Shown one piece after another: positions 1-64,000 of a stretch of 64,000 nt of DNA. How positions within the stretch are numbered: position 1 is the stretch's first letter; the number at the start of each line of letters is the position of its first letter. Under the pieces are notes generated by a model. The model was not told the origin of the DNA and made no database searches. It worked only from the letters and a program-made list of their open reading frames with translations. The DNA comes from Pyrinomonadaceae bacterium (GTDB lineage Bacteria; Acidobacteriota; Blastocatellia; Pyrinomonadales; Pyrinomonadaceae). Location of the stretch: positions 1-64,000 of the forward strand of contig JAIBCA010000074.1 of assembly GCA_019694345.1 (NCBI GenBank). Reading direction: 5' to 3'. A program made the translations under genes and the position numbers.

Positions 1-667
1 GCAGGCCCTGAACGAACAGGATGTCCGAGCGGTGGCCGCTCGTGAAACTGAGCAGCGAACGTGCCATATATGCCGCGGGGTTTGCGGTCGTCGTCCCATA
101 GGTCTGCCGCAGCAGGTTGCAAACCGCAGATGGCTGGATCTGGCCCGACTCCTCCAGTCCGCATCGATAGACCAGATTCAGCGGCCCCGGAGCATTTGAG
201 ATCACGCCATCCGTCGGGTGCATCGTGTTGAGCCGCGTGACCATATATCCGCCCTGTGAATGGCCGATCAAGAATATCTTTCGCACCTTTCGCTTGAGAT
301 CTTTCCTCGCTTTTTCCTTTACCCAAAGAAGCGCTGCCTCCGCCTCGCGAATACCATCGCCGAGCAGCAGCCCCTGTTGCGGATACGCCACGCCTATGAT
401 CATCATATCGGACCGGTTTGTGATCTCTTTGGTCCGAGTGACTATGTTCCTGGCCGCCGGCACGATCTCAGCATCCGTAGCCACCGTCCCCGGATACGCG
501 ATCAGCACATCCACAAAATAATTTGCCGGCCGATCGACCACCACATCCACGGTCACACCGCCATACGTCACCCGCCGCAGCTCCTGAGCGCTGACATTCA
601 TCACGATCAGCAAAGCGCAGACCGCCACGGCGGACAACATAATTGATCTGGTTACGAAGTTCGTCAT
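1..667 (-). CDS. Secreted alpha/beta hydrolase, 3' end outside window
   Basis: The minus-strand frame opens at an ATG at 667, preceded by a GGGAG ribosome-binding site, and runs off the left edge, so about 222 residues are visible. The start gives a hydrophobic signal peptide ending near VSAQ, so the product is probably exported. Around residue 125 there is a GHSQGG nucleophile elbow (Gly-x-Ser-x-Gly) typical of serine alpha/beta hydrolases such as esterases and lipases. The Asp and His of the triad are not identified in the visible part. The substrate cannot be told from sequence. No cotranscribed neighbour is visible. Confidence is good for the fold and low for the specific reaction. Confidence 0.8.
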   Translation of the reverse strand, partial: MTNFVTRSIMLSAVAVCALLIVMNVSAQELRRVTYGGVTVDVVVDRPANYFVDVLIAYPGTVATDAEIVPAARNIVTRTKEITNRSDMMIIGVAYPQQGLLLGDGIREAEAALLWVKEKARKDLKRKVRKIFLIGHSQGGYMVTRLNTMHPTDGVISNAPGPLNLVYRCGLEESGQIQPSAVCNLLRQTYGTTTANPAAYMARSLLSFTSGHRSDILFVQGL

Positions 668-1581
668 CAAATATCTCCCAACGACTTTAGACGCACGAAA
701 TACACAGATGGCCTAGCAAACCCGAATAGTTTCTCGACCCTCACATATCAAGAGGCTATTCGAGATCAAAGGTCCTTTAGATCGACCAAGAACCAATTGG
801 CTGTCCGAAATAACGTTTCCGAACGGCCATTCTCACTTGTAGCCTACGGAGCACCGTTGATCACGGCCGAGTTTGAAAAAAAGCGAAGTGTTGGTGGCGG
901 AAACGCTCGCCCTGTCGTAGCCCAATGATCAACCTTCATGGTGTCCAATCTTGAGGAAAGGTAATCTTCAGGCGATATTTTGCCTCAATTTTGGTAAATG
1001 ATCGTCGTTTGTTTGTTAATAGAGACCGTTTATTTGCTAGCAAACGTCGATTTCTTGCAAGCAAATGAAGATTTCTTGCGAGAAAATAAAGCTTTCTTGC
1101 GAGCAAATGAAGCGTTCTTGCTAGCGGACGACGTTTTCTTGCTAACAAACACCGATTGCTGCAAAGAAGATTCCCTTTTCAAGATCGCAAAACGAATATA
1201 CTCGATAGAAAAATGCCGAGTCCAACTGCCAACATCGAGCCTCGCATCGACCGCTAAATCTATGTCAATAGTTAACTTACACAATCTCGAAACAAATAAA
1301 CTCCAGCTAATGACCGCCCTTTTCCACTTTGACTAACAGCCTAAAAAAGCATAAATCATCATAATTGATTCTGTAAGAAATGTTGTAATATTAGCCCAAC
1401 GCTGTCGGGCCACGAATGTGCAAAAGCGAATTCAAAACGGGTTGCTCTCTAGTGATTTAACTTAGCATACATCCAGAATCGTGTTTTTCAGAAGGTTAAG
1501 TGGGACAGACAGATCTCGCCTATGTGCTAAACTTTGTAGTAAAGGCGTCTTCAATCATTGAACAGACTTTGAATAAATACA
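668..1581. other. Long non-coding interval upstream of the polysaccharide cluster
   Basis: About 0.9 kb separates the divergent hydrolase and the first methyltransferase. Short open frames on both strands around 936-1336 are by-products of a 21-bp tandem repeat: a period divisible by three keeps all six frames repetitive. I find no convincing gene. The stretch after 1330 is AT-rich and should contain the promoter of the polysaccharide cluster, but I cannot pick a clear -35/-10 pair. Confidence 0.6.
1013..1149. repeat. 21-bp tandem array, seven units with palindromic TTGCNAGCAA core
   Basis: TTGC-type cores begin at 1013, 1034, 1055, 1076, 1097, 1118 and 1139, each exactly 21 bp apart. The cores read TTGTTAATAGA, TTGCTAGCAAA, TTGCAAGCAAA, TTGCGAGAAAA, TTGCGAGCAAA, TTGCTAGCGGA and TTGCTAACAAA. 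The consensus TTGCTAGCAA is a perfect palindrome. Units are imperfect copies, so the array is diverged. Translated on the minus strand it gives a seven-residue LLARK-like repeat, probably an artefact of the period. Confidence 0.85.
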
Positions 1582-2325
1582 GTGATGTTGAAAACTTTTG
1601 CCAAATCAATCCTGCCAAAAGTGGTCTGGAACGGTCTGCGTTCAAGATTTAGTCCCAATCGTCCGGACTATTTTTCGTCGAAGTCTATCCAAGAGACATT
1701 TACCGAGATTTATAGAAAAAATTTATGGGGAGGGGATCAAGGGCATCTATGTTCAGGGAGCGGCTCTAATCTGGAAGCTTCGCAGGTATACGTGGAGGCA
1801 ATTCAATCACTCTTCGAAAAGCACCCACCAAAAGTTGTTGTTGATATAGGTTGCGGCGATTTTAGGGTGGCTTCCCAAATTGTTCGACCCACCTTCCAGT
1901 ATATCGGGATTGATGCTGTTCCTGACGTAATTGAACATCATCAGAAGAATTTCGCAAATCACCACATTTCGTTCGTAAAAATGGATGCGACCAATGAAAA
2001 GTTACCCGACGGCGACATATGCTTAATACGTCAGGTTCTCCAACATCTTTCGAATGCTGAAATAAATGCAATTATTTCGAAATGCCGGATGTATAAAGGC
2101 ATTGTAGTAACAGAGCACTTTCCAGATACAAACCCCGCATTCAAACCAAACCTTGATATGGTTCATGGCGCCGGTACTCGATTGAGCCTTAATTCGGCTG
2201 TCTGCTTAAATGAGCCCCCATTTAACCTGAAACAACCTATCGAACTTGCCATTTATGCTGAAAAGGACGGGTCTACAATTCGAACCTATTATTTTCCCAA
2301 CTCCGATCATCTCACGGAATATTAA
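1582..2325 (+). CDS. Class I SAM-dependent methyltransferase
   Basis: The protein has about 247 residues and starts at GTG 1582, with ATG 1585 as an equally good alternative. Residues 85-94 carry the glycine-rich SAM-binding motif I (VVVDIGCGDF). An acidic strand-2 end follows (IGIDAVPD), then a motif around DGDICLIRQVLQHL that matches the post-motif region of class I methyltransferases. It is the first gene of the polysaccharide cluster, 9 bp upstream of the flippase, so it probably methylates a sugar of the repeat unit or caps the chain; the acceptor is unknown. It is AT-rich compared with genes beyond 13 kb. Confidence 0.8.
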   Translation: MMLKTFAKSILPKVVWNGLRSRFSPNRPDYFSSKSIQETFTEIYRKNLWGGDQGHLCSGSGSNLEASQVYVEAIQSLFEKHPPKVVVDIGCGDFRVASQIVRPTFQYIGIDAVPDVIEHHQKNFANHHISFVKMDATNEKLPDGDICLIRQVLQHLSNAEINAIISKCRMYKGIVVTEHFPDTNPAFKPNLDMVHGAGTRLSLNSAVCLNEPPFNLKQPIELAIYAEKDGSTIRTYYFPNSDHLTEY

Positions 2326-2334
2326 AAATCGACA

Positions 2335-3861
2335 GTGAACCCCACAACGGCAAAAAGATCAAAGTTACACTCGTATTTTAACGATTTCATCTCGAATCGA
2401 ACTTTTTTCGTCCGAGCTTTTTCAGCAGGTGCCATTTCCCAGTTCTTCATATTTTTTCTTCAAATTGTCAGAAGCAAATTTGCAGCGATAACTGTAGGTA
2501 CCGAAGGCGTGGGGTTGTGGGGGGCAACCCAGGCGATCACGAACAGTCTTTCGTCCGTTACAACGTTTGGAGTTGCTTCCGGAGTTCCGGTACTAGCTGC
2601 CGAGCGTTGGGATCCACAGGACTTCCGTCCGATTTTGCGGGGAATAGCTTGTTCGAGTGTATTAACCTTTGGAGGAAGCCTCGTAGTTGGATTAATTGCG
2701 TCTCCATTTTCGTCGTCGTTGGCAATGTTAATCCTTGGTTCCCGAGATTATTGGTGGATCATTTTGGCCGCTCTGTTTGCAAATCCGTTTTTAAATTGTG
2801 GAATTGTATTATCCAGCCACCTCCAAGGAATGGCGCAACTCCGAAGTCAAACTTTGCTTTGGTTGGTCGGACACGGCTTTCTGACGGTGTTATGCATTGT
2901 GGGTATCCTAGCATTCGGTTCGGTTGGGCTTGCTATTGCCTGGGTTACCTATGGCTTCTTCAGCTTTACGTTCTCAATATTTTTTCTACATAGAAGTGTC
3001 GGAACCGGGGCCATTGTTACTTTGGCGACAGAAGTACGAACATTAAAATTGGAGTCAGTTAGGAGTTATTTCCTTGAACTTCTCCCCTATGTTAATTCAA
3101 GTCTTGCAACTTCACTTTTGATTGCAATTTCCAGTTTAGCTATCCGTGCAGTGGTTCTTGAGAGATTTGGAATCGGACTTCTCGGCGTATTCGTTTCCGC
3201 CGTCGGAATCTCAGCCGCGCTTTCAACACTTTTCCAATCCGTCTTTGGCACCTACGCGGTTCCCCACTTATCGAACTTCAAACAGGATCACGGCGAATTT
3301 GTCTACGAGAGCAATAAGGCGGCGAAGCTAATTTTTCTTTTTTCATTGCCGTGTCTTTTTATTGTATCCGTTTTTTCCCCAAGTATCGTCCAGCTACTAT
3401 TTTCTAGTGACTTTATAGAAGCATCACCGGTTGTTCAGATATACATCGCAGGCGAATTATTGCAGTTGCTCCTATGGAACTTTGTCATCTACTTCAACCT
3501 AACAAAGAGCCCGAAGACTATCACAATCGCCAAGTTTTCCGAAATAGTGGTATTCGTTGCATTTGCGTTTTACTTGATTCCGACCCTTGGATTGAACGGC
3601 GTTGGTTTAGCATATATCCTAGGCGGATTAAGTGGCCTGGCTGTTTACATAATGATATGCCGTAGGCTTGTAATAAAGCTGTTTCGCTTGCAGGATATAC
3701 TGGGGTGGGCGGCTGGCTTCGGATGTTTGTTGGCCAATTGGCACAGTTCTTTAAGTTTATCGATTGTATTCATGACTATTGCTATGGCCCTGTCCTCGTA
3801 TTGGGCTTTTCAAGCGTGGTTTAGAGAAAATTCTGGAGGTTCGAAGATTGGCACGAGTTAA
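2335..3861 (+). CDS. Wzx-type oligosaccharide flippase (MOP superfamily)
   Basis: A 508-residue multi-pass membrane protein with roughly 12-14 hydrophobic segments spread over its whole length, starting at GTG 2335. The N-terminal region (ISQFFIFFLQIVRSKF, then GTEGVGLWG) resembles O-antigen translocases. The family moves undecaprenyl-diphosphate-linked repeat units across the inner membrane. It lies between two methyltransferase genes and overlaps the next gene's start, which places it in the same transcript as the glycosyltransferases. Substrate specificity cannot be read from the sequence. Family length is about 400-520 residues, so this is full length. Confidence 0.85.
   Translation: MNPTTAKRSKLHSYFNDFISNRTFFVRAFSAGAISQFFIFFLQIVRSKFAAITVGTEGVGLWGATQAITNSLSSVTTFGVASGVPVLAAERWDPQDFRPILRGIACSSVLTFGGSLVVGLIASPFSSSLAMLILGSRDYWWIILAALFANPFLNCGIVLSSHLQGMAQLRSQTLLWLVGHGFLTVLCIVGILAFGSVGLAIAWVTYGFFSFTFSIFFLHRSVGTGAIVTLATEVRTLKLESVRSYFLELLPYVNSSLATSLLIAISSLAIRAVVLERFGIGLLGVFVSAVGISAALSTLFQSVFGTYAVPHLSNFKQDHGEFVYESNKAAKLIFLFSLPCLFIVSVFSPSIVQLLFSSDFIEASPVVQIYIAGELLQLLLWNFVIYFNLTKSPKTITIAKFSEIVVFVAFAFYLIPTLGLNGVGLAYILGGLSGLAVYIMICRRLVIKLFRLQDILGWAAGFGCLLANWHSSLSLSIVFMTIAMALSSYWAFQAWFRENSGGSKIGTS
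3835..3850 (+). promoter_or_regulatory. Ribosome-binding site fixing a TTG start
   Basis: GGAGG at 3835-3839 sits 8 bp before TTG 3848, inside the end of the flippase gene. It supports the TTG start over an upstream in-frame ATG at 3779, which would overlap the flippase by more than 80 bp. Confidence 0.6.
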
Positions 3862-4621
3862 CGTTCAAGGTGAATTGGTAGAGGAGCGAATCGGAACCGA
3901 TAATTATATGTTTGGTCGGCATTTTTTTGCATATGAATTTGCCCGACAATTTATTTCCCCCGATCATACGGTTCTAGAAGCAGGGAGCGGAGATGGCTAT
4001 GGAAGCAGCTACCTTTCTGATGCTTGTTCGATGGTGATCGGAATAGATATTGAATGGGAGGCGGTTTGGTCTGCAAATGAGACTTACAAAAAATCTAATC
4101 TGTCATTTTTGCAGGCGAGCGTTTTTGAGTTGCCTCTGGAGTCTGGCTCAGTTGACTTTGTTTGCTCGATGCAGGTTATCGAGCATTTAGCGGATCCTTT
4201 GCCTTATCTTGAGGAATTGAAGCGGATAATGACTCCCAACGCATACTTAGTCATTACTACTCCATTCCGAGAGACGAAAGGCTGGCGCTTTGATAGGATT
4301 CCCTCACCTTTTCATGTTATCGAGTACACTGGAGATGAACTTCAATCTCTTCTTAATTCCGTTTTTTCAGATGTGGACATCCGGGGAATCGCTTTCAAGG
4401 ATAACTCTGAAGCGGGAAAAACAGATGTACAACTTGGTCGATTTCAGACCCTTGACGTATTTGGCTTTAGGAAGTTAATTCCGTCGACGCTGAAACCTTT
4501 TATCTATCGGATACTGCGATTTAAGCCAATTGGTGAGATTAATATGTCGTCCCACGACTTCGAACTTGTCGATTCTATAACTCCCGAAGTCCTCGATTTG
4601 ATCGCCATTTGTCGAGCTTAG
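3848..4621 (+). CDS. Class I SAM-dependent methyltransferase
   Basis: A 257-residue protein whose start is taken as TTG 3848 because of the GGAGG 8 bp upstream; it overlaps the flippase gene by 14 bp. Motif I is VLEAGSGDG at residues 42-50, followed by GIDIEWEAV (acidic residue at the end of strand 2) and FVCSMQVIEHL, the usual pattern of the Methyltransf_11 group. The position between flippase and glycosyltransferases suggests modification of a sugar intermediate. The C-terminal third has no recognised domain. Full length for the family. Confidence 0.8.
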   Translation: MARVNVQGELVEERIGTDNYMFGRHFFAYEFARQFISPDHTVLEAGSGDGYGSSYLSDACSMVIGIDIEWEAVWSANETYKKSNLSFLQASVFELPLESGSVDFVCSMQVIEHLADPLPYLEELKRIMTPNAYLVITTPFRETKGWRFDRIPSPFHVIEYTGDELQSLLNSVFSDVDIRGIAFKDNSEAGKTDVQLGRFQTLDVFGFRKLIPSTLKPFIYRILRFKPIGEINMSSHDFELVDSITPEVLDLIAICRA

Positions 4622-4662
4622 TGTTTCTAGCTCGTTGGGTAATTTAACCACATCGTATTTCA

Positions 4663-5835
4663 ATGACGACTCGACTAAAATTGGCCTTTGACGTCAGCCA
4701 ACTCAACGGATTTGATTTGACTGATGGAAACAGTTCGTTAGTTGGAAACCTTGCGAAAGAATTGGTTTTGGCTACGCGAAAACGTGATGCCCGGCTTTTC
4801 TTGTATGGTAACGAGAGTATTCCCGAATCTCGGCTTTATGACGCGAGGGTGACCAAATTATTTGGTAGATCGCTTTCGTTTCCTCAGCATCGAATAGTAC
4901 GTTACGGGTTGCCGATGAATCTTTTTTTAGATCGACCAGACGTACTAATTAACATTGCCAGTAGCTTCCAACCTAGATACATCAGGGCTCGTACAAGATT
5001 ATTAACCATCGTACACGACATTGCGTTCGAGCTTGACGACTGGAAAGATAGTTATCCTGACCATCTCAGAAATTATCTATCGGTAAATACACGGAATGCC
5101 ATTGAGAAGGCTACACAAGTTGTTGCAGTTTCTGAGAAAACACGGTCAGACATAATTCACTTTTATGGCCTCAAACCTGATAAGGTCAAGGTAATATACA
5201 ATGGCTACGATTCAAATGCTTTTAATGAGGTTCCTACTTCTCACGATGAGTTGATCAGAAATCAGCTTGGATTGCGGGGATATCTACTTGCAGTTGGTAC
5301 CATTCAACCAAGAAAAAATTACATAAGACTGATAAGGGCGTTTGCGGAGTATAAACGGAAAGTAAAGTCTTCGCTTAAGCTTGTGATTGTTGGCCAGTCA
5401 GGTTGGCTTGCTGAAGAAACAATTGAATTTGCAAAAGAAAACGAGGGTATAGGGGTTCAATTATGGGGTTCGGCATCTCCGCAGGAACTGCCCGCTCTAT
5501 ACCGAAACTCCCTTGCGCTAGTTTTCCCAGCCTTATATGAAGGATTTGGTATACCTGCTGTTGAAGCAATGGCATGCGGCATCCCAGTGATTGGCTCGGA
5601 ATCTGGCTCGCTCGGCGAAATTATTGGGAATTATGGACTTAAGTTTTCACCGACAAGTATTGAATCAATAGTTGAGTGCTTAATAGCATTGAATGAAGAA
5701 CCGGGACTTCGCGATAGATTGGTTATCCGATCGAGGGAACGATGTAAGCATTTTAGTTGGCAGAATGCAGCGGAAGCTTATCTAGATGCCGCTAGAATGC
5801 TTTTAGCTGATAGTGCCGCAAGATATAGGAAATGA
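4663..5835 (+). CDS. GT4-family glycosyltransferase (GT-B fold)
   Basis: A 390-residue cytoplasmic transferase. The C-terminal Rossmann half carries GTIQPRKN near residue 210 and the donor-binding block EGFGIPAVEAMACGIPV near 292-308, including the conserved E-x7-E motif. VVAVSEKTR near residue 150 is the usual linker strand. The family transfers a sugar from a nucleotide donor with retention of configuration. The next gene starts inside its stop codon (ATGA at 5832), indicating translational coupling. Donor and acceptor are unknown; by context it extends the lipid-linked repeat unit. Confidence 0.88.
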   Translation: MTTRLKLAFDVSQLNGFDLTDGNSSLVGNLAKELVLATRKRDARLFLYGNESIPESRLYDARVTKLFGRSLSFPQHRIVRYGLPMNLFLDRPDVLINIASSFQPRYIRARTRLLTIVHDIAFELDDWKDSYPDHLRNYLSVNTRNAIEKATQVVAVSEKTRSDIIHFYGLKPDKVKVIYNGYDSNAFNEVPTSHDELIRNQLGLRGYLLAVGTIQPRKNYIRLIRAFAEYKRKVKSSLKLVIVGQSGWLAEETIEFAKENEGIGVQLWGSASPQELPALYRNSLALVFPALYEGFGIPAVEAMACGIPVIGSESGSLGEIIGNYGLKFSPTSIESIVECLIALNEEPGLRDRLVIRSRERCKHFSWQNAAEAYLDAARMLLADSAARYRK

Positions 5836-6758
5836 GTATGATCTCCGTCATAATTGTCAACTGGAATGGTAAGGACTTTCTCCCTGATTGCTTGCGGAGT
5901 ATTTCCAATTGTAAGCGAAATACGAAAATTGAAGTCTTGGTTGTTGACAATGTTTCCGACGATGGAAGTCGGGAATGGTTGACCTCAGAAAAGCCGATGA
6001 AAATCCTTAGCGATGTTCCGTTTAAGGCAATCCTCAGCGAAGAAAATCTGGGTTTCGGAAGAGGAAACAATTTGGGTATTGAAAACGCTGGCGGTGAGTA
6101 TTTCTTTTTCCTAAATCCAGATACGATAATTGTCGATTCGGCCATTGATCGACTTTGTGAGGCACTGCAATCTGACTCAACCATTGGTGCCGTTTCACCA
6201 AAACTCTTGAATAACGATAGATCGCTACAAGAAAGCATATCCGACGGTCTACCAAGTCCACTCAAGATAATTGCGCAGGCACTCGGAATATCCCGGAAAT
6301 GGGATCATACGAAATTGTGTGCCGTGCCTGTTGTCTGGGGGACCGCGATACTGGCGAAAAGGAGCCTGATTGACGAGATCGGGGCATTCGACCCGGATTT
6401 TTTTATGTACGGAGAAGATGTAGAGCTCTGTATTCGAATAGGTAAAAGCGGCAAGAAACTGGTATTCGTTCCGAACGCAGAAGTTATTCATTTAGGCGGA
6501 AAAAGTTCGGAGCAAGCTTGGGAAGCAAGTGAAACCACATTGAGAAAGGACAAGGCAGACATACTGATCCAATACAAGTGTTTGCCTCGTTGGAAAGTAT
6601 CCGCCAATTCGGCAATAAGAGGCTTCGTGTATTCGGCGGCATTTCTAAGGCGTTTACTTCTTGGCCAGCCAAGTTCCTTTTTGAAGGAGCATATTAGACT
6701 GCATTTTTATACTATTTTTGACGGTGGATTCGAGGTCGCAAATGGTTCGAAGCGATGA
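5832..6758 (+). CDS. GT2-family glycosyltransferase, rhamnosyltransferase-like
   Basis: A 308-residue GT-A enzyme. It starts with ISVIIVNWNG, followed by VDNVSDDGS (nucleotide binding), FLNPDT (metal-binding DxD equivalent) and the acceptor-side motif MYGEDVELC near residue 190, where GED supplies the catalytic base in GT2 enzymes. The VNWNG opening and the late GED motif are common in bacterial rhamnosyltransferases, which would fit the rml genes in this window, but specificity is an inference. It overlaps the preceding gene by 4 bp and the next by 17 bp. Confidence 0.88.
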   Translation: MSMISVIIVNWNGKDFLPDCLRSISNCKRNTKIEVLVVDNVSDDGSREWLTSEKPMKILSDVPFKAILSEENLGFGRGNNLGIENAGGEYFFFLNPDTIIVDSAIDRLCEALQSDSTIGAVSPKLLNNDRSLQESISDGLPSPLKIIAQALGISRKWDHTKLCAVPVVWGTAILAKRSLIDEIGAFDPDFFMYGEDVELCIRIGKSGKKLVFVPNAEVIHLGGKSSEQAWEASETTLRKDKADILIQYKCLPRWKVSANSAIRGFVYSAAFLRRLLLGQPSSFLKEHIRLHFYTIFDGGFEVANGSKR

Positions 6759-7692
6759 TCGCGGAATGGCGAGTAAACCACTTGTGAGTGTTATCATTCC
6801 GACTTATAATCGGGCTCGATACATTTCTGAGACAATAGAAAGCGTTCTTGGTCAGACTTACCCCGGAATCGAGATCATCGTGATTGACGACGGCTCGACT
6901 GACGGCACGCGTATTATCGTAGAAAAGTTTTCAAATAGCGTGCAATACGTGTGGCAGGAAAATTCCGAACGCGGGGCATCACGGAATCACGGACTAAGGC
7001 TCGCGACGGGGGAATTCATCTCTTTTCTGGATTCGGACGATCTATGGATCCCGGATAAGGTCGAAGAGGACGTGAAGTATTTTCAAGATAACCCAAATGT
7101 CGGAGTTATTTTCACGGATGCGATCCAGATCAATGCAGACGGAGAGCCAAATAAATTGCTAAAGGCTCGAAGTAATACAGGCCTTGTCACCGATAAGATT
7201 CTAGAGAACAATTTTGTTCTTATGGCTACGCATATGGTGAGGACTGAGCTGGTACGTAGCATCGGTGGTTTCCTTGAAGAGCGTGAGCTTTCGGGCTCTG
7301 AGGATTGGGAGATGTGGGTGCGGCTGTCAACCAAGACGTCTTTTGCCTATCGACCGAAGGCAACCGCAAAGATTCGTACCCACGATGAAAACAGTATGGG
7401 AAACGCAGCAGGAATGGACCGCTCTATGAATTATGCCGTGGATGTTATGGAGCGATCGGACTATCTTACAGCCGAACAGAAAAAGCGGCTCAACTTGGTG
7501 CGTTCTAAGGTCGCTCTTGTAAATGCAATAAACTATAGTTCGGCCGGAAACCGACCACGGGCAGTGACCGAATTGAAGAATGCTGCGAGGCTAGCTCCTT
7601 CGATCATTCTCGATGCTCGCTTTGGATACACAGTATTGCGGCTGCTGACCGGTAATCGTATCTCTAAATTAAGGCGGTTGATGCGTTCCTAA
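6742..7692 (+). CDS. GT2-family glycosyltransferase
   Basis: About 316 residues from ATG 6742, chosen because GAGG lies at 6732-6735; ATG 6766 is the alternative. The N-terminal GT-A domain shows VSVIIPTYNRA, IDDGSTDGT and SFLDSDDLW (DxD motif near residues 98-101), then SGSEDWEMWVRL with the catalytic ED pair. The C-terminal roughly 90 residues are helical and of no named domain. The gene overlaps the previous one and its stop shares a base with the next start, so it is part of a tightly packed operon. Donor sugar unknown. Confidence 0.87.
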   Translation: MVRSDDRGMASKPLVSVIIPTYNRARYISETIESVLGQTYPGIEIIVIDDGSTDGTRIIVEKFSNSVQYVWQENSERGASRNHGLRLATGEFISFLDSDDLWIPDKVEEDVKYFQDNPNVGVIFTDAIQINADGEPNKLLKARSNTGLVTDKILENNFVLMATHMVRTELVRSIGGFLEERELSGSEDWEMWVRLSTKTSFAYRPKATAKIRTHDENSMGNAAGMDRSMNYAVDVMERSDYLTAEQKKRLNLVRSKVALVNAINYSSAGNRPRAVTELKNAARLAPSIILDARFGYTVLRLLTGNRISKLRRLMRS

Positions 7693-8879
7693 TGTCCCAA
7701 AATGCGAACAACAAAATATCAGCTGTCTGCATTCTTGTAACCGATCTTGACGCTCCTTCGGGCGGCATCCAAAAGAACACAAAGCTATTGATGCGTGAGT
7801 TCTCGAACCGCGGCGTTGAAACGCTTGTTTGTGCTCGCAACTATTATCGACTACCGAGTGCGGAACGATCGGAATACGCGATGATCCATCGTATGCCGGC
7901 TAGCGGTAAGTCACGTGCCGCTAATGGACTGCTTTATCTACTTTTCGCTTTTGTTTGGCTGATCCGTAATCGAAACAAGTTTGAGTTAATTCACTGCCAG
8001 CAGATGTTCGGGCCGACAATGGTTGCAGCCGTTGCAAGCTATTTCATCAAGAAGCCGATAGTAACACGTGTTACGACGGTGGGAGACCTTGGCGAAGTTC
8101 ACGCGATCAAACAAATGGCTTTCTCTGGTCTCCGTCGCAAGCTCATTAAGCGGGTAACACGCTGGGTCGCTCTTACGAGCCAAATGAAGGAAGAGATCGA
8201 ATCACTCGGAATACCGGATCAAAAAATTGACATTATCTATAACTCGACCCAATTCCCGGAATACTGTGCATACTCGGACGTTCAAAAGAGAGAAATGAGG
8301 GAAGCCCTTTCGTTGGGCTATCCCACGATGGGACTGTTTGTTGGTCGCCTTAGCGAAGAAAAGAATTTAGATATCCTTATAAGAGCGTGGAATAAGGTCG
8401 TAATTGAAAAACCGGACGCGCATCTTTTGGTATTAGGAGCTGGTGGAAGCTATCGAAACGTTGAAGATGGTCTTCGTCAATTAGTAAGTGAATTGGATCT
8501 ACGGGAAAATGTTCATTTTCTTGGGCATTGCGACTACGTAAAGGACTATCTTATCGCCTCGGACATATTTCTATTGCCGTCTCGCACTGAAGGTATGTCA
8601 AATGCGCTTGTTGAGGCGTTTGCTTGTGGGGCGTCAATAATTGCGTCGGACATCAAGGCGAACGCAGAGATATGTGTCAACGAAGTTAATTCCTTACTTG
8701 TAGAGCCTGGTAATGTATCCGCACTTACCGATTCTATTTTGCGATTGCTTGACGAACGCGAGTTCGCTAATCGTCTCGGAAAGGCGGCTCGCAAACAAGC
8801 AGAAGATACTCTTTCCGTGGATACGATGGTCGCCGCTTATCTTGAAACTTACAAGATGGCTTTACGAGCGGTCAATTAA
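7692..8879 (+). CDS. GT4-family glycosyltransferase (GT-B fold)
   Basis: A 395-residue retaining transferase. The N-terminal acceptor half begins with a glycine-containing loop (DAPSGGIQKNTKLL), and the C-terminal half has FVGRLSEEKNLD near residue 218 and the donor-binding segment SRTEGMSNALVEAFACG near 297-313. It starts on the last base of the upstream stop codon and ends 3 bp before the next gene, so it is translationally coupled on both sides. It acts on the cytoplasmic face of the membrane by analogy with the family. Substrates unknown. Confidence 0.87.
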   Translation: MSQNANNKISAVCILVTDLDAPSGGIQKNTKLLMREFSNRGVETLVCARNYYRLPSAERSEYAMIHRMPASGKSRAANGLLYLLFAFVWLIRNRNKFELIHCQQMFGPTMVAAVASYFIKKPIVTRVTTVGDLGEVHAIKQMAFSGLRRKLIKRVTRWVALTSQMKEEIESLGIPDQKIDIIYNSTQFPEYCAYSDVQKREMREALSLGYPTMGLFVGRLSEEKNLDILIRAWNKVVIEKPDAHLLVLGAGGSYRNVEDGLRQLVSELDLRENVHFLGHCDYVKDYLIASDIFLLPSRTEGMSNALVEAFACGASIIASDIKANAEICVNEVNSLLVEPGNVSALTDSILRLLDEREFANRLGKAARKQAEDTLSVDTMVAAYLETYKMALRAVN

Positions 8880-8882
8880 TTA

Positions 8883-10007
8883 ATGAAAAAGATCAAGGTT
8901 CTACATCTCACCAGTACTCGCTACGGCATTGGCGGGGTCGAGCGCTTGTTGCTTGAAATGTCGGACAAATATCAAGTTGAAAATTTCGACGTTGCTTACT
9001 GCAATCTGTTTTGTGATGAAGAAGGAGAAGGTAAATTTCCAACTGCCATCAGACAAAAAGGGCTTGATTACATCGAGATATCAGGCAAGCGTGTGAGAGA
9101 TCTGCCGAGTATGGCTAGAAACCTGAGAAAGATACTCGAATATCGCCAAATCGACGTGCTGCACCTGCATATGTTGCAGGCAACTATCGTTGGCGGATTG
9201 GCTCAAATGGGAACCAGAACATCTACAGTGGTAACTAAGCATTATACGGATGGACTTTCCCGCCACGCAGCTTGGATCAAGAAGTTGGATCATTGGTCTA
9301 CAAAACGAGCGAAATGTATCGTCGCTATTTCAGATTACGTCCGACAGGATCTTATCCAACTTGGCTTTAACTCAAACAAGATCACTGTTATACACAACGG
9401 TACCGATATTTCGGAGTTTGACCGAAATGTCGCTTTGGTGGAAAGTTCTAAGGCCGCAGAGCTTCGAGATCGAGTCCTAATTGGATCCGTCGGGAGCTTA
9501 ACCGAGCGTAAAGGGCACAATTTACTAATTGCAGCTATGCCCCGTATACTTGAAAGCGTGCCGAATGCACACCTAATGATCGTCGGCGAAGGCCCGATGC
9601 GTGCTGAATTAGAGCAATTGATCGATAGGAATGGACTTCGCGAACAGGTTGCTCTTGTCGGGTTTCGAGAGAATGTAGCACCGTTACTATCGGAGATGGA
9701 TCTATATGTTCATCCTTCAATACACGAACCATTTGGTATTTCGATACTTGAAGCGATGGCAGCAAAAAAGTGTGTGGTTGCTACCAGTGTTGAAGGGGTT
9801 CCCGAAATTGTCTTGGAGGGAATAACCGGAGTACTTGTTCCGCCCAAAAACTGTAGTGCTCTCTCGGAAAAAATTGTATCGCTATTACAGAACGACGATC
9901 AGCGGTTAAGAATGGGTGAGGCCGGTCGTCGTCGCGTTGAAGAGCACTTTACAATCGGTCGGGTCGTCAACGAATATCAAGCCATTTACAAATCTCTGGC
10001 TGAATAG
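8883..10007 (+). CDS. GT4-family glycosyltransferase (GT-B fold)
   Basis: A 374-residue retaining transferase with RYGIGGVERLLLEM at the N terminus (glycine-rich loop of the acceptor half), GSVGSLTERKGHN near residue 202 and HEPFGISILEAMAAKKCVV near 280-298 for the nucleotide-sugar site. It is 3 bp after another GT4 gene and 6 bp before the carbamoyltransferase. It closes the run of AT-richer genes; base composition rises from here. Donor and acceptor cannot be told from sequence. Confidence 0.87.
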   Translation: MKKIKVLHLTSTRYGIGGVERLLLEMSDKYQVENFDVAYCNLFCDEEGEGKFPTAIRQKGLDYIEISGKRVRDLPSMARNLRKILEYRQIDVLHLHMLQATIVGGLAQMGTRTSTVVTKHYTDGLSRHAAWIKKLDHWSTKRAKCIVAISDYVRQDLIQLGFNSNKITVIHNGTDISEFDRNVALVESSKAAELRDRVLIGSVGSLTERKGHNLLIAAMPRILESVPNAHLMIVGEGPMRAELEQLIDRNGLREQVALVGFRENVAPLLSEMDLYVHPSIHEPFGISILEAMAAKKCVVATSVEGVPEIVLEGITGVLVPPKNCSALSEKIVSLLQNDDQRLRMGEAGRRRVEEHFTIGRVVNEYQAIYKSLAE

Positions 10008-10013
10008 TTTCAG

Positions 10014-11717
10014 ATGTATATTCTCGGATTAACAACATTGGGTGATTCGGCGGCGGCCTTGATCAAGGACGGTCAGTTGGTCGCGGCCGTTGAGGAAGAG
10101 AGATTTTCCCGTAAAAAGCACCATGCCGGATTCCCCTATCAGGCGATCGAGTTCTGTTTGAAGCAGGCGGGAATAACGTTGGCCGAGGTCGAGCATGTCG
10201 GGCATTATTGGAAGCCGTGGATACTGCGGCACAAGGCGATGCAGGCGCTCAAGTCGGGTTTGATCTCACCGGCAATGTTCAAGGCGAGGGCCGATCGCGG
10301 CGTTGTTCAGGTAAGTGATAGTTATCTAGGGATGTTCAAACACCCAAAGCGGCTGCGTGAACATTTTGGTCCGAGCAATTTCAAGTTTCACTACATCGAG
10401 CACCACCAGTCGCACGCCGCAAGCGCGTTCTTTGTGTCGCCATTCGAATCGGCGGCTATCCTGACCTGGGACGGGACCGGCGAAGATACGACGACGCTTT
10501 TCTGTAGAGGAAAAGACAATAGGATCGATATCCTGAAGCGTATCAAGCTGCCGCATAGTCTGGGACAGTTTTACTCGGCAGTGACGAATTTCATTGGCTT
10601 TGATATGTTCGCCGGTGACGAATGGAAGGTAATGGGGCTTGCGGCATATGGCAAGCCGAAACATTACGATTTCTTTCGTGAAATGGTTTTAACGACGAAC
10701 GGCAAAGGCGATTTCAGATTTGACATCAAGGTCCTCGACCACCATTTGGCAAAGCACTACCAGTTTTCCGATGCCATCGTAAAGGAGCTAGGCCCGGCGA
10801 GAAAGCCCGGCGAAGAACTTACGGAACATCACTGGAACATCGCTAGCTCCGCTCAAAAAGCACTCGAGGATACCGCCATAGACCTCGTGAAGGCGATACA
10901 TGAGATGACCGGCGAAGAGAATCTGTGTATGGCCGGTGGCGTTGCTTTCAATTCGGTAATGAACGGCCGGATCTTTCACGAAACGCCCTTTAAGCGATTT
11001 TATGTTCAGCCCGCCGCCGGCGATGCCGGGTGTTCGTTAGGGGCGGCGTACTTTGTCTCGAATCAACTTCTTAAAAAGCCGCGGAGTTTTGTGATGGATC
11101 AGGCATATTGGGGGCCGGGCTTTACGAACGAAGAGTGCCGCGAGGCTTTAGACGATGCCGGCCTGTCCTATGACACCCTAAACGATGACGACCTGTTGCC
11201 AAAGGTCGCCAAGATGATCTCCGATGGTGCGATCGTCGGGTGGTTCAACGGGCGTATGGAGCTCGGGCCGCGAGCACTCGGTGCCCGCAGCTTTCTGGCC
11301 GATCCGCGTCGCAGCGATATGCGCGAGATACTGAATCACAAGGTAAAGCTTCGCGAGTGGTTCCGGCCGCTTGCTCCGTCGATGCTTGAGGAACACGGAA
11401 CCGAGGTCTTCGGAGTCGAGCATCACGACCCCTTTATGATCACGGTGATCCAGGTCGCAGAGGAGTATAAGTCAAAGGTGCCAGCGGTCGTGCACGTTGA
11501 CGGTTCAGCCCGACCGCAAATGGTGAATCGAGATACAAATCCCAGATACTGGAAACTAATAAATGAATTCAAAAAGCTGACCGGCATCCCGATGCTTTTG
11601 AACACGTCATTCAACGTTCAGGAACCGATCGTTTGCTCACCTCAAAATGCGGTAAACACCTTTAAGAACTCAAATTTTGATGCTCTGGTTTTGGAAAATA
11701 ATCTCGTAATTCGATAG
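10014..11717 (+). CDS. Carbamoyltransferase, NodU/TobZ family
   Basis: A 567-residue protein with the family's two parts: an N-terminal Kae1-like domain (GLTTLGDSAAALI, VEEERFSRKKH, and HHQSHAASAFFVSPF near residues 125-140) and a C-terminal domain starting near residue 400 (MELGPRALGARSFLADPR). Family members move a carbamoyl group from carbamoyl phosphate through a carbamoyl-adenylate to a hydroxyl on a sugar or antibiotic. In this cluster the likely acceptor is a sugar of the exported polysaccharide. Length and motifs match a complete enzyme. Confidence 0.92.
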   Translation: MYILGLTTLGDSAAALIKDGQLVAAVEEERFSRKKHHAGFPYQAIEFCLKQAGITLAEVEHVGHYWKPWILRHKAMQALKSGLISPAMFKARADRGVVQVSDSYLGMFKHPKRLREHFGPSNFKFHYIEHHQSHAASAFFVSPFESAAILTWDGTGEDTTTLFCRGKDNRIDILKRIKLPHSLGQFYSAVTNFIGFDMFAGDEWKVMGLAAYGKPKHYDFFREMVLTTNGKGDFRFDIKVLDHHLAKHYQFSDAIVKELGPARKPGEELTEHHWNIASSAQKALEDTAIDLVKAIHEMTGEENLCMAGGVAFNSVMNGRIFHETPFKRFYVQPAAGDAGCSLGAAYFVSNQLLKKPRSFVMDQAYWGPGFTNEECREALDDAGLSYDTLNDDDLLPKVAKMISDGAIVGWFNGRMELGPRALGARSFLADPRRSDMREILNHKVKLREWFRPLAPSMLEEHGTEVFGVEHHDPFMITVIQVAEEYKSKVPAVVHVDGSARPQMVNRDTNPRYWKLINEFKKLTGIPMLLNTSFNVQEPIVCSPQNAVNTFKNSNFDALVLENNLVIR

Positions 11718-11749
11718 ATAAAGACCGATTGTGACGTCTTCGTTGATCC

Positions 11750-13093
11750 GTGCTGAACTACATTGCATCAATCTTGTTAATCATCGCAATTCTGCTAGGC
11801 GCGATGTTCGTGGAAAATGGCTTGCTCGGAATACTGGTAATCCTGCCACTTGTAATTGCAGCGCTACTTTTCATTCGACGATATACGGACGATTGCGGTT
11901 TCCTATTGAAGATCTTTGTCGGCGGCCTGCTGGCCAGATTGGTCGTTTCCTCTATTATTGTCGGATTTGGATTACAAGAGACATTTGGCGAAGATTCGCT
12001 GGTTCACGAACTCCATGGATTTCAGCTTTGGCAATCGTGGGTTGACGGCGCACAATTGCCATATTATCTTCGCGATTGGAGCCGACCATGGGGCCTGCAT
12101 ATCCTTATTGCAACGATCTATTCGGTTTTTGGTCGAGTGCCGATCCTTGTAAATTTTGTCGGAGATGTCCTTGGAGCCGGTACGGCCGTGCTCGTTCACT
12201 CGATAGGCTGGCATATCTTTCGAAATCGAACCACTGCAAGGGTCGCCGCACTACTTACGGCATTTTTCCCGGCAATGCTCATATGGTCGTCACAGATAAT
12301 GAAGGATGGTTACGTTGTCTTTTTTGTCGTGTTAACCATGTTGTTGCTGATTCGGCTTCAAGAGAAATTTCGCTTGTTGGACATGATTTTGATCTTCGTA
12401 AGCCTTGGTGCCATTCTCTCCGTTAGGTTCTACATTTTCTATTTCGCCGCATTGGCTTGCGTTGCGAGTATTGTTTTCGGCCGATCTTATGCCAATAAGA
12501 ATAGAGCTCGAGCCGTGATCATTTTCAGCGCCGTGATTGTAGTGATCGCGTATACCGGGCTAGTCAACGTTGGACGGGAACAAGTCGACAAGTTGAGCAA
12601 TCTTGAATCGATACAATACAGCAGATCAGCGCTCAGTAAGGACGCGGCCTCAGGGTACGGTAAAGATTCTGATATTACAACGGCGTCGGGAATGGCCATG
12701 GCATTGCCGGTTGGATTAGTCAATTTATTGCTTGCTCCCTTCCCTTGGCAGTTCACCTCGATCAGATCCGCAATGACCTTGCCTGAGATGTTCGTATGGT
12801 GGGCTTTGTTCCCCACAATGATCCTGGGGGCAGGGTACACTTTCAAAAATCGTTTCAGTACTGCGATTCCGATTTTCACTTTTGCGATGGCTCTTACGAT
12901 TGCATATGCCCTATTCCAAACGAATGTTGGAACTGCGTACAGGCAGCGAACCCAGATCCAGGTGTTCTTGTTCATTTTCATTGCCGTCGGCTGGACTATC
13001 TTGAAGGAACGCAGAAACGATAGGAAGTTGGAGGCTCGTAACAGGCAGATCGAATTTGAACGTTTATTACGAGGGCAAAAATTGGAATCATAG
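11750..13093 (+). CDS. Multi-pass membrane protein, candidate glycan polymerase or GT-C transferase
   Basis: A 447-residue integral membrane protein with about ten hydrophobic segments, starting at GTG 11750; an in-frame stop lies just upstream. The segment DWSRPWGLHILIATIYSVFG and the following SSQIMKDGYVVFFVV resemble the loops of GT-C/PMT-like proteins, but no catalytic motif is certain. The cluster needs a repeat-unit polymerase (Wzy), and this and the ligase-like protein at 22119 are the two candidates. The C terminus ends in a short basic cytoplasmic tail. Function is an inference from topology and position. Confidence 0.72.
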   Translation: MLNYIASILLIIAILLGAMFVENGLLGILVILPLVIAALLFIRRYTDDCGFLLKIFVGGLLARLVVSSIIVGFGLQETFGEDSLVHELHGFQLWQSWVDGAQLPYYLRDWSRPWGLHILIATIYSVFGRVPILVNFVGDVLGAGTAVLVHSIGWHIFRNRTTARVAALLTAFFPAMLIWSSQIMKDGYVVFFVVLTMLLLIRLQEKFRLLDMILIFVSLGAILSVRFYIFYFAALACVASIVFGRSYANKNRARAVIIFSAVIVVIAYTGLVNVGREQVDKLSNLESIQYSRSALSKDAASGYGKDSDITTASGMAMALPVGLVNLLLAPFPWQFTSIRSAMTLPEMFVWWALFPTMILGAGYTFKNRFSTAIPIFTFAMALTIAYALFQTNVGTAYRQRTQIQVFLFIFIAVGWTILKERRNDRKLEARNRQIEFERLLRGQKLES

Positions 13094-13098
13094 ACCCG

Positions 13099-14988
13099 AT
13101 GTGCGGAATTGTCGGTTTTGTAAATAATGGCGGGCGGGCGGCCGGGCGCGAGGTGCTCGAGGCGATGAACCGCGCCATCATCCACCGCGGGCCGGACGAG
13201 GACGGATATTATCTGCACCGGAATGCGGCCTTGGCGATGCGGCGTCTGTCGATCATCGATCTCGCGTCGGGCAAACAGCCGATACATAATGCCGACCGCA
13301 CCAAATGGATAGTCTTTAACGGCGAGATCTATAATTACCGCGAGCTGCGCGAGGGGCTCGAGGCCCGCGGACACACGTTCTACACACGCTCGGATACCGA
13401 GGCGATCATTCATCTGTTCGACGAATACGGCGAAGCGTGCCTTGATCATTTACGCGGCATGTTCGCCTTTGCGATCTGGGACGAAACGGAGCGGTCGCTC
13501 TTTGTCGCCCGCGACCGCGTCGGCAAAAAGCCGCTGCTATATTCGCATCAGCCCAATGGCGATCTGATATTCGGGTCCGAGTTTCAGGCCGTGCTCGCGC
13601 ATCCGTCGGTCACCCGCGAGGTGGATCATGGGGCGATCGACAGCTATCTGTCATATATCTGCGTGCCGGCCCCCGAGACGGCTTTCAAACAAATTCGCAA
13701 GCTCGAACCGGGCCATTGGCTCAAGTGGAAGGATGGCCGTGTCGAAACGCGGCGGTACTGGCTGCCCGACTTTTCTAAAAAGGTCAAGATAACCGAGGCC
13801 GAGGCGATCGACGAAACGACCCGCCTTCTGCGGGAATCGACGCGTCTGCGGATGATATCCGAGGTGCCGCTCGGGGCATTTCTCTCGGGCGGGGTCGATT
13901 CGTCAATAGTCGTCGCCCTGATGGCACAGGAAAGCTCGTCGCCGGTCAAAACGTTCTCGATCGGGTTTGAGGAACAGGATTTCAGCGAGCTGAGATACGC
14001 ACGGCGGGTGGCCGAGCATGTCGGGGCCGAGTATAACGAGTTTATTGTCAGGCCCGACGCCGTCGAGGTGCTGCCGACGCTGGTCGAACATTACGGCGAG
14101 CCATTTGCCGACTCGAGCGCTCTGCCGACCTATTACGTTTCACGCGAAACGCGCCGCCATGTGACGGTGGCTCTGAATGGCGACGGCGGCGACGAGAGCT
14201 TTGCCGGGTACGAGCGCTATATGGCGATGGAGGTCGCCGAGCTGTACCGCCGTATCCCGCGGCCGCTGCGGCGGCTGGCGATCGAGTGGCCGATAAATAT
14301 GCTGCCGTCGTCGGAGCTGCGCAAAACGCGGGTGCGCGACGTCCAGCGGTTTTTGATCTCGGCCAATGAGGGCCGAGGCGAGCGGTACTTTCGCTGGATG
14401 TCGGCGTTCAAACCCGCCGCAAAACCGGCTTTGTACACGGCCGCGTTCGCCGCCGAGGTCGCCGGGCACCGGGCGTCCGACGTTTTGGATCGTTGGTTTG
14501 CAAGGGCCGGGGGGCTGGGGATGCTCGATGCGACGCTGCTTACCGACCAAATGACATATCTGCCGAACGACCTGCTGCCCAAGGTCGATATCGCGTCGAT
14601 GGCAAATGCGCTCGAGGCCCGCTCGCCGTTCCTCGATCACAAGGTCATCGAGTTTGCCGCCGGCTTGCCCGAGGGGCTGAAGATGAACCGGTTTCGCCCC
14701 AAATATCTGTTAAAAAAGGTCGCCGCCCGGCTGGTCCCGCCCGAGGTCGTATATCGGCGAAAGATGGGCTTTGGCGTGCCGATAGGCAAATGGTTTCGCG
14801 GCGAGATGAGCGGGTTTGTCAGCGACATCCTGCTGTCCCGGGCGTCGCTCGGGCGCGGCCTGTTCGAGCCGGCCGAGATCCGCCGTTATGTCGAGCAGCA
14901 TATCAGGGGCGAGTTTGACCATGCGACGCAGCTCTGGACACTGTTGATGCTGGAGCTATGGTATCGAAGGTTTATTGATCAAAAATGA
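13099..14988 (+). CDS. asnB: Glutamine-dependent amidotransferase / asparagine synthase, exosortase-associated type
   Basis: A 629-residue protein of class B asparagine synthetase architecture. Cys2 (MCGIVGFVNNGG) is the glutaminase nucleophile of the N-terminal Ntn domain (about residues 1-215). The synthetase domain has the PP-loop SGGVDSS near residue 263 and ALNGDGGDESFAGYERY near 355. Length and the GGVDSSIVVALMA context match the amidotransferase found in exosortase-linked polysaccharide loci, so it may amidate a uronic acid rather than make asparagine; this is inference. GC content is clearly higher than in genes before 10 kb. Confidence 0.9.
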   Translation: MCGIVGFVNNGGRAAGREVLEAMNRAIIHRGPDEDGYYLHRNAALAMRRLSIIDLASGKQPIHNADRTKWIVFNGEIYNYRELREGLEARGHTFYTRSDTEAIIHLFDEYGEACLDHLRGMFAFAIWDETERSLFVARDRVGKKPLLYSHQPNGDLIFGSEFQAVLAHPSVTREVDHGAIDSYLSYICVPAPETAFKQIRKLEPGHWLKWKDGRVETRRYWLPDFSKKVKITEAEAIDETTRLLRESTRLRMISEVPLGAFLSGGVDSSIVVALMAQESSSPVKTFSIGFEEQDFSELRYARRVAEHVGAEYNEFIVRPDAVEVLPTLVEHYGEPFADSSALPTYYVSRETRRHVTVALNGDGGDESFAGYERYMAMEVAELYRRIPRPLRRLAIEWPINMLPSSELRKTRVRDVQRFLISANEGRGERYFRWMSAFKPAAKPALYTAAFAAEVAGHRASDVLDRWFARAGGLGMLDATLLTDQMTYLPNDLLPKVDIASMANALEARSPFLDHKVIEFAAGLPEGLKMNRFRPKYLLKKVAARLVPPEVVYRRKMGFGVPIGKWFRGEMSGFVSDILLSRASLGRGLFEPAEIRRYVEQHIRGEFDHATQLWTLLMLELWYRRFIDQK

Positions 14989-15827
14989 CGGGGAACCTGG
15001 ACAAAAATGTCGTCGAGGGTTTTGGCGACGAGTGGACACGATTTGACCAGACCGGACTTTCGGCCTCTGAACTCGAGGCGATGTTTGACAATTATTTCAG
15101 CATTTTTCCGTGGGACGCATTGCCGCCGCATGCGGTCGGCTTCGATCTGGGCTGCGGCAGCGGACGTTGGGCAAGGCTGGTCGCGCCGCGTGTCGGCAAG
15201 CTGCACCTGATCGACCCGAGTGCGGCCCTGGACGTGGCCCGGCGCAACCTGGCCGGTGCTGATAATTGTGATAATTGTGAATTTCATCTGGCGGGCGTTG
15301 AGAATATACCGCTGGAGGACGGGTCGTGCGATTTCGGATACAGCCTCGGGGTTCTGCATCACGTGCCTGATACGCCGGCCGGCATTCGTGCCTGCGTTGA
15401 CAAACTAAAGCCGGGGGCGCCGTTTCTGGTCTATCTCTACTACCGTTTCGACAACCGGCCGGTGTGGTTCAGAGCTCTGTGGCGGGTGAGTGATATATTT
15501 CGCCGCGGCATCAGCCGTTTGCCGCATGGGGCGAGATTTGCGATCAGCCAGGTCATCGCGCTGTTGATCTATTGGCCGCTGGCACGCGCGGCAAAGATCG
15601 CCGAACGGTCGGGGATGAATGTCGAGCGGATGCCGTTGTCGCAGTATCGCGATAATAGCTTTTATACAATGCGTACGGACGCACTGGATCGGTTCGGCAC
15701 ACGCCTCGAAAAACGATTTACCAGGGCCGAGATCGCGGCGATGATGGACGACGCCGGGCTCGGTGATATCATTTTCAGCGACAGTTCATTTTGGACCGCT
15801 GTCGGATATAAGCGACGAGAATTATGA
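14985..15827 (+). CDS. Class I SAM-dependent methyltransferase
   Basis: A 280-residue protein with SAM-binding motif I (VGFDLGCGSGRWARL) at about residues 50-64, LIDPSAA at the end of strand 2 and SLGVLHHVPD as post-motif, the Methyltransf_11/25 pattern. It overlaps both neighbours by four bases (ATGA at 14985 and 15824), so translation of amidotransferase, methyltransferase and nucleotidyltransferase is coupled. By context it methylates a glycan precursor. The acceptor is unknown. Confidence 0.85.
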   Translation: MTGNLDKNVVEGFGDEWTRFDQTGLSASELEAMFDNYFSIFPWDALPPHAVGFDLGCGSGRWARLVAPRVGKLHLIDPSAALDVARRNLAGADNCDNCEFHLAGVENIPLEDGSCDFGYSLGVLHHVPDTPAGIRACVDKLKPGAPFLVYLYYRFDNRPVWFRALWRVSDIFRRGISRLPHGARFAISQVIALLIYWPLARAAKIAERSGMNVERMPLSQYRDNSFYTMRTDALDRFGTRLEKRFTRAEIAAMMDDAGLGDIIFSDSSFWTAVGYKRREL

Positions 15828-16552
15828 AAGGTGTAGTATTAGCAGGCGGGCTGGGCTCGCGTTTGAGCCCGCTGACGCGTATAACAAACAAGCATTTGCT
15901 GCCGGTCTATAACCAGCCGATGATCTATTACCCGATCAAGGCGCTGATCAATGCCGGTATCGACGACATAATGATCGTCACGGGCGGCAATTCGGCCGGC
16001 GATTTTCTCAAACTGTTGAGGAACGGCCGCGATTTTGGCCTCAAGCATCTCAACTATACCTATCAGGAGGGCGAGGGCGGCATCGCCGACGCGCTTGGCC
16101 TGGTCGAGCATTTTGCCGACGACGAACCGATCTGCGTCATACTCGGTGACAACATCATCGAGGGCAATATTCGCGCGGCCGCCGATGAATATCGCCGCCA
16201 GGGCAGCGGTGCCAAGATATTGCTCAAACGCGTGCCTGACCCGCAGCGTTTCGGCGTGCCCGAGCTCGACGGCGACCGCGTCGTCAATATCGAGGAAAAG
16301 CCGGCCGAGCCGAGATCGGACATGGCGGTGATCGGTATCTATTTTTATGACGCGACCGTTTTTGACGTGATCAAGACGCTTGTACCGTCGGGCCGCGGTG
16401 AACTCGAGATCACCGATGTCAACAACCATTACATCCGCCGGGGCGAGATGACCTGGAACGAACTCGACGGCTGGTGGACCGACGCCGGAACGTTCGAAAG
16501 CCTGCTGCTGGCATCAAATCTCGTGGCCAAGTCGGGGGCGAATAAAGTCTAG
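15824..16552 (+). CDS. rmlA: Glucose-1-phosphate thymidylyltransferase-like sugar nucleotidyltransferase
   Basis: A 242-residue GT-A-like pyrophosphorylase. It begins with the signature LAGGLGSRLSPLTRITNKHL and then PVYNQPMIYYPI, and has the metal-binding LGDNII near residue 107. These are typical of RmlA-type enzymes, which make dTDP-glucose from dTTP and glucose 1-phosphate. It is about 50 residues shorter than the proteobacterial tetrameric enzyme and matches the short form that lacks the C-terminal allosteric helices. With rmlB and rmlD at 57.6-59.5 kb and the RmlC-like gene at 17131 it would complete dTDP-rhamnose synthesis. Confidence 0.85.
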   Translation: MKGVVLAGGLGSRLSPLTRITNKHLLPVYNQPMIYYPIKALINAGIDDIMIVTGGNSAGDFLKLLRNGRDFGLKHLNYTYQEGEGGIADALGLVEHFADDEPICVILGDNIIEGNIRAAADEYRRQGSGAKILLKRVPDPQRFGVPELDGDRVVNIEEKPAEPRSDMAVIGIYFYDATVFDVIKTLVPSGRGELEITDVNNHYIRRGEMTWNELDGWWTDAGTFESLLLASNLVAKSGANKV

Positions 16553-16572
16553 CGACCCCGCCAAGACGGAAT

Positions 16573-16592
16573 TAACCGCAAAGTACGCCAAG
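16573..16592 (+). repeat. Left inverted repeat flanking the GxxExxY gene
   Basis: The 20-bp sequence TAACCGCAAAGTACGCCAAG matches the reverse complement of 17030-17049 at 18 of 20 positions. A second, weaker CGCAAAG-containing copy follows at 16598-16614 and is mirrored at about 17007-17025. Together they frame the gene at 16627-17004. Confidence 0.8.
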
Positions 16593-16626
16593 CGAATACC
16601 GCAAAGGCTCGCAGTGCGATGGAACG

Positions 16627-17004
16627 ATGAACGAAAATGATCTGTCCAACCTGGTGATCAATCGAGCGTTAAAGGTCCATACGGCTTTGGGACCGGGCCT
16701 TCTCGAATCTTCGTACAAGGAGTGTTTGTTTTACGAATTGCGGCAATCGGGTTTGTTTGTAGAGAAGGAAAAGGCGTTGCCCTTGGTTTACGGTGATGTC
16801 AAATTGGAATGCGGTTACAGGGTCGATCTTATGGTTGAACGAAAACTGGTCATTGAAACCAAGGCGGTTGAACTGATATCCGACATTTACATGGCACAAG
16901 TGCTCACATATCTCAGGTTGTCCGGATGTCGGCTCGGGTTGCTTTTGAATTTTAATGTGCGGTCGCTGAGGTCTGGTATCCGCCGCGTGGTCAATGGCCT
17001 GTGA
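16627..17004 (+). CDS. GxxExxY protein (PD-(D/E)xK-like)
   Basis: A 125-residue protein with GLLESSY at residues 24-30, the motif that names the family. RVDLMVERKLVIETKAV near residues 68-85 has Asp plus Glu-x-Lys spacing as in the PD-(D/E)xK nuclease fold to which the family is assigned. The biochemical role of GxxExxY proteins is not established. It sits between rmlA-like and rmlC-like genes but has no obvious role in glycan synthesis, and it is flanked by near-identical inverted repeats, which suggests a separately inserted unit. Confidence 0.9.
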   Translation: MNENDLSNLVINRALKVHTALGPGLLESSYKECLFYELRQSGLFVEKEKALPLVYGDVKLECGYRVDLMVERKLVIETKAVELISDIYMAQVLTYLRLSGCRLGLLLNFNVRSLRSGIRRVVNGL

Positions 17005-17029
17005 ACCTCTTTGCGGGCTTTGCGAAGAC

Positions 17030-17049
17030 CTTGGCGGCCTTTGCGGTTA
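17030..17049 (-). repeat. Right inverted repeat flanking the GxxExxY gene
   Basis: The reverse complement of this stretch reads TAACCGCAAAGGCCGCCAAG, differing from the left copy at 16573-16592 at two adjacent positions. The repeats point inward and lie 54 bp before and 45 bp beyond the gene ends measured from outer edges. Confidence 0.8.
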
Positions 17050-17130
17050 GGTCAGCCGGTTTCCGGGTTTGGCGAGGTGCTTGATCGATGGGCCCTTCTT
17101 TGAGTTGTTTATGTTGTTGGCGTTGAAAGT

Positions 17131-17607
17131 ATGAAATTTAAGGAATCTGATATTAAGGATGTTCTGGCCTATCCGCTGAAAAAGTTCCATGACGAGCGCG
17201 GGTGGTTGGCCGAGTTGTTCAGGCATGACGAGCTCGATGCCGAGTTTTATCCGGCGATGTCGTATATCTCGTACACACGGCCCGGCGTCCAGCGTGGGCC
17301 GCACGAACATGTGGACCAGGCCGATCTGTTTTGCTTTATCGGCCCCTCGACCTTTAAGATGATGCTGTGGGACAACCGCCCCGCTTCGCCGACCTATAAC
17401 CATATGATGACAATGTTTGTCGGTGTCGATGACCCGATGGCGGTCGTCGTGCCAAAGGGAGTTGTTCACGGGTATAAGAACGTCGGTGACGTCGATGGTA
17501 TGGTGATAAACTGTCCGAACAGGCTCTATATGGGCGAGGGCAAACGCGAGCCGATCGACGAGATACGGCATGAGGACGATCCGGATACGATATATCGAAT
17601 GGATTGA
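17131..17607 (+). CDS. RmlC-like cupin, dTDP-4-dehydrorhamnose 3,5-epimerase family
   Basis: A 158-residue cupin. The N-terminal FHDERGWLAELFRHDEL and the QRGPHEHVDQADLF segment near residues 52-66 correspond to the RmlC fold, with RGPH in the place of the catalytic-His strand RGLH of RmlC. It is about 20 residues shorter than typical RmlC. It may be the 3,5-epimerase for dTDP-rhamnose, or a related epimerase for another dTDP-keto sugar. The neighbours, rmlA-like upstream and glycosyltransferase downstream, fit nucleotide-sugar synthesis. Confidence 0.78.
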   Translation: MKFKESDIKDVLAYPLKKFHDERGWLAELFRHDELDAEFYPAMSYISYTRPGVQRGPHEHVDQADLFCFIGPSTFKMMLWDNRPASPTYNHMMTMFVGVDDPMAVVVPKGVVHGYKNVGDVDGMVINCPNRLYMGEGKREPIDEIRHEDDPDTIYRMD

Positions 17608-17630
17608 ACGCGCGTTTTCAAAGTTAAGTT

Positions 17631-17729
17631 CGGCGGACAGCAGCGGCACCCCGCACAGCCGTTTGGCCGCGTGGGCCGTCACCGGCATTGACCGGTTTCC
17701 GCCCGCGGCCGCTGTCCGCCGATTTTTTT
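17631..17729 (+). terminator. Large GC-rich hairpin followed by T run
   Basis: CGGCGGACAGC at 17631-17641 is exactly complementary to GCTGTCCGCCG at 17711-17721, and a run of seven T follows directly (17723-17729). The 69-nt interior can fold further, for example ACCGG 17681-17685 with CCGGT 17692-17696. The 3' stem plus T run looks like an intrinsic terminator after the RmlC-like gene, but the large loop is unusual, and it lies only about 15 bp before the next start codon, so an attenuator or structured leader is also possible. Confidence 0.5.
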
Positions 17730-17742
17730 CTGGTTCTTATTG

Positions 17743-18987
17743 ATGAAGGTCCTCCGCATAATCGCCAGGCTCAATGTCGGCGGCCCGGCCCGCCACGTGG
17801 TCTGGCTGACCGGCGAGCTCAACGACCGCGAAATTGAGAGCCGTCTGCTGGCGGGCACTGTCCCGCCGGGCGAGGAGGACATGGGTTATTTCGCCGAGCA
17901 GAATGGCGTCACCCCGCGGTTCATCAGCGAACTCAGCCGCGAGCTTTCGCTCAAGGACGCCGTTTCCCTGATCAAGATATATCGCGAAATGCGCGACTTT
18001 CAACCGGATGTCGTTCACACTCATACGGCCAAGGCCGGGACCGTCGGCCGCGTTGCCGCACTTATATACAAATGGGCAACGTGGCGTTCGCTCATCGGCC
18101 GTCCGCGGCCGGTGCGGGTCGTCCACACGTTCCATGGGCACGTGTTCCACAGCTATTATGGCGGAGCCAAAACGCGGCTTTTCCTGTTTATTGAAAAGGT
18201 GCTTGCCCGCGTTGCGACCGATAGGATAATTACTATTTCGGCACAGCAGCTTGACGAGATCAGCGGCCGGTTCGGTGTCGGCAACGCGCGGCAATTCGCG
18301 GTCGTCCCGCTCGGGATCGACCTCGGCCAATTCGCGAATGCTGCCGCTGACCGCGGTGTATTGCGTGCCGAGATCGGTGCGGCCGATGATGAGATCGTCG
18401 TCGGTTTTGTCGGGCGCCTGACCGAGATCAAGAATCTGCCGCTGTTGATACGTGCGGCGCGGCGTGCGATCGATAGCACTGCCGGCGAGCCGAAAATGCG
18501 ATTTGTGGTCATCGGCGACGGCAATGTCCGGGCATCGGTGGAGGAGCTGATTCGCGATCAGGGCGTCGCCGATGCGTTTCATCTTCTCGGCAATCGGCCC
18601 GATGTCGCGACGCTCCTGCCGGGCCTGGATATCATCGCACTGACGTCGAGAAACGAGGGGACCCCGCTGTCGTTGATCGAGGGCATGGCCTCGGGCGTAC
18701 CTTTTGTTTCGACCGCCGTCGGCGGCGTTATCGACCTTGCGGGCCAAGTGGCCGATGAGAAGGCAGGATTCAAGGTCTGTAAACGCGGCGTGCTTGTCGG
18801 CGATGATTCGGATGCGTCATTTTCGGAAGGCTTGCTTTATCTCGCGAAAAGTGAAAAATTACGTCAGAGCATCTCGATCGCCGGACGGGCTTTTGTGTTG
18901 GAGAGTTATTCAAAGGAGCGCCTCGTCAGCGATATCCGCGAGCTTTACCGGGGACTTTTCAGCGGGCCCGCCGCCGGCGAACCTTAG
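17743..18987 (+). CDS. GT4-family glycosyltransferase (GT-B fold)
   Basis: A 414-residue retaining transferase. ATG 17743 is preferred to the adjacent TTG 17740. The acceptor half starts with RIIARLNVGGPARHVVWL; VVHTHTAKAGTVGR and VHTFHGHVFHSYY are typical of capsule GT4 enzymes. The donor half has GFVGRLTEIKNLP near residue 222 and SRNEGTPLSLIEGMASG near 302-318. Next downstream is the lipid-carrier sugar-phosphate transferase, so it may add the second sugar to the lipid-linked primer. This is an inference from order only. Confidence 0.87.
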   Translation: MKVLRIIARLNVGGPARHVVWLTGELNDREIESRLLAGTVPPGEEDMGYFAEQNGVTPRFISELSRELSLKDAVSLIKIYREMRDFQPDVVHTHTAKAGTVGRVAALIYKWATWRSLIGRPRPVRVVHTFHGHVFHSYYGGAKTRLFLFIEKVLARVATDRIITISAQQLDEISGRFGVGNARQFAVVPLGIDLGQFANAAADRGVLRAEIGAADDEIVVGFVGRLTEIKNLPLLIRAARRAIDSTAGEPKMRFVVIGDGNVRASVEELIRDQGVADAFHLLGNRPDVATLLPGLDIIALTSRNEGTPLSLIEGMASGVPFVSTAVGGVIDLAGQVADEKAGFKVCKRGVLVGDDSDASFSEGLLYLAKSEKLRQSISIAGRAFVLESYSKERLVSDIRELYRGLFSGPAAGEP

Positions 18988-19033
18988 TTCGATCGAACCG
19001 CTCGGGCCCCGAACCCATATCTAATTGTTTCAG

Positions 19034-20836
19034 ATGCTTTCTTTTGCCAAAGATCCGTATGTCGTGGTTGTTGTGAGTTTCATTTTGGGACTCGTGATGA
19101 CCTTTGCGGTGAGGCGCTTTGCCTGGAAATATGACTTTGTCGCCCGGCCAAAATCTGACCGGTGGCACAACCGCCCGACGGCGATGCTCGGCGGGGCGGC
19201 GATATTTCTTGCGACCGCCGGTGCATTTATTCTGTTTGTCCCGATGACGCGGTCGTCACTGATCATCTTCGGCGGCAGCACGCTGTTGTTCCTCGTCGGC
19301 CTGATCGACGACATTCTCAACATCCGGCCGTATCAGAAACTGATCGGGCAATTGATCGGGGCCGGCGTCGTTATTGCCTTTGGGTTAAAGCTGCCGATCA
19401 CCGGCTATGAGATCGTCGATATCTGGATCACCGTATTTTGGCTGATCGGCATCACCAATGCCATCAATCTGCTAGACAACATGGACGGCCTGGCGGCAGG
19501 GATCGCAACTATCGGTGCGGTGTCGCTGGGTCTAAACTTTGCCGGCAACGCGCAGGCCGACGATCTGCTTTTGATCGCGGTGTTTGTCGGCGCGCTGCTT
19601 GGTTTTTTGGTCTTCAACTTTAATCCGGCGTCGATCTTTATGGGCGATTGCGGATCGATGTTCGTTGGGTTTTTGCTCGGGTCGGCCGTCATGTTGAATC
19701 AGACCGGCGGCAAGTCCCGCGGGCTGCTGCCGATCCTTGCGGTGCCGGTCTTGATCCTCTTTGTTCCGATATTTGACACGACATTCGTCACCATTCTCAG
19801 AAAGGTCTGGGGCCGTAAGGCATCGCAGGGCGGCCGTGACCACACATCGCACCGGCTGGTCGCACTTGGCCTGTCGGAAAGGGCGGCCGTGTTGATGCTC
19901 TATTCATTTGCGATAGGAGCGGGGGCATTGTCACTGGTCGTTGCCCGACTCGAGGTGACGCAGAGCTTGGCGCTGATCAGCATCTTTTCGATCGTTCTGG
20001 TCATCATCGGCGTCTATCTTTCGAAGGTGAAGGTTTACGAGAGTGAGGAAGAGGCGCTAAAGCTCGGCAGCAACGCGGCATTTGCCTTTCTGGTCAATAT
20101 CTCATACAAACGGCGGATCTTTGAGGTTTTCCTTGACGCCTTTCTGATAACTCTCTCGTACTATACGGCGTTCGTAATAGTCTTCGGGTCATTTGAGAAT
20201 ACGCCGAACTGGGATCTATTTCTCAAGAGCCTGCCGATCCTCGTACTGCTCAAACTCTCGGCGTTCCTCATCGTCGGCGTCTATCGCGGTCTCTGGCGGT
20301 ACACGAGCATCGGCGACCTGATCACGTTTGCCAAGGGGTCGGCGATCGGGTCCGTGCTTAGTGTATTGGCACTGCTTTTGTTGTACCGTTTCGAGTATTA
20401 TTCGCGGACGGTTCTGATCGTCGATGCGATATTGGTCTTTGGAGCGTTGGTCGGCAGCCGGATGATGTTTCGGTTGATCCGCCAGGCGATACCGCTGCCG
20501 ATGGGTTCGGAGGGCCGGCGGGCGCTTATCTACGGTGCCGGCGACGGCGGCGAAATGGTTCTCAGGGAACTGCGCAATAACCCCAAGCTCAATTTCCTCC
20601 CGGTCGGTTTCATAGATGACGATCAGCTCAAAACCGACAAGCTGATACATGGCCTCAGGGTGTTTTCGGCCGACAAGATCGCCGAAACGTGTGACGAAAA
20701 GAAGATATCGGAGATATTGATCTCGACCTCGAAGCTCGACCCGGACAAACTCAGGGATCTGCGCGATATTTGCCGCGAGTCGAACGTTTCGCTAAAGCGG
20801 GTTCGAATGTCTATTGAGCCGGTCGATTTTGAATAG
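19034..20836 (+). CDS. WecA-type polyprenyl-phosphate sugar-1-phosphate transferase fused to CapD-like N-terminal region
   Basis: A 600-residue membrane protein from ATG 19034 (TTG 19025 possible). Residues about 1-335 are a complete MraY/WecA-family transferase: about ten membrane segments, LLDNMDGLAAG near 150-160, MGDCGSMF near 200-207 and GGRDHTSHRL near 270-280, the Mg and substrate motifs. It would start repeat-unit synthesis by loading a sugar phosphate onto undecaprenyl phosphate. Residues about 355-600 resemble the N-terminal part of CapD/WbpM: membrane helices, then a Rossmann domain with GAGDGGEM near 500. The catalytic dehydratase domain of CapD is absent. The fusion is unusual. 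Confidence 0.85.
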   Translation: MLSFAKDPYVVVVVSFILGLVMTFAVRRFAWKYDFVARPKSDRWHNRPTAMLGGAAIFLATAGAFILFVPMTRSSLIIFGGSTLLFLVGLIDDILNIRPYQKLIGQLIGAGVVIAFGLKLPITGYEIVDIWITVFWLIGITNAINLLDNMDGLAAGIATIGAVSLGLNFAGNAQADDLLLIAVFVGALLGFLVFNFNPASIFMGDCGSMFVGFLLGSAVMLNQTGGKSRGLLPILAVPVLILFVPIFDTTFVTILRKVWGRKASQGGRDHTSHRLVALGLSERAAVLMLYSFAIGAGALSLVVARLEVTQSLALISIFSIVLVIIGVYLSKVKVYESEEEALKLGSNAAFAFLVNISYKRRIFEVFLDAFLITLSYYTAFVIVFGSFENTPNWDLFLKSLPILVLLKLSAFLIVGVYRGLWRYTSIGDLITFAKGSAIGSVLSVLALLLLYRFEYYSRTVLIVDAILVFGALVGSRMMFRLIRQAIPLPMGSEGRRALIYGAGDGGEMVLRELRNNPKLNFLPVGFIDDDQLKTDKLIHGLRVFSADKIAETCDEKKISEILISTSKLDPDKLRDLRDICRESNVSLKRVRMSIEPVDFE

Positions 20837-20845
20837 CGGTGACCT

Positions 20846-22114
20846 ATGGCGCTTGTGATCATCAACACTGACGGCCCGCTACGGCGAGCTGTACTGGCGG
20901 CGGCCGTAATGGCTTGCCTCTGCATGATCTGGTTTTTCGGCAAATGGAGCTTTGCCAACGCTGTTTCCGCGAGAGCCGATCTGCCGGAGATCGCCGAATT
21001 GATGATCGGCCTCGCGCCGTCCGACCCGCAAACCCACTTTGCCGCCGCGGTGCTCCGCGAACGAACATTCGACCCCAATGACGCGGCCGTCTCGCTGGCG
21101 GAATATGAGGCATCGGCCGCCCTCACACCTAACAATTATTTGTCGTGGCTCGCACTCGGAAGGGCTCGTGAACGCGCAGGTGATGCAGTCGGGGCCGAGG
21201 CTGCATTAAAGCGCGCGATGATCTTGGCTCCCAACTACGCGGACGTAAAATGGGCGTACGGCAACTGGCTTATCAGATCGGGGCGTACGGACGACGGCTT
21301 TGTAATGATCCGGGAGGCTGTCGCGGGCAAACCGGATCTGCTGCTGCCGGCGGCCTCTATGGCGATGCAGTTGATGGACGGTGACATTGATCGCGTCCGG
21401 GCGACACTCGGCGATTCGACTGAGGTCAATGCTGCTCTCGCAGGATATTTCCTAAGCAAAAAGAGCTTGGATGAGGCATTCGACGCCTGGGAACGGATGG
21501 GTGCGGCCGTTCGCGACGAAAAGTATCGCCCCCTGGGCGAAAATATGACGGCGCAATTGGCGGCGGGCAGCAGATTCAGACTCGCCGGCAAAACGATGTC
21601 GGCGATCGCCGGCGACGGCGAGAGCTTTGCCGGCATCGGGCGGCTGTCCAACGGTGATTTTGAGGCACCGGTAAAGCTTCGAGACGCCAAGCTGTTTGAG
21701 TGGCAGATCGGTGCGGGGCCCGACCCGCAAGCGGGAATAAGCGAGGGGCAGCCGCATGGCGGGCGATATAGCCTGATGTTGATATTCAATACAATGCAGG
21801 CGGCGGATATGCGCTCGATCACACAGACCGCCGCCGTAGAGCCCGGCGTTTCGTACACTGTTGAAGGATACTTCCGTTCCGAGCTAAAGGGCGGCGTCGC
21901 ACTGGAGGTCGCCGATGCGTCGGACGGTAAGCCGCTGGTGCGCTCGGCAGCTTTTGGCCCGCAATCAGAGTGGGCCCGTTTTCGGATCGAGTTTCAGGTG
22001 CCACTGACTACGGACGGGATCGTTGTCAGATTTGTTCGCGATGGCTGCGTGTCGTCGGTTTGCCCAATTTCCGGAAAATTATGGATCGACGATATCTCAA
22101 TGTCCGCCAGATAG
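20846..22114 (+). CDS. TPR protein with C-terminal carbohydrate-binding-like domain
   Basis: A 422-residue protein with one membrane segment near residues 12-32 (LAAAVMACLCMIWFFG). Tetratricopeptide-type helical pairs follow (for example SWLALGRARERAGDAVGAEA and YADVKWAYGNWLIRSG). From about residue 270 there is a beta-rich domain beginning NGDFEAP, with YSLMLIF and GKLWIDDI, the pattern of CBM4/9-like jelly-roll modules. It is 10 bp after the initiating transferase and 4 bp before the ligase-like gene, so it probably supports polysaccharide polymerisation or export in the periplasm. The role is inferred. Confidence 0.7.
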   Translation: MALVIINTDGPLRRAVLAAAVMACLCMIWFFGKWSFANAVSARADLPEIAELMIGLAPSDPQTHFAAAVLRERTFDPNDAAVSLAEYEASAALTPNNYLSWLALGRARERAGDAVGAEAALKRAMILAPNYADVKWAYGNWLIRSGRTDDGFVMIREAVAGKPDLLLPAASMAMQLMDGDIDRVRATLGDSTEVNAALAGYFLSKKSLDEAFDAWERMGAAVRDEKYRPLGENMTAQLAAGSRFRLAGKTMSAIAGDGESFAGIGRLSNGDFEAPVKLRDAKLFEWQIGAGPDPQAGISEGQPHGGRYSLMLIFNTMQAADMRSITQTAAVEPGVSYTVEGYFRSELKGGVALEVADASDGKPLVRSAAFGPQSEWARFRIEFQVPLTTDGIVVRFVRDGCVSSVCPISGKLWIDDISMSAR

Positions 22115-22118
22115 CCTG

Positions 22119-23519
22119 ATGAAAGATCTGAAGCAGGGAAATCCTCAGGCCGGGCTGTTTGAGCCGGCAATTGTTGGCACTGCTCCGTCGCGGACCAGTC
22201 AGGCGATATTTGTCTTGCTGTGCCTCATCGCGGCACTTACAGTTATTCTATTCGGAGGTGTCGACAACGGGACGTGGGTAGTTGTCACCGTTCTGATCGG
22301 TTCGGTTTGCTTATGTTGGATCGCGGACGCGTGGCGTGGCAGGGCATTTCTCATCAATCGCAATGCGATCTTGCTGCCGTTGATCGGGATGGTCTCGGTC
22401 GGGATGGTGCAATTGCTGCCGTTATTCAGTGCGGAAGGTCCGGCCGGTTTACCGACAACGATGACGCAGGTGGCCATTTCGCTTGACCCATATTCAACAA
22501 GGCTCTTTCTGATCCGTCTTGTCATATTCACGATATTTTTTGCCGCAGCACTGACGTTCATAAACAGCGAAAAACGCCTGCGGACCACCGCCGGTCTGAT
22601 CACCGTATTCGGAGCACTAATGGCATTTTTCGGGATCATTCAGAGGTTGGTAAACCCAGAGGGTATATACGGCATTCGCGGAACTCCTCAGGCCATTCCG
22701 TTCGGTTCGTTTGTGAACCAACATCATTTCGCGGCGTTTATGGTGATGTGTTCCGGCATTACTCTCGGTGCCCTTTTTGGCCGCGATACCAACCGTGAAA
22801 GGCGGTTATTGCTCCTCGTGGCGGCGATTTTGATGGGAATGGCGACGTTGATCACTAGCTCACGAGGCGGCCTTATCGCCCTGGTAGCCACTCTCGCTTT
22901 TGTAATCGTTTCGACGGTGCTTGCAAAAGATGACGAAACGTCAGGACCCGGGGGTGCGGCCTCGCGTGCACGCGCTCGGCGGATGGTTGCATTCGGTGCC
23001 GTGTTCTTTTTGGTTGTGGTTGGTTCAGTTTTGTTTCTCGGCGAAAGCAACTCGGTCATCCGTGGGATCGGGCTTTCGGGCCAGGCTGATGTCAGCAGTG
23101 GCAGATCACATTTTTGGTCGATCGCGGTCCGGATATTCGTGGACCATCCGATCATCGGAACGGGCCTCGACGCTTTCGCCGTTGCGTTTACAAGATACGA
23201 TACATGGCCGGGCGTTTTCAGGGTCGAACAGGCTCACAACGACTATCTGCAGATGCTTGCCGACGCCGGCGTACTGGGTTTTGCCTGTGTAATTGCGTTT
23301 ATCTATCTTCTTTTTACAAAGGGGTTGTCTGTGGTTCGAGAGACGAGGTCGCCTTATCGACGGACACTGGCGATCGGAGCGTTGGCTGGCTGTGTCGGCA
23401 TTTTGGTCCACAGCTTTTTTGATTTTCCTCTGAGGACGCCGTCAAACGCGTTCATCTTTTTGTTATTGGCGACAATTGCGATCGTTGATGTCAAGATGCG
23501 CCGCACTAGCGAACATTGA
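22119..23519 (+). CDS. O-antigen ligase / polymerase family membrane protein (Wzy/WaaL-like)
   Basis: A 466-residue protein with about 12 membrane segments from ATG 22119; the open frame extends upstream into the previous gene, but that region is already coding in another frame. The large periplasmic loop near residues 325-385 contains RSHFWSIAVRIFVDHPIIG, then VEQAHNDYLQMLADAGVLG, the Wzy_C/WaaL signature with its conserved His. The family joins lipid-linked glycans to an acceptor or polymerises repeat units; sequence alone does not separate these. It overlaps the convergent TPR gene by 14 bp. Confidence 0.88.
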   Translation: MKDLKQGNPQAGLFEPAIVGTAPSRTSQAIFVLLCLIAALTVILFGGVDNGTWVVVTVLIGSVCLCWIADAWRGRAFLINRNAILLPLIGMVSVGMVQLLPLFSAEGPAGLPTTMTQVAISLDPYSTRLFLIRLVIFTIFFAAALTFINSEKRLRTTAGLITVFGALMAFFGIIQRLVNPEGIYGIRGTPQAIPFGSFVNQHHFAAFMVMCSGITLGALFGRDTNRERRLLLLVAAILMGMATLITSSRGGLIALVATLAFVIVSTVLAKDDETSGPGGAASRARARRMVAFGAVFFLVVVGSVLFLGESNSVIRGIGLSGQADVSSGRSHFWSIAVRIFVDHPIIGTGLDAFAVAFTRYDTWPGVFRVEQAHNDYLQMLADAGVLGFACVIAFIYLLFTKGLSVVRETRSPYRRTLAIGALAGCVGILVHSFFDFPLRTPSNAFIFLLLATIAIVDVKMRRTSEH

Positions 23520-26343
23520 CGGTGAGTTGTTTTTGCCCGCAGGGTAAAGCAAAGTTTACCTTATACGTGCCTTTTCGGCTGCTTACGGACTTGACCACAA
23601 AAAGTGCGCGGCCTTTGACGCCGCCGATGATCTCGCGCCTGACCGTTACATCCTCGGCGCTTTCAGACACGGCCTTGATATCCGTCAACTCAATATCCTG
23701 ATCTATCCCAACCACCACCGCTAATTCACTGCCGTTCGTTTCGAGTGTGATCGACTCGTCGCTGAGGCTGATAGGGCATTCGATCGGTGATGCGGCCGGA
23801 GGCTCGATGACACGCGGGCGAGCCTCGGATGGCGGAACCGTCTCCTGGGTTATTGGCTCGTTCACCGGCTTCGGTTCCGGCTTTTCTGAACCTTCCGCCG
23901 AGGGTTTGGATCTGGTCGGTGGAGGAATCGTTATGATCACAGGTGGAAAGAGGTTCGTATCTGATCGAACGGTCTTATCTTCCGCTTTCGATTCGTTTAG
24001 CGGATCGGCGGCGGGTTTTTCGCTCACTGTCGTTTCTGCCGTGACCGGAGGTGCCGGCCGCGTTTCAGTGTATGCAGGTTCGGCAGGTTTCGGTGGGGCA
24101 TTTTCTTTGACCGCATTTGTTATCGGTGATGGCGACGGTTCCGGCTTTACAGGCTCGACAATCGGCGTTGGCTCTCCGACCGGCGTGGGCGTTTTGACAG
24201 GCTCGGCGGCCGCTATGACAGGTTCGTTCGTCGGCAGAGGCGTTGCGGCTGGCTCGGCCAGAGCCGGCGTTGGTGTTGGCAACGAACTCGGCTGCACGGC
24301 AGTTTCGACTGCAGCGATCGGTGCGGGTGCCGCCGGATTCGCTCCGATCTTGGCGTCAAGTCCTACAATATTCCCGTTGACCTTGCGGTAAAGCGTTTCG
24401 ACGATCGAGTAGCGGATGGCATCCGGCGGGCCGGCCTTGTACGCCTTGATATAGACTTCGAGAGCCTCAGCGGCCTTATCGTCAGCCTCAAGCGCGTCGC
24501 CCAGCCGCCACATGCTCGAACGCCAAAAGGGCGTATCGGCGGGCAGCACGCTTATTGCCCGTTTGAGCCGGATCGCTGCGTCCTTTGGTTTCCCGTTTTG
24601 CAGATTCGCCCAGCCATTGAGTTCTTCTATGCGGCCGCGGAGCACTGTCGAAAGCGTTGCTCGCGGCACATCGGGCAATTTGATGTACTCGCCGCGTGTC
24701 GCCGCCAGTCGTCGGCTGTCATACAATTCGTCAGCAAGAACCGCGGCAGCGGCGGTCGGTGGTTCAAGCCCGATATCATCCTTTCCAACGGCCGCGGCGG
24801 CAAGTACCAGCGACAAGGCAGGAGCCCTGCGGGCCGCGAGCAGTTCCTTTGCCGCAAACAGAAGCCGATGCACGCGCATCTTGTCATCGCCGCCAGTAAA
24901 GTCCGTTGCCGCCTTCACCAATAGGACGTCGTCAGAGGACCGATTGGCAACCTCGCTCGAGAATTCCAGCAACGCCTTGAGCATGGCTGAATTTTCGGTG
25001 TCGTCGGCTGCGATCGGTGCAAAGATACTTGCCCGTCGTTCGCCCGCGATAAGTTCAGCGAAATTGTCGGCATCGCGCTCGATCCTGCCGCCTAATTTCG
25101 TCGAGATCCGGCCGTTCTTGACCGTGAATGCTGCCGCCAATTCCTCGGCTGCTTCGCGATAGAATCCGGCGGCGACGCGCGCGGATGCGATCTCGTAATC
25201 GAGAGTCGGAAAATTGCCGTACCGCCTGGCCGCGAGCAATGTGCGTTCGGCATCCAGCGGCTTTTGCTGAGACATATATCCGCGTGCGAGGGCCACGTGC
25301 GACCAAATGAACCGCGGGTCGGCATTTATCGCTCGCTGAGCGTAGTCAATGGCCTCGGCTCCTTTCTGATTTGACGCGTACCAGTAAGCAGCACCGGCGA
25401 GCAGGATCACATTTCCGGGGTTTGCTTCCAGCGAGAGCTTAAGTTCAGCCTCGGCCTCGGCCTTTTTGCCTGCATCAAAAAGTGAGAGTATCAGACCGGT
25501 TCGGGCGGGAATGTTCGAATCGTCGGTCGACAAGATCTCCTTGTACAAGGTTACGGCGTCATCTGGCCGGCCGACGGCGCGCTTCATTTCAGCAAGGCCG
25601 CGTCTGGCGGCAAGCGAATTGGGAGCGAGTTCGAGAGCCTTGGCATAAGCGGCGACCGACTCGTCGAGTTGGAAGTCCATGCGGTTTGCCAAGCCGAGCG
25701 TCATATAGGCCGCATCTGACGCCGGATCGGCCTTGATAGCTACCTCGCTGACACGCCGTGCCTCCGAACCGTTTTCGACACTGAGGTAAAAATTGGCGAT
25801 CGACAGCAGTTGCCCGACATTCGCCTCGCACTTGGTTTCCAGCTTCCGAGCTATCTCAAATGCCGCGGCTCGTTCACCGCCCCAAAACAGAGCCGGCAAT
25901 GACTTGAGCAGTTTGTCTGCAAAGATACTCTCCGGCACGGGCGTAGGTGCATCGGCTACGGCTGCGGCAAATGAACGGGCTGCCTCCAGCGTCTTGCCGG
26001 TGTTTAGGAAAGTGACTCCTTCGTCGGAGCCGGCAGTAACGAGCATCTCAAGTGCCAACGGCCTTTTCTCGGTTTTTGGGAAATCGGCCAGAAATTTTCT
26101 TAGTGCCTTTATCTTATCTGCCGGATCGGCGATCGCAGAGGCCTTTTCAAATACGTCAGTTTCATCCGGAGTCTTTTTCGGGGTCGGCTGTGGCTTTGGC
26201 TTTACCGCCGGTGCCTTTGCGACTCCGGGCTTTTTCGGCGTGGAAGAGGGTTTTGTGGCTGATGCCGGTTTCGCCTTGGCGGTCTGCATCGCGACGGGCA
26301 GGATCAGAATAAAAACGGTAAAAATCACCAAAAGACACTTCAT
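23506..26343 (-). CDS. Large secreted TPR-repeat protein
   Basis: About 945 residues from ATG 26343; upstream in-frame starts at 26370 (ATG) and 26394 (TTG) would only lengthen the N terminus. A signal peptide (CLLVIFTVFILILPVAMQ) leads to a Pro/Lys-rich linker. A long array of TPR-like helical repeats follows up to about residue 660 (for example AYMTLGLANRMDFQLDESVA). Then comes a roughly 190-residue Pro/Thr/Glu-rich low-complexity linker and a C-terminal beta-rich domain starting IECPISLSDES. It is probably a periplasmic or surface scaffold. The tail overlaps the ligase-like gene head-on. No enzyme motif seen. Confidence 0.82.
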   Translation of the reverse strand: MKCLLVIFTVFILILPVAMQTAKAKPASATKPSSTPKKPGVAKAPAVKPKPQPTPKKTPDETDVFEKASAIADPADKIKALRKFLADFPKTEKRPLALEMLVTAGSDEGVTFLNTGKTLEAARSFAAAVADAPTPVPESIFADKLLKSLPALFWGGERAAAFEIARKLETKCEANVGQLLSIANFYLSVENGSEARRVSEVAIKADPASDAAYMTLGLANRMDFQLDESVAAYAKALELAPNSLAARRGLAEMKRAVGRPDDAVTLYKEILSTDDSNIPARTGLILSLFDAGKKAEAEAELKLSLEANPGNVILLAGAAYWYASNQKGAEAIDYAQRAINADPRFIWSHVALARGYMSQQKPLDAERTLLAARRYGNFPTLDYEIASARVAAGFYREAAEELAAAFTVKNGRISTKLGGRIERDADNFAELIAGERRASIFAPIAADDTENSAMLKALLEFSSEVANRSSDDVLLVKAATDFTGGDDKMRVHRLLFAAKELLAARRAPALSLVLAAAAVGKDDIGLEPPTAAAAVLADELYDSRRLAATRGEYIKLPDVPRATLSTVLRGRIEELNGWANLQNGKPKDAAIRLKRAISVLPADTPFWRSSMWRLGDALEADDKAAEALEVYIKAYKAGPPDAIRYSIVETLYRKVNGNIVGLDAKIGANPAAPAPIAAVETAVQPSSLPTPTPALAEPAATPLPTNEPVIAAAEPVKTPTPVGEPTPIVEPVKPEPSPSPITNAVKENAPPKPAEPAYTETRPAPPVTAETTVSEKPAADPLNESKAEDKTVRSDTNLFPPVIITIPPPTRSKPSAEGSEKPEPKPVNEPITQETVPPSEARPRVIEPPAASPIECPISLSDESITLETNGSELAVVVGIDQDIELTDIKAVSESAEDVTVRREIIGGVKGRALFVVKSVSSRKGTYKVNFALPCGQKQLTVNVR

Positions 26344-26451
26344 AGAAAACGTCGCAGCGACCCTGGCCATCGGCGAAAATTGTCGCAGGTCCAAACCTCA
26401 GAATGATATCACGAAATTGTATTTTCGGCTGATGCGACTTATCCTCGCAAT

Positions 26452-26973
26452 ATGAACGAACTCGACCATTTATGGTCGCAAATGCTGTCATCCGCCGAAT
26501 CCAAGGCCCTCGGGGCGGGTCGAAATGACATTGCCGAATACATCAAGTTAAAGGCTGCGAACGACGCCATACGAGGCGAGGCCGTCCGGTGGATATTTGA
26601 TGTTTTTGCCGAGCTTGCCGACGATGCGGCAAGCGTTCGCCCATCGATCGTGATCGAACGTGAACATCCCCATCGTTTCGAACGCGGAACTTCAAGGATG
26701 GTTGGCTCGCTTGTGCGTGCTCGCTCAGGTGTGAGATGTCTGACGCTCGAGGCGGGTTGGACACGAACCCCGTCCGACGGGATCATGCGAAACGGAGCCC
26801 TCGCCGCTGCCCGGCTGACACATTTTGGGATCGCTCGTGCGAACGCCGATCTTTCGCTCGTGTACGCGGGCGACCTGCCGATCTGGCATATTGAACAGGA
26901 CGACGGTCGCCGGGTACCGTTCAGGATCGCCGACCTGAACGAACACATGAAGATATTTCTCGGCGAGACGTGA
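26452..26973 (+). CDS. Conserved-looking hypothetical protein
   Basis: A 173-residue soluble protein starting at ATG 26452, divergent from the TPR gene. It begins LDHLWSQMLSSAESKAL with an amphipathic helix, and the C-terminal half is mixed (LSLVYAGDLPIWHIEQDD). There is no signal peptide, membrane segment or metal-binding cluster. I do not recognise the family. Codon use matches the neighbouring genes, and it precedes the zinc-ribbon gene by 82 bp, so it is likely real. Confidence 0.68.
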   Translation: MNELDHLWSQMLSSAESKALGAGRNDIAEYIKLKAANDAIRGEAVRWIFDVFAELADDAASVRPSIVIEREHPHRFERGTSRMVGSLVRARSGVRCLTLEAGWTRTPSDGIMRNGALAAARLTHFGIARANADLSLVYAGDLPIWHIEQDDGRRVPFRIADLNEHMKIFLGET

Positions 26974-27055
26974 TAGCAACGAGCATTTTTTAATTGGGCA
27001 TCAACTGCGATAGAATATTGAGATATCATTGGATACGTAAGAGGGAGATTCATAA

Positions 27056-27790
27056 GTGAAAGCAGATCTTGATAAGTTGGTCGAATTGCAGAAGACAGAT
27101 ACTAATCTTCGCCGGCTGAAACAGATAATCGAAACCGCAGTTGCAAAGCGTGCTGAGATCGAACAGGAGTTTGAACAGCACGCTTTTTCTATTCGTGAGA
27201 TACAGGCAAAGCGTGATAAGCTGCATGCCGATCGGGCCGGTCTTGAAAAGCAGATCGCCGAGAACAAGACGTATCTGGAGCGTGCCGACCGCAACCTGAA
27301 GCACGCACAAAATCAAAAGGAATACGAGACCGCGATGCGCGAGACCGACGCTCTGCAAAAGCAGATAGCGGCGTTCGAAACTCAAGTGGTCGAGGCGGTC
27401 GAGGCCGTAGAAGAGGTCGAAAAGGAACTCGCCGAACGGGCCGAAGAGATCGACAGCCTCGACGCCAAGCGAAACGAGGCCCTTGCCGCGTTTGACGCTC
27501 AGCTGGCCAAGGATCAAGCTGAGTTTGATACGGAGACCAAGCATCGTCAGCAGGCTTTTTCGACGCTGCCTGCAAGGCTCGCATCGGTTTACGATCGGCT
27601 TGCGCAACGCAGCCGTGACGGCATTGCCGTTGCCGAGGTCGTCAACGGATCGTGCAGCGCGTGCTTTATGTCGCTCAGGCCGCAGATGCTGTTGAATGTC
27701 AAAAAGGGTGACGAGATCATTACTTGCGAGAGCTGTACCCGCATCCTGTACGTAAGTTCGCCAAATCAGAACGAGGCGTCGGCCAGCTAG
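27056..27790 (+). CDS. Coiled-coil protein with C-terminal C4 zinc ribbon
   Basis: A 244-residue protein from GTG 27056, with AGGGAG ending 9 bp upstream. Residues about 5-175 are a long charged coiled coil (for example ERADRNLKHAQNQKEYETAM). The C terminus holds two CxxC knuckles, CSACFMSL and CESCTRILY, forming a four-cysteine zinc ribbon. This is the architecture of the widespread zf-RING_7/DUF164 family, whose members are cytosolic and of uncertain function, with proposed roles as adaptors. Another coiled-coil gene follows 107 bp later. Confidence 0.85.
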   Translation: MKADLDKLVELQKTDTNLRRLKQIIETAVAKRAEIEQEFEQHAFSIREIQAKRDKLHADRAGLEKQIAENKTYLERADRNLKHAQNQKEYETAMRETDALQKQIAAFETQVVEAVEAVEEVEKELAERAEEIDSLDAKRNEALAAFDAQLAKDQAEFDTETKHRQQAFSTLPARLASVYDRLAQRSRDGIAVAEVVNGSCSACFMSLRPQMLLNVKKGDEIITCESCTRILYVSSPNQNEASAS

Positions 27791-27897
27791 ATAAGCCGAT
27801 ACGATCACCGAAAGGGCGTTGGGATTGGCCGTCTCAGCGCCTTTGCGTACTTTAGGCGTCGCGGCTGCATTGGCCAAGTTTCCTTTCCGTCTTCTAT

Positions 27898-28719
27898 ATG
27901 AACAGTGTACTTCCCGAGCAGATCGAACTCGACAAAAAGCTGAAAGTGCTCGACAGGCTCAAAGATCGTCTCGCTGACCAGGAGGAGGAAATGATCGACC
28001 TGCGCGCCGAGCTCGAACAGTTTGAGGCTCAGTACACGATGCAGGTCGGCCGGCTCTATGCCGAACAAGACGAGGTTGACGCGCTGATCGCCGAAGAAGA
28101 ACTTAAGCTCGTTCCGGACGACGAAGAGATCAAACGCAAGGTCGAGGAACTTCGGCGGCGAGCCGAAGAGTCGGCCGAGCGGGCTCGCGCCGCCGAGGAA
28201 CACGAGGCCGGCGAATGGGTCCCGACCGCCGAGGCGAAAAAGGCATACCACGACCTCGCACGGATCATACATCCCGATCTGGCGTTAGACGCCGCAGAAA
28301 AGAACCGCCGCCACGGCCTCATGGCCGAACTCAATCAGGCATACTCGTCCCGCGACCAGCAGCGCCTGAATAAACTGGTCCACGATTATCGCAATAGCCC
28401 TGATCTCGTCAAGGGCGACTCGGTCGGCGACGAACTCGTCAGGGCAATACGCCAGATCTATCAGATCCGGCGGCGTTTGGCCGAACTGGTCGATGAAAAG
28501 GACAAGCTCGTCTCGTCCGAGCTATTCGACCTCCATTTACGCGTCAATGCCGAGGCCGAAGAGGGCCGTGATCTGCTCAAACAGATGTCCGGCCGGGCAC
28601 AGGTTCATATTACAAAGAGCAAGCGCAGACTTCTGAATCTGCAAAATGTCAATGCCGCTCAGGAAGAGTACGTAAAAGAGAAGTTCGGCATGGACATCGA
28701 GGATTTCCGCAAGGGCTAG
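27898..28719 (+). CDS. Coiled-coil protein with J-domain-like HPD motif
   Basis: A 273-residue soluble protein. Residues about 1-105 form a coiled coil. A J-domain-like segment follows: AKKAYHDLARIIHPDLA near residues 115-131, with the HPD tripeptide that stimulates DnaK, then NRRHGLMAELNQAY. The C-terminal 100 residues are again helical and charged. It probably recruits DnaK to a client, by analogy with other J proteins; the client is unknown. It ends convergently with a flavoprotein gene, overlapping by four bases. Confidence 0.8.
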   Translation: MNSVLPEQIELDKKLKVLDRLKDRLADQEEEMIDLRAELEQFEAQYTMQVGRLYAEQDEVDALIAEEELKLVPDDEEIKRKVEELRRRAEESAERARAAEEHEAGEWVPTAEAKKAYHDLARIIHPDLALDAAEKNRRHGLMAELNQAYSSRDQQRLNKLVHDYRNSPDLVKGDSVGDELVRAIRQIYQIRRRLAELVDEKDKLVSSELFDLHLRVNAEAEEGRDLLKQMSGRAQVHITKSKRRLLNLQNVNAAQEEYVKEKFGMDIEDFRKG

Positions 28720-29873
28720 AGTGCCGCCGCTGCGGCAAAGCCCGACGACCACGCCCACTGAAAATTGTACCCGCCGAGCCAACCGGTCACATCGACGACC
28801 TCACCGATAAAATAAAGGCCCGGCTGCCTTTTGCTCTCCATCGTCTGCGACGAGAGTTCGTCGGTCGATACACCGCCCAGCGTGACCTCCGCCCGGTCGT
28901 ATCCCTCGGTCTTGTCAAATTCGACCTGCCAAGCGTTGACCGATGACGCGACTAGTTCAATGTCGGCGTTGCTTAGCTGGTCGATCGGCTTATTGACCGA
29001 GAGACTTGCAGCAATGTGGTCCGCAAGCCGCTGCGGCAGGCTGCGGGCGAGATAGTTGGCAAGCGATCGCCTCTTGGCCCGATCTGACTTGATCGCCGCC
29101 GCGACATCGACGCCCGGCAGAAGGTCGATCTCGACCGGCCGATCTTTCCGCCAATAATTAGATATCTGAAGTATCGCCGGGCCCGACAGTCCGCGGTGCG
29201 TAAACAGAATATTCTCGCGAAACGAGTGTTTGCCTGTCGATACCACCGCATCTGCCGAAACGCCCGCGAGGTTCGGCCAATTTTGCCCCTTGGCGGCCAG
29301 AGCGACGAGCGACGGACGGGTTTCGACGATCTTGTGGCCAAACTGCCGTGCGATGCGGTAGCCGAGATCCGTGGCACCGACCTTTGCAAATGAAAGCCCG
29401 CCGCAGGCGACCACCAATCGCCCGGCCGAAAACGACCCGTCCGACGTCTCGACCATGAACCGGCCGTCGTGCGAGACGCACTTCACGCTGCAGCCGGTCC
29501 TGATCGTTACGCGAGCCCGCCCGCACTCCGACAGCAGCATTTCGACGATCTGACGCGAACTTTCGCGGCAAAACAATTGGCCGAGCGTTTTCTCAAAAAA
29601 GCCGATCCTGTGCCGCTTGACCAGTGCCAAAAAGTCCTGCGGCGTATATCCGGCAAGTGCCGATTTTGCAAAATGCGGGTTCGTCGAGACAAAATTCTCG
29701 GCTCCGACGTCGCGATTTGTAAAATTGCAACGCCCACCGCCCGATATCAATATCTTGCGGCCAACCTCGGCGTTGTGTTCGATGACCAGAACGCTCTTGC
29801 CGCGGCGGCCGGCGTTGAATGCGCAAAACAATCCGGCCGCTCCGCCGCCGATGATAATGACGTCGTGATCCAT
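28716..29873 (-). CDS. HI0933/BaiN-family flavoprotein (NAD(P)/FAD-dependent oxidoreductase)
   Basis: A 385-residue protein with the N-terminal dinucleotide-binding motif VIIIGGGAAGLFCAF (GxGxxG at residues 9-14) and the family signature GRKILISGGGRCNFTN near 38-53. A late GEVVDVTGWLGGYNFQWAW segment near 357-376 closes the FAD site, as in HI0933-like proteins. Most members have unknown substrates; BaiN acts on bile-acid intermediates in gut bacteria, which is not implied here. The gene starts directly after the stop of the DinB-like gene, so the two form an operon. Confidence 0.9.
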   Translation of the reverse strand: MDHDVIIIGGGAAGLFCAFNAGRRGKSVLVIEHNAEVGRKILISGGGRCNFTNRDVGAENFVSTNPHFAKSALAGYTPQDFLALVKRHRIGFFEKTLGQLFCRESSRQIVEMLLSECGRARVTIRTGCSVKCVSHDGRFMVETSDGSFSAGRLVVACGGLSFAKVGATDLGYRIARQFGHKIVETRPSLVALAAKGQNWPNLAGVSADAVVSTGKHSFRENILFTHRGLSGPAILQISNYWRKDRPVEIDLLPGVDVAAAIKSDRAKRRSLANYLARSLPQRLADHIAASLSVNKPIDQLSNADIELVASSVNAWQVEFDKTEGYDRAEVTLGGVSTDELSSQTMESKRQPGLYFIGEVVDVTGWLGGYNFQWAWSSGFAAAAAL

Positions 29874-30386
29874 TTAGCCCAGATATCGGTCGGCCAGTAT
29901 TTTCATATGATGCTTCACATGGCCGGCCATGATATATGTCAGCGCTCGGACCGAAACGGGTTTGCCGCTGGCGGTTCCCATCAGCTTTGCGGTTTCCTCG
30001 TCAATGTTGCTGACGAGGATCAGGTTGGCCTTACGTTCGTGCTCAAATTCGTCGAGCAAGTTAGCAAAAGTACGTTCATTGGCCCGCGAGGTGGCGATAT
30101 AGTCGTCCTGCTCAAAGCCCTCGATCGGCGTTTTGTCACCGCGAGAGATGCGCAGGATGCGGTAAGCAAAGATGCGTTCACCGTCGATCAGATGGCTCAG
30201 CAGTTCCTTGATCGTCCATTTGCCCTCGGCATAGGCATACGATCCGCGATCTTCAGGCAGATCGGCGATGCCGGCTCGCAGACTCGCGGCTTGGGCGTTC
30301 AGATCGGTCATTACATCGTCATTCGCGATCAGCGAAACGTAGGTGTCGTAATATGGCGCGTATTCGGTTGTTTCAGGTCGTTTCAT
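29874..30386 (-). CDS. DinB-family protein
   Basis: About 170 residues from ATG 30386; an upstream in-frame ATG at 30410 would add eight residues. The four-helix DinB-like pattern is visible with its metal-binding histidines: WTIKELLSHLIDGERIFAYR (first His) and AGHVKHHMKILADRY near the C terminus. The family is related to thiol-dependent S-transferases, and many members are of unknown substrate. No spacer separates it from the flavoprotein gene downstream, suggesting a shared process. Confidence 0.88.
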   Translation of the reverse strand: MKRPETTEYAPYYDTYVSLIANDDVMTDLNAQAASLRAGIADLPEDRGSYAYAEGKWTIKELLSHLIDGERIFAYRILRISRGDKTPIEGFEQDDYIATSRANERTFANLLDEFEHERKANLILVSNIDEETAKLMGTASGKPVSVRALTYIMAGHVKHHMKILADRYLG

Positions 30387-30434
30387 AATGCGGTATAGTA
30401 TCAGAGTCATACGTAGAATTCCCGGTGATCAACT

Positions 30435-30824
30435 ATGAGACATCTCTTGTTCGTTATTGCGATCGTTCCGGTGCTGTGCGTGTCGGCGGCTCTCGCTCAG
30501 GGCGGCGGCAAGGCCGAGCCCAACAGGATCAGCTTCGCGGCGGGCCAGTCGAGCGCGAGTGTTTCGGGATCGTTGAGCAACGGCCGGGAGATGGAGTATG
30601 TTTTCGGTGCGGCAAAGGGACAGGTCGTAACCGTCCATAACGCAACAAAAAGCCAATTCGATTTCCGGGTCTATCACGAAGAGTTCTTTTCTGAGGGCGA
30701 TTTCGACAGTTCGGCATCGTACACGTTCGAGGTGCCCGAAACGGGCGATTATCTGCTGACCATTCGCAAAAAGGCGACCGGAACCCGGTCGGCGAGGTTC
30801 TCGCTGCGGCTGACGATAAAATAA
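30435..30824 (+). CDS. Small secreted protein, PPC-like, twin of next gene
   Basis: A 129-residue protein with a signal peptide ending near AALAQ. The mature part starts GGGKAEPNRISFAAGQS and has the pattern MEYVFGAAKGQVVTVHN, then VPETGDYLLTIRKK, similar to beta-sandwich PPC-type domains of secreted proteins, though the match is weak. The next gene is a clear paralogue of the same length. A weak promoter (TTTCAG, 17 bp, TATAGT at 30394-30399) lies just upstream. Function unknown; probably periplasmic. Confidence 0.78.
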   Translation: MRHLLFVIAIVPVLCVSAALAQGGGKAEPNRISFAAGQSSASVSGSLSNGREMEYVFGAAKGQVVTVHNATKSQFDFRVYHEEFFSEGDFDSSASYTFEVPETGDYLLTIRKKATGTRSARFSLRLTIK

Positions 30825-30896
30825 ACTCTCGGGCTGGTTTCTGCATCAAAGCTTGGTCCTTAGTTTCAAATACACATCGGAGATGATAAAAACAAG

Positions 30897-31289
30897 ATGA
30901 AAAGAGTTAGTCTTTTTGGCGTGATCGCCCTGTTTGCGGTGACCGCGATATCAATATTTGCCCAAAACGGCGGCAAGGCCGAACCCGGCCGAGTCAAGTT
31001 TGCCAAAGGTAAATCCCAGACCGTTTTGACAGGCACCTTGTCCGGCGATCAGGAACAAGAGTTCGTGTTCGGTGCCAGACAGGGACAGACCGTTTATATT
31101 ACCAACCCCGATTCGCTGCGGTTCGCCTATCGCCTCTTTAACGATACGGTCAGCCAGGACAGCACCGATCTGGCTGAACCGACAATGGAGTTTGTCGTTC
31201 CCGAAACGGGCGACTATATGTTGTTCGTCCGGCGTGCAAATACGTCGCCGCGGTCAGCCAAATTTTCGATCACGCTGGCCATTCAGTAA
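30897..31289 (+). CDS. Small secreted protein, PPC-like, twin of preceding gene
   Basis: A 130-residue protein with signal peptide MKRVSLFGVIALFAV and cleavage near FAQ. The mature sequence keeps the twin's framework: GGKAEPGRVKFAKGKS, EFVFGARQGQTVYITN and VPETGDYMLFVRR. The pair looks like a tandem duplication. Its first residues (MKRVSL) are also shared with the next gene, yceI-like. No catalytic motif or cysteines are present. Function unknown. Confidence 0.78.
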   Translation: MKRVSLFGVIALFAVTAISIFAQNGGKAEPGRVKFAKGKSQTVLTGTLSGDQEQEFVFGARQGQTVYITNPDSLRFAYRLFNDTVSQDSTDLAEPTMEFVVPETGDYMLFVRRANTSPRSAKFSITLAIQ

Positions 31290-31322
31290 CAATTTTTCCG
31301 TTCTCAGGAGATACCCATCAAT

Positions 31323-31988
31323 ATGAAAAGAGTTTCGTTGATATTCGGCATTGCCGTCGTGGCATTTGTCATTTTTTCGCAAACCGGAGCACAGGCCGTC
31401 AATCGTTCGTTTGCCCAGCGGTTTGCCGCCGACACGCCGGCGGGCGACAGCGGGGCGTACAGTTTTGATAAGGCACACAGCTTTATCAATTTTAAGGTCA
31501 AGCACATGGGCCTGATCGAGGTTCCCGGATATTTCAGGGATTTCACCGGTACGGTCAATTTTGACGCCAAGGATATTACGAAATCGACCGTCGAATTTAC
31601 CGCCAAGGCCACCAGCGTCGACACCGGTGTTGCCGCCCGCGACAACCACCTTCGCAGCAAGGACTTTTTCGAGGTCGAAAAGTTTGCTGACATCACGTTT
31701 AAGAGCACCAAGGTCGAGAAAAAAGGCAAGACCCTGATGCTGACCGGCGACTTTACGATGAAAGGCGTGACCAAGTCGATCACGTTCCCGTTCCAGATCG
31801 CCGGTTGGGTTCCGGCAAATGAAAAGGCCGGAGCCAAGATGGGCATCGTCGCCGAAACCTCGATCAACCGACGCGATTTCGGCGTTAACTATGGCGGTAA
31901 TATGCCGAACGGCGTCGCGACACTGTCGGATATCGTCAAGATCGATCTCCAGATAGAAGCAAACGGCCCGAAACCCGCCGCCAAATAG
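31323..31988 (+). CDS. YceI-family periplasmic lipid-binding-like protein
   Basis: A 221-residue protein with a signal peptide (SLIFGIAVVAFVIFSQTG). The mature part opens with YSFDKAHSFINFKVKHMG and VPGYFRDFTGTVNF, then DNHLRSKDFFEVEKF, the hallmark sequence order of the YceI lipocalin-like beta barrel, which binds polyisoprenoids in characterised members. AGGAG lies upstream of ATG 31323. It follows the twin secreted genes and is closed by a strong terminator at 32028-32069, so these genes probably form one transcript. Confidence 0.92.
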   Translation: MKRVSLIFGIAVVAFVIFSQTGAQAVNRSFAQRFAADTPAGDSGAYSFDKAHSFINFKVKHMGLIEVPGYFRDFTGTVNFDAKDITKSTVEFTAKATSVDTGVAARDNHLRSKDFFEVEKFADITFKSTKVEKKGKTLMLTGDFTMKGVTKSITFPFQIAGWVPANEKAGAKMGIVAETSINRRDFGVNYGGNMPNGVATLSDIVKIDLQIEANGPKPAAK

Positions 31989-32027
31989 ATCTCGCGATCG
32001 ACTCGGACAGAGAGCGAGCTGTACGTT

Positions 32028-32069
32028 AGGACCAACCGGAACGGTTTCGCCGTTTCGATTGGTCCTTTT
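32028..32069 (+). terminator. Intrinsic terminator after yceI-like gene
   Basis: AGGACCAA at 32028-32035 pairs exactly with TTGGTCCT at 32059-32066. The inner arms (CCGGAACGG and CCGTTTCGA) pair partly around a TTTCG loop, and four T end the structure. Confidence 0.88.
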
Positions 32070-32470
32070 CATAGCCGCCGCCGCGGCTGTTCCAAATTGA
32101 TTCATTTGTTCCAAATTGCCATCGAACAGCTTTGTGCCGGTAAAGCGTCTTCGGGTGCCGTGTTGGATCAGGGAGTACATCTCCTTGGAAATCGTGATCA
32201 TTTTCGTCCTTTTAGCGGCAAATTCACGCGTTTTGTGTGGGACAAGAAAACGTCACCTTATCTGATAAACGCCATTCCATCAACACTTTACAGCGGTTCC
32301 GGCCAAAAGTTTGTCCCAGCTGTCCCAGCTTGTCCCACGCCTTGCCTGGGACAAATAACTGCCCTATTATCAGCATTTACAGCCATTTGTACCCCGATTG
32401 TCGCGACTTTTTAACAAAAACTTACATTGTCTTACAGCAAGGGGGCAAGCTAACCATTTCGGCCAAATAA
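32070..32470. other. Gene-poor interval with TGGGACA/TGTCCCA repeats
   Basis: No supported gene. The 7-mer TGTCCCA occurs at 32312, 32321 and 32331, and its reverse complement TGGGACA at 32238 and 32347. A short minus-strand frame of about 50 codons runs through these repeats, but it lacks a ribosome-binding site and recognisable similarity, so it is not called. The interval marks the start of a patch of accessory-looking DNA. Confidence 0.55.
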
Positions 32471-33193
32471 ATGTCCGTGATCGAATGTGTCAGCTATGAT
32501 ACATTGTATCACGGTTTTTGGGTCTTGTCGCAAGCATTTTGGTCCGGGGTTCCTGAATGGACGGTGAGTTTGGACGGTCGTTTATCGAAGCAATTTACCG
32601 GGCTTTGGCGGAGGCGTCGAGAGTGGATATCGGGAGTTTCAAAGAAGTTCCCGGGCGGCCCTCGGCAGTCTTTTGCGCGCTTTGCGGCAAATGGCCAGGC
32701 ACTTCAGCGCGTGGATCAGATCATTGCTAGATCGGGCGAACGCCGAACTCGCAAAAAAGCCTTTACAGATCACAACTATCGGTGCACAATTCCCGATATG
32801 CCCCACGCCTCCCGACGATATGCATCAGTTCGACGCCGCTCGACCCGCGCCTCCGCGGGCGTACGGGCATTTGACGGTCTTTCGGGAACGCTAAGCGGTC
32901 AGGCTCCGGGCAGAGAATCGCAAGTTCGCATGTCTGATCCCCTGCTCTTACCAAATTCCGGACTGATGCGTGGAGCATTTTCTAGGAAACAACAAGAAGA
33001 ATGGGATTCTAGAGGAATGAGTGACCTTGATGTCGCCACAGCGGTTCTGATGCACGAGATTCTTCATATTACCGGGGTTTTCGAATCTGACGCGTCATTT
33101 GATAAGGAAGCTGGTACCGTCGACACGACGAAGAGCCGCAAGTATCAACAGCAACTGTTAGATAAGTGTTTTCCGATACAACCTAAACCTTAA
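32471..33193 (+). CDS. Hypothetical protein with zincin-like HEILH motif, possible remnant
   Basis: The frame is open for 240 codons from ATG 32471, but only the last roughly 90 residues (from an in-frame ATG at 32930) look protein-like. They contain LDVATAVLMHEILHITGVFE, where HEILH matches the HExxH zinc site of metallopeptidases, followed by charged helix. The upstream 150 codons are Arg/Ser-rich and resemble non-coding translation. It may be the C-terminal toxin-like tail of a larger secreted protein left behind after rearrangement. The lipoprotein gene follows 11 bp later. Start and integrity are uncertain. Confidence 0.4.
   Translation: MSVIECVSYDTLYHGFWVLSQAFWSGVPEWTVSLDGRLSKQFTGLWRRRREWISGVSKKFPGGPRQSFARFAANGQALQRVDQIIARSGERRTRKKAFTDHNYRCTIPDMPHASRRYASVRRRSTRASAGVRAFDGLSGTLSGQAPGRESQVRMSDPLLLPNSGLMRGAFSRKQQEEWDSRGMSDLDVATAVLMHEILHITGVFESDASFDKEAGTVDTTKSRKYQQQLLDKCFPIQPKP
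32497..32511. promoter_or_regulatory. Perfect 7+1+7 palindrome, operator-like
   Basis: TGATACATTGTATCA has seven-base arms around one T. It lies inside the doubtful 5' part of the HEILH reading frame and 45 bp before a small CxxC-containing frame. Its form suits binding by a dimeric regulator, but no regulator gene is nearby. Confidence 0.35.
32557..32730 (+). CDS. Possible 57-residue protein with CxxC motif
   Basis: A short frame from ATG 32557 to TAG 32728-32730 encodes 57 residues. It begins with an amphipathic helix (GRSFIEAIYRALAEASRV) and ends FCALCGKWPGTSARGSDHC, with a CxxC pair and a terminal Cys that could bind metal. It overlaps the doubtful first part of the HEILH frame in another phase. 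No clear ribosome-binding site is present. It may be a real small protein, a broken gene or chance. Confidence 0.2.
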   Translation: MDGEFGRSFIEAIYRALAEASRVDIGSFKEVPGRPSAVFCALCGKWPGTSARGSDHC

Positions 33194-33204
33194 GGGTAGG
33201 AATT

Positions 33205-33693
33205 ATGATAATTACTAGGTTTTTACAATCGATTTATTTGATTTTGCTTTTGAGTTTTAGCGCTCTTGGATGCGATATTGAACCGAGTTATCGCAAGATT
33301 GAAAACATGGTTCGTGAGGATTTCCCTTCGTTGAGACTGAAAGGCAAGACAGTTCTTTCGACTTCATGCATACTGCAATGGAAGGATCAGAATCACACTG
33401 ACGGCAGAGTTGAACTCTTTTTCGACCGATATGAAACCGAAGAAGTTAGCAGACAGAACTTATTGAGGGAAGCGGATTATGTTTCTGACGGCAAAAGCCT
33501 TGATGCGACAGATTTGGAGGCTTATTGGGATGATGCTTTATTCCTTCCAAGTTACTCTAATGATAGTGGAATTCTATTTTTAAGAAACAGATTAGAGTTG
33601 TTTTCGATTATTTCGTTGAGACAGGAAAACATTCTTCGCGTCGAGGGGATAGTCCGGAAAGCAGTAAAGACTAAGGAATTTCGTTGCCCTTAG
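33205..33693 (+). CDS. Putative lipoprotein of unknown function
   Basis: A 162-residue protein from ATG 33205 with GGTAGGA upstream. The N terminus FLQSIYLILLLSFSALGC ends in a lipobox-like ALGC, so Cys23 is probably lipidated. The mature part is acidic and beta/alpha mixed (GRVELFFDRYETEEVSRQ), with no family I recognise. It is AT-richer than flanking genes, follows the HEILH frame by 11 bp and precedes a WG-repeat gene. It could be an immunity-type partner of a toxin fragment, which is inference from arrangement only. Confidence 0.68.
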   Translation: MIITRFLQSIYLILLLSFSALGCDIEPSYRKIENMVREDFPSLRLKGKTVLSTSCILQWKDQNHTDGRVELFFDRYETEEVSRQNLLREADYVSDGKSLDATDLEAYWDDALFLPSYSNDSGILFLRNRLELFSIISLRQENILRVEGIVRKAVKTKEFRCP

Positions 33694-33832
33694 ACCCGAC
33701 TCGACCACGCATGAAATTCCGACGACACTCGTTTCTCAATTGCGAAAGCGATGTAGTGAACCGGCAGAACGCCCGATTGGGTCAAAATCGAGGCACCCCG
33801 ATATGTAACTGATTCGTTGAACTGTAAAACCT

Positions 33833-34813
33833 ATGTCTTCGAAGAAAATGCCGCAGATCTTTATTTTTGTTCTGATTTTTAGTCTCACATTCATTTACGG
33901 CCAGCAAATGAATAGCGAGGCACTATTTGCGTTTCGGGATGGGAGCAAGACCGGTTATTGCGATTCGAAAGGGAAACTTGTCATCACCCCGATACTCGAT
34001 GATGCCGGAATATTTAAGAATGGACTTTCTCCAGCAAAGCAAGGTCGGAAATGGGGGGTTATCAAACCCAATGGTAAATTTTTGGTAGATCCCCAGTTTG
34101 ACGATGCCAGCGACTATTCCGATGGGATGGCTCGGATCGTGATGAATGGGAAGACCGGATTCATTGATGTAACAGGAAAGCTGGTGATTGCCCCAGTATT
34201 CGATTCTGCTGGCTTCTTTAATGAGGGGGTCGCATCTGCCTTTTCGCAAGGAAAGCTTGGCTATATAGATAAACAGGGTGATTTTCGGATCGCTCCGCGT
34301 TTTGCCGATGGCTCGGAGTTTTTTGAAGGCGTGGCGTTCGTCCAAATTGAGAATTTGTGGGGTGTTATTGATAAGGACGGAAAGCTGGTCATACATCCCC
34401 AATTCCGATCGACTTCGTTCTTTAGTGATAATTATGCTCGCGTTGAACTTGAAAATGGCAAATGGACATTCATCAAGAAGAGCGGCGAACGTCTCGCGAA
34501 AGAGTTCGACTACGCGTTGCCTTTTTCAGAAGGAATGGCAGCAGTAATGATCGACGGCAAATGGGGGTTCATCGATACAAACGGAAAACTGGCGATTCCC
34601 GCCAGTTTCCGCGCTGTATTGGGGTTTTCCGAGGGCATGGCAGCTGCCCAAATTGGCACCGAGTGGGGTTTTATCGATCGGGTCGGCAAAGTAAGAATCG
34701 AATTTGGCTTTAGTGCTCCGGGAACGTTTCGCAATGGACTAGCCTCCGTCGGCAGAGACCTCGAGGAGGTACTCATCGATCACAACGGCTCCGTCATCCC
34801 GTGTGGCAAATAG
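33833..34813 (+). CDS. Secreted WG-repeat protein
   Basis: A 326-residue protein with an N-terminal signal peptide (IFIFVLIFSLTFIYG). About seven or eight repeats of roughly 35 residues follow, each of the type GxxDxxGKLVIxPxFDxAxxFxxG, with Trp-Gly pairs such as RKWGVI, NLWGVI, KWGFID and EWGFID. WG-repeat proteins form beta-rich solenoids; several are linked to toxin or secretion loci, but the molecular role is unclear. The Lys-rich, AT-richer sequence matches the preceding lipoprotein gene, suggesting the two arrived together. Confidence 0.88.
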   Translation: MSSKKMPQIFIFVLIFSLTFIYGQQMNSEALFAFRDGSKTGYCDSKGKLVITPILDDAGIFKNGLSPAKQGRKWGVIKPNGKFLVDPQFDDASDYSDGMARIVMNGKTGFIDVTGKLVIAPVFDSAGFFNEGVASAFSQGKLGYIDKQGDFRIAPRFADGSEFFEGVAFVQIENLWGVIDKDGKLVIHPQFRSTSFFSDNYARVELENGKWTFIKKSGERLAKEFDYALPFSEGMAAVMIDGKWGFIDTNGKLAIPASFRAVLGFSEGMAAAQIGTEWGFIDRVGKVRIEFGFSAPGTFRNGLASVGRDLEEVLIDHNGSVIPCGK

Positions 34814-35267
34814 CAAACCGGGGACAATAAATGTTGCAAAGAAATCGGTGTCTGACATGATGTTATTAAGACGGTTTCTCGAGGCATCGGGTTGGGATCG
34901 ATGTTGACGGACAAGGAACTTGCTCATTGACAGCCGAAACCGTCATCTCCTTGCATATCGGCTGGAAACAGTGGTCGGCGGCAGGGTTGCGGAACGGAAG
35001 CGTGGGGCAGTAAGACTCAGGGCATTGTGGTGAACCTCTGGTTGATCGGCCTAACGGGTTGACGGTGCCCTTACTCCGTGCGGGCTTCCGCAATTGGTTC
35101 GAGTCATCGGAAAGCGGTCTTTTGATCCGGGTTATCGGCGTCCATCGGCGGTTAGATCCCCCTAACCGCAAAGGACGCAGAGGACCCATTCAATACTCAA
35201 TCTTCGATATTTACTACTCAATATTCACTTTTCCCTCGTCCCTTATCGCTTACTCTTTCGCCGGAGC
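34814..35267. other. Intergenic region with a dispersed-repeat copy
   Basis: No gene supported on either strand. The right part carries a copy of the repeat that flanks the GxxExxY gene (35163-35182) and an 8-bp perfect hairpin formed with it. The rest is of ordinary composition without clear promoters. Confidence 0.55.
35148..35182 (+). repeat. Third copy of the TAACCGCAAAG repeat, with hairpin
   Basis: TAACCGCAAAGGACGCAGAG at 35163-35182 matches the right GxxExxY-flanking repeat at 17 of 20 positions. Its first bases pair with GCGGTTAG at 35148-35155: CTAACCGC at 35162-35169 is the exact complement, leaving a six-base loop. Confidence 0.7.
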
Positions 35268-35945
35268 TCAGTGCTTGCCGTGCTTTCCGATGTCCGAGAA
35301 TGCGATGTTATAGATCGCGTAGTTTTGCCAGTCTTTGTGATCAAAGTGCCACCATTCGTTGGCGTTGACGGTGAACCCGGCGGCTTCCATCAGTCGCCGC
35401 AGTTTGTCGCGGTTGGCACGTTCTTCGTCAGTGCCGCCCTTGTAATCGGGTGATGCCCGCTCGGAAAATTCGTCAAAATCGGATGGCATCGGCACCGGTT
35501 TGCCGGTCTTCCGGTCGTAGATGCTGAGGTCCACGGCACAGCCGCGGTTATGCCTTGAACCCTTTGCGGGGTCGGCGACGAATATGCGTTTGTCCTCGGG
35601 CGTCACCTCCCAAAACAGTTTGGTGATCGCCCACGGACGATAGCCGTCAAAAATGACCAGCCCAAGCCCCTCTTTTTTCAATAACTTATGAACGCGGACG
35701 AGAGCCTCGGCCGCCGGCCGCTGCAGGAACGCCCGAGCCTCAGGGTAAACCTGCCGGCCGACGAAATTGTCCGGGGTCGCGTATCTGATGTCGAGTTTTA
35801 TCGATCTGCTGAGTTTTGTGAGTTCGATCAAGTTGGCGTCTCGCTTATTCAGTTCTTTTGGCGGACCGCTCTGGGCAAATGCGCCAACCGAAAGGATAAG
35901 CGAAATCAGGACAATCGTAAATCGCGATCTCAGAGCAAGCATCAT
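35268..35945 (-). CDS. ddpX: D-alanyl-D-alanine dipeptidase (VanX/DdpX family)
   Basis: A 225-residue protein from ATG 35945 (a second ATG follows at once), with AGGGAGA upstream. The start gives a signal peptide (FTIVLISLILSVGAFAQ), so it acts in the periplasm. Zinc and catalytic motifs of the VanX family are present: GSRHNRGCAVDLSI (SxHxxGxAxD) and NEWWHFDH (ExxH), with DGYRPWAI before them. The family hydrolyses D-Ala-D-Ala. In an organism without other van genes in view, a role in cell-wall peptide recycling is likelier than vancomycin resistance. Confidence 0.93.
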   Translation of the reverse strand: MMLALRSRFTIVLISLILSVGAFAQSGPPKELNKRDANLIELTKLSRSIKLDIRYATPDNFVGRQVYPEARAFLQRPAAEALVRVHKLLKKEGLGLVIFDGYRPWAITKLFWEVTPEDKRIFVADPAKGSRHNRGCAVDLSIYDRKTGKPVPMPSDFDEFSERASPDYKGGTDEERANRDKLRRLMEAAGFTVNANEWWHFDHKDWQNYAIYNIAFSDIGKHGKH

Positions 35946-35991
35946 AAAGAGAACTTTCTCCCTGCGGTATTGAAAAAAACGAGCGGAAGAG

Positions 35992-36007
35992 CTATTTTCA
36001 AAAATAG
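35992..36007. promoter_or_regulatory. 16-bp palindrome between divergent genes
   Basis: CTATTTTCAAAAATAG has seven-base complementary arms and a two-base centre. It lies directly before ATG 36008 and 46 bp from the divergent dipeptidase start, so it could be an operator shared by both. No regulator can be named. Confidence 0.3.
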
Positions 36008-36151
36008 ATGTCCGACGAGCCGAACAAAATGACGTGCCCCGCCCGCAAGTGGACAAAACGCGCGGGCATCATCGCGTTTCTGTTCTTTCTCGGCAAGGGG
36101 CTCGTCTGGCTGGCCCTGCTCGCCGTCGGGGCATACTACTCGTTCAATTAA
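36008..36151 (+). CDS. Small single-pass membrane protein (47 residues)
   Basis: A short frame from ATG 36008 to TAA 36149-36151. The product has a basic N-terminal part (CPARKWTKRAG) followed by one strong membrane helix (IIAFLFFLGKGLVWLALLAV) and ends AYYSFN. The positive-inside pattern and the clean helix argue for a real gene despite its size. ATG 36029 is an alternative start. It lies between two minus-strand genes. Function unknown. Confidence 0.55.
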   Translation: MSDEPNKMTCPARKWTKRAGIIAFLFFLGKGLVWLALLAVGAYYSFN

Positions 36152-36179
36152 GCGGCCGTCCGGCCCGACATTTATCGGT

Positions 36180-37241
36180 TCAGGGCTTCTTAACGGCCGG
36201 TTCCGGCTCGACATCGTCATCCCTGATCACAACGTCCGTACCGTATTTCTGATAATCCTTGAATCGGATCACGTTCCTGGTCTCGATCAGCTTTGAGCTT
36301 TCGCGGCTGGTCAGACGGACGTCGGAGACTAGCGGGAGCAGATATTTGCCGTCGCTGATGGTGACCCAGTCGTAATCGATGACTCGCTTGGCCGAGCGGA
36401 CCGGAAAGCTGTCCGGGATCTCGGTCGCCTCGCTTTCGATCCTCAGAACGCGCCCTAGCTCGCGATCGATCCAAACGCGCCCCTTCATACCCGAGATGGT
36501 CGAATCGGTCGTGACCTGGCCCGATGACGTGATCAGCTGTTTGGCCTTGTCTTTGGCAACCGTGAAATCGAACACGAGCGCTTTACGCATCCGGATGACA
36601 TCGGTGTCGACGATCTCAAATCGGGCCTCGCTCTCGGGCTTAAAGACCGTCGCGAGCATCGTGACAAATTCGCCCGTCGAGCTGGTGCCGCCGACCTCCT
36701 CGTAACTGCCCTTAGGCCTCGGGTCATTGTTGAGTATCCCGTTGGTCGAGAGCACGCGATAGTCCTCTTCGCCGGTCGAACGATAGCTGACCGCGACGAC
36801 GAGACGGTCGAGATTCTTAAAATTGTTGGTCCCGCCAAAGGCCCATGACCGCTGGATCTGCTGCTTGACGACAAAATCGGGCATCTCGCCGACCGCCTCG
36901 AGCGTATTCTTGCGCGCCTTTTCGAGGACCGCGTCGGCGTCCTTCGGCGTCGGAAGCTGTGCCCCGACCGGATTTTGCCGCCGGCGATCGGCCTCCTCGA
37001 GCGACCGCTGCAGTTCCTCGTCGCCGCTGCTCTTGGACCGCGTCAATCCGCGGACGCCGTCGGTCAGCGGAAATCCGATGCCGCGTTTGCGGAGAGCGTC
37101 GACGATCTCGGGTTTGAGCTTCGGGTCCTTTTGCAGCGAGTACAGGAGCTTGACGTATTCCGCCTGTGTCAACGGCGTCGTCTGGCCAATAACGGCAACA
37201 GAAACTGCCAGAAAAGTTATGATCGCGAATACAAATCTCAT
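36180..37241 (-). CDS. Secreted protein of unknown function
   Basis: A 353-residue protein with a signal peptide (FVFAIITFLAVSVAVIGQ). The first 100 residues are helical and charged. The remainder is beta-rich (for example FVVKQQIQRSWAFGGTN, GRVWIDRELGRVLRIESEA and KYLLPLVSDVRL), recalling outer-membrane lipoprotein-sorting-like or LolA/LolB-type folds. I do not recognise a named family. It is probably periplasmic. It is preceded by a hairpin at 37315-37345 that may end the upstream PilZ-like transcript. Confidence 0.75.
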   Translation of the reverse strand: MRFVFAIITFLAVSVAVIGQTTPLTQAEYVKLLYSLQKDPKLKPEIVDALRKRGIGFPLTDGVRGLTRSKSSGDEELQRSLEEADRRRQNPVGAQLPTPKDADAVLEKARKNTLEAVGEMPDFVVKQQIQRSWAFGGTNNFKNLDRLVVAVSYRSTGEEDYRVLSTNGILNNDPRPKGSYEEVGGTSSTGEFVTMLATVFKPESEARFEIVDTDVIRMRKALVFDFTVAKDKAKQLITSSGQVTTDSTISGMKGRVWIDRELGRVLRIESEATEIPDSFPVRSAKRVIDYDWVTISDGKYLLPLVSDVRLTSRESSKLIETRNVIRFKDYQKYGTDVVIRDDDVEPEPAVKKP

Positions 37242-37314
37242 CTCTGATATTGATGCCCGAGGTACGTTCAGCGTTCGCCGGTACCGGTTTTTGGGGCCTC
37301 GGGCAAATAGTAAA

Positions 37315-37345
37315 GCGGGGATCGTCGAATAGTGATGACCCCCGC
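37315..37345 (-). terminator. Possible terminator after PilZ-like gene
   Basis: On the minus strand GCGGGGGTC pairs with GATCCCCGC at eight of nine positions around a 13-base loop. The following TTTACTATTT is only a weak T tract. Confidence 0.35.
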
Positions 37346-37375
37346 TCTAGTATAATGACGAATGAAGATAAAAAA

Positions 37376-37777
37376 TCAATTAACCCATTCTTCTTCGTAG
37401 TTAAGCTGCCAATGACGAGTGACCCATGCCTGGGCGGCAGTCATTGCGGTGTTCTTCCATTTCTTGAAGTTATCCAGAACGGTCAGTGCGGCCAGCGGCT
37501 TGCTCGGGTCGCGTTCGACACGGATTACCTGAGTCGAAACCTCGATGATCGCCTTATCTTCTTCCATCAGTTTAAGACGAACCTCGCTGCCCACGGGCGG
37601 AAGTGTTTCGAGATTGACCAGGGTGCTCGATTCACCGACGTTCTCGGTCATTCCCTCGATCGTGACGGTTTCACCGCTGACCGAGTCGACCCAGCTCGCC
37701 TGAACCGGCATATTAGCCAAGATCCGATGATGCATCGGCGTTTTGTATGATGACGTAGCGTATTCTACCTGTGACAT
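37376..37777 (-). CDS. PilZ-like domain protein
   Basis: About 133 residues from ATG 37777, fixed by a strong AAAGGAGG six bases upstream; the frame is open to 37843 without a comparable site. The sequence follows the PilZ beta-barrel order: an Arg-containing strand (HRILANMPVQASWVDS), then MTENVGESSTLVNLETLPPV and GSEVRLKLM. The RxxxR and (D/N)xSxxG c-di-GMP motifs are degenerate (NVGESS), so ligand binding is doubtful. Probably a cytosolic signalling or adaptor protein. Confidence 0.68.
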   Translation of the reverse strand: MSQVEYATSSYKTPMHHRILANMPVQASWVDSVSGETVTIEGMTENVGESSTLVNLETLPPVGSEVRLKLMEEDKAIIEVSTQVIRVERDPSKPLAALTVLDNFKKWKNTAMTAAQAWVTRHWQLNYEEEWVN

Positions 37778-38440
37778 ATTTCCTCCTTTAAGAATCATGT
37801 TTCGCCTGCCGCAAATTATCGGATTCAGCAAAATTCGAAACAAACTTAAGACATTTTTACAAAAAAGTCAAGTTTTGCATAATTTACAAAACCCTGTAAT
37901 TAAAAGGCTTTTCAAAAAATCTGAGACCATTCTAATTTGTAACGGAAAAAATTACAAATGCCGGGACACTAACCCTCAAAACAGTCTCTCGCACCACCGT
38001 TAGAACGCACGTGCGGGGCAAAAGGTTGCATGGCAGAATCGATTATTTTCGGCAGATCGGTCGAATCGGGAAAAGATAACAAAGATTTAAGACCGAGTTA
38101 ACGTCGATTTTTGGTTGGGGCGTAAGGCTTGTCATTTGCCGCTGCGGTACTCAAATTGCGTTACGAAACGCGTATTAAAAACGTCGACCCGGCCTTCGTT
38201 GGGCAAGCCCGGCGGCATGACGAGTGACTGACCGCTAAAGGTATGTCATTCATAGGTTTAACGTCAGGGATCGATGGCAGTATGATCGCTTTTTGGGAAT
38301 GCGGGCCGAGCATAATACGGCCTAATATCCGAAAAGCAAAATAAAAATCCAAAAATCAAAAGAAAAGGCGGAAATTCCCAAATTTCAATGCGGCTATAAT
38401 GCTCCGGGAATTTCAACCGAAAGAGGTCAATAAAAATAAG
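37778..38440. other. Long AT-rich intergenic region upstream of the TonB/Oar receptor
   Basis: The first 200 bp are strongly AT-rich, and no gene is supported on either strand. CGCACGTGCG at 38006-38015 is a perfect 10-bp palindrome. A TATAAT hexamer at 38395-38400 probably belongs to the receptor promoter. No known riboswitch consensus was recognised. Confidence 0.5.
38395..38400 (+). promoter_or_regulatory. Likely -10 box of the TonB/Oar receptor gene
   Basis: Perfect TATAAT hexamer 41 bp before the preferred ATG 38441; transcription would begin near 38406-38408. No good -35 match lies 17 bp upstream (AAATTC region), so the promoter may need an activator or another sigma factor. Confidence 0.45.
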
Positions 38441-41400
38441 ATGACTAAAATTTTTTCAAGCAAAACACTATCAGCGATGATCTTGTTGGTGCTCATCGGT
38501 GTCGGCCAAGCGTTTGGCCAGGCACAGGCGGGTTCCGGACAGATCACAGGCGTAGTTACCGATTCGAACGGAGCCGTTGTTCCGAACGCCACGGTGACGC
38601 TGGTCAGCAAATCGACCAATGAAACGAAGACTGCAACGACGAGCGGCGACGGTACATACCGTTTCGTTCTGCTGCAGCCGGGCAAGTACTCGGTCAAGAC
38701 GACCGCAGCCAACTTTGCAGATGTTACGCTCGAGGTTGAAGTTCAGGTCGGACGTATCACCGATGCGAATGTGACCCTCGGCGCCAGCGGCGTTTCGGCA
38801 GTGGTCGAGGTCACCGCTGAAGGTGTCCAGACGACGACGAACAACTTCGACGCGGTCCAGAGTGAAACGGCGATCCAGAATCTGCCGATCAACGGCCGCC
38901 GCTTTCAGGATTTTGTCACGCTGACGCCGACCGCACAGGTCGATCCGTCACGCGGCCAGATCTCGCTTTCGGGACAGCGTGGTATCAACAGCAACATCAA
39001 CGTTGACGGTGTCGATTACAACCAGCCCTTCTTCGGCGGTGTTCGCGGCGGCGAACGTTCAAACTCGGCCTTCACGATCCCGCAGGAATCGGTTCGCGAA
39101 TTTCAGGTCGTTGCCGCAGGTTACTCGGCTGAGTTTGGCCGCAGTTCGGGCGGTATCGTCAATGCGGTGACCAAATCGGGTTCGAACGACGTTCGCGGAA
39201 CGCTCTTTTACCTGCTTCGCCCCGAGCAGCTCGCCGTCGGCAACAAGTTTGCCAAGGCACTCGCTGACCAGCGTTTGAATGCTCTCGGTGTTCAGGCGAC
39301 GCTTGCACCGACCCAGCATCAGTTCGGCGGTTCGATCGGCGGCCCGATCAAGAAGGACAAACTGTTCTACTTTGCATCGTATGAGCAACAGCGTTTTCGT
39401 GCTCCGCGTCAGGTTTTGTTCCAGAATCTCGTCGGAGTCGCAACCCCGGTAGATCCCGGCCAGGCTGCAGTTTACAACTTTTACCGCGGTAACGAGGTCC
39501 AGTATCAGGCAACGAATGATGCCTATGCCGCACTCGGCAAGATCGATTGGAACGTAAACGACGCGAATCGTTTTAACATTCGTTACAACTTTGCCGCTAA
39601 CAAGGCGCTCAACGGTGTCTCGACCGGCGAAACGGCCCTCGACCCGACCACGACGAGCTCGCTCTCGACGAATGGTACCGAAGAAGACCGCAATCACATC
39701 GTCGTCGGACAGATGATCACCACATTCTCGGCCAACCTCATCAACGAAGTTCGCGGCCAGTATGCACGTGAGACCCGTCCCCGCACGCCGAATGACCTGT
39801 TGGCAAATATCAACACGTCGATCGGTGTTTTCGGAACACGTAACTTCCTTCCGACGACCCAGTTCGACCGTCGCATACAGATCGGCGACGCGATGACGTA
39901 CATCACGGGTGCACACACCATCAAATTCGGCGGCGAATTCAGCGATATTTTTGCTGACCAGACCTTTGGATTCAATCAGACCGGTGTTTACACGTTCTCG
40001 GGCCTGACATCGACGACCGGCATTCTTGACGCGATGAGCACCAATCGTACGGCGACCGTCCGCGGACGTTTTGATACGACCACGGCTCGTTACAACAAGC
40101 AGATCGGAAACCTCTCGGCTGCCTATGGCATCAAGGAGATCTCATTCTTTGCTCAGGATTCGTGGCGTGTAAATCAGAAGTTGACGCTCAACTTCGGCCT
40201 CCGTTACGAAAAGCAGCTCAACCCGTCGGCTGAGGCAAACAACACGGCCGTTCTTAACCTTGTCCGCAACACGCCCTGGCCGATCTTTGGCAACCGGACG
40301 CTCGACCCGTCGATCATCCCGGACAGCCAGCATCAATGGGGCCCGCGTATCGGATTTGCTTATGATCCGAAGGGCAACGGCAAGACGGTCATCCGCGGAT
40401 TTGCCGGACAGTACTATGCACGTACGCCGCTGATCGTTCTGGCGGCACCGTTCAACAACTTCCGCAATCCGGCAGGCGATCTGTCGGTAACGCTCGGTTC
40501 GCCGGCGTTCACCTCGACCGGATTCAGCCAGTCGACGTTCGAAACGCAGAACCCGCAGTATGTCGCTATCATGGGCGGCACGGGCTTTACCCCGAACACC
40601 GTTTATCGTCAGTTTGCGATCCTCGGCATCGACCTGAACACGATCTCGCTGAGCTCGCTGCCGGTCCTTACGTCGGCACAGATCGCGACCATCCAGACCG
40701 CGATCCTCAACGCGACCACGAATCCGCCGGCTAACCTCGGTGCATTCCAGGGAGCAAACTTTGTCGGAATCAACCCCGACTTTAAGAACCCGCAGTCGTT
40801 CCAGTGGGGCGGCGGTGTTGAGCATCAGGTAGCACAGGGCATCACGATCGGTGCTGACTATTCAGAGGTCAACACGATCTACTTGCAGCGTAACCGCGAC
40901 ATCAACCTGCCGGCACGGACAGGCGTTGATGCGGTTTCGGGTCGTATTCTCGTAAACCGTGCATCACGTCCGCTGACCAATATCGGAACGCTTCAGATCC
41001 GCGATTCGTCAGCACGTTCGGTTTACCGTGCGTTGACCTTGCGTATGAACATGAACCGCAGCTGGGGACGCATCAACGCATTTTATACGCTGTCACGTTC
41101 GATGTCGGATGACGATAACGAACGCGACGCCGGTGGTGTGTTGTATGACAATCCGTATGACCTGAGCACAGAGATGTACAATTCACGTCTCGATCGCCGT
41201 CACCAGTTCGTGGCAAACCCGATCTTCTTCCTGCCCTGGGGATTTGAGCTTTCGAGTGCGATCCGCCTGCGTTCGGGTTCACCGGTCAACTCGCTTGTCG
41301 GTACCGATCTGAACGGAGACGGAAACAGCAACGAACGCCCGATGACGGCGCCGGGATTGGAGCTGAGGCGTAATTACTTTACGAATCGCCCGATCTTCAA

Positions 41401-41698
41401 CGTCGACCTTCGCGTTCAGAAGGGCTTCAAGTTCACGGAAACGCGTAAGCTCTTGCTTACGGCTGAGTTCTTTAACGTAATGAATCGTTCGGACAGCCAG
41501 TTCTCAGGATCGGCTACGACGAACTATTGTGCTACGTCGAACAACGTCTGCGGACTGAGCGGTGTGACGAATATCAATTTCCTGAATCTGATCCAGCAGA
41601 ATGCTTCGGCTACCAACGCAGGTAAGCTGAACCTCTCAGGATTGAATCCGGGACAGCAGGTATTCCAGATGCAACTCGGTGCCAGATTCCAATTCTAA
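38441..41698 (+). CDS. TonB-dependent receptor / Oar-like outer-membrane protein
   Basis: About 1085 residues from ATG 38441, which gives a clean signal peptide ([18 protein letters not shown]); an upstream ATG at 38399 overlaps the -10 box and is rejected. Residues about 35-115 are a carboxypeptidase-regulatory-like beta-sandwich ([20 protein letters not shown]). The plug follows ([30 protein letters not shown]), then a beta-barrel of TonB-receptor type ending in LGARFQF, with the terminal Phe used in outer-membrane assembly. The family is greatly expanded in Acidobacteria. The ligand is unknown, possibly glycans or peptides. A strong terminator follows. Confidence 0.92.
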
Positions 41699-41721
41699 TT
41701 TTCCGGTAAATCGGAACTTGA

Positions 41722-41753
41722 GGCACGCTTGTTCGCAAGCGTGCCTTTTTTTT
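41722..41753 (+). terminator. Intrinsic terminator after the TonB/Oar receptor gene
   Basis: GGCACGCTTG and CAAGCGTGCC form a perfect 10-bp stem closed by a TTCG tetraloop and followed by eight T. Confidence 0.96.
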
Positions 41754-41781
41754 ATCGGGGCATACGTGTAATCTTTTGGTG

Positions 41782-42906
41782 ATGCGTATCCTGCAGATCT
41801 CATCGGCAAAGACCTTCGGCGGCGGCGAGCGTCATATGCTGGATCTCTGCCGCGGATTGCAGGATCGCGGCCACGAGGTTTTCATCGCACTGCGTCCTAC
41901 CAATGAATGGGAAAGCAAGCTCGATTTTGTACCGCAGGATCATTTCCTGCATGTTTCGATACGAAATTCGTTCGGGATGTTCAGCGCCAAGCGCATAGGC
42001 AGATTTCTCAAGGATCACAACATCGACATCATCCACGCGCATGTCGCACGCGACTATCTGGCGGCGGGAGTTGCGTGTCGGATCTCGAAGGAAACACGAT
42101 TTGTCCTGACGCGACACGTGATGTTTCCGCTCAAGCCATTTCATAAATTTGCGTTGAACAATGTCGATGCGGCGATCGCGGTATCGCCGGCGGTGCGCGG
42201 CCAGCTCGAGAAGATCTTTCCATCGGAAAAGGTTGTTGTGATCAACAACGGTCTGAGCATACCCGAGATCGCCGACAGCGACCGCCTGGGTCGCGAATTT
42301 CGTGCGTTTCACAACATACCGCCCGACGCTAAGATCGTCGGGACCATCGGCGAACTCAAACCTCTCAAGGGACAACGCGACCTGGTGCTTGCCGCAAACG
42401 AGATCGCCAAGACCGACGACAAGGCGTATTTCGTCGTTGCCGGAAAGGACAACACTGCCGATAGAAGATTCCGCCGTGAGCTGCGGCGTTTGGTCAAGGT
42501 CTTCGGCCTGGAAAAGAGGTTCTTGTGGCTCGACTGGCTCGAGGATACATCGCCGTTCTTCGCCGCAGTGGACGTCTTTGTTTCGCCGTCGCACTCGGAG
42601 AGTTTTGGGCTCGCCCTGCTTGAGGCGATGACGCGCGGAAAGGCCGTGGTTGCGACCGCCACCGATGGGGCCAAAGAGCTTCTGGGCAACGTCGGAAAGG
42701 TCACGCCGATCGCCGACCCGCTCGAGCTTTCGAAGGCGATCGTGACCTTGCTGAACGACACCGCGCTTGCGAGGGCGACGGGCCAAAAACTTCGGGAGAT
42801 CGCGTCTGAGCGGTTCTCACTTGATCGAATGGTGGACCTGACGGAGAAGCTATACCTCGATGTGACGGCCGGCACAGACAAGGCACGTAGTGCCGATCGA
42901 TCATAG
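41782..42906 (+). CDS. GT4-family glycosyltransferase (GT-B fold)
   Basis: A 374-residue retaining transferase from ATG 41782. The acceptor-side glycine loop is KTFGGGERHMLDLC, IIHAHVARDYLAAGVA follows, and the donor half has GTIGELKPLKGQ near residue 192 and SHSESFGLALLEAMTRGKAV near 273-292. The next gene, a glycogen-debranching enzyme, begins at once, so a role in alpha-glucan or storage-polysaccharide metabolism is more likely than in the capsule cluster. Substrates not determined. Confidence 0.86.
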   Translation: MRILQISSAKTFGGGERHMLDLCRGLQDRGHEVFIALRPTNEWESKLDFVPQDHFLHVSIRNSFGMFSAKRIGRFLKDHNIDIIHAHVARDYLAAGVACRISKETRFVLTRHVMFPLKPFHKFALNNVDAAIAVSPAVRGQLEKIFPSEKVVVINNGLSIPEIADSDRLGREFRAFHNIPPDAKIVGTIGELKPLKGQRDLVLAANEIAKTDDKAYFVVAGKDNTADRRFRRELRRLVKVFGLEKRFLWLDWLEDTSPFFAAVDVFVSPSHSESFGLALLEAMTRGKAVVATATDGAKELLGNVGKVTPIADPLELSKAIVTLLNDTALARATGQKLREIASERFSLDRMVDLTEKLYLDVTAGTDKARSADRS

Positions 42907-42934
42907 TCATGGTCGGCTTTCTTATCCTTTTAAG

Positions 42935-44908
42935 ATGATCTCATTCGGTCCGGATATTTGTTGCGACTTTGATGCGGCGACCAGCCGCGAGTGGCTTTTG
43001 ACGAATGGGATCGGCGGCTTTGCCTGCGGCACGATCTCGGGAGCCGCGACACGCCGCTATCACGGCATCCTTACCTCAGCACTCGAGCCGCCGCTCGGAC
43101 GGATCACCGTCATTTCAAAATACGAAGAGACTCTGGTCGTTAACGGCGTCCGGCACGAGCTGTCGGCAAACCGCTTTCCGGGCATCATCCACCCGCAGGG
43201 GTTTCGGCTCCTGAGCTCGTTTTCCGCCGAGCCGTTTCCGACCTGGACCTTTGCCGTCGGCGGGGTCGAACTCGTCAAGACCATCTTCATGGTGCACGGC
43301 AGCAATACCTCTGTCTGCGAATGGGAGATCAGAAACGGTGCCGGCAATAAGGTCGGGCTCGAGATCAGGCCGCTGCTGTCATTTGTCGATTATCACCACC
43401 TCCAGCACGAGGACGCGAGTCTTAACGCGGACGTCGATATCGAGCGAGATCGCGTCTCGGTCAGCCCGTACAATAGCCGGCCGACGCTCTCGATCACGCA
43501 TAATGCGGTATCCGTCGAGCGGTCCGGCTTTTGGTACCGGAATTTTGAGTATTCTATCGAAAAGGAGCGCGGTTTCGACTTTCATGAGGACCTGTTCCAG
43601 CCGTTCGTTCTCGTTTATGACTTGGCGACGCCGGCATTTGCGATCGCGTCCACCGACGATCCCGAGGCTCTCGACGCGGCCGCACTCAAGGCGGCTGAGC
43701 TGACCCGGCAGATCGATCTGGTTTCGGCATCAGGGGCCGATGACGACATCGAAAAGACGCTGGTGCTGGCTGCCGATCAGTTTATCGTGAAGCGGGGCGA
43801 CGGCCATTCGGTCATTGCCGGGTATCCATGGTTTTCCGACTGGGGCCGCGATACGATGATCGCCTTGCCCGGGTTGACACTGTCCACCGGCAGGGCCGAG
43901 ATAGCCCGGGCGATACTGCTCGAGTTTTCAAACCACATTTCTAAAGGGATGATCCCGAACCGGTTTCCCGATGCAGGTGAGACGGCCGATTACAATACGG
44001 TCGATGCGACGCTGTGGTACTTTGAGGCGATCCGGGCGTATGTGGATGCGACCGGCGACCGCGAGTTCGTCGGCGAACTTCTATTCGAAAAGCTGGTCGA
44101 GATCATCAGGTGGCATCTCCGCGGCACGCGGTACGGCATACGCGTCGATACTGACGGCATGCTCATCGCCGGCGAGCCCGGAACACAGCTCACCTGGATG
44201 GACGCGAAGATCGGCGATCTCGTCATCACCCCGCGGATCGGAAAGCCCGTCGAGATACAGGCACTCTGGTACAACGCTCTGCGAATAATGTCGGACCTCT
44301 CACTGCACTTCGGGCGAAAGGCCGAGCATCGCAGGTTCGATTCGATGGCGGAGATGTGCGAGCAGAGCTTCAACGCGGTCTTTTGGAATGAGGACGAGCA
44401 GTGTCTCTTCGACGTTGTGGACCGTAATGAGCGCGATGGGTCTGTCCGTCCAAACCAGATCTTTGCCGCCGGGCTGCAGAATACGATGTTGTCTCCGGAA
44501 CGTCTGCGGGCGGTCGTCGACAAGGTCGAGGCGGAACTTCTAACGTCGGTCGGGTTGAGGTCACTGTCGCCAAAAGATAGGCGTTATCGCCCTGAATACC
44601 TCGGCAGCCCGTTCGAACGCGATTCGGCATACCATCAGGGAACAGTCTGGGCGTGGTTGATCGGAGCTTTCATTGACGCGTACGGACGAGCGTATCCCGA
44701 CAGAATGGATCACGTCGAACGATTTACCGGCGGATTGGTCGATCATCTTTCGACAGCCGGCATCGGGCAGGTCTCGGAGATATTCGATGCGGAGGAGCCA
44801 TTTGCTCCACGCGGCTGTTTCGCACAGGCGTGGAGCGTCGGCGAACTGCTTCGAGTCCTGCGATCAAGGGATCAAAGAACCTATCTCAAAAGCCAAACAA
44901 CGACTTGA
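42935..44908 (+). CDS. Glycogen-debranching enzyme (amylo-alpha-1,6-glucosidase, GH133-like)
   Basis: About 657 residues from ATG 42935; a GTG at 42890 would overlap the previous gene by 17 bp. The N-terminal beta-domain shows SREWLLTNGIGGFACGTISG and TRRYHGIL, typical of bacterial and archaeal GDE proteins. The C-terminal (alpha/alpha)6 barrel has GYPWFSDWGRDTMIALPGLT near residues 290-310, containing the catalytic acid region, and SAYHQGTVWAWLIGAFIDAY. The family hydrolyses alpha-1,6 branches of glycogen. It is cytoplasmic and paired with a GT4 gene, as often seen in storage-glucan loci. Confidence 0.9.
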   Translation: MISFGPDICCDFDAATSREWLLTNGIGGFACGTISGAATRRYHGILTSALEPPLGRITVISKYEETLVVNGVRHELSANRFPGIIHPQGFRLLSSFSAEPFPTWTFAVGGVELVKTIFMVHGSNTSVCEWEIRNGAGNKVGLEIRPLLSFVDYHHLQHEDASLNADVDIERDRVSVSPYNSRPTLSITHNAVSVERSGFWYRNFEYSIEKERGFDFHEDLFQPFVLVYDLATPAFAIASTDDPEALDAAALKAAELTRQIDLVSASGADDDIEKTLVLAADQFIVKRGDGHSVIAGYPWFSDWGRDTMIALPGLTLSTGRAEIARAILLEFSNHISKGMIPNRFPDAGETADYNTVDATLWYFEAIRAYVDATGDREFVGELLFEKLVEIIRWHLRGTRYGIRVDTDGMLIAGEPGTQLTWMDAKIGDLVITPRIGKPVEIQALWYNALRIMSDLSLHFGRKAEHRRFDSMAEMCEQSFNAVFWNEDEQCLFDVVDRNERDGSVRPNQIFAAGLQNTMLSPERLRAVVDKVEAELLTSVGLRSLSPKDRRYRPEYLGSPFERDSAYHQGTVWAWLIGAFIDAYGRAYPDRMDHVERFTGGLVDHLSTAGIGQVSEIFDAEEPFAPRGCFAQAWSVGELLRVLRSRDQRTYLKSQTTT

Positions 44909-44975
44909 CGCAGTACAGAAACTAATTGACCGTAATGGTTGATGTTACGGCCGATTGCGGTTTATCTTTTAGTCT

Positions 44976-46277
44976 ATGAAGACCAACCTTCTATTCCTCC
45001 TGATGATACTATTGTATTCATCTATGACCTTTGCGCAGTCGCCGAAAGAACTGGCCGCGATGTGGGAAAAAGAACATATTTCGCGGTTGTTTCCGTCCGA
45101 TGTGCGGCATAAGGACCTGTTGGTCTATCTCGAAGAACTCCGCAAGCTCGGCCTAAAGGTAGAGGAAGTAGGCCGCAGCAATGCCGAGAGGTCGATCTTC
45201 CAGGTCGAGTTTGGCCGCGGCCCGCTGAAGATATTTATGTGGTCGCAGATGCACGGCGACGAACCGACCGCGACGTCGGCGCTGATCGACATGCTCGCGT
45301 ATTTCCAGAAGAACCGCCAAACAGACTGGGTCAAGAAGATCGAGGAAACGATGACCATTCGTGCCGTGCCGATGCTCAATCCCGACGGGGCCGAGGCGTA
45401 CCAACGGCGCAATCTTCAGGGGATCGATATCAATCGTGACGCTGTCGATCTGCGTACGCCCGAGGCCAGGCTTTTGAAAAAGCTGCGCGACGATTGGTCG
45501 CCGGCGATCGGCTTTAATCTGCACAATCAGCAAGCATTAACGACAGTTGGGATGACGCCAAAGCAGGCTGCCATCTCGCTATTGGTCGTTTTTGGCGATG
45601 AGGCCAAAACGCTCAACGAAGGACAGGCGCGAAATCAGCGCATCGCAGCCGCGATGGCTGAGGCTTTGCAGCAACTGATACCGGGCCACATAGGGCGTTA
45701 TGACGACGAGTGGACGCCGACCGCGTTCGGGGATAATTTCTCTGCGTGGGGCACCCCGGTCATATTGGTCGAAACCGGCGCGTTGCACGGGCGCGACGAG
45801 ATGTATCTGGTCAAACTTAATTTCGTGGCTTTTGTTACGGCAATTCAGTCGATCGTTACCGGCAGTGAACGATCGCAAAATCCCGCAGCATACATTTCGC
45901 TGCCGAGTAATGGTTCGGGCGGGCTAGTTAATTATGTCTTTCGCCGTGCAAACATCATCAATAATGGAGAAGTGACGGTCGGTGATATCGGCGTCGTTGC
46001 TGCACGGCGGCGGGCGAGTTTTACCGTTTCGGCCAAGATCTCCTCGGTTGGGACGCTTAACGCGATAACCGGGCTTGATGAATACGATGCATCGGGTTTT
46101 TACTTATATCAGCGTTTCGGAAAGACGAAGCCGGGCGAACTCGGCGAGTTCTATTTTTATAAACTCGATCGGACGGTAGATTGGAAAAGCACCGATCTGG
46201 CCTACAAATTTCCGCCCGACGCGATATTCTCAGCCGGAAGGTTCATTAAAGGTGCGGGCCTCGTACCTAAGAAATAG
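44976..46277 (+). CDS. M14-family zinc carboxypeptidase
   Basis: A 433-residue protein with a signal peptide (LLFLLMILLYSSMTFAQ). The zinc site of the M14 family is visible: FMWSQMHGDEPTATSA near residues 88-103 (HxxE), and FNLHNQQ near 184 for the third ligand. MLNPDGAEAYQRRNLQGID lies between them, and VETGAL near 264 may hold the catalytic Glu. The C-terminal 130 residues are a beta-rich extension. It probably trims peptides or peptidoglycan stems in the periplasm. recN begins 8 bp later. Confidence 0.88.
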   Translation: MKTNLLFLLMILLYSSMTFAQSPKELAAMWEKEHISRLFPSDVRHKDLLVYLEELRKLGLKVEEVGRSNAERSIFQVEFGRGPLKIFMWSQMHGDEPTATSALIDMLAYFQKNRQTDWVKKIEETMTIRAVPMLNPDGAEAYQRRNLQGIDINRDAVDLRTPEARLLKKLRDDWSPAIGFNLHNQQALTTVGMTPKQAAISLLVVFGDEAKTLNEGQARNQRIAAAMAEALQQLIPGHIGRYDDEWTPTAFGDNFSAWGTPVILVETGALHGRDEMYLVKLNFVAFVTAIQSIVTGSERSQNPAAYISLPSNGSGGLVNYVFRRANIINNGEVTVGDIGVVAARRRASFTVSAKISSVGTLNAITGLDEYDASGFYLYQRFGKTKPGELGEFYFYKLDRTVDWKSTDLAYKFPPDAIFSAGRFIKGAGLVPKK

Positions 46278-46285
46278 AAATTGGC

Positions 46286-47977
46286 GTGTTAACCCTCTTT
46301 AAGATCAAGAACATAGCTTTGATCGACCGTCTCGAACTTGAGTTCGGCTCGGGCCTTAACCTGCTCACCGGTGAGACCGGTTCCGGCAAGTCGATCATCG
46401 TAGACAGCCTTGGGGCTCTGACCGGTGACCGTGTTTCAAGCGACCTTATCAAACAAGGCGAATCTGCGGCCCAGATCGAGGGAAGTTTCAAGGTCGAACC
46501 GAATGCGACGCTTATTGCCATTTTCGAAGAGGCCGGGGTTGACCTCGATCCCGACTCTGAGATCATCGTTCGCCGCGATATCTCGCTTGCCGGCAAAAAC
46601 CGTATATTCGTCAATGATCAGAGTGTTACGCAGAACTTTCTTAAACGCCTCGGAGAGTATCTCGTTGAAATTCACGGCCAGGGCGAGCAAGCAGCGCTTT
46701 ACCGTGTCGAAACGCACATCGGAATGCTGGATGAGTTCGCTGACGTTAAAGAGTCGGCCCGATCGGTCGAAGCGGCATTTTTCGAACTGGCAGCCGTTAA
46801 GGCCGAGCTTGCAAATCTGGAAAAGGACGAGTCCGAGAAGCTTCAGCTTTTGGATATTTTGAGATACCAGGTCGATGAGATAAAGCGGGCAGGCCTGCGG
46901 CCCGGCGAAGATGCCGAACTCGAAGAAGAGAAACGACGCGTTGGCAATGCCGAAAAGCTGTCGAACCTCAGCGACGAGGCGTATGCTCTGCTCTACGACA
47001 ACGACCAGTCAACGGTCTCTACATTGGAAAAGGCGGCCCGCAAGATAGCCGAACTTGGCGAGTACGACGCGAGCTTTCGCGAGTTTGATGATGGGTTAAG
47101 GTCGGCTCAGGCGGTTATCGAGGAGCTGGCGATCGCCGCTCGCGACTTTCGCCGCGGGCTCGACTTTTCGCCTGAGCGGCTGAACGAGATCGAGGACAGG
47201 TTGGCCGAGATATCGCGGTTAAAGCGGAAATACGGTGAAAGTACCGAAGCGATCCTTTCGCACCTGGCTGAGTCAGAGCGTCGTCTGGCCAATATCGAGA
47301 CCGCGGAGCTTCGCGAAAAGGAACTTAAGAAAGAGCTTGCGGACAAACGTCTGGCGTACGTCGCGGCGGCGGAAAAGCTGCATCAAAAGAGGATAGAAGC
47401 CGCACGGGCCTTCGAAACGGCGGTCGAGGCCAATCTTAAAGGTGTCGCTCTCGAAAGGGCCAAGTTTGAAGTGCGGATCGATTCTCCCGATCCGGATGTG
47501 CCTGAGTCTGACGGCCGATTTACGTCCAAGGGCTTCGACACGGTCGAATTTTACTTTTCGGCCAACCCCGGTGAGCCGGCCAAGCCGCTTTCTAAGGTCG
47601 CGTCCGGGGGCGAAGCCTCGCGCCTGATGCTGATACTCAAAACCACGCTTCGATCGGGCGGGATCGAAAAGGCAGCAGTGTTTGATGAGATCGATGTCGG
47701 GATCGGCGGCCGCGTGGCGGAGGCTGTCGGCCGAAAGCTGAAAGAGCTCTCGGGGGCGCAGCAGGTCTTGTGCGTCACCCACCAACCGCAGATCGCATCG
47801 CTGGCAGACAGGCATTTCGTTGTCGAAAAGGACATCGCCGGCTCAAGTACATCGGTCACGGTGAGGGAACTCGATGCCGGCGAGCGCCTCGAGGAGATCG
47901 CCAGAATGCTCGCGGGCGAGCAGATCACCGATGCGGCTCGCGAAAACGCCAGAGCAATGCTCGGAAAGGCGAACTAG
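46286..47977 (+). CDS. recN: DNA repair protein RecN
   Basis: A 563-residue SMC-like ATPase from GTG 46286; no earlier in-frame start fits. Walker A is TGETGSGKS near residues 28-36; QNFLKRLGEYLVEIHGQGEQ follows, then a long coiled coil of about residues 155-375. The ABC signature ASGGEASRLML near 435 and Walker B AVFDEIDVGIGG near 463 are followed by QVLCVTHQPQIAS. RecN acts in recombinational repair of double-strand breaks and holds DNA ends or sister chromatids together. Length and motifs indicate a complete gene. Confidence 0.97.
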   Translation: MLTLFKIKNIALIDRLELEFGSGLNLLTGETGSGKSIIVDSLGALTGDRVSSDLIKQGESAAQIEGSFKVEPNATLIAIFEEAGVDLDPDSEIIVRRDISLAGKNRIFVNDQSVTQNFLKRLGEYLVEIHGQGEQAALYRVETHIGMLDEFADVKESARSVEAAFFELAAVKAELANLEKDESEKLQLLDILRYQVDEIKRAGLRPGEDAELEEEKRRVGNAEKLSNLSDEAYALLYDNDQSTVSTLEKAARKIAELGEYDASFREFDDGLRSAQAVIEELAIAARDFRRGLDFSPERLNEIEDRLAEISRLKRKYGESTEAILSHLAESERRLANIETAELREKELKKELADKRLAYVAAAEKLHQKRIEAARAFETAVEANLKGVALERAKFEVRIDSPDPDVPESDGRFTSKGFDTVEFYFSANPGEPAKPLSKVASGGEASRLMLILKTTLRSGGIEKAAVFDEIDVGIGGRVAEAVGRKLKELSGAQQVLCVTHQPQIASLADRHFVVEKDIAGSSTSVTVRELDAGERLEEIARMLAGEQITDAARENARAMLGKAN

Positions 47978-48011
47978 TTTACGCCGTCGGCCGGCTTCGG
48001 CAGAGTTTTTT

Positions 48012-49031
48012 ATGATCGCTGACATTTTAGCTAAGGTCATTCGCGGCGATACGGTCGAATCGGTCCACCGGGGGCACTATCTGGTGATCGACGGCAAAGG
48101 CAACACACTCGCCTCGGCCGGTGATCCGTCGACGGTCACATACTTTCGCTCATCCTGTAAATCTATACAGGCTATACCGTTCATTGCGAGCGGTGCGGCC
48201 GATCGATTCGGCTTCTCGGACGACGAGATCGCTCTTGCGGTCGCGTCACACTCGGGCGAGAGGATGCATGTCGAGATTGCCGCCCGTATGCTCGCCAAGG
48301 CAGGATTCAGCGAAAAGGACCTCAGATGCGGTGCTCATTTGCCCTTTAACGAACAAGAGTCGCAACGAATGATATCGGCGGGGGAGAAGCCGAACCAGCT
48401 GCACAACAACTGTTCGGGCAAACACGCCGCGATGCTGGCTTTGGCACGGCACATCGGGGCTGACCCGGCGAACTATGATCTGCTTTCCAATCCGGTCCAA
48501 GCGGCGATCCTCGAGCGTATCTCTGAGTTTTCGGAGGTGCCGGCGAGCGAGATCGCGATCGGCATCGACGGTTGTGCTGCGCCAAATTTCGCCGTGCCGG
48601 TCGCGGCTATGGCCAGGAGTTTCAACAACCTCTTGAACCCGCCGGATTCGTTCGACGATGCAACACGTGTGGCTTGCCGCCGGATCGTCAAAGCGATGAT
48701 CGACCATCCCAAACTCGTCGGCGGAACCGGCCGACTCGACACAATGATCATGGAGGCCGCTCGCGGAGCTTTGGTCTGCAAGGTCGGAGCGGACGGTGTT
48801 TGGCTATGCGGCGTGTCGCCGTCGGCGAAATGTCCAAACGGACTCACGATCGCTCTCAAGATTGAGGACGGCGATGACCATCTGTCCCGGCCGGTCGTTG
48901 CGGTCGAACTGCTTCGAAAGCTTGGGTTGCTTGCAGCAAATGACCTGCCCGAGGTTGCTCCGATGCCGGTACGGAATCGTCGCGGAGACGTCGTGGGGCG
49001 GATCGAGGCTGTGATCGACGCCCGGTTTTGA
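48012..49031 (+). CDS. Asparaginase II family protein
   Basis: A 339-residue protein from ATG 48012. Family landmarks are the N-terminal SVHRGHYLVIDGKGN, YFRSSCKSIQAIPFI near residues 46-60 (nucleophile region), SHSGERMH near 79 and NCSGKHAAMLALARHIG near 130, and IDGCAAPNF later. Members are annotated as L-asparaginases of the thermolabile Rhizobium type, hydrolysing asparagine to aspartate and ammonia. The frame is open further upstream into recN, but that part has no family similarity. Cytosolic, no signal peptide. Confidence 0.9.
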   Translation: MIADILAKVIRGDTVESVHRGHYLVIDGKGNTLASAGDPSTVTYFRSSCKSIQAIPFIASGAADRFGFSDDEIALAVASHSGERMHVEIAARMLAKAGFSEKDLRCGAHLPFNEQESQRMISAGEKPNQLHNNCSGKHAAMLALARHIGADPANYDLLSNPVQAAILERISEFSEVPASEIAIGIDGCAAPNFAVPVAAMARSFNNLLNPPDSFDDATRVACRRIVKAMIDHPKLVGGTGRLDTMIMEAARGALVCKVGADGVWLCGVSPSAKCPNGLTIALKIEDGDDHLSRPVVAVELLRKLGLLAANDLPEVAPMPVRNRRGDVVGRIEAVIDARF

Positions 49032-49172
49032 CCTTCTCCCGGAACCGGCGGTTTGCCGCCGAATTGACGGGCCTCCAAGGTTTTTTGCTGAAATTCAATA
49101 CCAAAAGGTTCATACTGTAGTGGGAAGGTTGTAAGCCGTTCGGCGTTGCGGTCTGCTTGATCGTGGTTTCCC

Positions 49173-49196
49173 GCCTTTACCGGGGAGTGGTAAGGC
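49173..49196 (+). promoter_or_regulatory. Hairpin holding the ribosome-binding site of the next gene
   Basis: GCCTTTACC (49173-49181) pairs with GGTAAGGC (49189-49196) with one bulged base. The loop contains GGGGAG (49182-49187), ten bases before ATG 49198. The structure could limit ribosome access. Confidence 0.4.
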
Positions 49197-49197
49197 C

Positions 49198-50406
49198 ATG
49201 TGCGTCAAGATCTTTGAAAATTCACGATGCGAACGTAAATTGCGTTCCGATCCAAGTAGACACATCTATCTGGGAATTGTCCTGGCACTTGTCCTGATAG
49301 CATTGCCGCTGGCAGGTACAACAGATTGTCAGGGAAACCGCCGATCCTCGTCGATCGTGGTTCACGATAACACCCAGGCCAAGTACGGCGGCGAGAAAGC
49401 GACGGCCGATCTGCGGAATGCCTTCGAATCTGCGCTTGCGCGCGAGAACCCGTGTGTCGAGACAGTTGACGATCAGGATATTCGCGAAGCTCTTCAGGAT
49501 GAGCGTGACCGGGCGCTTCTCGAAGGAGGGGATTCGACCGAGACGCTGGCGGCGATCGCCCAGCGGATGAATGCGAATCTGATAATGTCGGTCAGCGCGA
49601 CGCCTGGCCCGAATGGCACGACCGTGTATTCGGCCGTTGTTATGGACTCACGAACGGCCCGTGCGGTCGCCCGCGGTGCGGGTACGTCGGCAAACGAGAT
49701 CGCGGAGAGTTTGGTAAGTTCATTGAAACCGTACTTGGCAGAAGATTGCAAACCGCATTGGATCGGCAATGTCATTTACGAAAGCACCTTCAGTGAGAGC
49801 AAGGAGACCAAGGACGGAGGAGCCGCACACGCAGCTCGGAAAAATACAAAACGGACCACAACGCAGGCGTCCAGAATGAACACCATGATCAGAGCCGTGC
49901 TGCAGCCGCCGGCTGACGCCAAGGCCTCGGTCAACTCGCCGAATGCCAGAGTGATCCACCGTGTGAACTCTACCTTTACCAAAAATTCGACCACATCGGG
50001 CGAGCAGTTATGCCGGCTGCCGGGTAGAAATCCCTTTTTCAAATCGTTTAGCGAAGACTTTACGGAAACGGTCACCCAACTCGGACAAGGCGTCGAGACG
50101 ATGCCGGTTTTCATCTCGGTCAACAGCGATGGCAGTTACACCATCAGCGTGATAGCTCCCGGCGGGGTCATGCTTGGTAAGATCGAAACCTCGAGCAGCC
50201 ACGCGACCTGTGCGGCCGAGGACGTTCCGCCGACCAAGGACGCTGTCAGTATGCCCGAAGGCAAACTGCAATCGACCAGTTTTGAAGCAACCGGCAAGAC
50301 AGATCCCAAGAATCTGACGCAACTTGCAGGCTCGCAAAAATTGCCTGACGGGCGAACGACGATCACTTGGAGTCTCAGACTGGTAAAACCGAAGGGGTCA
50401 AAATGA
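49198..50406 (+). CDS. Exported protein of unknown function
   Basis: A 402-residue protein with an uncleaved or late signal segment at residues about 23-42 (IYLGIVLALVLIALPLAG). The next 130 residues resemble the GNA1162/CsgG/TolB-N type of fold that inspects other components (SSIVVHDNTQAKYGGEKATA, IAQRMNANLIMSVSATPG), then a low-complexity basic linker and a C-terminal region without known domain. Four to six cysteines are scattered through it. It is followed 31 bp later by a methyltransferase gene. Function not recognised. Confidence 0.72.
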   Translation: MCVKIFENSRCERKLRSDPSRHIYLGIVLALVLIALPLAGTTDCQGNRRSSSIVVHDNTQAKYGGEKATADLRNAFESALARENPCVETVDDQDIREALQDERDRALLEGGDSTETLAAIAQRMNANLIMSVSATPGPNGTTVYSAVVMDSRTARAVARGAGTSANEIAESLVSSLKPYLAEDCKPHWIGNVIYESTFSESKETKDGGAAHAARKNTKRTTTQASRMNTMIRAVLQPPADAKASVNSPNARVIHRVNSTFTKNSTTSGEQLCRLPGRNPFFKSFSEDFTETVTQLGQGVETMPVFISVNSDGSYTISVIAPGGVMLGKIETSSSHATCAAEDVPPTKDAVSMPEGKLQSTSFEATGKTDPKNLTQLAGSQKLPDGRTTITWSLRLVKPKGSK

Positions 50407-50437
50407 TCGGCGGTAAGAACTGCCGCCGGACAGTTTT

Positions 50438-51124
50438 ATGAACGAAGACGAACAGTACTACGCTGCCACAAAAGCTAATTTTCTCGAATCTCTGAACACC
50501 GCTGAGGATGCAGACGGTCTTGGTTCGGAGATCGGCGACATCGAGGTGTCGAGTGTCCTCGATGTCGGTTGCGGCATCGGGCAAGCTCTTTATCCGCTGG
50601 CGGTTGCGGTCGGCGCCAGCGGCGTCGGTATCGACGTCAGCGAGGAAAGCCTGCGGATCGGCCAGACGATATATCTGGAAAAGTTTCCCAACGCTCGTGT
50701 CTTGTTCGTGCGTTCGATGGCAGAAACGCTGCCCTTTGAAAACGAAAGCTTCGATCTACTGAACTGCGGTCTTGCGCTGCCGTATATGGATAATGCTCTC
50801 GCGATCTCCGAGATGGCTCGCGTCATGCGACCCGGCGGGGTTCTGCTGCTGAAGATCCATCACCCGCGATTCTATTTTGGTGAGATCGTTCGCGGGCTAA
50901 AAGGCGCCGGCATGTCGCCGATCATTCACGGATCACGCGTCTTGGCCGCCGGCACCGTGTATCACGTTTTCGGCCGTCAGCCGCGATTTAAGCCGCTACA
51001 TGAGTCATATCAGACCGAATGGATGCTTCGCCGCGAATTGCCGCGGCACGGTTTGAGCATCGAACGCCCGCAAAAGAAAACAAATGCGGCGACGCCGGCA
51101 TTTGTGATCAAAAAGGCGGTCTAG
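50438..51124 (+). CDS. Class I SAM-dependent methyltransferase
   Basis: A 228-residue protein with SAM motif I VLDVGCGIGQALYPL near residues 39-53, IDVSEESL at the end of strand 2, and SMAETLPFENESFDLLNCG, the Methyltransf_11 pattern. The C-terminal part is basic (RRELPRHGLSIERPQKK). No cofactor or substrate partner is adjacent. It ends 9 bp before the convergent oxidoreductase gene. Target unknown. Confidence 0.84.
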   Translation: MNEDEQYYAATKANFLESLNTAEDADGLGSEIGDIEVSSVLDVGCGIGQALYPLAVAVGASGVGIDVSEESLRIGQTIYLEKFPNARVLFVRSMAETLPFENESFDLLNCGLALPYMDNALAISEMARVMRPGGVLLLKIHHPRFYFGEIVRGLKGAGMSPIIHGSRVLAAGTVYHVFGRQPRFKPLHESYQTEWMLRRELPRHGLSIERPQKKTNAATPAFVIKKAV

Positions 51125-51133
51125 CCGCCGGCA

Positions 51134-54100
51134 TTACGCATTGACCACGCCGAATCGACTCTTGAATTCCTCGCGGCCGAAGGTCCGGTCGAGCCAAATG
51201 TTCGTCAGTTTTTCCTGAATGCTGTTCGCCTTAAGCCGATCGTTCAGGTTCTTGAAATCGACGAAATCAAGATGCTGGTCCTGATTGAAGCACGAGAACA
51301 CAAAAAACTCTTCGCCGGTGTGCGGATTGACGTGCCGCTGCAGGCACTGTGCGCACACCTCCTTCATCATGCACTGCATGGGCGAGTTGATCGAACCGAT
51401 CGCGACATGGTGCTCTTTCAGATAGGGTTTGAGCGACGCATGGCGAGCCTCGCGGACGCCATTCATCATACGATCCGAGCCGATCGCTATGATGCGGTCG
51501 ACGTCCTTCAGATCGACGGTCTTTTCGCCTAATTTGCCTTCAGCGTAGGCGATCATGGCCTGGACAATGTTGCCCCGAAAATGTGCATCCTGCGGTCGCT
51601 GAGGTACGATCTCGGTGCCCCAATCAGTTGCCCAGATGACTTGGTCGGTCGCGTCCTCGATCTCTTCGCGCTTAAAGAGGTCATCGCCGTTCTTATATCC
51701 GGCAAAGTAGATCACCTTGTTGTTTTTTGCCCGCAGTGCGCGGGCGATCGAAAACAAGACCGCGTTGCCGAGGCCGCCGCCGGCAAGCAGGACGGTCTCG
51801 TTCTCGGTGATCTCGGTCGGCGTGCCGGTAGGGCCCATCACGAGCACCTCTTCGCCCTCCTTGAGCAGCTGACACATTCGCGACGAGGTTCCCATTTCGA
51901 GAACGATCATCGACAGTAAACCCTTTTCCTCATCGACCCATGCACCGGTCAGTGCCAGGCCCTCCATCATCAGGCGTTTGCCGTCGATAACGGGCGCGGT
52001 GGTCTCAAAATTCTGCAGTCGATAAAACTGTCCCGGTTCGAACTTTCGAGCCTGCAGCGGAGCCTTGACGACGACATCCACGATGGTCGGGGTCAGGCGT
52101 TCGACCTTGACCACATACGCTCGAAGTTCTTCGTCGAGCTTGGCCGTAAGGTCGTCATAGATACGGTCGCGCTCGATTTGCGGCAGGGTGCCGCGGGCAG
52201 CCAATTCGTCGGCAAATATTTCGGCCACTCTTTCATAGCCGTGCTTGGCCGATGCCATTGCCTTTACTACGTTTCCGGCGTATTTCGGGTGGTTATCGCC
52301 GTAATAGCTGATGAACTTGCCGTTGTGCTCGTATGAAGTGAAAAATCCTGTCTCGCCCTTTGCCGCTTCGACCGTGTGCAGAGTACCGTCGGGGCCGCGT
52401 TCGACCCTGAAGGGCTGAAAGAACTGACGCCATTCGTCCATCTTAAAGGTTCCGGGCTTTTCCTTTTCGTAGATCACATTTGGCGACGTTCCGGCCGCGA
52501 CACACACGGTGCGGGCAGGAAGTTCAAAGGTCGTACCGGTCTTCTCGAATTTTCCGCTCTCGGCGATGTACTCCAATCGCTCGAAGATGATAGCTTTGAC
52601 AGCTCCGAACTCGTCCGGTACCGCTGCGGTCGGGCTCATACATTCGACAATGTTAATGCCCTCTTCAAGCGCCTTCTGCACTTCCTCGTGGTTGAGCCGA
52701 TACGCGGGCGAGTCCTGCAACCGCTTGCGATAAACCAGCGAAACGCCGCCCCATCCCTGAACGAGTGAAACAAGATCGGGCTCTTCGCCCGCAGCGGCTG
52801 CCCGGGCACGTTCCGCCCTGACGGCACGGCCATGTTCGATAAATTCTTTAAATATCGCGAGTTCCTCGGCATCATAGGCGGCGAATATCTTTTCCTCGCC
52901 AAACTCCTCGACCACCTGTTCGTATTTCCCAAGCATTTTCTCAACCTGAACAGGGTAATACGCAAATATTTCGGTGGCTGTATCGATACCAGTAAGGCCT
53001 CCGCCGATGACGACGGCCGGCAGACGCACCTGGAGATTTGAAAGCGTATCTTTCTTGAACGCACCGGTAAGCTGCAGGGCCATGAGGAAATCGGATGCCT
53101 GACGGATACCGCGGATCAGGTTGTTTTTCATCGGAACGATCGTCGGGCGACCGGCGCCGGTCGCGATAGCGATGTGGTCAAAGCCAAAATCCCACGCATC
53201 TTCGATCGTCAGCGTTCCGCCGAACCGAACGCCGCCGTATGCTCGAAAACGCTTTCGGCGGGTCAGCATCAACTGGATCATCGTCAAGAAATTCTTGTCC
53301 CAGCGGACGGTGATGCCGTATTCCGAAACCCCGCCAAAACCGGAGAGGATGCGTTCGTCCAGTTCTTCGGTGACTTCGCCGATGTCTTTGATGGCCTTCG
53401 GTACGGTCGTACCGCAATTGCCGGTCCAGTCGGCCGGCAGCGGTTCGATCTTCAGGCCGTCGAGTCCGACGACCCCAAAGCCTTCATTCAGCAGGTAATG
53501 CGACAGAGTGTAGCCCGCCGGGCCGAGTCCGACGACCATTACGTTCTTGCCGTTGTAGGGAAGAGCATAGGGACGCTTGGCATTCAGCGGGTTCCACCGA
53601 GTCAGAAGGCTGTAGATCTCAAATCCGTAAGGCATCTTGAGCACGTCAGTCAGCGACGCCGTTTCCGCGAGCGGGATATTCACCGGTTCCTGCTTCTGAA
53701 AGATACAGCCTTTCATGCAGTCGTTGCAGATGCGGTGTCCCGTGCCGGCACACATGGGGTTGTCGATCGCGACTATCGCCAGCGAACCGATCGGATCACC
53801 TTGCTTCTTGAGCATATGCATCTCGGAGATGCGTTCGTCGAGCGGACACCCTTCGGTCTTAATACCGAGTGGATTGCGTTTTGCGGTGCCGTCGGCCTCG
53901 CGCAGGCCGGTCGAACATGCGTCCTTTTCGCGTTCGTGGCAGATCATGCAGTAATCGATCTCGTAGAGAGCGTCCCGCATGGTGCCGCGGTCGTCCGTTA
54001 GCTTAAAACCGTCACGCTTTCGCATCAATGCGGCCTCACCCCGCATCTTATTCGGCATTGCGGGATCCGGATGGATAAGGTGGACGAGGTTTTGATAGTC

Positions 54101-54868
54101 GAGCGGGTGCGGCGTCCTGAAACTGTGCCACCGCTTGGACTTATTGAAGAAGGCACAGGCCGACCACGCCTCGATCAGACGGAGAGCCGCCTTGACGGTC
54201 AGCAGGTCACCAACGCTCTCGATCTCGAGCACAAATCCTGAAAACAGCCTGCCAAAGGGTTTTTCGCTCAGGTCCTTATATGCCGATTGTATCTTTTCGA
54301 TCGTTCGCTTGGTTCCGGCATCGAGTTCGATCTCTTTTGTGAGGTCTTCCTCAGCCCTGACCAGAAGTGCCGTCATCGTTGCTATCGACAGTTCTTCGTC
54401 GTGGACGAGGGTTTGGTCGAACGCACAGTTCCTCAACTCACGGACAGCTTCCCAAAGTTCATTTTCATTGAACTGGCTGATCGCATCCGCCTTGAATGTC
54501 TTGGTGGCTCGCCTCTGGACAAAAAACTTGTACTGCCAAATGGGGTTCTGGATAAGCACAGCCTTTTCCACCGAGGTTCGGACATCCGAAATTCCAAACA
54601 AACGCGCGATGAAATCTGAAAGATAAGGCGCTGAATCGGTCAGGATCGTCGATTCAGCCCTGCGTTCGATCCCCTCGCCACGGGTAGTAATGTATTTCGT
54701 AAGAGCCTCGTGCAGGACCGGTTCCTTTTCAGCGACCTCGGCATAGAATGCATCAGCAAGGTCCTTCAATCGTGCGGCGTCAAACAGATCTGAATAATTA
54801 AAACCCGGAACGCCCAGAGCAAAGTCACGCGATCCGATCGAATTGTTGTCCGTCATAGTCATGTCCAT
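51134..54868 (-). CDS. Fused iron-sulfur FAD/NAD(P) oxidoreductase (GltD/NfnB-like plus PyrK-like)
   Basis: A 1244-residue protein from ATG 54868 (ATGs at 54862 and 54856 are alternatives). Residues about 1-290 form an unrecognised helical domain. A cysteine-rich 4Fe-4S region follows: CMICHEREKDAC near 306, and CAGTGHRICNDCMKGC near 368-383. Next are an FAD-binding Rossmann fold (VVGLGPAGYTLSHYL near 445) and a second nucleotide fold (VVIGGGLTGIDTATEIF near 620). From about 910 the protein resembles ferredoxin-reductase/PyrK subunits, ending with a 2Fe-2S site (CMMKEVCAQCLQRH near 1168, last Cys in FSCF). Fusing both halves suggests internal electron transfer, as between NfnA and NfnB. Substrates unknown. 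Confidence 0.87.
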   Translation of the reverse strand: MDMTMTDNNSIGSRDFALGVPGFNYSDLFDAARLKDLADAFYAEVAEKEPVLHEALTKYITTRGEGIERRAESTILTDSAPYLSDFIARLFGISDVRTSVEKAVLIQNPIWQYKFFVQRRATKTFKADAISQFNENELWEAVRELRNCAFDQTLVHDEELSIATMTALLVRAEEDLTKEIELDAGTKRTIEKIQSAYKDLSEKPFGRLFSGFVLEIESVGDLLTVKAALRLIEAWSACAFFNKSKRWHSFRTPHPLDYQNLVHLIHPDPAMPNKMRGEAALMRKRDGFKLTDDRGTMRDALYEIDYCMICHEREKDACSTGLREADGTAKRNPLGIKTEGCPLDERISEMHMLKKQGDPIGSLAIVAIDNPMCAGTGHRICNDCMKGCIFQKQEPVNIPLAETASLTDVLKMPYGFEIYSLLTRWNPLNAKRPYALPYNGKNVMVVGLGPAGYTLSHYLLNEGFGVVGLDGLKIEPLPADWTGNCGTTVPKAIKDIGEVTEELDERILSGFGGVSEYGITVRWDKNFLTMIQLMLTRRKRFRAYGGVRFGGTLTIEDAWDFGFDHIAIATGAGRPTIVPMKNNLIRGIRQASDFLMALQLTGAFKKDTLSNLQVRLPAVVIGGGLTGIDTATEIFAYYPVQVEKMLGKYEQVVEEFGEEKIFAAYDAEELAIFKEFIEHGRAVRAERARAAAAGEEPDLVSLVQGWGGVSLVYRKRLQDSPAYRLNHEEVQKALEEGINIVECMSPTAAVPDEFGAVKAIIFERLEYIAESGKFEKTGTTFELPARTVCVAAGTSPNVIYEKEKPGTFKMDEWRQFFQPFRVERGPDGTLHTVEAAKGETGFFTSYEHNGKFISYYGDNHPKYAGNVVKAMASAKHGYERVAEIFADELAARGTLPQIERDRIYDDLTAKLDEELRAYVVKVERLTPTIVDVVVKAPLQARKFEPGQFYRLQNFETTAPVIDGKRLMMEGLALTGAWVDEEKGLLSMIVLEMGTSSRMCQLLKEGEEVLVMGPTGTPTEITENETVLLAGGGLGNAVLFSIARALRAKNNKVIYFAGYKNGDDLFKREEIEDATDQVIWATDWGTEIVPQRPQDAHFRGNIVQAMIAYAEGKLGEKTVDLKDVDRIIAIGSDRMMNGVREARHASLKPYLKEHHVAIGSINSPMQCMMKEVCAQCLQRHVNPHTGEEFFVFSCFNQDQHLDFVDFKNLNDRLKANSIQEKLTNIWLDRTFGREEFKSRFGVVNA

Positions 54869-54995
54869 ACAGCCTGCGTCCGGCAGGCAAGGCTAAATGA
54901 ACAATATACCACTTGGCTTTGGCGCCATCCAAAACTACCGGCGTCAGGAGAGCTGAACATCGGCCGATAATAATGATAATTCGGGCTAAATATGG

Positions 54996-55001
54996 TATAA
55001 A
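54996..55001 (+). promoter_or_regulatory. Extended -10 promoter element of the tyrosine-kinase gene
   Basis: TATAAA preceded by TG plus one base (TGGTATAAA), an extended -10 form that can work without a strong -35. It lies 57 bp before ATG 55059. Confidence 0.45.
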
Positions 55002-55058
55002 ACTAGTTCGTCGAGTGATCGTATCGGGACGGCCCCGCGATCGTGAATTAAAGGCTGT

Positions 55059-57581
55059 ATGGAGCAAGATCAAAGGCTGACGCCTTTACCAAAATCGGTC
55101 GAGATGCGGCCGGCCGGAAGCGATTATCCGCCGAGTTACTCGTCGTACTATGACGACGAGTCGTTTGCCAACAAACGCTCGATCCGGCAGTACTTTAATA
55201 TCGTCTACAAGCGGCTGCCCATAATCCTGGCGATCGCGATCGTAGTTACGGCCGCTGTATCTTTCTATTCGTTTCGACAGCCATCGATCTATCAGGCGAG
55301 CACGGAACTGATCATCGAACCGCGCAAGCCGCAGGTGACCCAGAAAGAGGCCATCAACATCAACTTCGGCAACGATTCGAACTATTACAATACTCAGCTG
55401 CAGTTACTCCAGAATGCCGATCTGATGAAAAAGGTCGTCGTTGCCCTGGGGCTCCATCGCGACGCAAAGCTGCTGGGTGACGAGAACCGTGGATTATTGA
55501 GCGGGCTGCGGTCATTGATAGTCGGCGACCAGAAAAAGGCTGATGCGGAATCTGCACTGCCGATAATCGCCGACTCAACTTCGCAGCCAAACTCGGGAAA
55601 GGTCATTCTCACGCCGGAAGAGGAGGCACTTGCGTCCCGATACGTTGGTAACCTGACCGGGCCGCGGCTTAAGGTCGAGCGGCTCGAAGATACTAATATC
55701 GTGACCGTTTCGGTCCAGAACGAGAATCCCGTCCTCGCTGCCAAGGTGGCGGACAAACTGGCCGAGATATTTATCGACGAGGACGCCAAGCGTGAGCTCG
55801 AGGGGGCTCAGACCGCGTACGACGAACTGACCAAGTCGATCGAAGACCTCAAAAATACGATCGCCAAACAGGAGAGCGACTATATCGAGGAAATGCGCTC
55901 GAGCGATCTGCCGCTACAGGAAAAGGGCGGCGACCTTCGGGCCGGCAATCTTTCGACGCTGCAGGCGCAGTACAACGATGCTCTGTCCGAGACCGGCAAG
56001 ATCCAGGCTCTGTATTCGGCGGCCGTAAACGCGGTCCAAAAAGGCGACATCATGTCGGTGGTCGGCGACAATAAGGCCCTCCAGGATGCCCGCAGTCAAA
56101 ATCTCAAAAGACAGGCCGATCTGGAAAAGCGCATCGAGGAGATCGACAAGAAGATCGACGAAGCGAAGGAAAACCGCAAAAAACTGCTTTCGAAATATAC
56201 GGATGAGCACCCATCGGTCATCGAGGTGACTGCGCAGATCAATGAACTTGAAGCGCAGAAAGGCCGAGTGAACAACGAAGTCGCTTCGAAGATAAAGACC
56301 GAGAGCCAAAAGCTCGAAAAAGGCGCCGAGCGCGAGGTCCTCGCGACACTTAAGGCCCAATACGACGCCGCCAGGCTCCGTGAGGACAGGGCTCGTGCGG
56401 CCTATATAAAGGCCGCGGAGGACGCCAATTTCGAGGGCCAGGCGGAAACGCGATTGATCACCCGCAAGCGCGAGATCGAGACCAATCGAAGCCTGCTCGA
56501 TACATACACTCAGCGGCAGAAAGAACAGGAACTTGCGATCGCCGGCGGACGTCCGAACAATATCAAGATATCAAACCGAGCGGTCACACCGGGCGGTCCG
56601 ATCGGGCCGAATCGAACGCGAAACATCATTGTCGCGCTATTGATATCGCTTGCCGCCGGCATCGGGCTTGCATTCCTGCTCGACTATCTTGACGATTCAG
56701 TTAAGTCCTCAGACGATGTCAGCCGTAATCTCGGCCTGCCGACGCTGGCTCTGATACCGCACCATTCGCAGAGCGAGAAGCGCAAGTTGCCGCTGCCCGG
56801 ACTCGTGCCTCGCGGAGATGAATCGTCACAGGCCCAGTCGGCACTCATCACTCTCGACGAGCGCAATTCGCCGACCGCCGAGGCCTACAGGCATCTGCGG
56901 ACCTCGCTGCTGTTCTCATCGGCCGGCAAGCCGCCGCAAACCATACTAGTGACATCGTCGCAGCCATCCGAAGGCAAAACGACAACGGCGATCAACACCG
57001 CGATCACACTGGCCCAAGCTGACGTCGATGTCATTGTCATTGACTGTGACTTGCGGCGGCCGCGGCTGCATAGTCACTTTGGCCTTGATAACAGTCAGGG
57101 GCTGACAAACTACCTGTCGGGCGAAAAGTCCACCGAAAATCTGATCAAAGCGGCACCCGGCTTGCCGAGGCTGAAGATAATAACGAGCGGCCCGATCCCG
57201 CCGAACCCGGCTGAGTTGCTGAGTTCGAACGAGATGAAGAACCTGATCCAGTTTCTCAAGGGCAGGTTCAAACATGTAATTATCGATTCGCCGCCGGCGA
57301 TATCCTTCACCGATGCTGCGATCCTGTCGACCCTGGTTGACGGCGTGGTCCTGGTGGCGATGGCCGGCCGGAGTTCGATCCATCTTATGCGCCAGTTCAA
57401 ACAACGGCTAGGCAACATCGGCGCGAGGATCTACGGTGTGGTCCTGAACGGCATCAGATCCGGCTCGATGGAATACGACTATTACGGTACGGGATACTAC
57501 GACTACTATCGCCGCAGCGAAACAGACGAAACGCCGATCATGGAAGATACATCGAAACAAAGTTTCGATAATAGAACCTGA
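55059..57581 (+). CDS. wzc: Wzc-type polysaccharide co-polymerase / tyrosine autokinase
   Basis: An 840-residue inner-membrane protein. TM1 lies near residues 53-72 (LPIILAIAIVVTAAVSFYSF) and TM2 near 527-547 (IVALLISLAAGIGLAFLLDY); between them are a Wzz domain and a long periplasmic coiled coil. The cytoplasmic BY-kinase domain has Walker A SSQPSEGKTTTA near 633, Walker A' VIVIDCDLRRPRLHSHF near 663 and Walker B HVIIDSPP near 739. The C terminus has a Tyr cluster (YDYYGTGYYDYYRR) for autophosphorylation. It controls chain length and export of the polysaccharide made by the 1.6-23.5 kb cluster. It is convergent with rmlD. Confidence 0.94.
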   Translation: MEQDQRLTPLPKSVEMRPAGSDYPPSYSSYYDDESFANKRSIRQYFNIVYKRLPIILAIAIVVTAAVSFYSFRQPSIYQASTELIIEPRKPQVTQKEAININFGNDSNYYNTQLQLLQNADLMKKVVVALGLHRDAKLLGDENRGLLSGLRSLIVGDQKKADAESALPIIADSTSQPNSGKVILTPEEEALASRYVGNLTGPRLKVERLEDTNIVTVSVQNENPVLAAKVADKLAEIFIDEDAKRELEGAQTAYDELTKSIEDLKNTIAKQESDYIEEMRSSDLPLQEKGGDLRAGNLSTLQAQYNDALSETGKIQALYSAAVNAVQKGDIMSVVGDNKALQDARSQNLKRQADLEKRIEEIDKKIDEAKENRKKLLSKYTDEHPSVIEVTAQINELEAQKGRVNNEVASKIKTESQKLEKGAEREVLATLKAQYDAARLREDRARAAYIKAAEDANFEGQAETRLITRKREIETNRSLLDTYTQRQKEQELAIAGGRPNNIKISNRAVTPGGPIGPNRTRNIIVALLISLAAGIGLAFLLDYLDDSVKSSDDVSRNLGLPTLALIPHHSQSEKRKLPLPGLVPRGDESSQAQSALITLDERNSPTAEAYRHLRTSLLFSSAGKPPQTILVTSSQPSEGKTTTAINTAITLAQADVDVIVIDCDLRRPRLHSHFGLDNSQGLTNYLSGEKSTENLIKAAPGLPRLKIITSGPIPPNPAELLSSNEMKNLIQFLKGRFKHVIIDSPPAISFTDAAILSTLVDGVVLVAMAGRSSIHLMRQFKQRLGNIGARIYGVVLNGIRSGSMEYDYYGTGYYDYYRRSETDETPIMEDTSKQSFDNRT

Positions 57582-57593
57582 AATAAAATAACG

Positions 57594-58451
57594 TCACTCA
57601 GCCGCACCTTCGCTCGTTAGAAACGCGGCGAGCGAATCGCTCCAAACCGGCATCTTACCGAGCCCGAGCCGCTCACTGAAAAGGCATGCGAGTTTAGAAC
57701 TGACGGGCCGTGGAGCGGGACGCTTCAGACTCTCACGAGAAACGGGCTCGATCAGCTCACGGTCGAATCCGCCGATCTCCGCAACAGCCTCAGCAAATTC
57801 CAAATAACTCATTCCGGGCCCGCTGTTGGTCACATGGTAAGTGCCGGGCAGATCCAGTTCGGCAAGCTCGCGGAGCCGGCGGGCCAGATCGCCGGCGAAG
57901 GTCGGCGTTCCGTACGAATCACCAATTGCACTGATCCGCTTTCCCTCGGCAAGCAGGCGGTGCATTACGCTCAAAAAATTTGAGCCGCCCGACCCGTAGA
58001 TCCAGCCTGACCTGACGATGATCGTTGCAGCATTTGCCGCGCGGGCACGATCCTCGCCTTCTAATTTCGAACGCCCGTAAACGGACCGTGGGTCGGGCGT
58101 GTCGCGTTGGGTATAAAAGCCCGGATTTTCCCCGCCAAAAACAAAGTCGGTCGATATTGTGACAAAAACAGCACCGCTCAGCTTTGCTGCAAGGGCGAGA
58201 TTTTCGACACCGGCGGAATTTGAGGCGTAGCATGCCTGCTGGTTGGTTTCGGCTCCGTCTACGTCCGTAAAAGCGGCACAATTTAAGATGGCATCAAAGC
58301 CCGGATCGACAATGGCCTCAAAAACCTGTTCCCGATCTGAAATATCAAGCCGATCGCGCCCAAGCGCAGTGACATTGTCACCGATTTCCCGGCAATGCTT
58401 TGCCGTCGCTCGCGCGACCATGCCGTTGGCTCCCGTCACCAAGATCTTCAT
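57594..58451 (-). CDS. rmlD: dTDP-4-dehydrorhamnose reductase (RmlD)
   Basis: A 285-residue NAD(P)-dependent short-chain reductase from ATG 58451; an in-frame start at 58466 is less likely. The N terminus has KILVTGANGMVARATAKHC (GxxGxxG), followed by AAFTDVDGAETNQQACYASN and ISTDFVFGGENPGFYTQRD, then VYGRSKLEGE with the catalytic YxxxK. It reduces dTDP-4-keto-rhamnose to dTDP-rhamnose, the last step of the pathway. Its upstream neighbour in the transcript is rmlB, 39 bp away. RmlA- and RmlC-like genes lie about 40 kb off. Confidence 0.92.
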   Translation of the reverse strand: MKILVTGANGMVARATAKHCREIGDNVTALGRDRLDISDREQVFEAIVDPGFDAILNCAAFTDVDGAETNQQACYASNSAGVENLALAAKLSGAVFVTISTDFVFGGENPGFYTQRDTPDPRSVYGRSKLEGEDRARAANAATIIVRSGWIYGSGGSNFLSVMHRLLAEGKRISAIGDSYGTPTFAGDLARRLRELAELDLPGTYHVTNSGPGMSYLEFAEAVAEIGGFDRELIEPVSRESLKRPAPRPVSSKLACLFSERLGLGKMPVWSDSLAAFLTSEGAAE

Positions 58452-58490
58452 AATAAATCTCAACAAGATCGAATGCCGGCGGAACCGGAA

Positions 58491-59504
58491 CTACACTTCG
58501 CCGTACATACGGCGATAGTATTCGCGGTACTCGCCGCTTCGGACGTGCTCGACCCAAGGCTGGTTGTTTCGATACCAGTCGATGGTTCCGATCAGTCCGT
58601 CTTCCCAGGACGTCAGCGGTTTCCAGCCAAGCTCGGTCTCCGCCTTGGTTGGGTCGATCGCGTATCGGCGGTCGTGACCCAGACGATCAGTGACATATCG
58701 GATCAGATCGTACGGTTTGCCGAGCGCGTCGAGTATGGCATGAACGACATCGATATTGTATTGCTCGTTCCGTGACCCGATATTGTAGGCTTCGCCCGAA
58801 CGGCCGTTTTCATATGCCAGCCAGATCGCCCGGCAATGATCGTCAACGTATATCCAGTCGCGCACGTTCTTGCCGTCACCGTAAACCGGCAGGGGTTCGT
58901 CGTTCATGGCATTGGCGATCATCAGCGGTATCAGCTTTTCAGGAAACTGCCGCGGGCCATAATTGTTGCCGCATCGGGTGATGACAGCGTCGACGCCAAA
59001 GGTCTCGATCGCGGCGCGCACAATGAACTCGGCCGATGCTTTTGAGGCGGCATAGGGAGAGTTTGGCTGGAGCGGCGACGATTCGGTGAAGTACTCGTCA
59101 CTTTCATCCGGCAAACTTCCCATCACTTCATCGGTCGAGATCTGAACAAAGCGCCTGACGCCCTTTGCCCGGGCGGCATCGAGTAATACCTGAGTCCCGA
59201 TAATGTTGGTTCGCAAAAATTCGTCTGCCGAGGTGATGCTGCGATCGACATGTGATTCGGCCGCAAAATTAAATATCGCATCCACATCATCCGGCAATGC
59301 GGCAAGTACGGAACTCCGGTCGCAAATGTCGCCATTGACGAAAACGTGACGGTTTTCGTCGAGTCCCGCAAGATTCTCAAGGTTGCCGGCGTAGGTCAAC
59401 GAATCATAGTTTATGATCCTGACGTTAGGGTCATCGGCCAATAGCGATCGAATGAATGCCGAACCGATAAAGCCGGCTCCGCCCGTTACAAAAAATGTCT
59501 TCAT
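58491..59504 (-). CDS. rmlB: dTDP-glucose 4,6-dehydratase (RmlB)
   Basis: A 337-residue extended short-chain dehydrogenase/reductase. It has FFVTGGAGFIGSAFIRSLL (GxxGxxG), FNFAAESHVDRSI, the catalytic STDEVMGSLPD with Thr-Asp-Glu, and YAASKASAEFIVRA with YxxxK. GKNVRDWIYVDDHCRAIWL near residues 208-226 is the usual substrate-binding part. It converts dTDP-glucose to dTDP-4-keto-6-deoxyglucose. It forms an operon with rmlD and sits next to the Wzc-type kinase gene, linking rhamnose supply to glycan export. Confidence 0.95.
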   Translation of the reverse strand: MKTFFVTGGAGFIGSAFIRSLLADDPNVRIINYDSLTYAGNLENLAGLDENRHVFVNGDICDRSSVLAALPDDVDAIFNFAAESHVDRSITSADEFLRTNIIGTQVLLDAARAKGVRRFVQISTDEVMGSLPDESDEYFTESSPLQPNSPYAASKASAEFIVRAAIETFGVDAVITRCGNNYGPRQFPEKLIPLMIANAMNDEPLPVYGDGKNVRDWIYVDDHCRAIWLAYENGRSGEAYNIGSRNEQYNIDVVHAILDALGKPYDLIRYVTDRLGHDRRYAIDPTKAETELGWKPLTSWEDGLIGTIDWYRNNQPWVEHVRSGEYREYYRRMYGEV

Positions 59505-59533
59505 AAATAAACAGATCCGCGATCACTGACCTC

Positions 59534-60106
59534 TCAACTGTCGAGGCGGCGCATATGCTTGAGCAGAACATCTGCGTATTCCTGCGGCGAATCAATGTTC
59601 TTGAGAGCAACCTTCCCTCCATCCTCACTGGCGTTATCGATCACCAGGTCGCCGAACCCGAGTATCCTCTGAAGTACCGACGTCGTGACGGTAACATCCT
59701 GAATGCGTCTGAGCGGGATGTTGCGGGTCGTACGTGAGATCAAGCCCTCGTCAACCTCGATCTGCGTGTCCCTGAGCGAATACCGGACGAGTTTTGCCTT
59801 TACGTGGTAGAACGCGGGTATCAGGAACATCATCAGGCCCAATGGGATCGCTATCAGCACGGTCACGCCAAACACACTCAGCAATGCGACCACCAGCAAT
59901 GCCCCGATCGCCGCCAAGACATAACCGATCTTAATGAATTTCAGGGTCGGGCCGATCGAAAAGACCAAAATCCCGTCAGGATCCCCGGTTTGCTCGACAG
60001 GGCGGCCCGCGACCTTGGTTTCAACCTCCGGGTCGATCGAATTTCCGCATTTTCGGCAAAATTGAGCTTCGTCTGAGTTTTCAGTACCGCATTTGATGCA
60101 AAACAT
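59534..60106 (-). CDS. Zinc-ribbon plus bPH2-domain membrane protein (YdbS-like)
   Basis: A 190-residue protein. Residues 1-22 form a zinc ribbon (FCIKCGTENSDEAQFCRKCG, two CxxC pairs). Two membrane helices follow near 58-98 (IGYVLAAIGALLVVALLSVF, then LIAIPLGLMMFLIPAFY). The C-terminal bPH2 beta domain has YSLRDTQIEVDEGLISRTT, RNIPLRRIQDVTV and ILGFGDLVIDNASEDGG. YdbS-type proteins are membrane-associated and poorly understood. It starts 112 bp before the promoter of the divergent secreted-protein gene and ends near rmlB. Confidence 0.88.
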   Translation of the reverse strand: MFCIKCGTENSDEAQFCRKCGNSIDPEVETKVAGRPVEQTGDPDGILVFSIGPTLKFIKIGYVLAAIGALLVVALLSVFGVTVLIAIPLGLMMFLIPAFYHVKAKLVRYSLRDTQIEVDEGLISRTTRNIPLRRIQDVTVTTSVLQRILGFGDLVIDNASEDGGKVALKNIDSPQEYADVLLKHMRRLDS

Positions 60107-60218
60107 AATTGTCGCTCTCCGGAATTGATCTTTGTCACAATCATTATAACCAGTTGACCATAACTCTCAACCTGCTCGCCCGCCCGTCGCTCCGCCGATC
60201 GAGCCAGGGGAGCCGGTC

Positions 60219-60248
60219 TTGTCGCAAACCTCGACATTCGATTATACT
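60219..60248 (+). promoter_or_regulatory. Sigma70-like promoter of the DUF1906/FG-GAP gene
   Basis: TTGTCG at 60219-60224 and TATACT at 60243-60248 are separated by 18 bp; transcription would begin near 60255, leaving a leader of about 37 bases before ATG 60292. The position supports that ATG over any earlier in-frame start. Confidence 0.5.
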
Positions 60249-60291
60249 TTACGCGAATTCCATAACGATCGCTCATAGTTTGAGGCCCCAT

Positions 60292-62739
60292 ATGAAATCA
60301 AGGATCTTCTCGATCGCAACGTCGGTTCTCTTCGCTTTTGCGGCCGCGGCCCAAGTAGCTCCGCAGCCCACGTTTATCGACACGTTCGCCAGTCCGGCGG
60401 GTGTCTCCGGCGAGGGCGGCTCATCGGCCGCGTTGATAAGGGGAATTGGCAGGGCTGCGAATACCGGAGTGGCATTCACCGATCGGGAAGCATTTGTCGG
60501 AGACGTTGGCGGCGTGTCATGGAAACGACTGACCGTTCCGCTCGGTTTGGCCGACCGTATTGCCGGCGCTGAGATCGAAGCCGGCGGGGTCATCAGACTC
60601 GTTATTTCCAACCGAATCATCGGCCGGTTTTCGCTGATGGTGACCCGCGATGGCGGTGAGCAATGGTCACAATTGCCGATAGCTATCAGGCCCGAGGACC
60701 TTGACGAAGCCGACTTTTCGTCAGGTGAGCTGACATCGGCCGATGGCGTATTGAGACTCAGCATCAGGCTGATGTCGAGCTCGAATTTCGAACGCCGGGC
60801 AAAGTATAGCTCGAACGACGACGGTCGCTCCTGGAACCTGATCGAGTCGCGTTCTGACCTTGCCAAAGGGGATGACCTGACACAGGCCGCAAGGCTCGGG
60901 CGGCTTGGGCGGTCTGCGAGCATACCCTCCGATGAAATGGTCGTAATGGCCGCGGGTGAACGTTCACCATGGATTCTTACGCAGAGCGGCACTTGCTTTG
61001 GCTACAAGTCTGGTTGCGTCCAGGAAACTCGTCTGAGAACGGCCACGGGTGCGGATATCACACCGCAAGCGATCCGTGGACTTGCCGAAGCCGAAAGGGC
61101 ACTGGCACGGAGCTCCGCCGGTCGATCGATCGGAGCGGCGATGCCGCCGGGCGGAAACACAAGGATCAGCCTCAACCGCGGCTTTGACAAATGCGATTCG
61201 CCGACGGTTTCGCAAATGCAGATTTGGTGGAACACCTCGCCGTATTTCGATATGAATATTTACATGAGCGGCCGAAACCGGGCTTGTGCGGCCCAGCCCA
61301 ATCTGTCGGCCGCATGGATCGATCAGGTGACCGCCATGGGATGGGGGTTGATCCCGACCGTCGTTGGGTATCAATCGCCGTGCACATCCTCGACGACGAC
61401 GGCCAAACTCAGCTATGACCCCGCGACCGCGGAACAGCAGGGCCGCGGCGAAGCCGATATTGCGGTAACAGCCGCCATCAATCTTGGCCTGACGGCCGGC
61501 TCGATCCTGTATTACGACATGGAGAGCTACAGCGAGACCGTGAGCACGCCGGGTTGCCGCGTTGCAACGACGGCATTTCTCAAGGGCTGGACCGATCGTA
61601 TCAAGGAACTCAACTATAAGTCGGGTGTCTATGGTTCGCCGACAAACGCGGTGAATGACTGGATCGGCATACCGGAGCCGAGCCGAATGGAGGCCGTTTG
61701 GCTTGCGCGCTGGGACCTTGTTATGTCTGTGTGGACTTACAACTCGCCTTCACCGACAGTCCCGACCAACGTTTGGGCAAATCACCAGCGGATCAAGCAA
61801 TGGCAGAATCCTCACAATGAAACCTGGGGCGGAGTGACCTTTAACATCGATGGCGACATTGCCGATGGACCGGTTGCGGGACTAACGGTCGCGAAGAACA
61901 AAAATGCCGATTTTGACGGCGACGGCAAGTCGGACGTGAGCATTTTTCGTCCGGATGCGGGGCTCTGGTATTACCTCAACAGCTCAAATGGCTCGGCTGG
62001 CGGCGTGGCTTTTGGCGCTCCGGGCGACATTCCGGTGCCCGGGGATTTTGACGGCGATGGCAAGACCGATACGGCGGTGTTTCGCCCGGCAGACGGAGTC
62101 TGGCATCTGTTGACAAAGGCCGGCGTTTATACCTCAAGGGCATTTGGAAGCCCCGGCGATATACCGGTCGCGGCCGACTACAACAACGACGGAAAGACCG
62201 ACCTCGCTGTCTTTCGCCCGTCGAACAGCATTTGGTACATCGCCAATAGCGACAGCCAGGGAACATTTACTTTCGTACAGTTCGGCCAGGCCGGCGATAA
62301 ACCGGCTCCGGCTGATTACGACGGCGACGGCAAGGCCGACATCGCCGTTTTCAGGCCCGCCGGAGCGACCGGAACAGAGTGGTGGATACAGAAGAGTTCA
62401 GGCGGCGTATTCGCGACACAGTTCGGCGTATCTAGCGACCAAGCCGTCCCGGTTGATTTTACCGGCGACGGCAAGGCGGACGTCGCATTCTGGCGGCCGT
62501 CGACCGGCGAGTGGTTCATTCTGCGAAGCGAGGATCTGACCTATTACGCGTTTCCGTTCGGCACGGTCGGCGATGTCGCTGCTCCGGGCGATCTTGACGG
62601 CGACGGCAAAGCGGACCCGACTGTTTTCAGGCCGTCAAATGCGGTTTGGTATATGTTGCGCAGTCAGGCCGGGTTTACAGCCGTTCAGTTTGGGCTAAGC
62701 GGCGACCGCCCGGTCGAGAATGCATATCTGCCGCAATAG
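60292..62739 (+). CDS. Secreted DUF1906 glycoside-hydrolase-like protein with FG-GAP/VCBS repeats
   Basis: About 815 residues from ATG 60292, with GAGG nine bases upstream. A signal peptide (FSIATSVLFAFAAAAQ) leads to a beta-rich region of about 250 residues. A DUF1906 (Rv2525c-like) TIM-barrel domain follows: GFDKCDSPTVSQMQIWW near residue 297, YMSGRNRACAA, and ILYYDMESY near 405 with an acidic residue at the expected active-site strand. The C terminus has six calcium-loop repeats of type DFDGDGKSDVSIFRP, the FG-GAP/VCBS solenoid. It is probably a surface-attached or released glycan-active protein. Substrate unknown. Confidence 0.85.
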   Translation: MKSRIFSIATSVLFAFAAAAQVAPQPTFIDTFASPAGVSGEGGSSAALIRGIGRAANTGVAFTDREAFVGDVGGVSWKRLTVPLGLADRIAGAEIEAGGVIRLVISNRIIGRFSLMVTRDGGEQWSQLPIAIRPEDLDEADFSSGELTSADGVLRLSIRLMSSSNFERRAKYSSNDDGRSWNLIESRSDLAKGDDLTQAARLGRLGRSASIPSDEMVVMAAGERSPWILTQSGTCFGYKSGCVQETRLRTATGADITPQAIRGLAEAERALARSSAGRSIGAAMPPGGNTRISLNRGFDKCDSPTVSQMQIWWNTSPYFDMNIYMSGRNRACAAQPNLSAAWIDQVTAMGWGLIPTVVGYQSPCTSSTTTAKLSYDPATAEQQGRGEADIAVTAAINLGLTAGSILYYDMESYSETVSTPGCRVATTAFLKGWTDRIKELNYKSGVYGSPTNAVNDWIGIPEPSRMEAVWLARWDLVMSVWTYNSPSPTVPTNVWANHQRIKQWQNPHNETWGGVTFNIDGDIADGPVAGLTVAKNKNADFDGDGKSDVSIFRPDAGLWYYLNSSNGSAGGVAFGAPGDIPVPGDFDGDGKTDTAVFRPADGVWHLLTKAGVYTSRAFGSPGDIPVAADYNNDGKTDLAVFRPSNSIWYIANSDSQGTFTFVQFGQAGDKPAPADYDGDGKADIAVFRPAGATGTEWWIQKSSGGVFATQFGVSSDQAVPVDFTGDGKADVAFWRPSTGEWFILRSEDLTYYAFPFGTVGDVAAPGDLDGDGKADPTVFRPSNAVWYMLRSQAGFTAVQFGLSGDRPVENAYLPQ

Positions 62740-62752
62740 GGCGATCCGATAT

Positions 62753-63676
62753 ATGACGGCCGAGGCTGAATACCGACTTTTCTTTCTGCGTGGCCACTCG
62801 AGATTCCCGGACGGAACCCTTTTCGAGCTAAGGTCCGGCGAATCTGTCATCATCCCCGATCGCGGTGACGGGCAGGCATCGGCGGCATCGCGGGACTCAT
62901 TGATCGAGATCCCGCCGTTTGCCGAGAATGTGCCTCCGACCCAGTGTCCGGTTGCGATAACCTCGATCAACCCGGGCGTTCCTGACGACGCCGTTGTGGA
63001 CATTACGATCCACTATCAGGTGATCCTGATCTCTTTGCCGGCCGGTGAGAATGAAATTAACGAGGTCACAGTTATCGATCGCGTGAAGAGTGTCGAGGCC
63101 GATCGTTACGAGGCCTCCACCGTCGATCCGGGGAACGGACGGCCGATCTATCGCCTGCACATCGGGCATCTGAGGCCCGGGTTTTACGAGGCAACTGTCA
63201 AATTCCCGGAGCACGAACCGCTCCGAATGACGTTCATCAAATTTTACCCAAAGCAATTTACCGATCGGTATGAGACTCTCGCCGCCCGTGAGATCTCCCC
63301 GTCAGACCGTACGGCTCATGAGAGAATTTCGGCGGAGGCGCACGTTGTTTCGAGGCACCGATCCGGCGAGCCATTTTCAGCCGAACTGTTGAACCTCGCA
63401 CTGGGGTTGGTCACTGAATGGGGCGAGAATTTTCGCAAACCGATCCACGAACGCATACGTGCAGTGCATCCCGAACTTACCGATACCGAGGTCGACGAAC
63501 TGACCGAACTCGCGTCCAAGGTCGAATACCGCATTTACGCGATCGCCGAAGACGAGTTGGCAGGCAAGATCTCCGAATTCGAGATCGTTCCTCAGGCGAT
63601 CCGCGAATTTCCCTGGCTCTCGACCCGGAATGCCTCTCGGCTCGCGAATATTGGGATGTACTATGCCCGCCGTTGA
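62753..63676 (+). CDS. Hypothetical protein, two-part beta/alpha
   Basis: About 307 residues from ATG 62753, 14 bp after the FG-GAP gene. There is no signal peptide. The first 170 residues are beta-rich (YRLFFLRGHSRFPDGTLFEL, VVDITIHYQVILISLPAG) and end near GFYEATVKFPEHEP. The rest is helical and acidic (LTDTEVDELTELASKVEYRI). I do not recognise the family. Composition matches the neighbouring genes. The upstream in-frame ATG at 62720 would overlap the preceding gene and is not preferred. Confidence 0.68.
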   Translation: MTAEAEYRLFFLRGHSRFPDGTLFELRSGESVIIPDRGDGQASAASRDSLIEIPPFAENVPPTQCPVAITSINPGVPDDAVVDITIHYQVILISLPAGENEINEVTVIDRVKSVEADRYEASTVDPGNGRPIYRLHIGHLRPGFYEATVKFPEHEPLRMTFIKFYPKQFTDRYETLAAREISPSDRTAHERISAEAHVVSRHRSGEPFSAELLNLALGLVTEWGENFRKPIHERIRAVHPELTDTEVDELTELASKVEYRIYAIAEDELAGKISEFEIVPQAIREFPWLSTRNASRLANIGMYYARR

Positions 63677-63771
63677 TGCTCGCCTGACACACAGCGGATG
63701 TTCGCGATTTCGCAATTCGGCCTTTCGATTGTAAAATAAGAGTTTTTGAACGGTCGCAGGATTACGCCCTT

Positions 63772-64000
63772 ATGTTACAAGCCGGAATAGTTGGACTACC
63801 CAACGTAGGAAAATCGACACTTTTCAATGCACTGACTGCCCAGGAGGCGGCATTGGCAGCTAATTACCCGTTCGCCACGATCGAGCCGAACATTGGCGTG
63901 GTCGCCGTTCCCGACGAACGGCTCGCGGTACTCGAAAAACTGAATAACGCCCAAAAGACCGTGCCGGCAACGGTCGAGTTTCTCGATATCGCCGGACTGG
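63772..64000 (+). CDS. ychF: Redox-regulated ATPase YchF (Obg-like), 5' part
   Basis: Only the first 76 codons are in the window; the gene runs off the right edge. It starts at ATG 63772. The product opens [20 protein letters not shown], with the G1 P-loop GLPNVGKS, then the switch/G2 part [10 protein letters not shown], and reaches VEFLDIAGL, the G3 motif DxxG. These match YchF/OLA1, a ribosome-associated P-loop NTPase that prefers ATP and is linked to stress responses. Near-universal in bacteria. Confidence 0.96.

Follow-up and report, generated by a model that had tools for sequence, protein, structure and literature searches.

A GxxExxY gene between inverted heptamer arrays: a probable, undescribed family of small mobile cassettes

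The window, a 64,000-nt stretch of contig JAIBCA010000074.1 from a Pyrinomonadaceae bacterium, was analysed around a small gene of the GxxExxY family. As a first-pass annotation had noted, this gene sits between two nucleotide-sugar genes, an rmlA-like one on the left and an rmlC-like one on the right (Table 1). The same annotation had described a 20-bp inverted repeat with 18 of 20 matches and an inner CGCAAAG pair. Both were found: the outer arms (16573–16592 and 17030–17049) are 90% complementary and 437 nt apart, and the inner pair lies at 16600–16606 and 17009–17015/17018–17024. What had been missed is the composition of the ends: four heptamers form an array on each side, the left one in the order CGCAAAG-2-CGCCAAG-7-CGCAAAG-3-CGCAGTG (numerals, spacer lengths in nt). 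The right array starts 4 nt past the GxxExxY stop codon. Within 80-bp flanks, the best inverted 20-mer match was 18 at this gene versus 10–15 for 142 random placements across the window. In the whole genome (3.5 Mb) there are three occurrences of CGCMAAGNNCGCMAAG, every one of them at this gene. The second GxxExxY gene of the same genome (L002) has ends of CGCGGAT/CGCAGAT type in an identical layout. Elsewhere in the window, at 35163–35183, a lone intergenic TAACCGCAAAG-GA-CGCAGAG array with no inverted partner nearby was observed, possibly a solo end.

Table 1. Features of the unit and its neighbours (window positions)
Feature	Position	Strand	Remarks
rmlA-like nucleotidyltransferase gene, left neighbour	15824..16552	+	insertion-junction marker, outside the element
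Left end array	16573..16616	+	layout TAACCGCAAAG-TA-CGCCAAG-CGAATAC-CGCAAAG-GCT-CGCAGTG; same layout in relatives
Left-array heptamers	16577, 16586, 16600, 16610		16610 degenerate (CGCAGTG)
GxxExxY gene	16627..17004	+	125 aa, predicted PD-(D/E)xK nuclease fold
Right end array, inverted	17009..17049	-	heptamers 17009, 17018, 17030, 17039; outer end GCGGTTA
rmlC-like cupin gene, right neighbour	17131..17607	+	outside the element

The identity of the gene product was borne out by two profiles, membership being a score above the curated cut-off along the full model: TIGR04256 (E 6e-40, 136.2 bits, cut-off 35) and PF13366 (E 1e-37, 129.4 bits, cut-off 22). To our knowledge, GxxExxY proteins have no agreed function. 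Outside subscription papers and preprints, the literature scarcely names them and never in this context, and the same search returned nothing relevant on CGCAAAG or ACCACAGAG repeats. They are common proteins, and several copies are present per genome within the genus of the window. Searches of PADLOC for defence systems, PHROGs, phages (for GxxExxY) and solved structures (by sequence) gave no match, and a plasmid search gave six distant GxxExxY matches. Pfam and NCBIfam returned PDDEXK_3/GxxExxY only, with neither an HUH/Y1 tyrosine transposase nor the known transposase domain of an insertion sequence.

In an alignment of 76 proteins, G22, G24, E27, Y30, D67, E77, K79 and Y95 are invariant and Q91 nearly so; the active-site set E27, D67, E77-x-K79 and Y95 is unchanged in 76/76. 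The structure model (pLDDT 96.3) agrees with the PD-(D/E)xK-type fold of the first-pass annotation. Its closest solved fold is the Cas4 protein SSO0001 (Z 10.3 over 100 residues, 3.5 Å); further Cas4s, lambda exonuclease and Hjc resolvases (Hjc Z about 6–7) are also among the matches. The E, D, ExK and QxxxY residues that define RecB/Cas4-type PD-(D/E)xK enzymes are placed in the expected fold in the model. Cysteines for an Fe-S cluster, a Cas4 feature, were absent from the invariant and nearly invariant columns of the 76 proteins. The constancy of the catalytic residues argues that a predicted nuclease activity is kept by selection.

Relatives were next compared at 80 GTDB loci, about 110 same-genus loci and 79 loci from the other genera of the class. 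For each gene, the upstream 150 bp was aligned to the reverse-complemented downstream 150 bp, an arm-to-arm score of at least 16 being counted as positive. Positive scores were obtained at 78% of 109 loci and at 81% of 80 same-genus loci, a set that partly overlaps the 109, and at 63% of the 79 class-wide loci outside the genus. Displaced control placements at the same loci yielded 0/503. End repeats are present around most other GxxExxY copies; at about 20–35% of loci, the 150-bp flanks contain no clear ends. Pairing the left flank of one locus with the right flank of another gave just 15% positives, which indicates that ends match each other within one cassette. Genomes carry many divergent GxxExxY copies with differing box types; the heptamer type varies among cassettes yet agrees between both ends of one.

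The pattern of conservation within the ends was examined in those 103 cassettes whose boxes are clear (consensus C-R-C-N-R-A-D, spacers mostly 2 nt). Arm-to-arm identity is 91% in box columns, 66% at position 4 of the box and, with some inflation by the choice of alignment, 58% in spacers. Box similarity is.878 within an arm,.894 between arms and.726 between cassettes. If the arms were kept for base-pairing, spacers and position 4 should be favoured too; if they were kept for recognition by a protein, this is not expected. The variation of spacers and position 4 between arms therefore argues for the boxes as candidate protein-binding sites, not an RNA stem.

Candidate reader residues were then sought by covariation. 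Among 101 proteins, H18 pairs with G at box position 7 in 81/81, and two further associations link residue 7 to box position 5 and residue 122 to box position 2. A held-out set again coupled H18 to G at box position 7 (23/23) and gave T7 with A at position 5 in 0/13. With a tree built without the tested columns, the top rank among 115 columns went to residues 7 and 8 together for box position 5, to residue 18 for position 7 and to residue 122 for position 2. This control has low power, there being two changes only for position 7, and five concordant and no discordant of eight supported pairs for position 5 (p about 0.06). Residues 7, 8 and 18 share one predicted helix (3–21) and residue 122 falls in the last strand of the model. 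Taken from sequence covariation, the link between residues 7/8, 18 and 122 and the boxes is suggestive.

The rmlA/rmlC-like junction was resolved in 26 congeners (L006 and L147 are one record, counted once). It is an insertion-tolerant site, empty in 16, occupied by GxxExxY in five (window included), by PF05635 in two and by other inserts in three. In empty relatives the rmlC-like cupin gene comes directly after the rmlA-like gene or overlaps it (as at L149–L151). Both PF05635 occupants comprise a four-helix-bundle ORF between inverted GAGTCTG arrays. GxxExxY also occupies this junction at L008, outside the genus set. At L154, L167 and L166, in other species, the junction holds other small ORFs (RelE/antitoxin-like, NYN-like by eye) or 333 bp of other repeats. 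Extra ORF-less CGCAAAG-type arm pairs are stacked beside GxxExxY at L153 (G008:C2), resembling local module amplification.

Empty sites, for which the first-pass annotation had suggested a test, exist at orthologous junctions. Among the sister species G002, G021 and G026, a second junction (flanks 83–93% identical) is empty and without arrays in G002, carries an ORF-less array pair in G021 and the full cassette in G026. A third junction bears the full cassette in G021 and G002 and an ORF-less module in G026, and one PF05635 cassette is present in G026 and absent from G021. That a single junction differs between sister species in this way, with gene, ends alone or nothing, speaks for a family of small mobile cassettes not described before. 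No target-site duplication was discernible at the compared junctions, where divergence is too high for exact insertion points, nor did any of the compared loci hold a recent copy at a new site. Close GxxExxY copies share flanks and are orthologous, near-identical copies at different sites were not found, and cassette activity is therefore slow or past. Most GxxExxY copies are old, inherited vertically over long periods. One candidate for a moved cassette, L097/L247, was dropped after a whole-genome search revealed an orthologous locus with differing module numbers.

Repeats that match the ends are also dispersed as ORF-less modules, intergenic arm pairs of 75–160 nt. These are of CACAGAG type in the genus and of CGCAAAG type in some genomes. 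For the CACAGAG type, 776 arrays were counted in 41 genomes and none with the reversed control pattern. The modules are short and non-coding, with terminal inverted repeats and presence/absence at orthologous sites, all features of MITEs. At L400 a CGCNGAT-type module is nested inside a CACAGAG-type one, whole modules flank the ORF on both sides at L097/L247, and the number of modules beside one orthologous cassette varies between sister species. An empty site for the L371 module was sought, with no clean case. Array number follows GxxExxY copy number with rho 0.75, a value uncorrected for genome relatedness and inclusive of the ends of the cassettes themselves; the partial correlation is 0.59 when genome size and PF05635 copies are controlled. 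When GxxExxY is controlled for, array number shows no correlation with PF05635 copies. CACAGAG-type arrays number 0–1 in three genomes that lack GxxExxY. The genome of the window has 11 CACAGAG-type matches, and its two GxxExxY cassettes use other box types. The first-pass annotation had asked whether such repeats also lie beside unrelated genes. The mobile reading survived this test, the genome having no CGCAAAG-type array besides that of the window unit, with the qualification that similar ORF-less arrays are found elsewhere and that G024 has 14 dispersed CGCAAAG arrays and no GxxExxY gene. In G024 (L259–L283), several CGCAAAG arrays are followed by CACGAAT arrays.

A parallel arrangement was observed for PF05635 genes. 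These lie outside rRNA and have their own inverted tandem-repeat arrays on both sides (L116–L145). Of 29 such cassettes in the genus, 76% have own end arrays, versus 0/105 controls; array types include AGTTACGG, AGTCTGG, GTGACGA and others. PF05635 copy number follows that of GxxExxY (rho 0.66). The boxes of the two cassette kinds differ, even at the shared rmlA/rmlC junction.

We propose, with a probability of roughly 0.6, a minimal cassette, mobile or mobilisable, in which a small Cas4/RecB-like nuclease gene lies between inverted box arrays that the nuclease reads, in a REP/RAYT-like manner. The encoded nuclease, probably a dimer or a larger oligomer, would bind the heptamer boxes, and its N-terminal helix (residues 7, 8 and 18) and C-terminal strand (residue 122) would read positions 5, 7 and 2 of the box. 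It could then cut the inverted ends, or hairpins formed from these. Cutting would mobilise the cassette that encodes the nuclease and, in trans, those ORF-less modules whose boxes match. The working would be analogous to that of RAYT/REP systems, with an unrelated enzyme, and apparently slow because most copies have been inherited vertically for long periods. The mobile cassette of the first-pass annotation thus holds in outline and is widened, having survived its three tests (ends at other copies, empty sites, repeats beside unrelated genes); binding and cutting we infer, and movement from comparison only. More tentatively, at somewhat under even odds, these units would form a new class of mobile DNA: self-contained cassettes that a standalone Cas4/Hjc-like nuclease moves by recognising cassette-specific tandem heptamer codes at either end, with non-autonomous modules as offshoots and a parallel four-helix-bundle class whose known special case would be the 23S rRNA intervening sequence (IVS).

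Other explanations were weighed against the same data. That the repeats are there by chance, or are unrelated to the gene they adjoin, would be arguable from one locus alone, where short repeats may arise by chance; the 0/503 controls against 78% of loci, and a window score far beyond random placements, leave this negligible. The gene could instead encode a domesticated host nuclease with a cellular or defence role, the arrays being binding or autoregulation sites and the junction variation reflecting loss, not movement. Long vertical inheritance, conserved flanks, invariant catalytic residues, boxes resembling protein-binding sites and the lack of recent copies at new sites among the loci compared would all suit such a role. 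It is nonetheless unlikely in view of the empty junctions, which are clean and have rmlA and rmlC frames that overlap, the ORF-less paired modules scattered intergenically and nested in one another, the many divergent copies per genome with differing box types and the absence of a PADLOC defence match.

An RNA-level element like the 23S IVS, whose ends would pair in the transcript as a stem around the ORF and serve processing or operon regulation while the DNA is immobile, would fit the placement of the window cassette within a co-directional gene cluster. It would also fit the Coxiella 23S IVS, which likewise has inverted tandem-heptamer ends beside a small ORF (PMC4990558). We regard it as very improbable: neither spacers nor box position 4 maintain complementarity, boxes of one arm resemble each other about as closely as they do those of the opposite arm, a stem needs no tandem box copies, and the modelled enzyme has a DNA-nuclease fold. 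Homing, by which GxxExxY would be a parasite inserted between the arms of older ORF-less paired arrays spread by another enzyme, draws on arrays that far outnumber cassettes, on the gene-free arrays of G024 and on the whole modules either side of the ORF at L097/L247. Against this, box family is tied to ORF family (GxxExxY versus four-helix bundle) even at the shared rmlA/rmlC junction, and it is the copy number of GxxExxY, not that of PF05635, with which array number goes, making homing an improbable account.

With a candidate nuclease, a readable heptamer code and junctions in empty, ORF-less and full states, GxxExxY function becomes directly testable. If the cassette reading is true, a large body of dispersed intergenic repeats would be explained and 23S rRNA intervening sequences placed in a wider family.

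Among known systems, Cas4/RecB-type and Hjc nucleases offer the closest solved folds and, in the model, the same E, D, ExK and QxxxY residues; unlike Cas4, the window protein is a 125-aa single domain without invariant Fe-S cysteines, and no cas1/cas2 neighbour is present at the locus. Bacterial MITEs resemble the ORF-less modules in size (about 75–160 nt), inverted ends, intergenic and nested placement and variable number. The modules differ in that their ends are cassette-specific box arrays, their partner gene encodes no known transposase and target duplication was not seen. REP elements with their REP-associated tyrosine transposases, the REPtrons/TIRtrons (PMC3733652), share a single small gene between inverted repeats, gene-less repeats in some genomes and, within the genus, dispersed non-autonomous repeats, the CGCAAAG-type array of the window unit being the sole one in its own genome. 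REPtrons, however, use an HUH tyrosine transposase and GTAG-tagged palindromes or plain inverted repeats, where a PD-(D/E)xK nuclease and tandem heptamer arrays are found here. As the HUH/Y1 transposase is absent, the window unit is no REPtron member, despite a similar working. The 23S IVS of Coxiella burnetii (about 430 nt) has one small ORF, S23p, and tandem heptameric repeats in its inverted ends (PMC4990558), like the window unit. It lies in the 23S rRNA gene, whereas the window unit lies between rmlA- and rmlC-like genes, encodes the unrelated GxxExxY protein and has another box family, with a box/spacer pattern that speaks against a stem as the selected feature. The PF05635 (S23p) cassettes of the genus share both the architecture and the rmlA/rmlC junction, and by this analogy the Coxiella 23S rRNA IVS looks like a described special case of the PF05635 cassette class.
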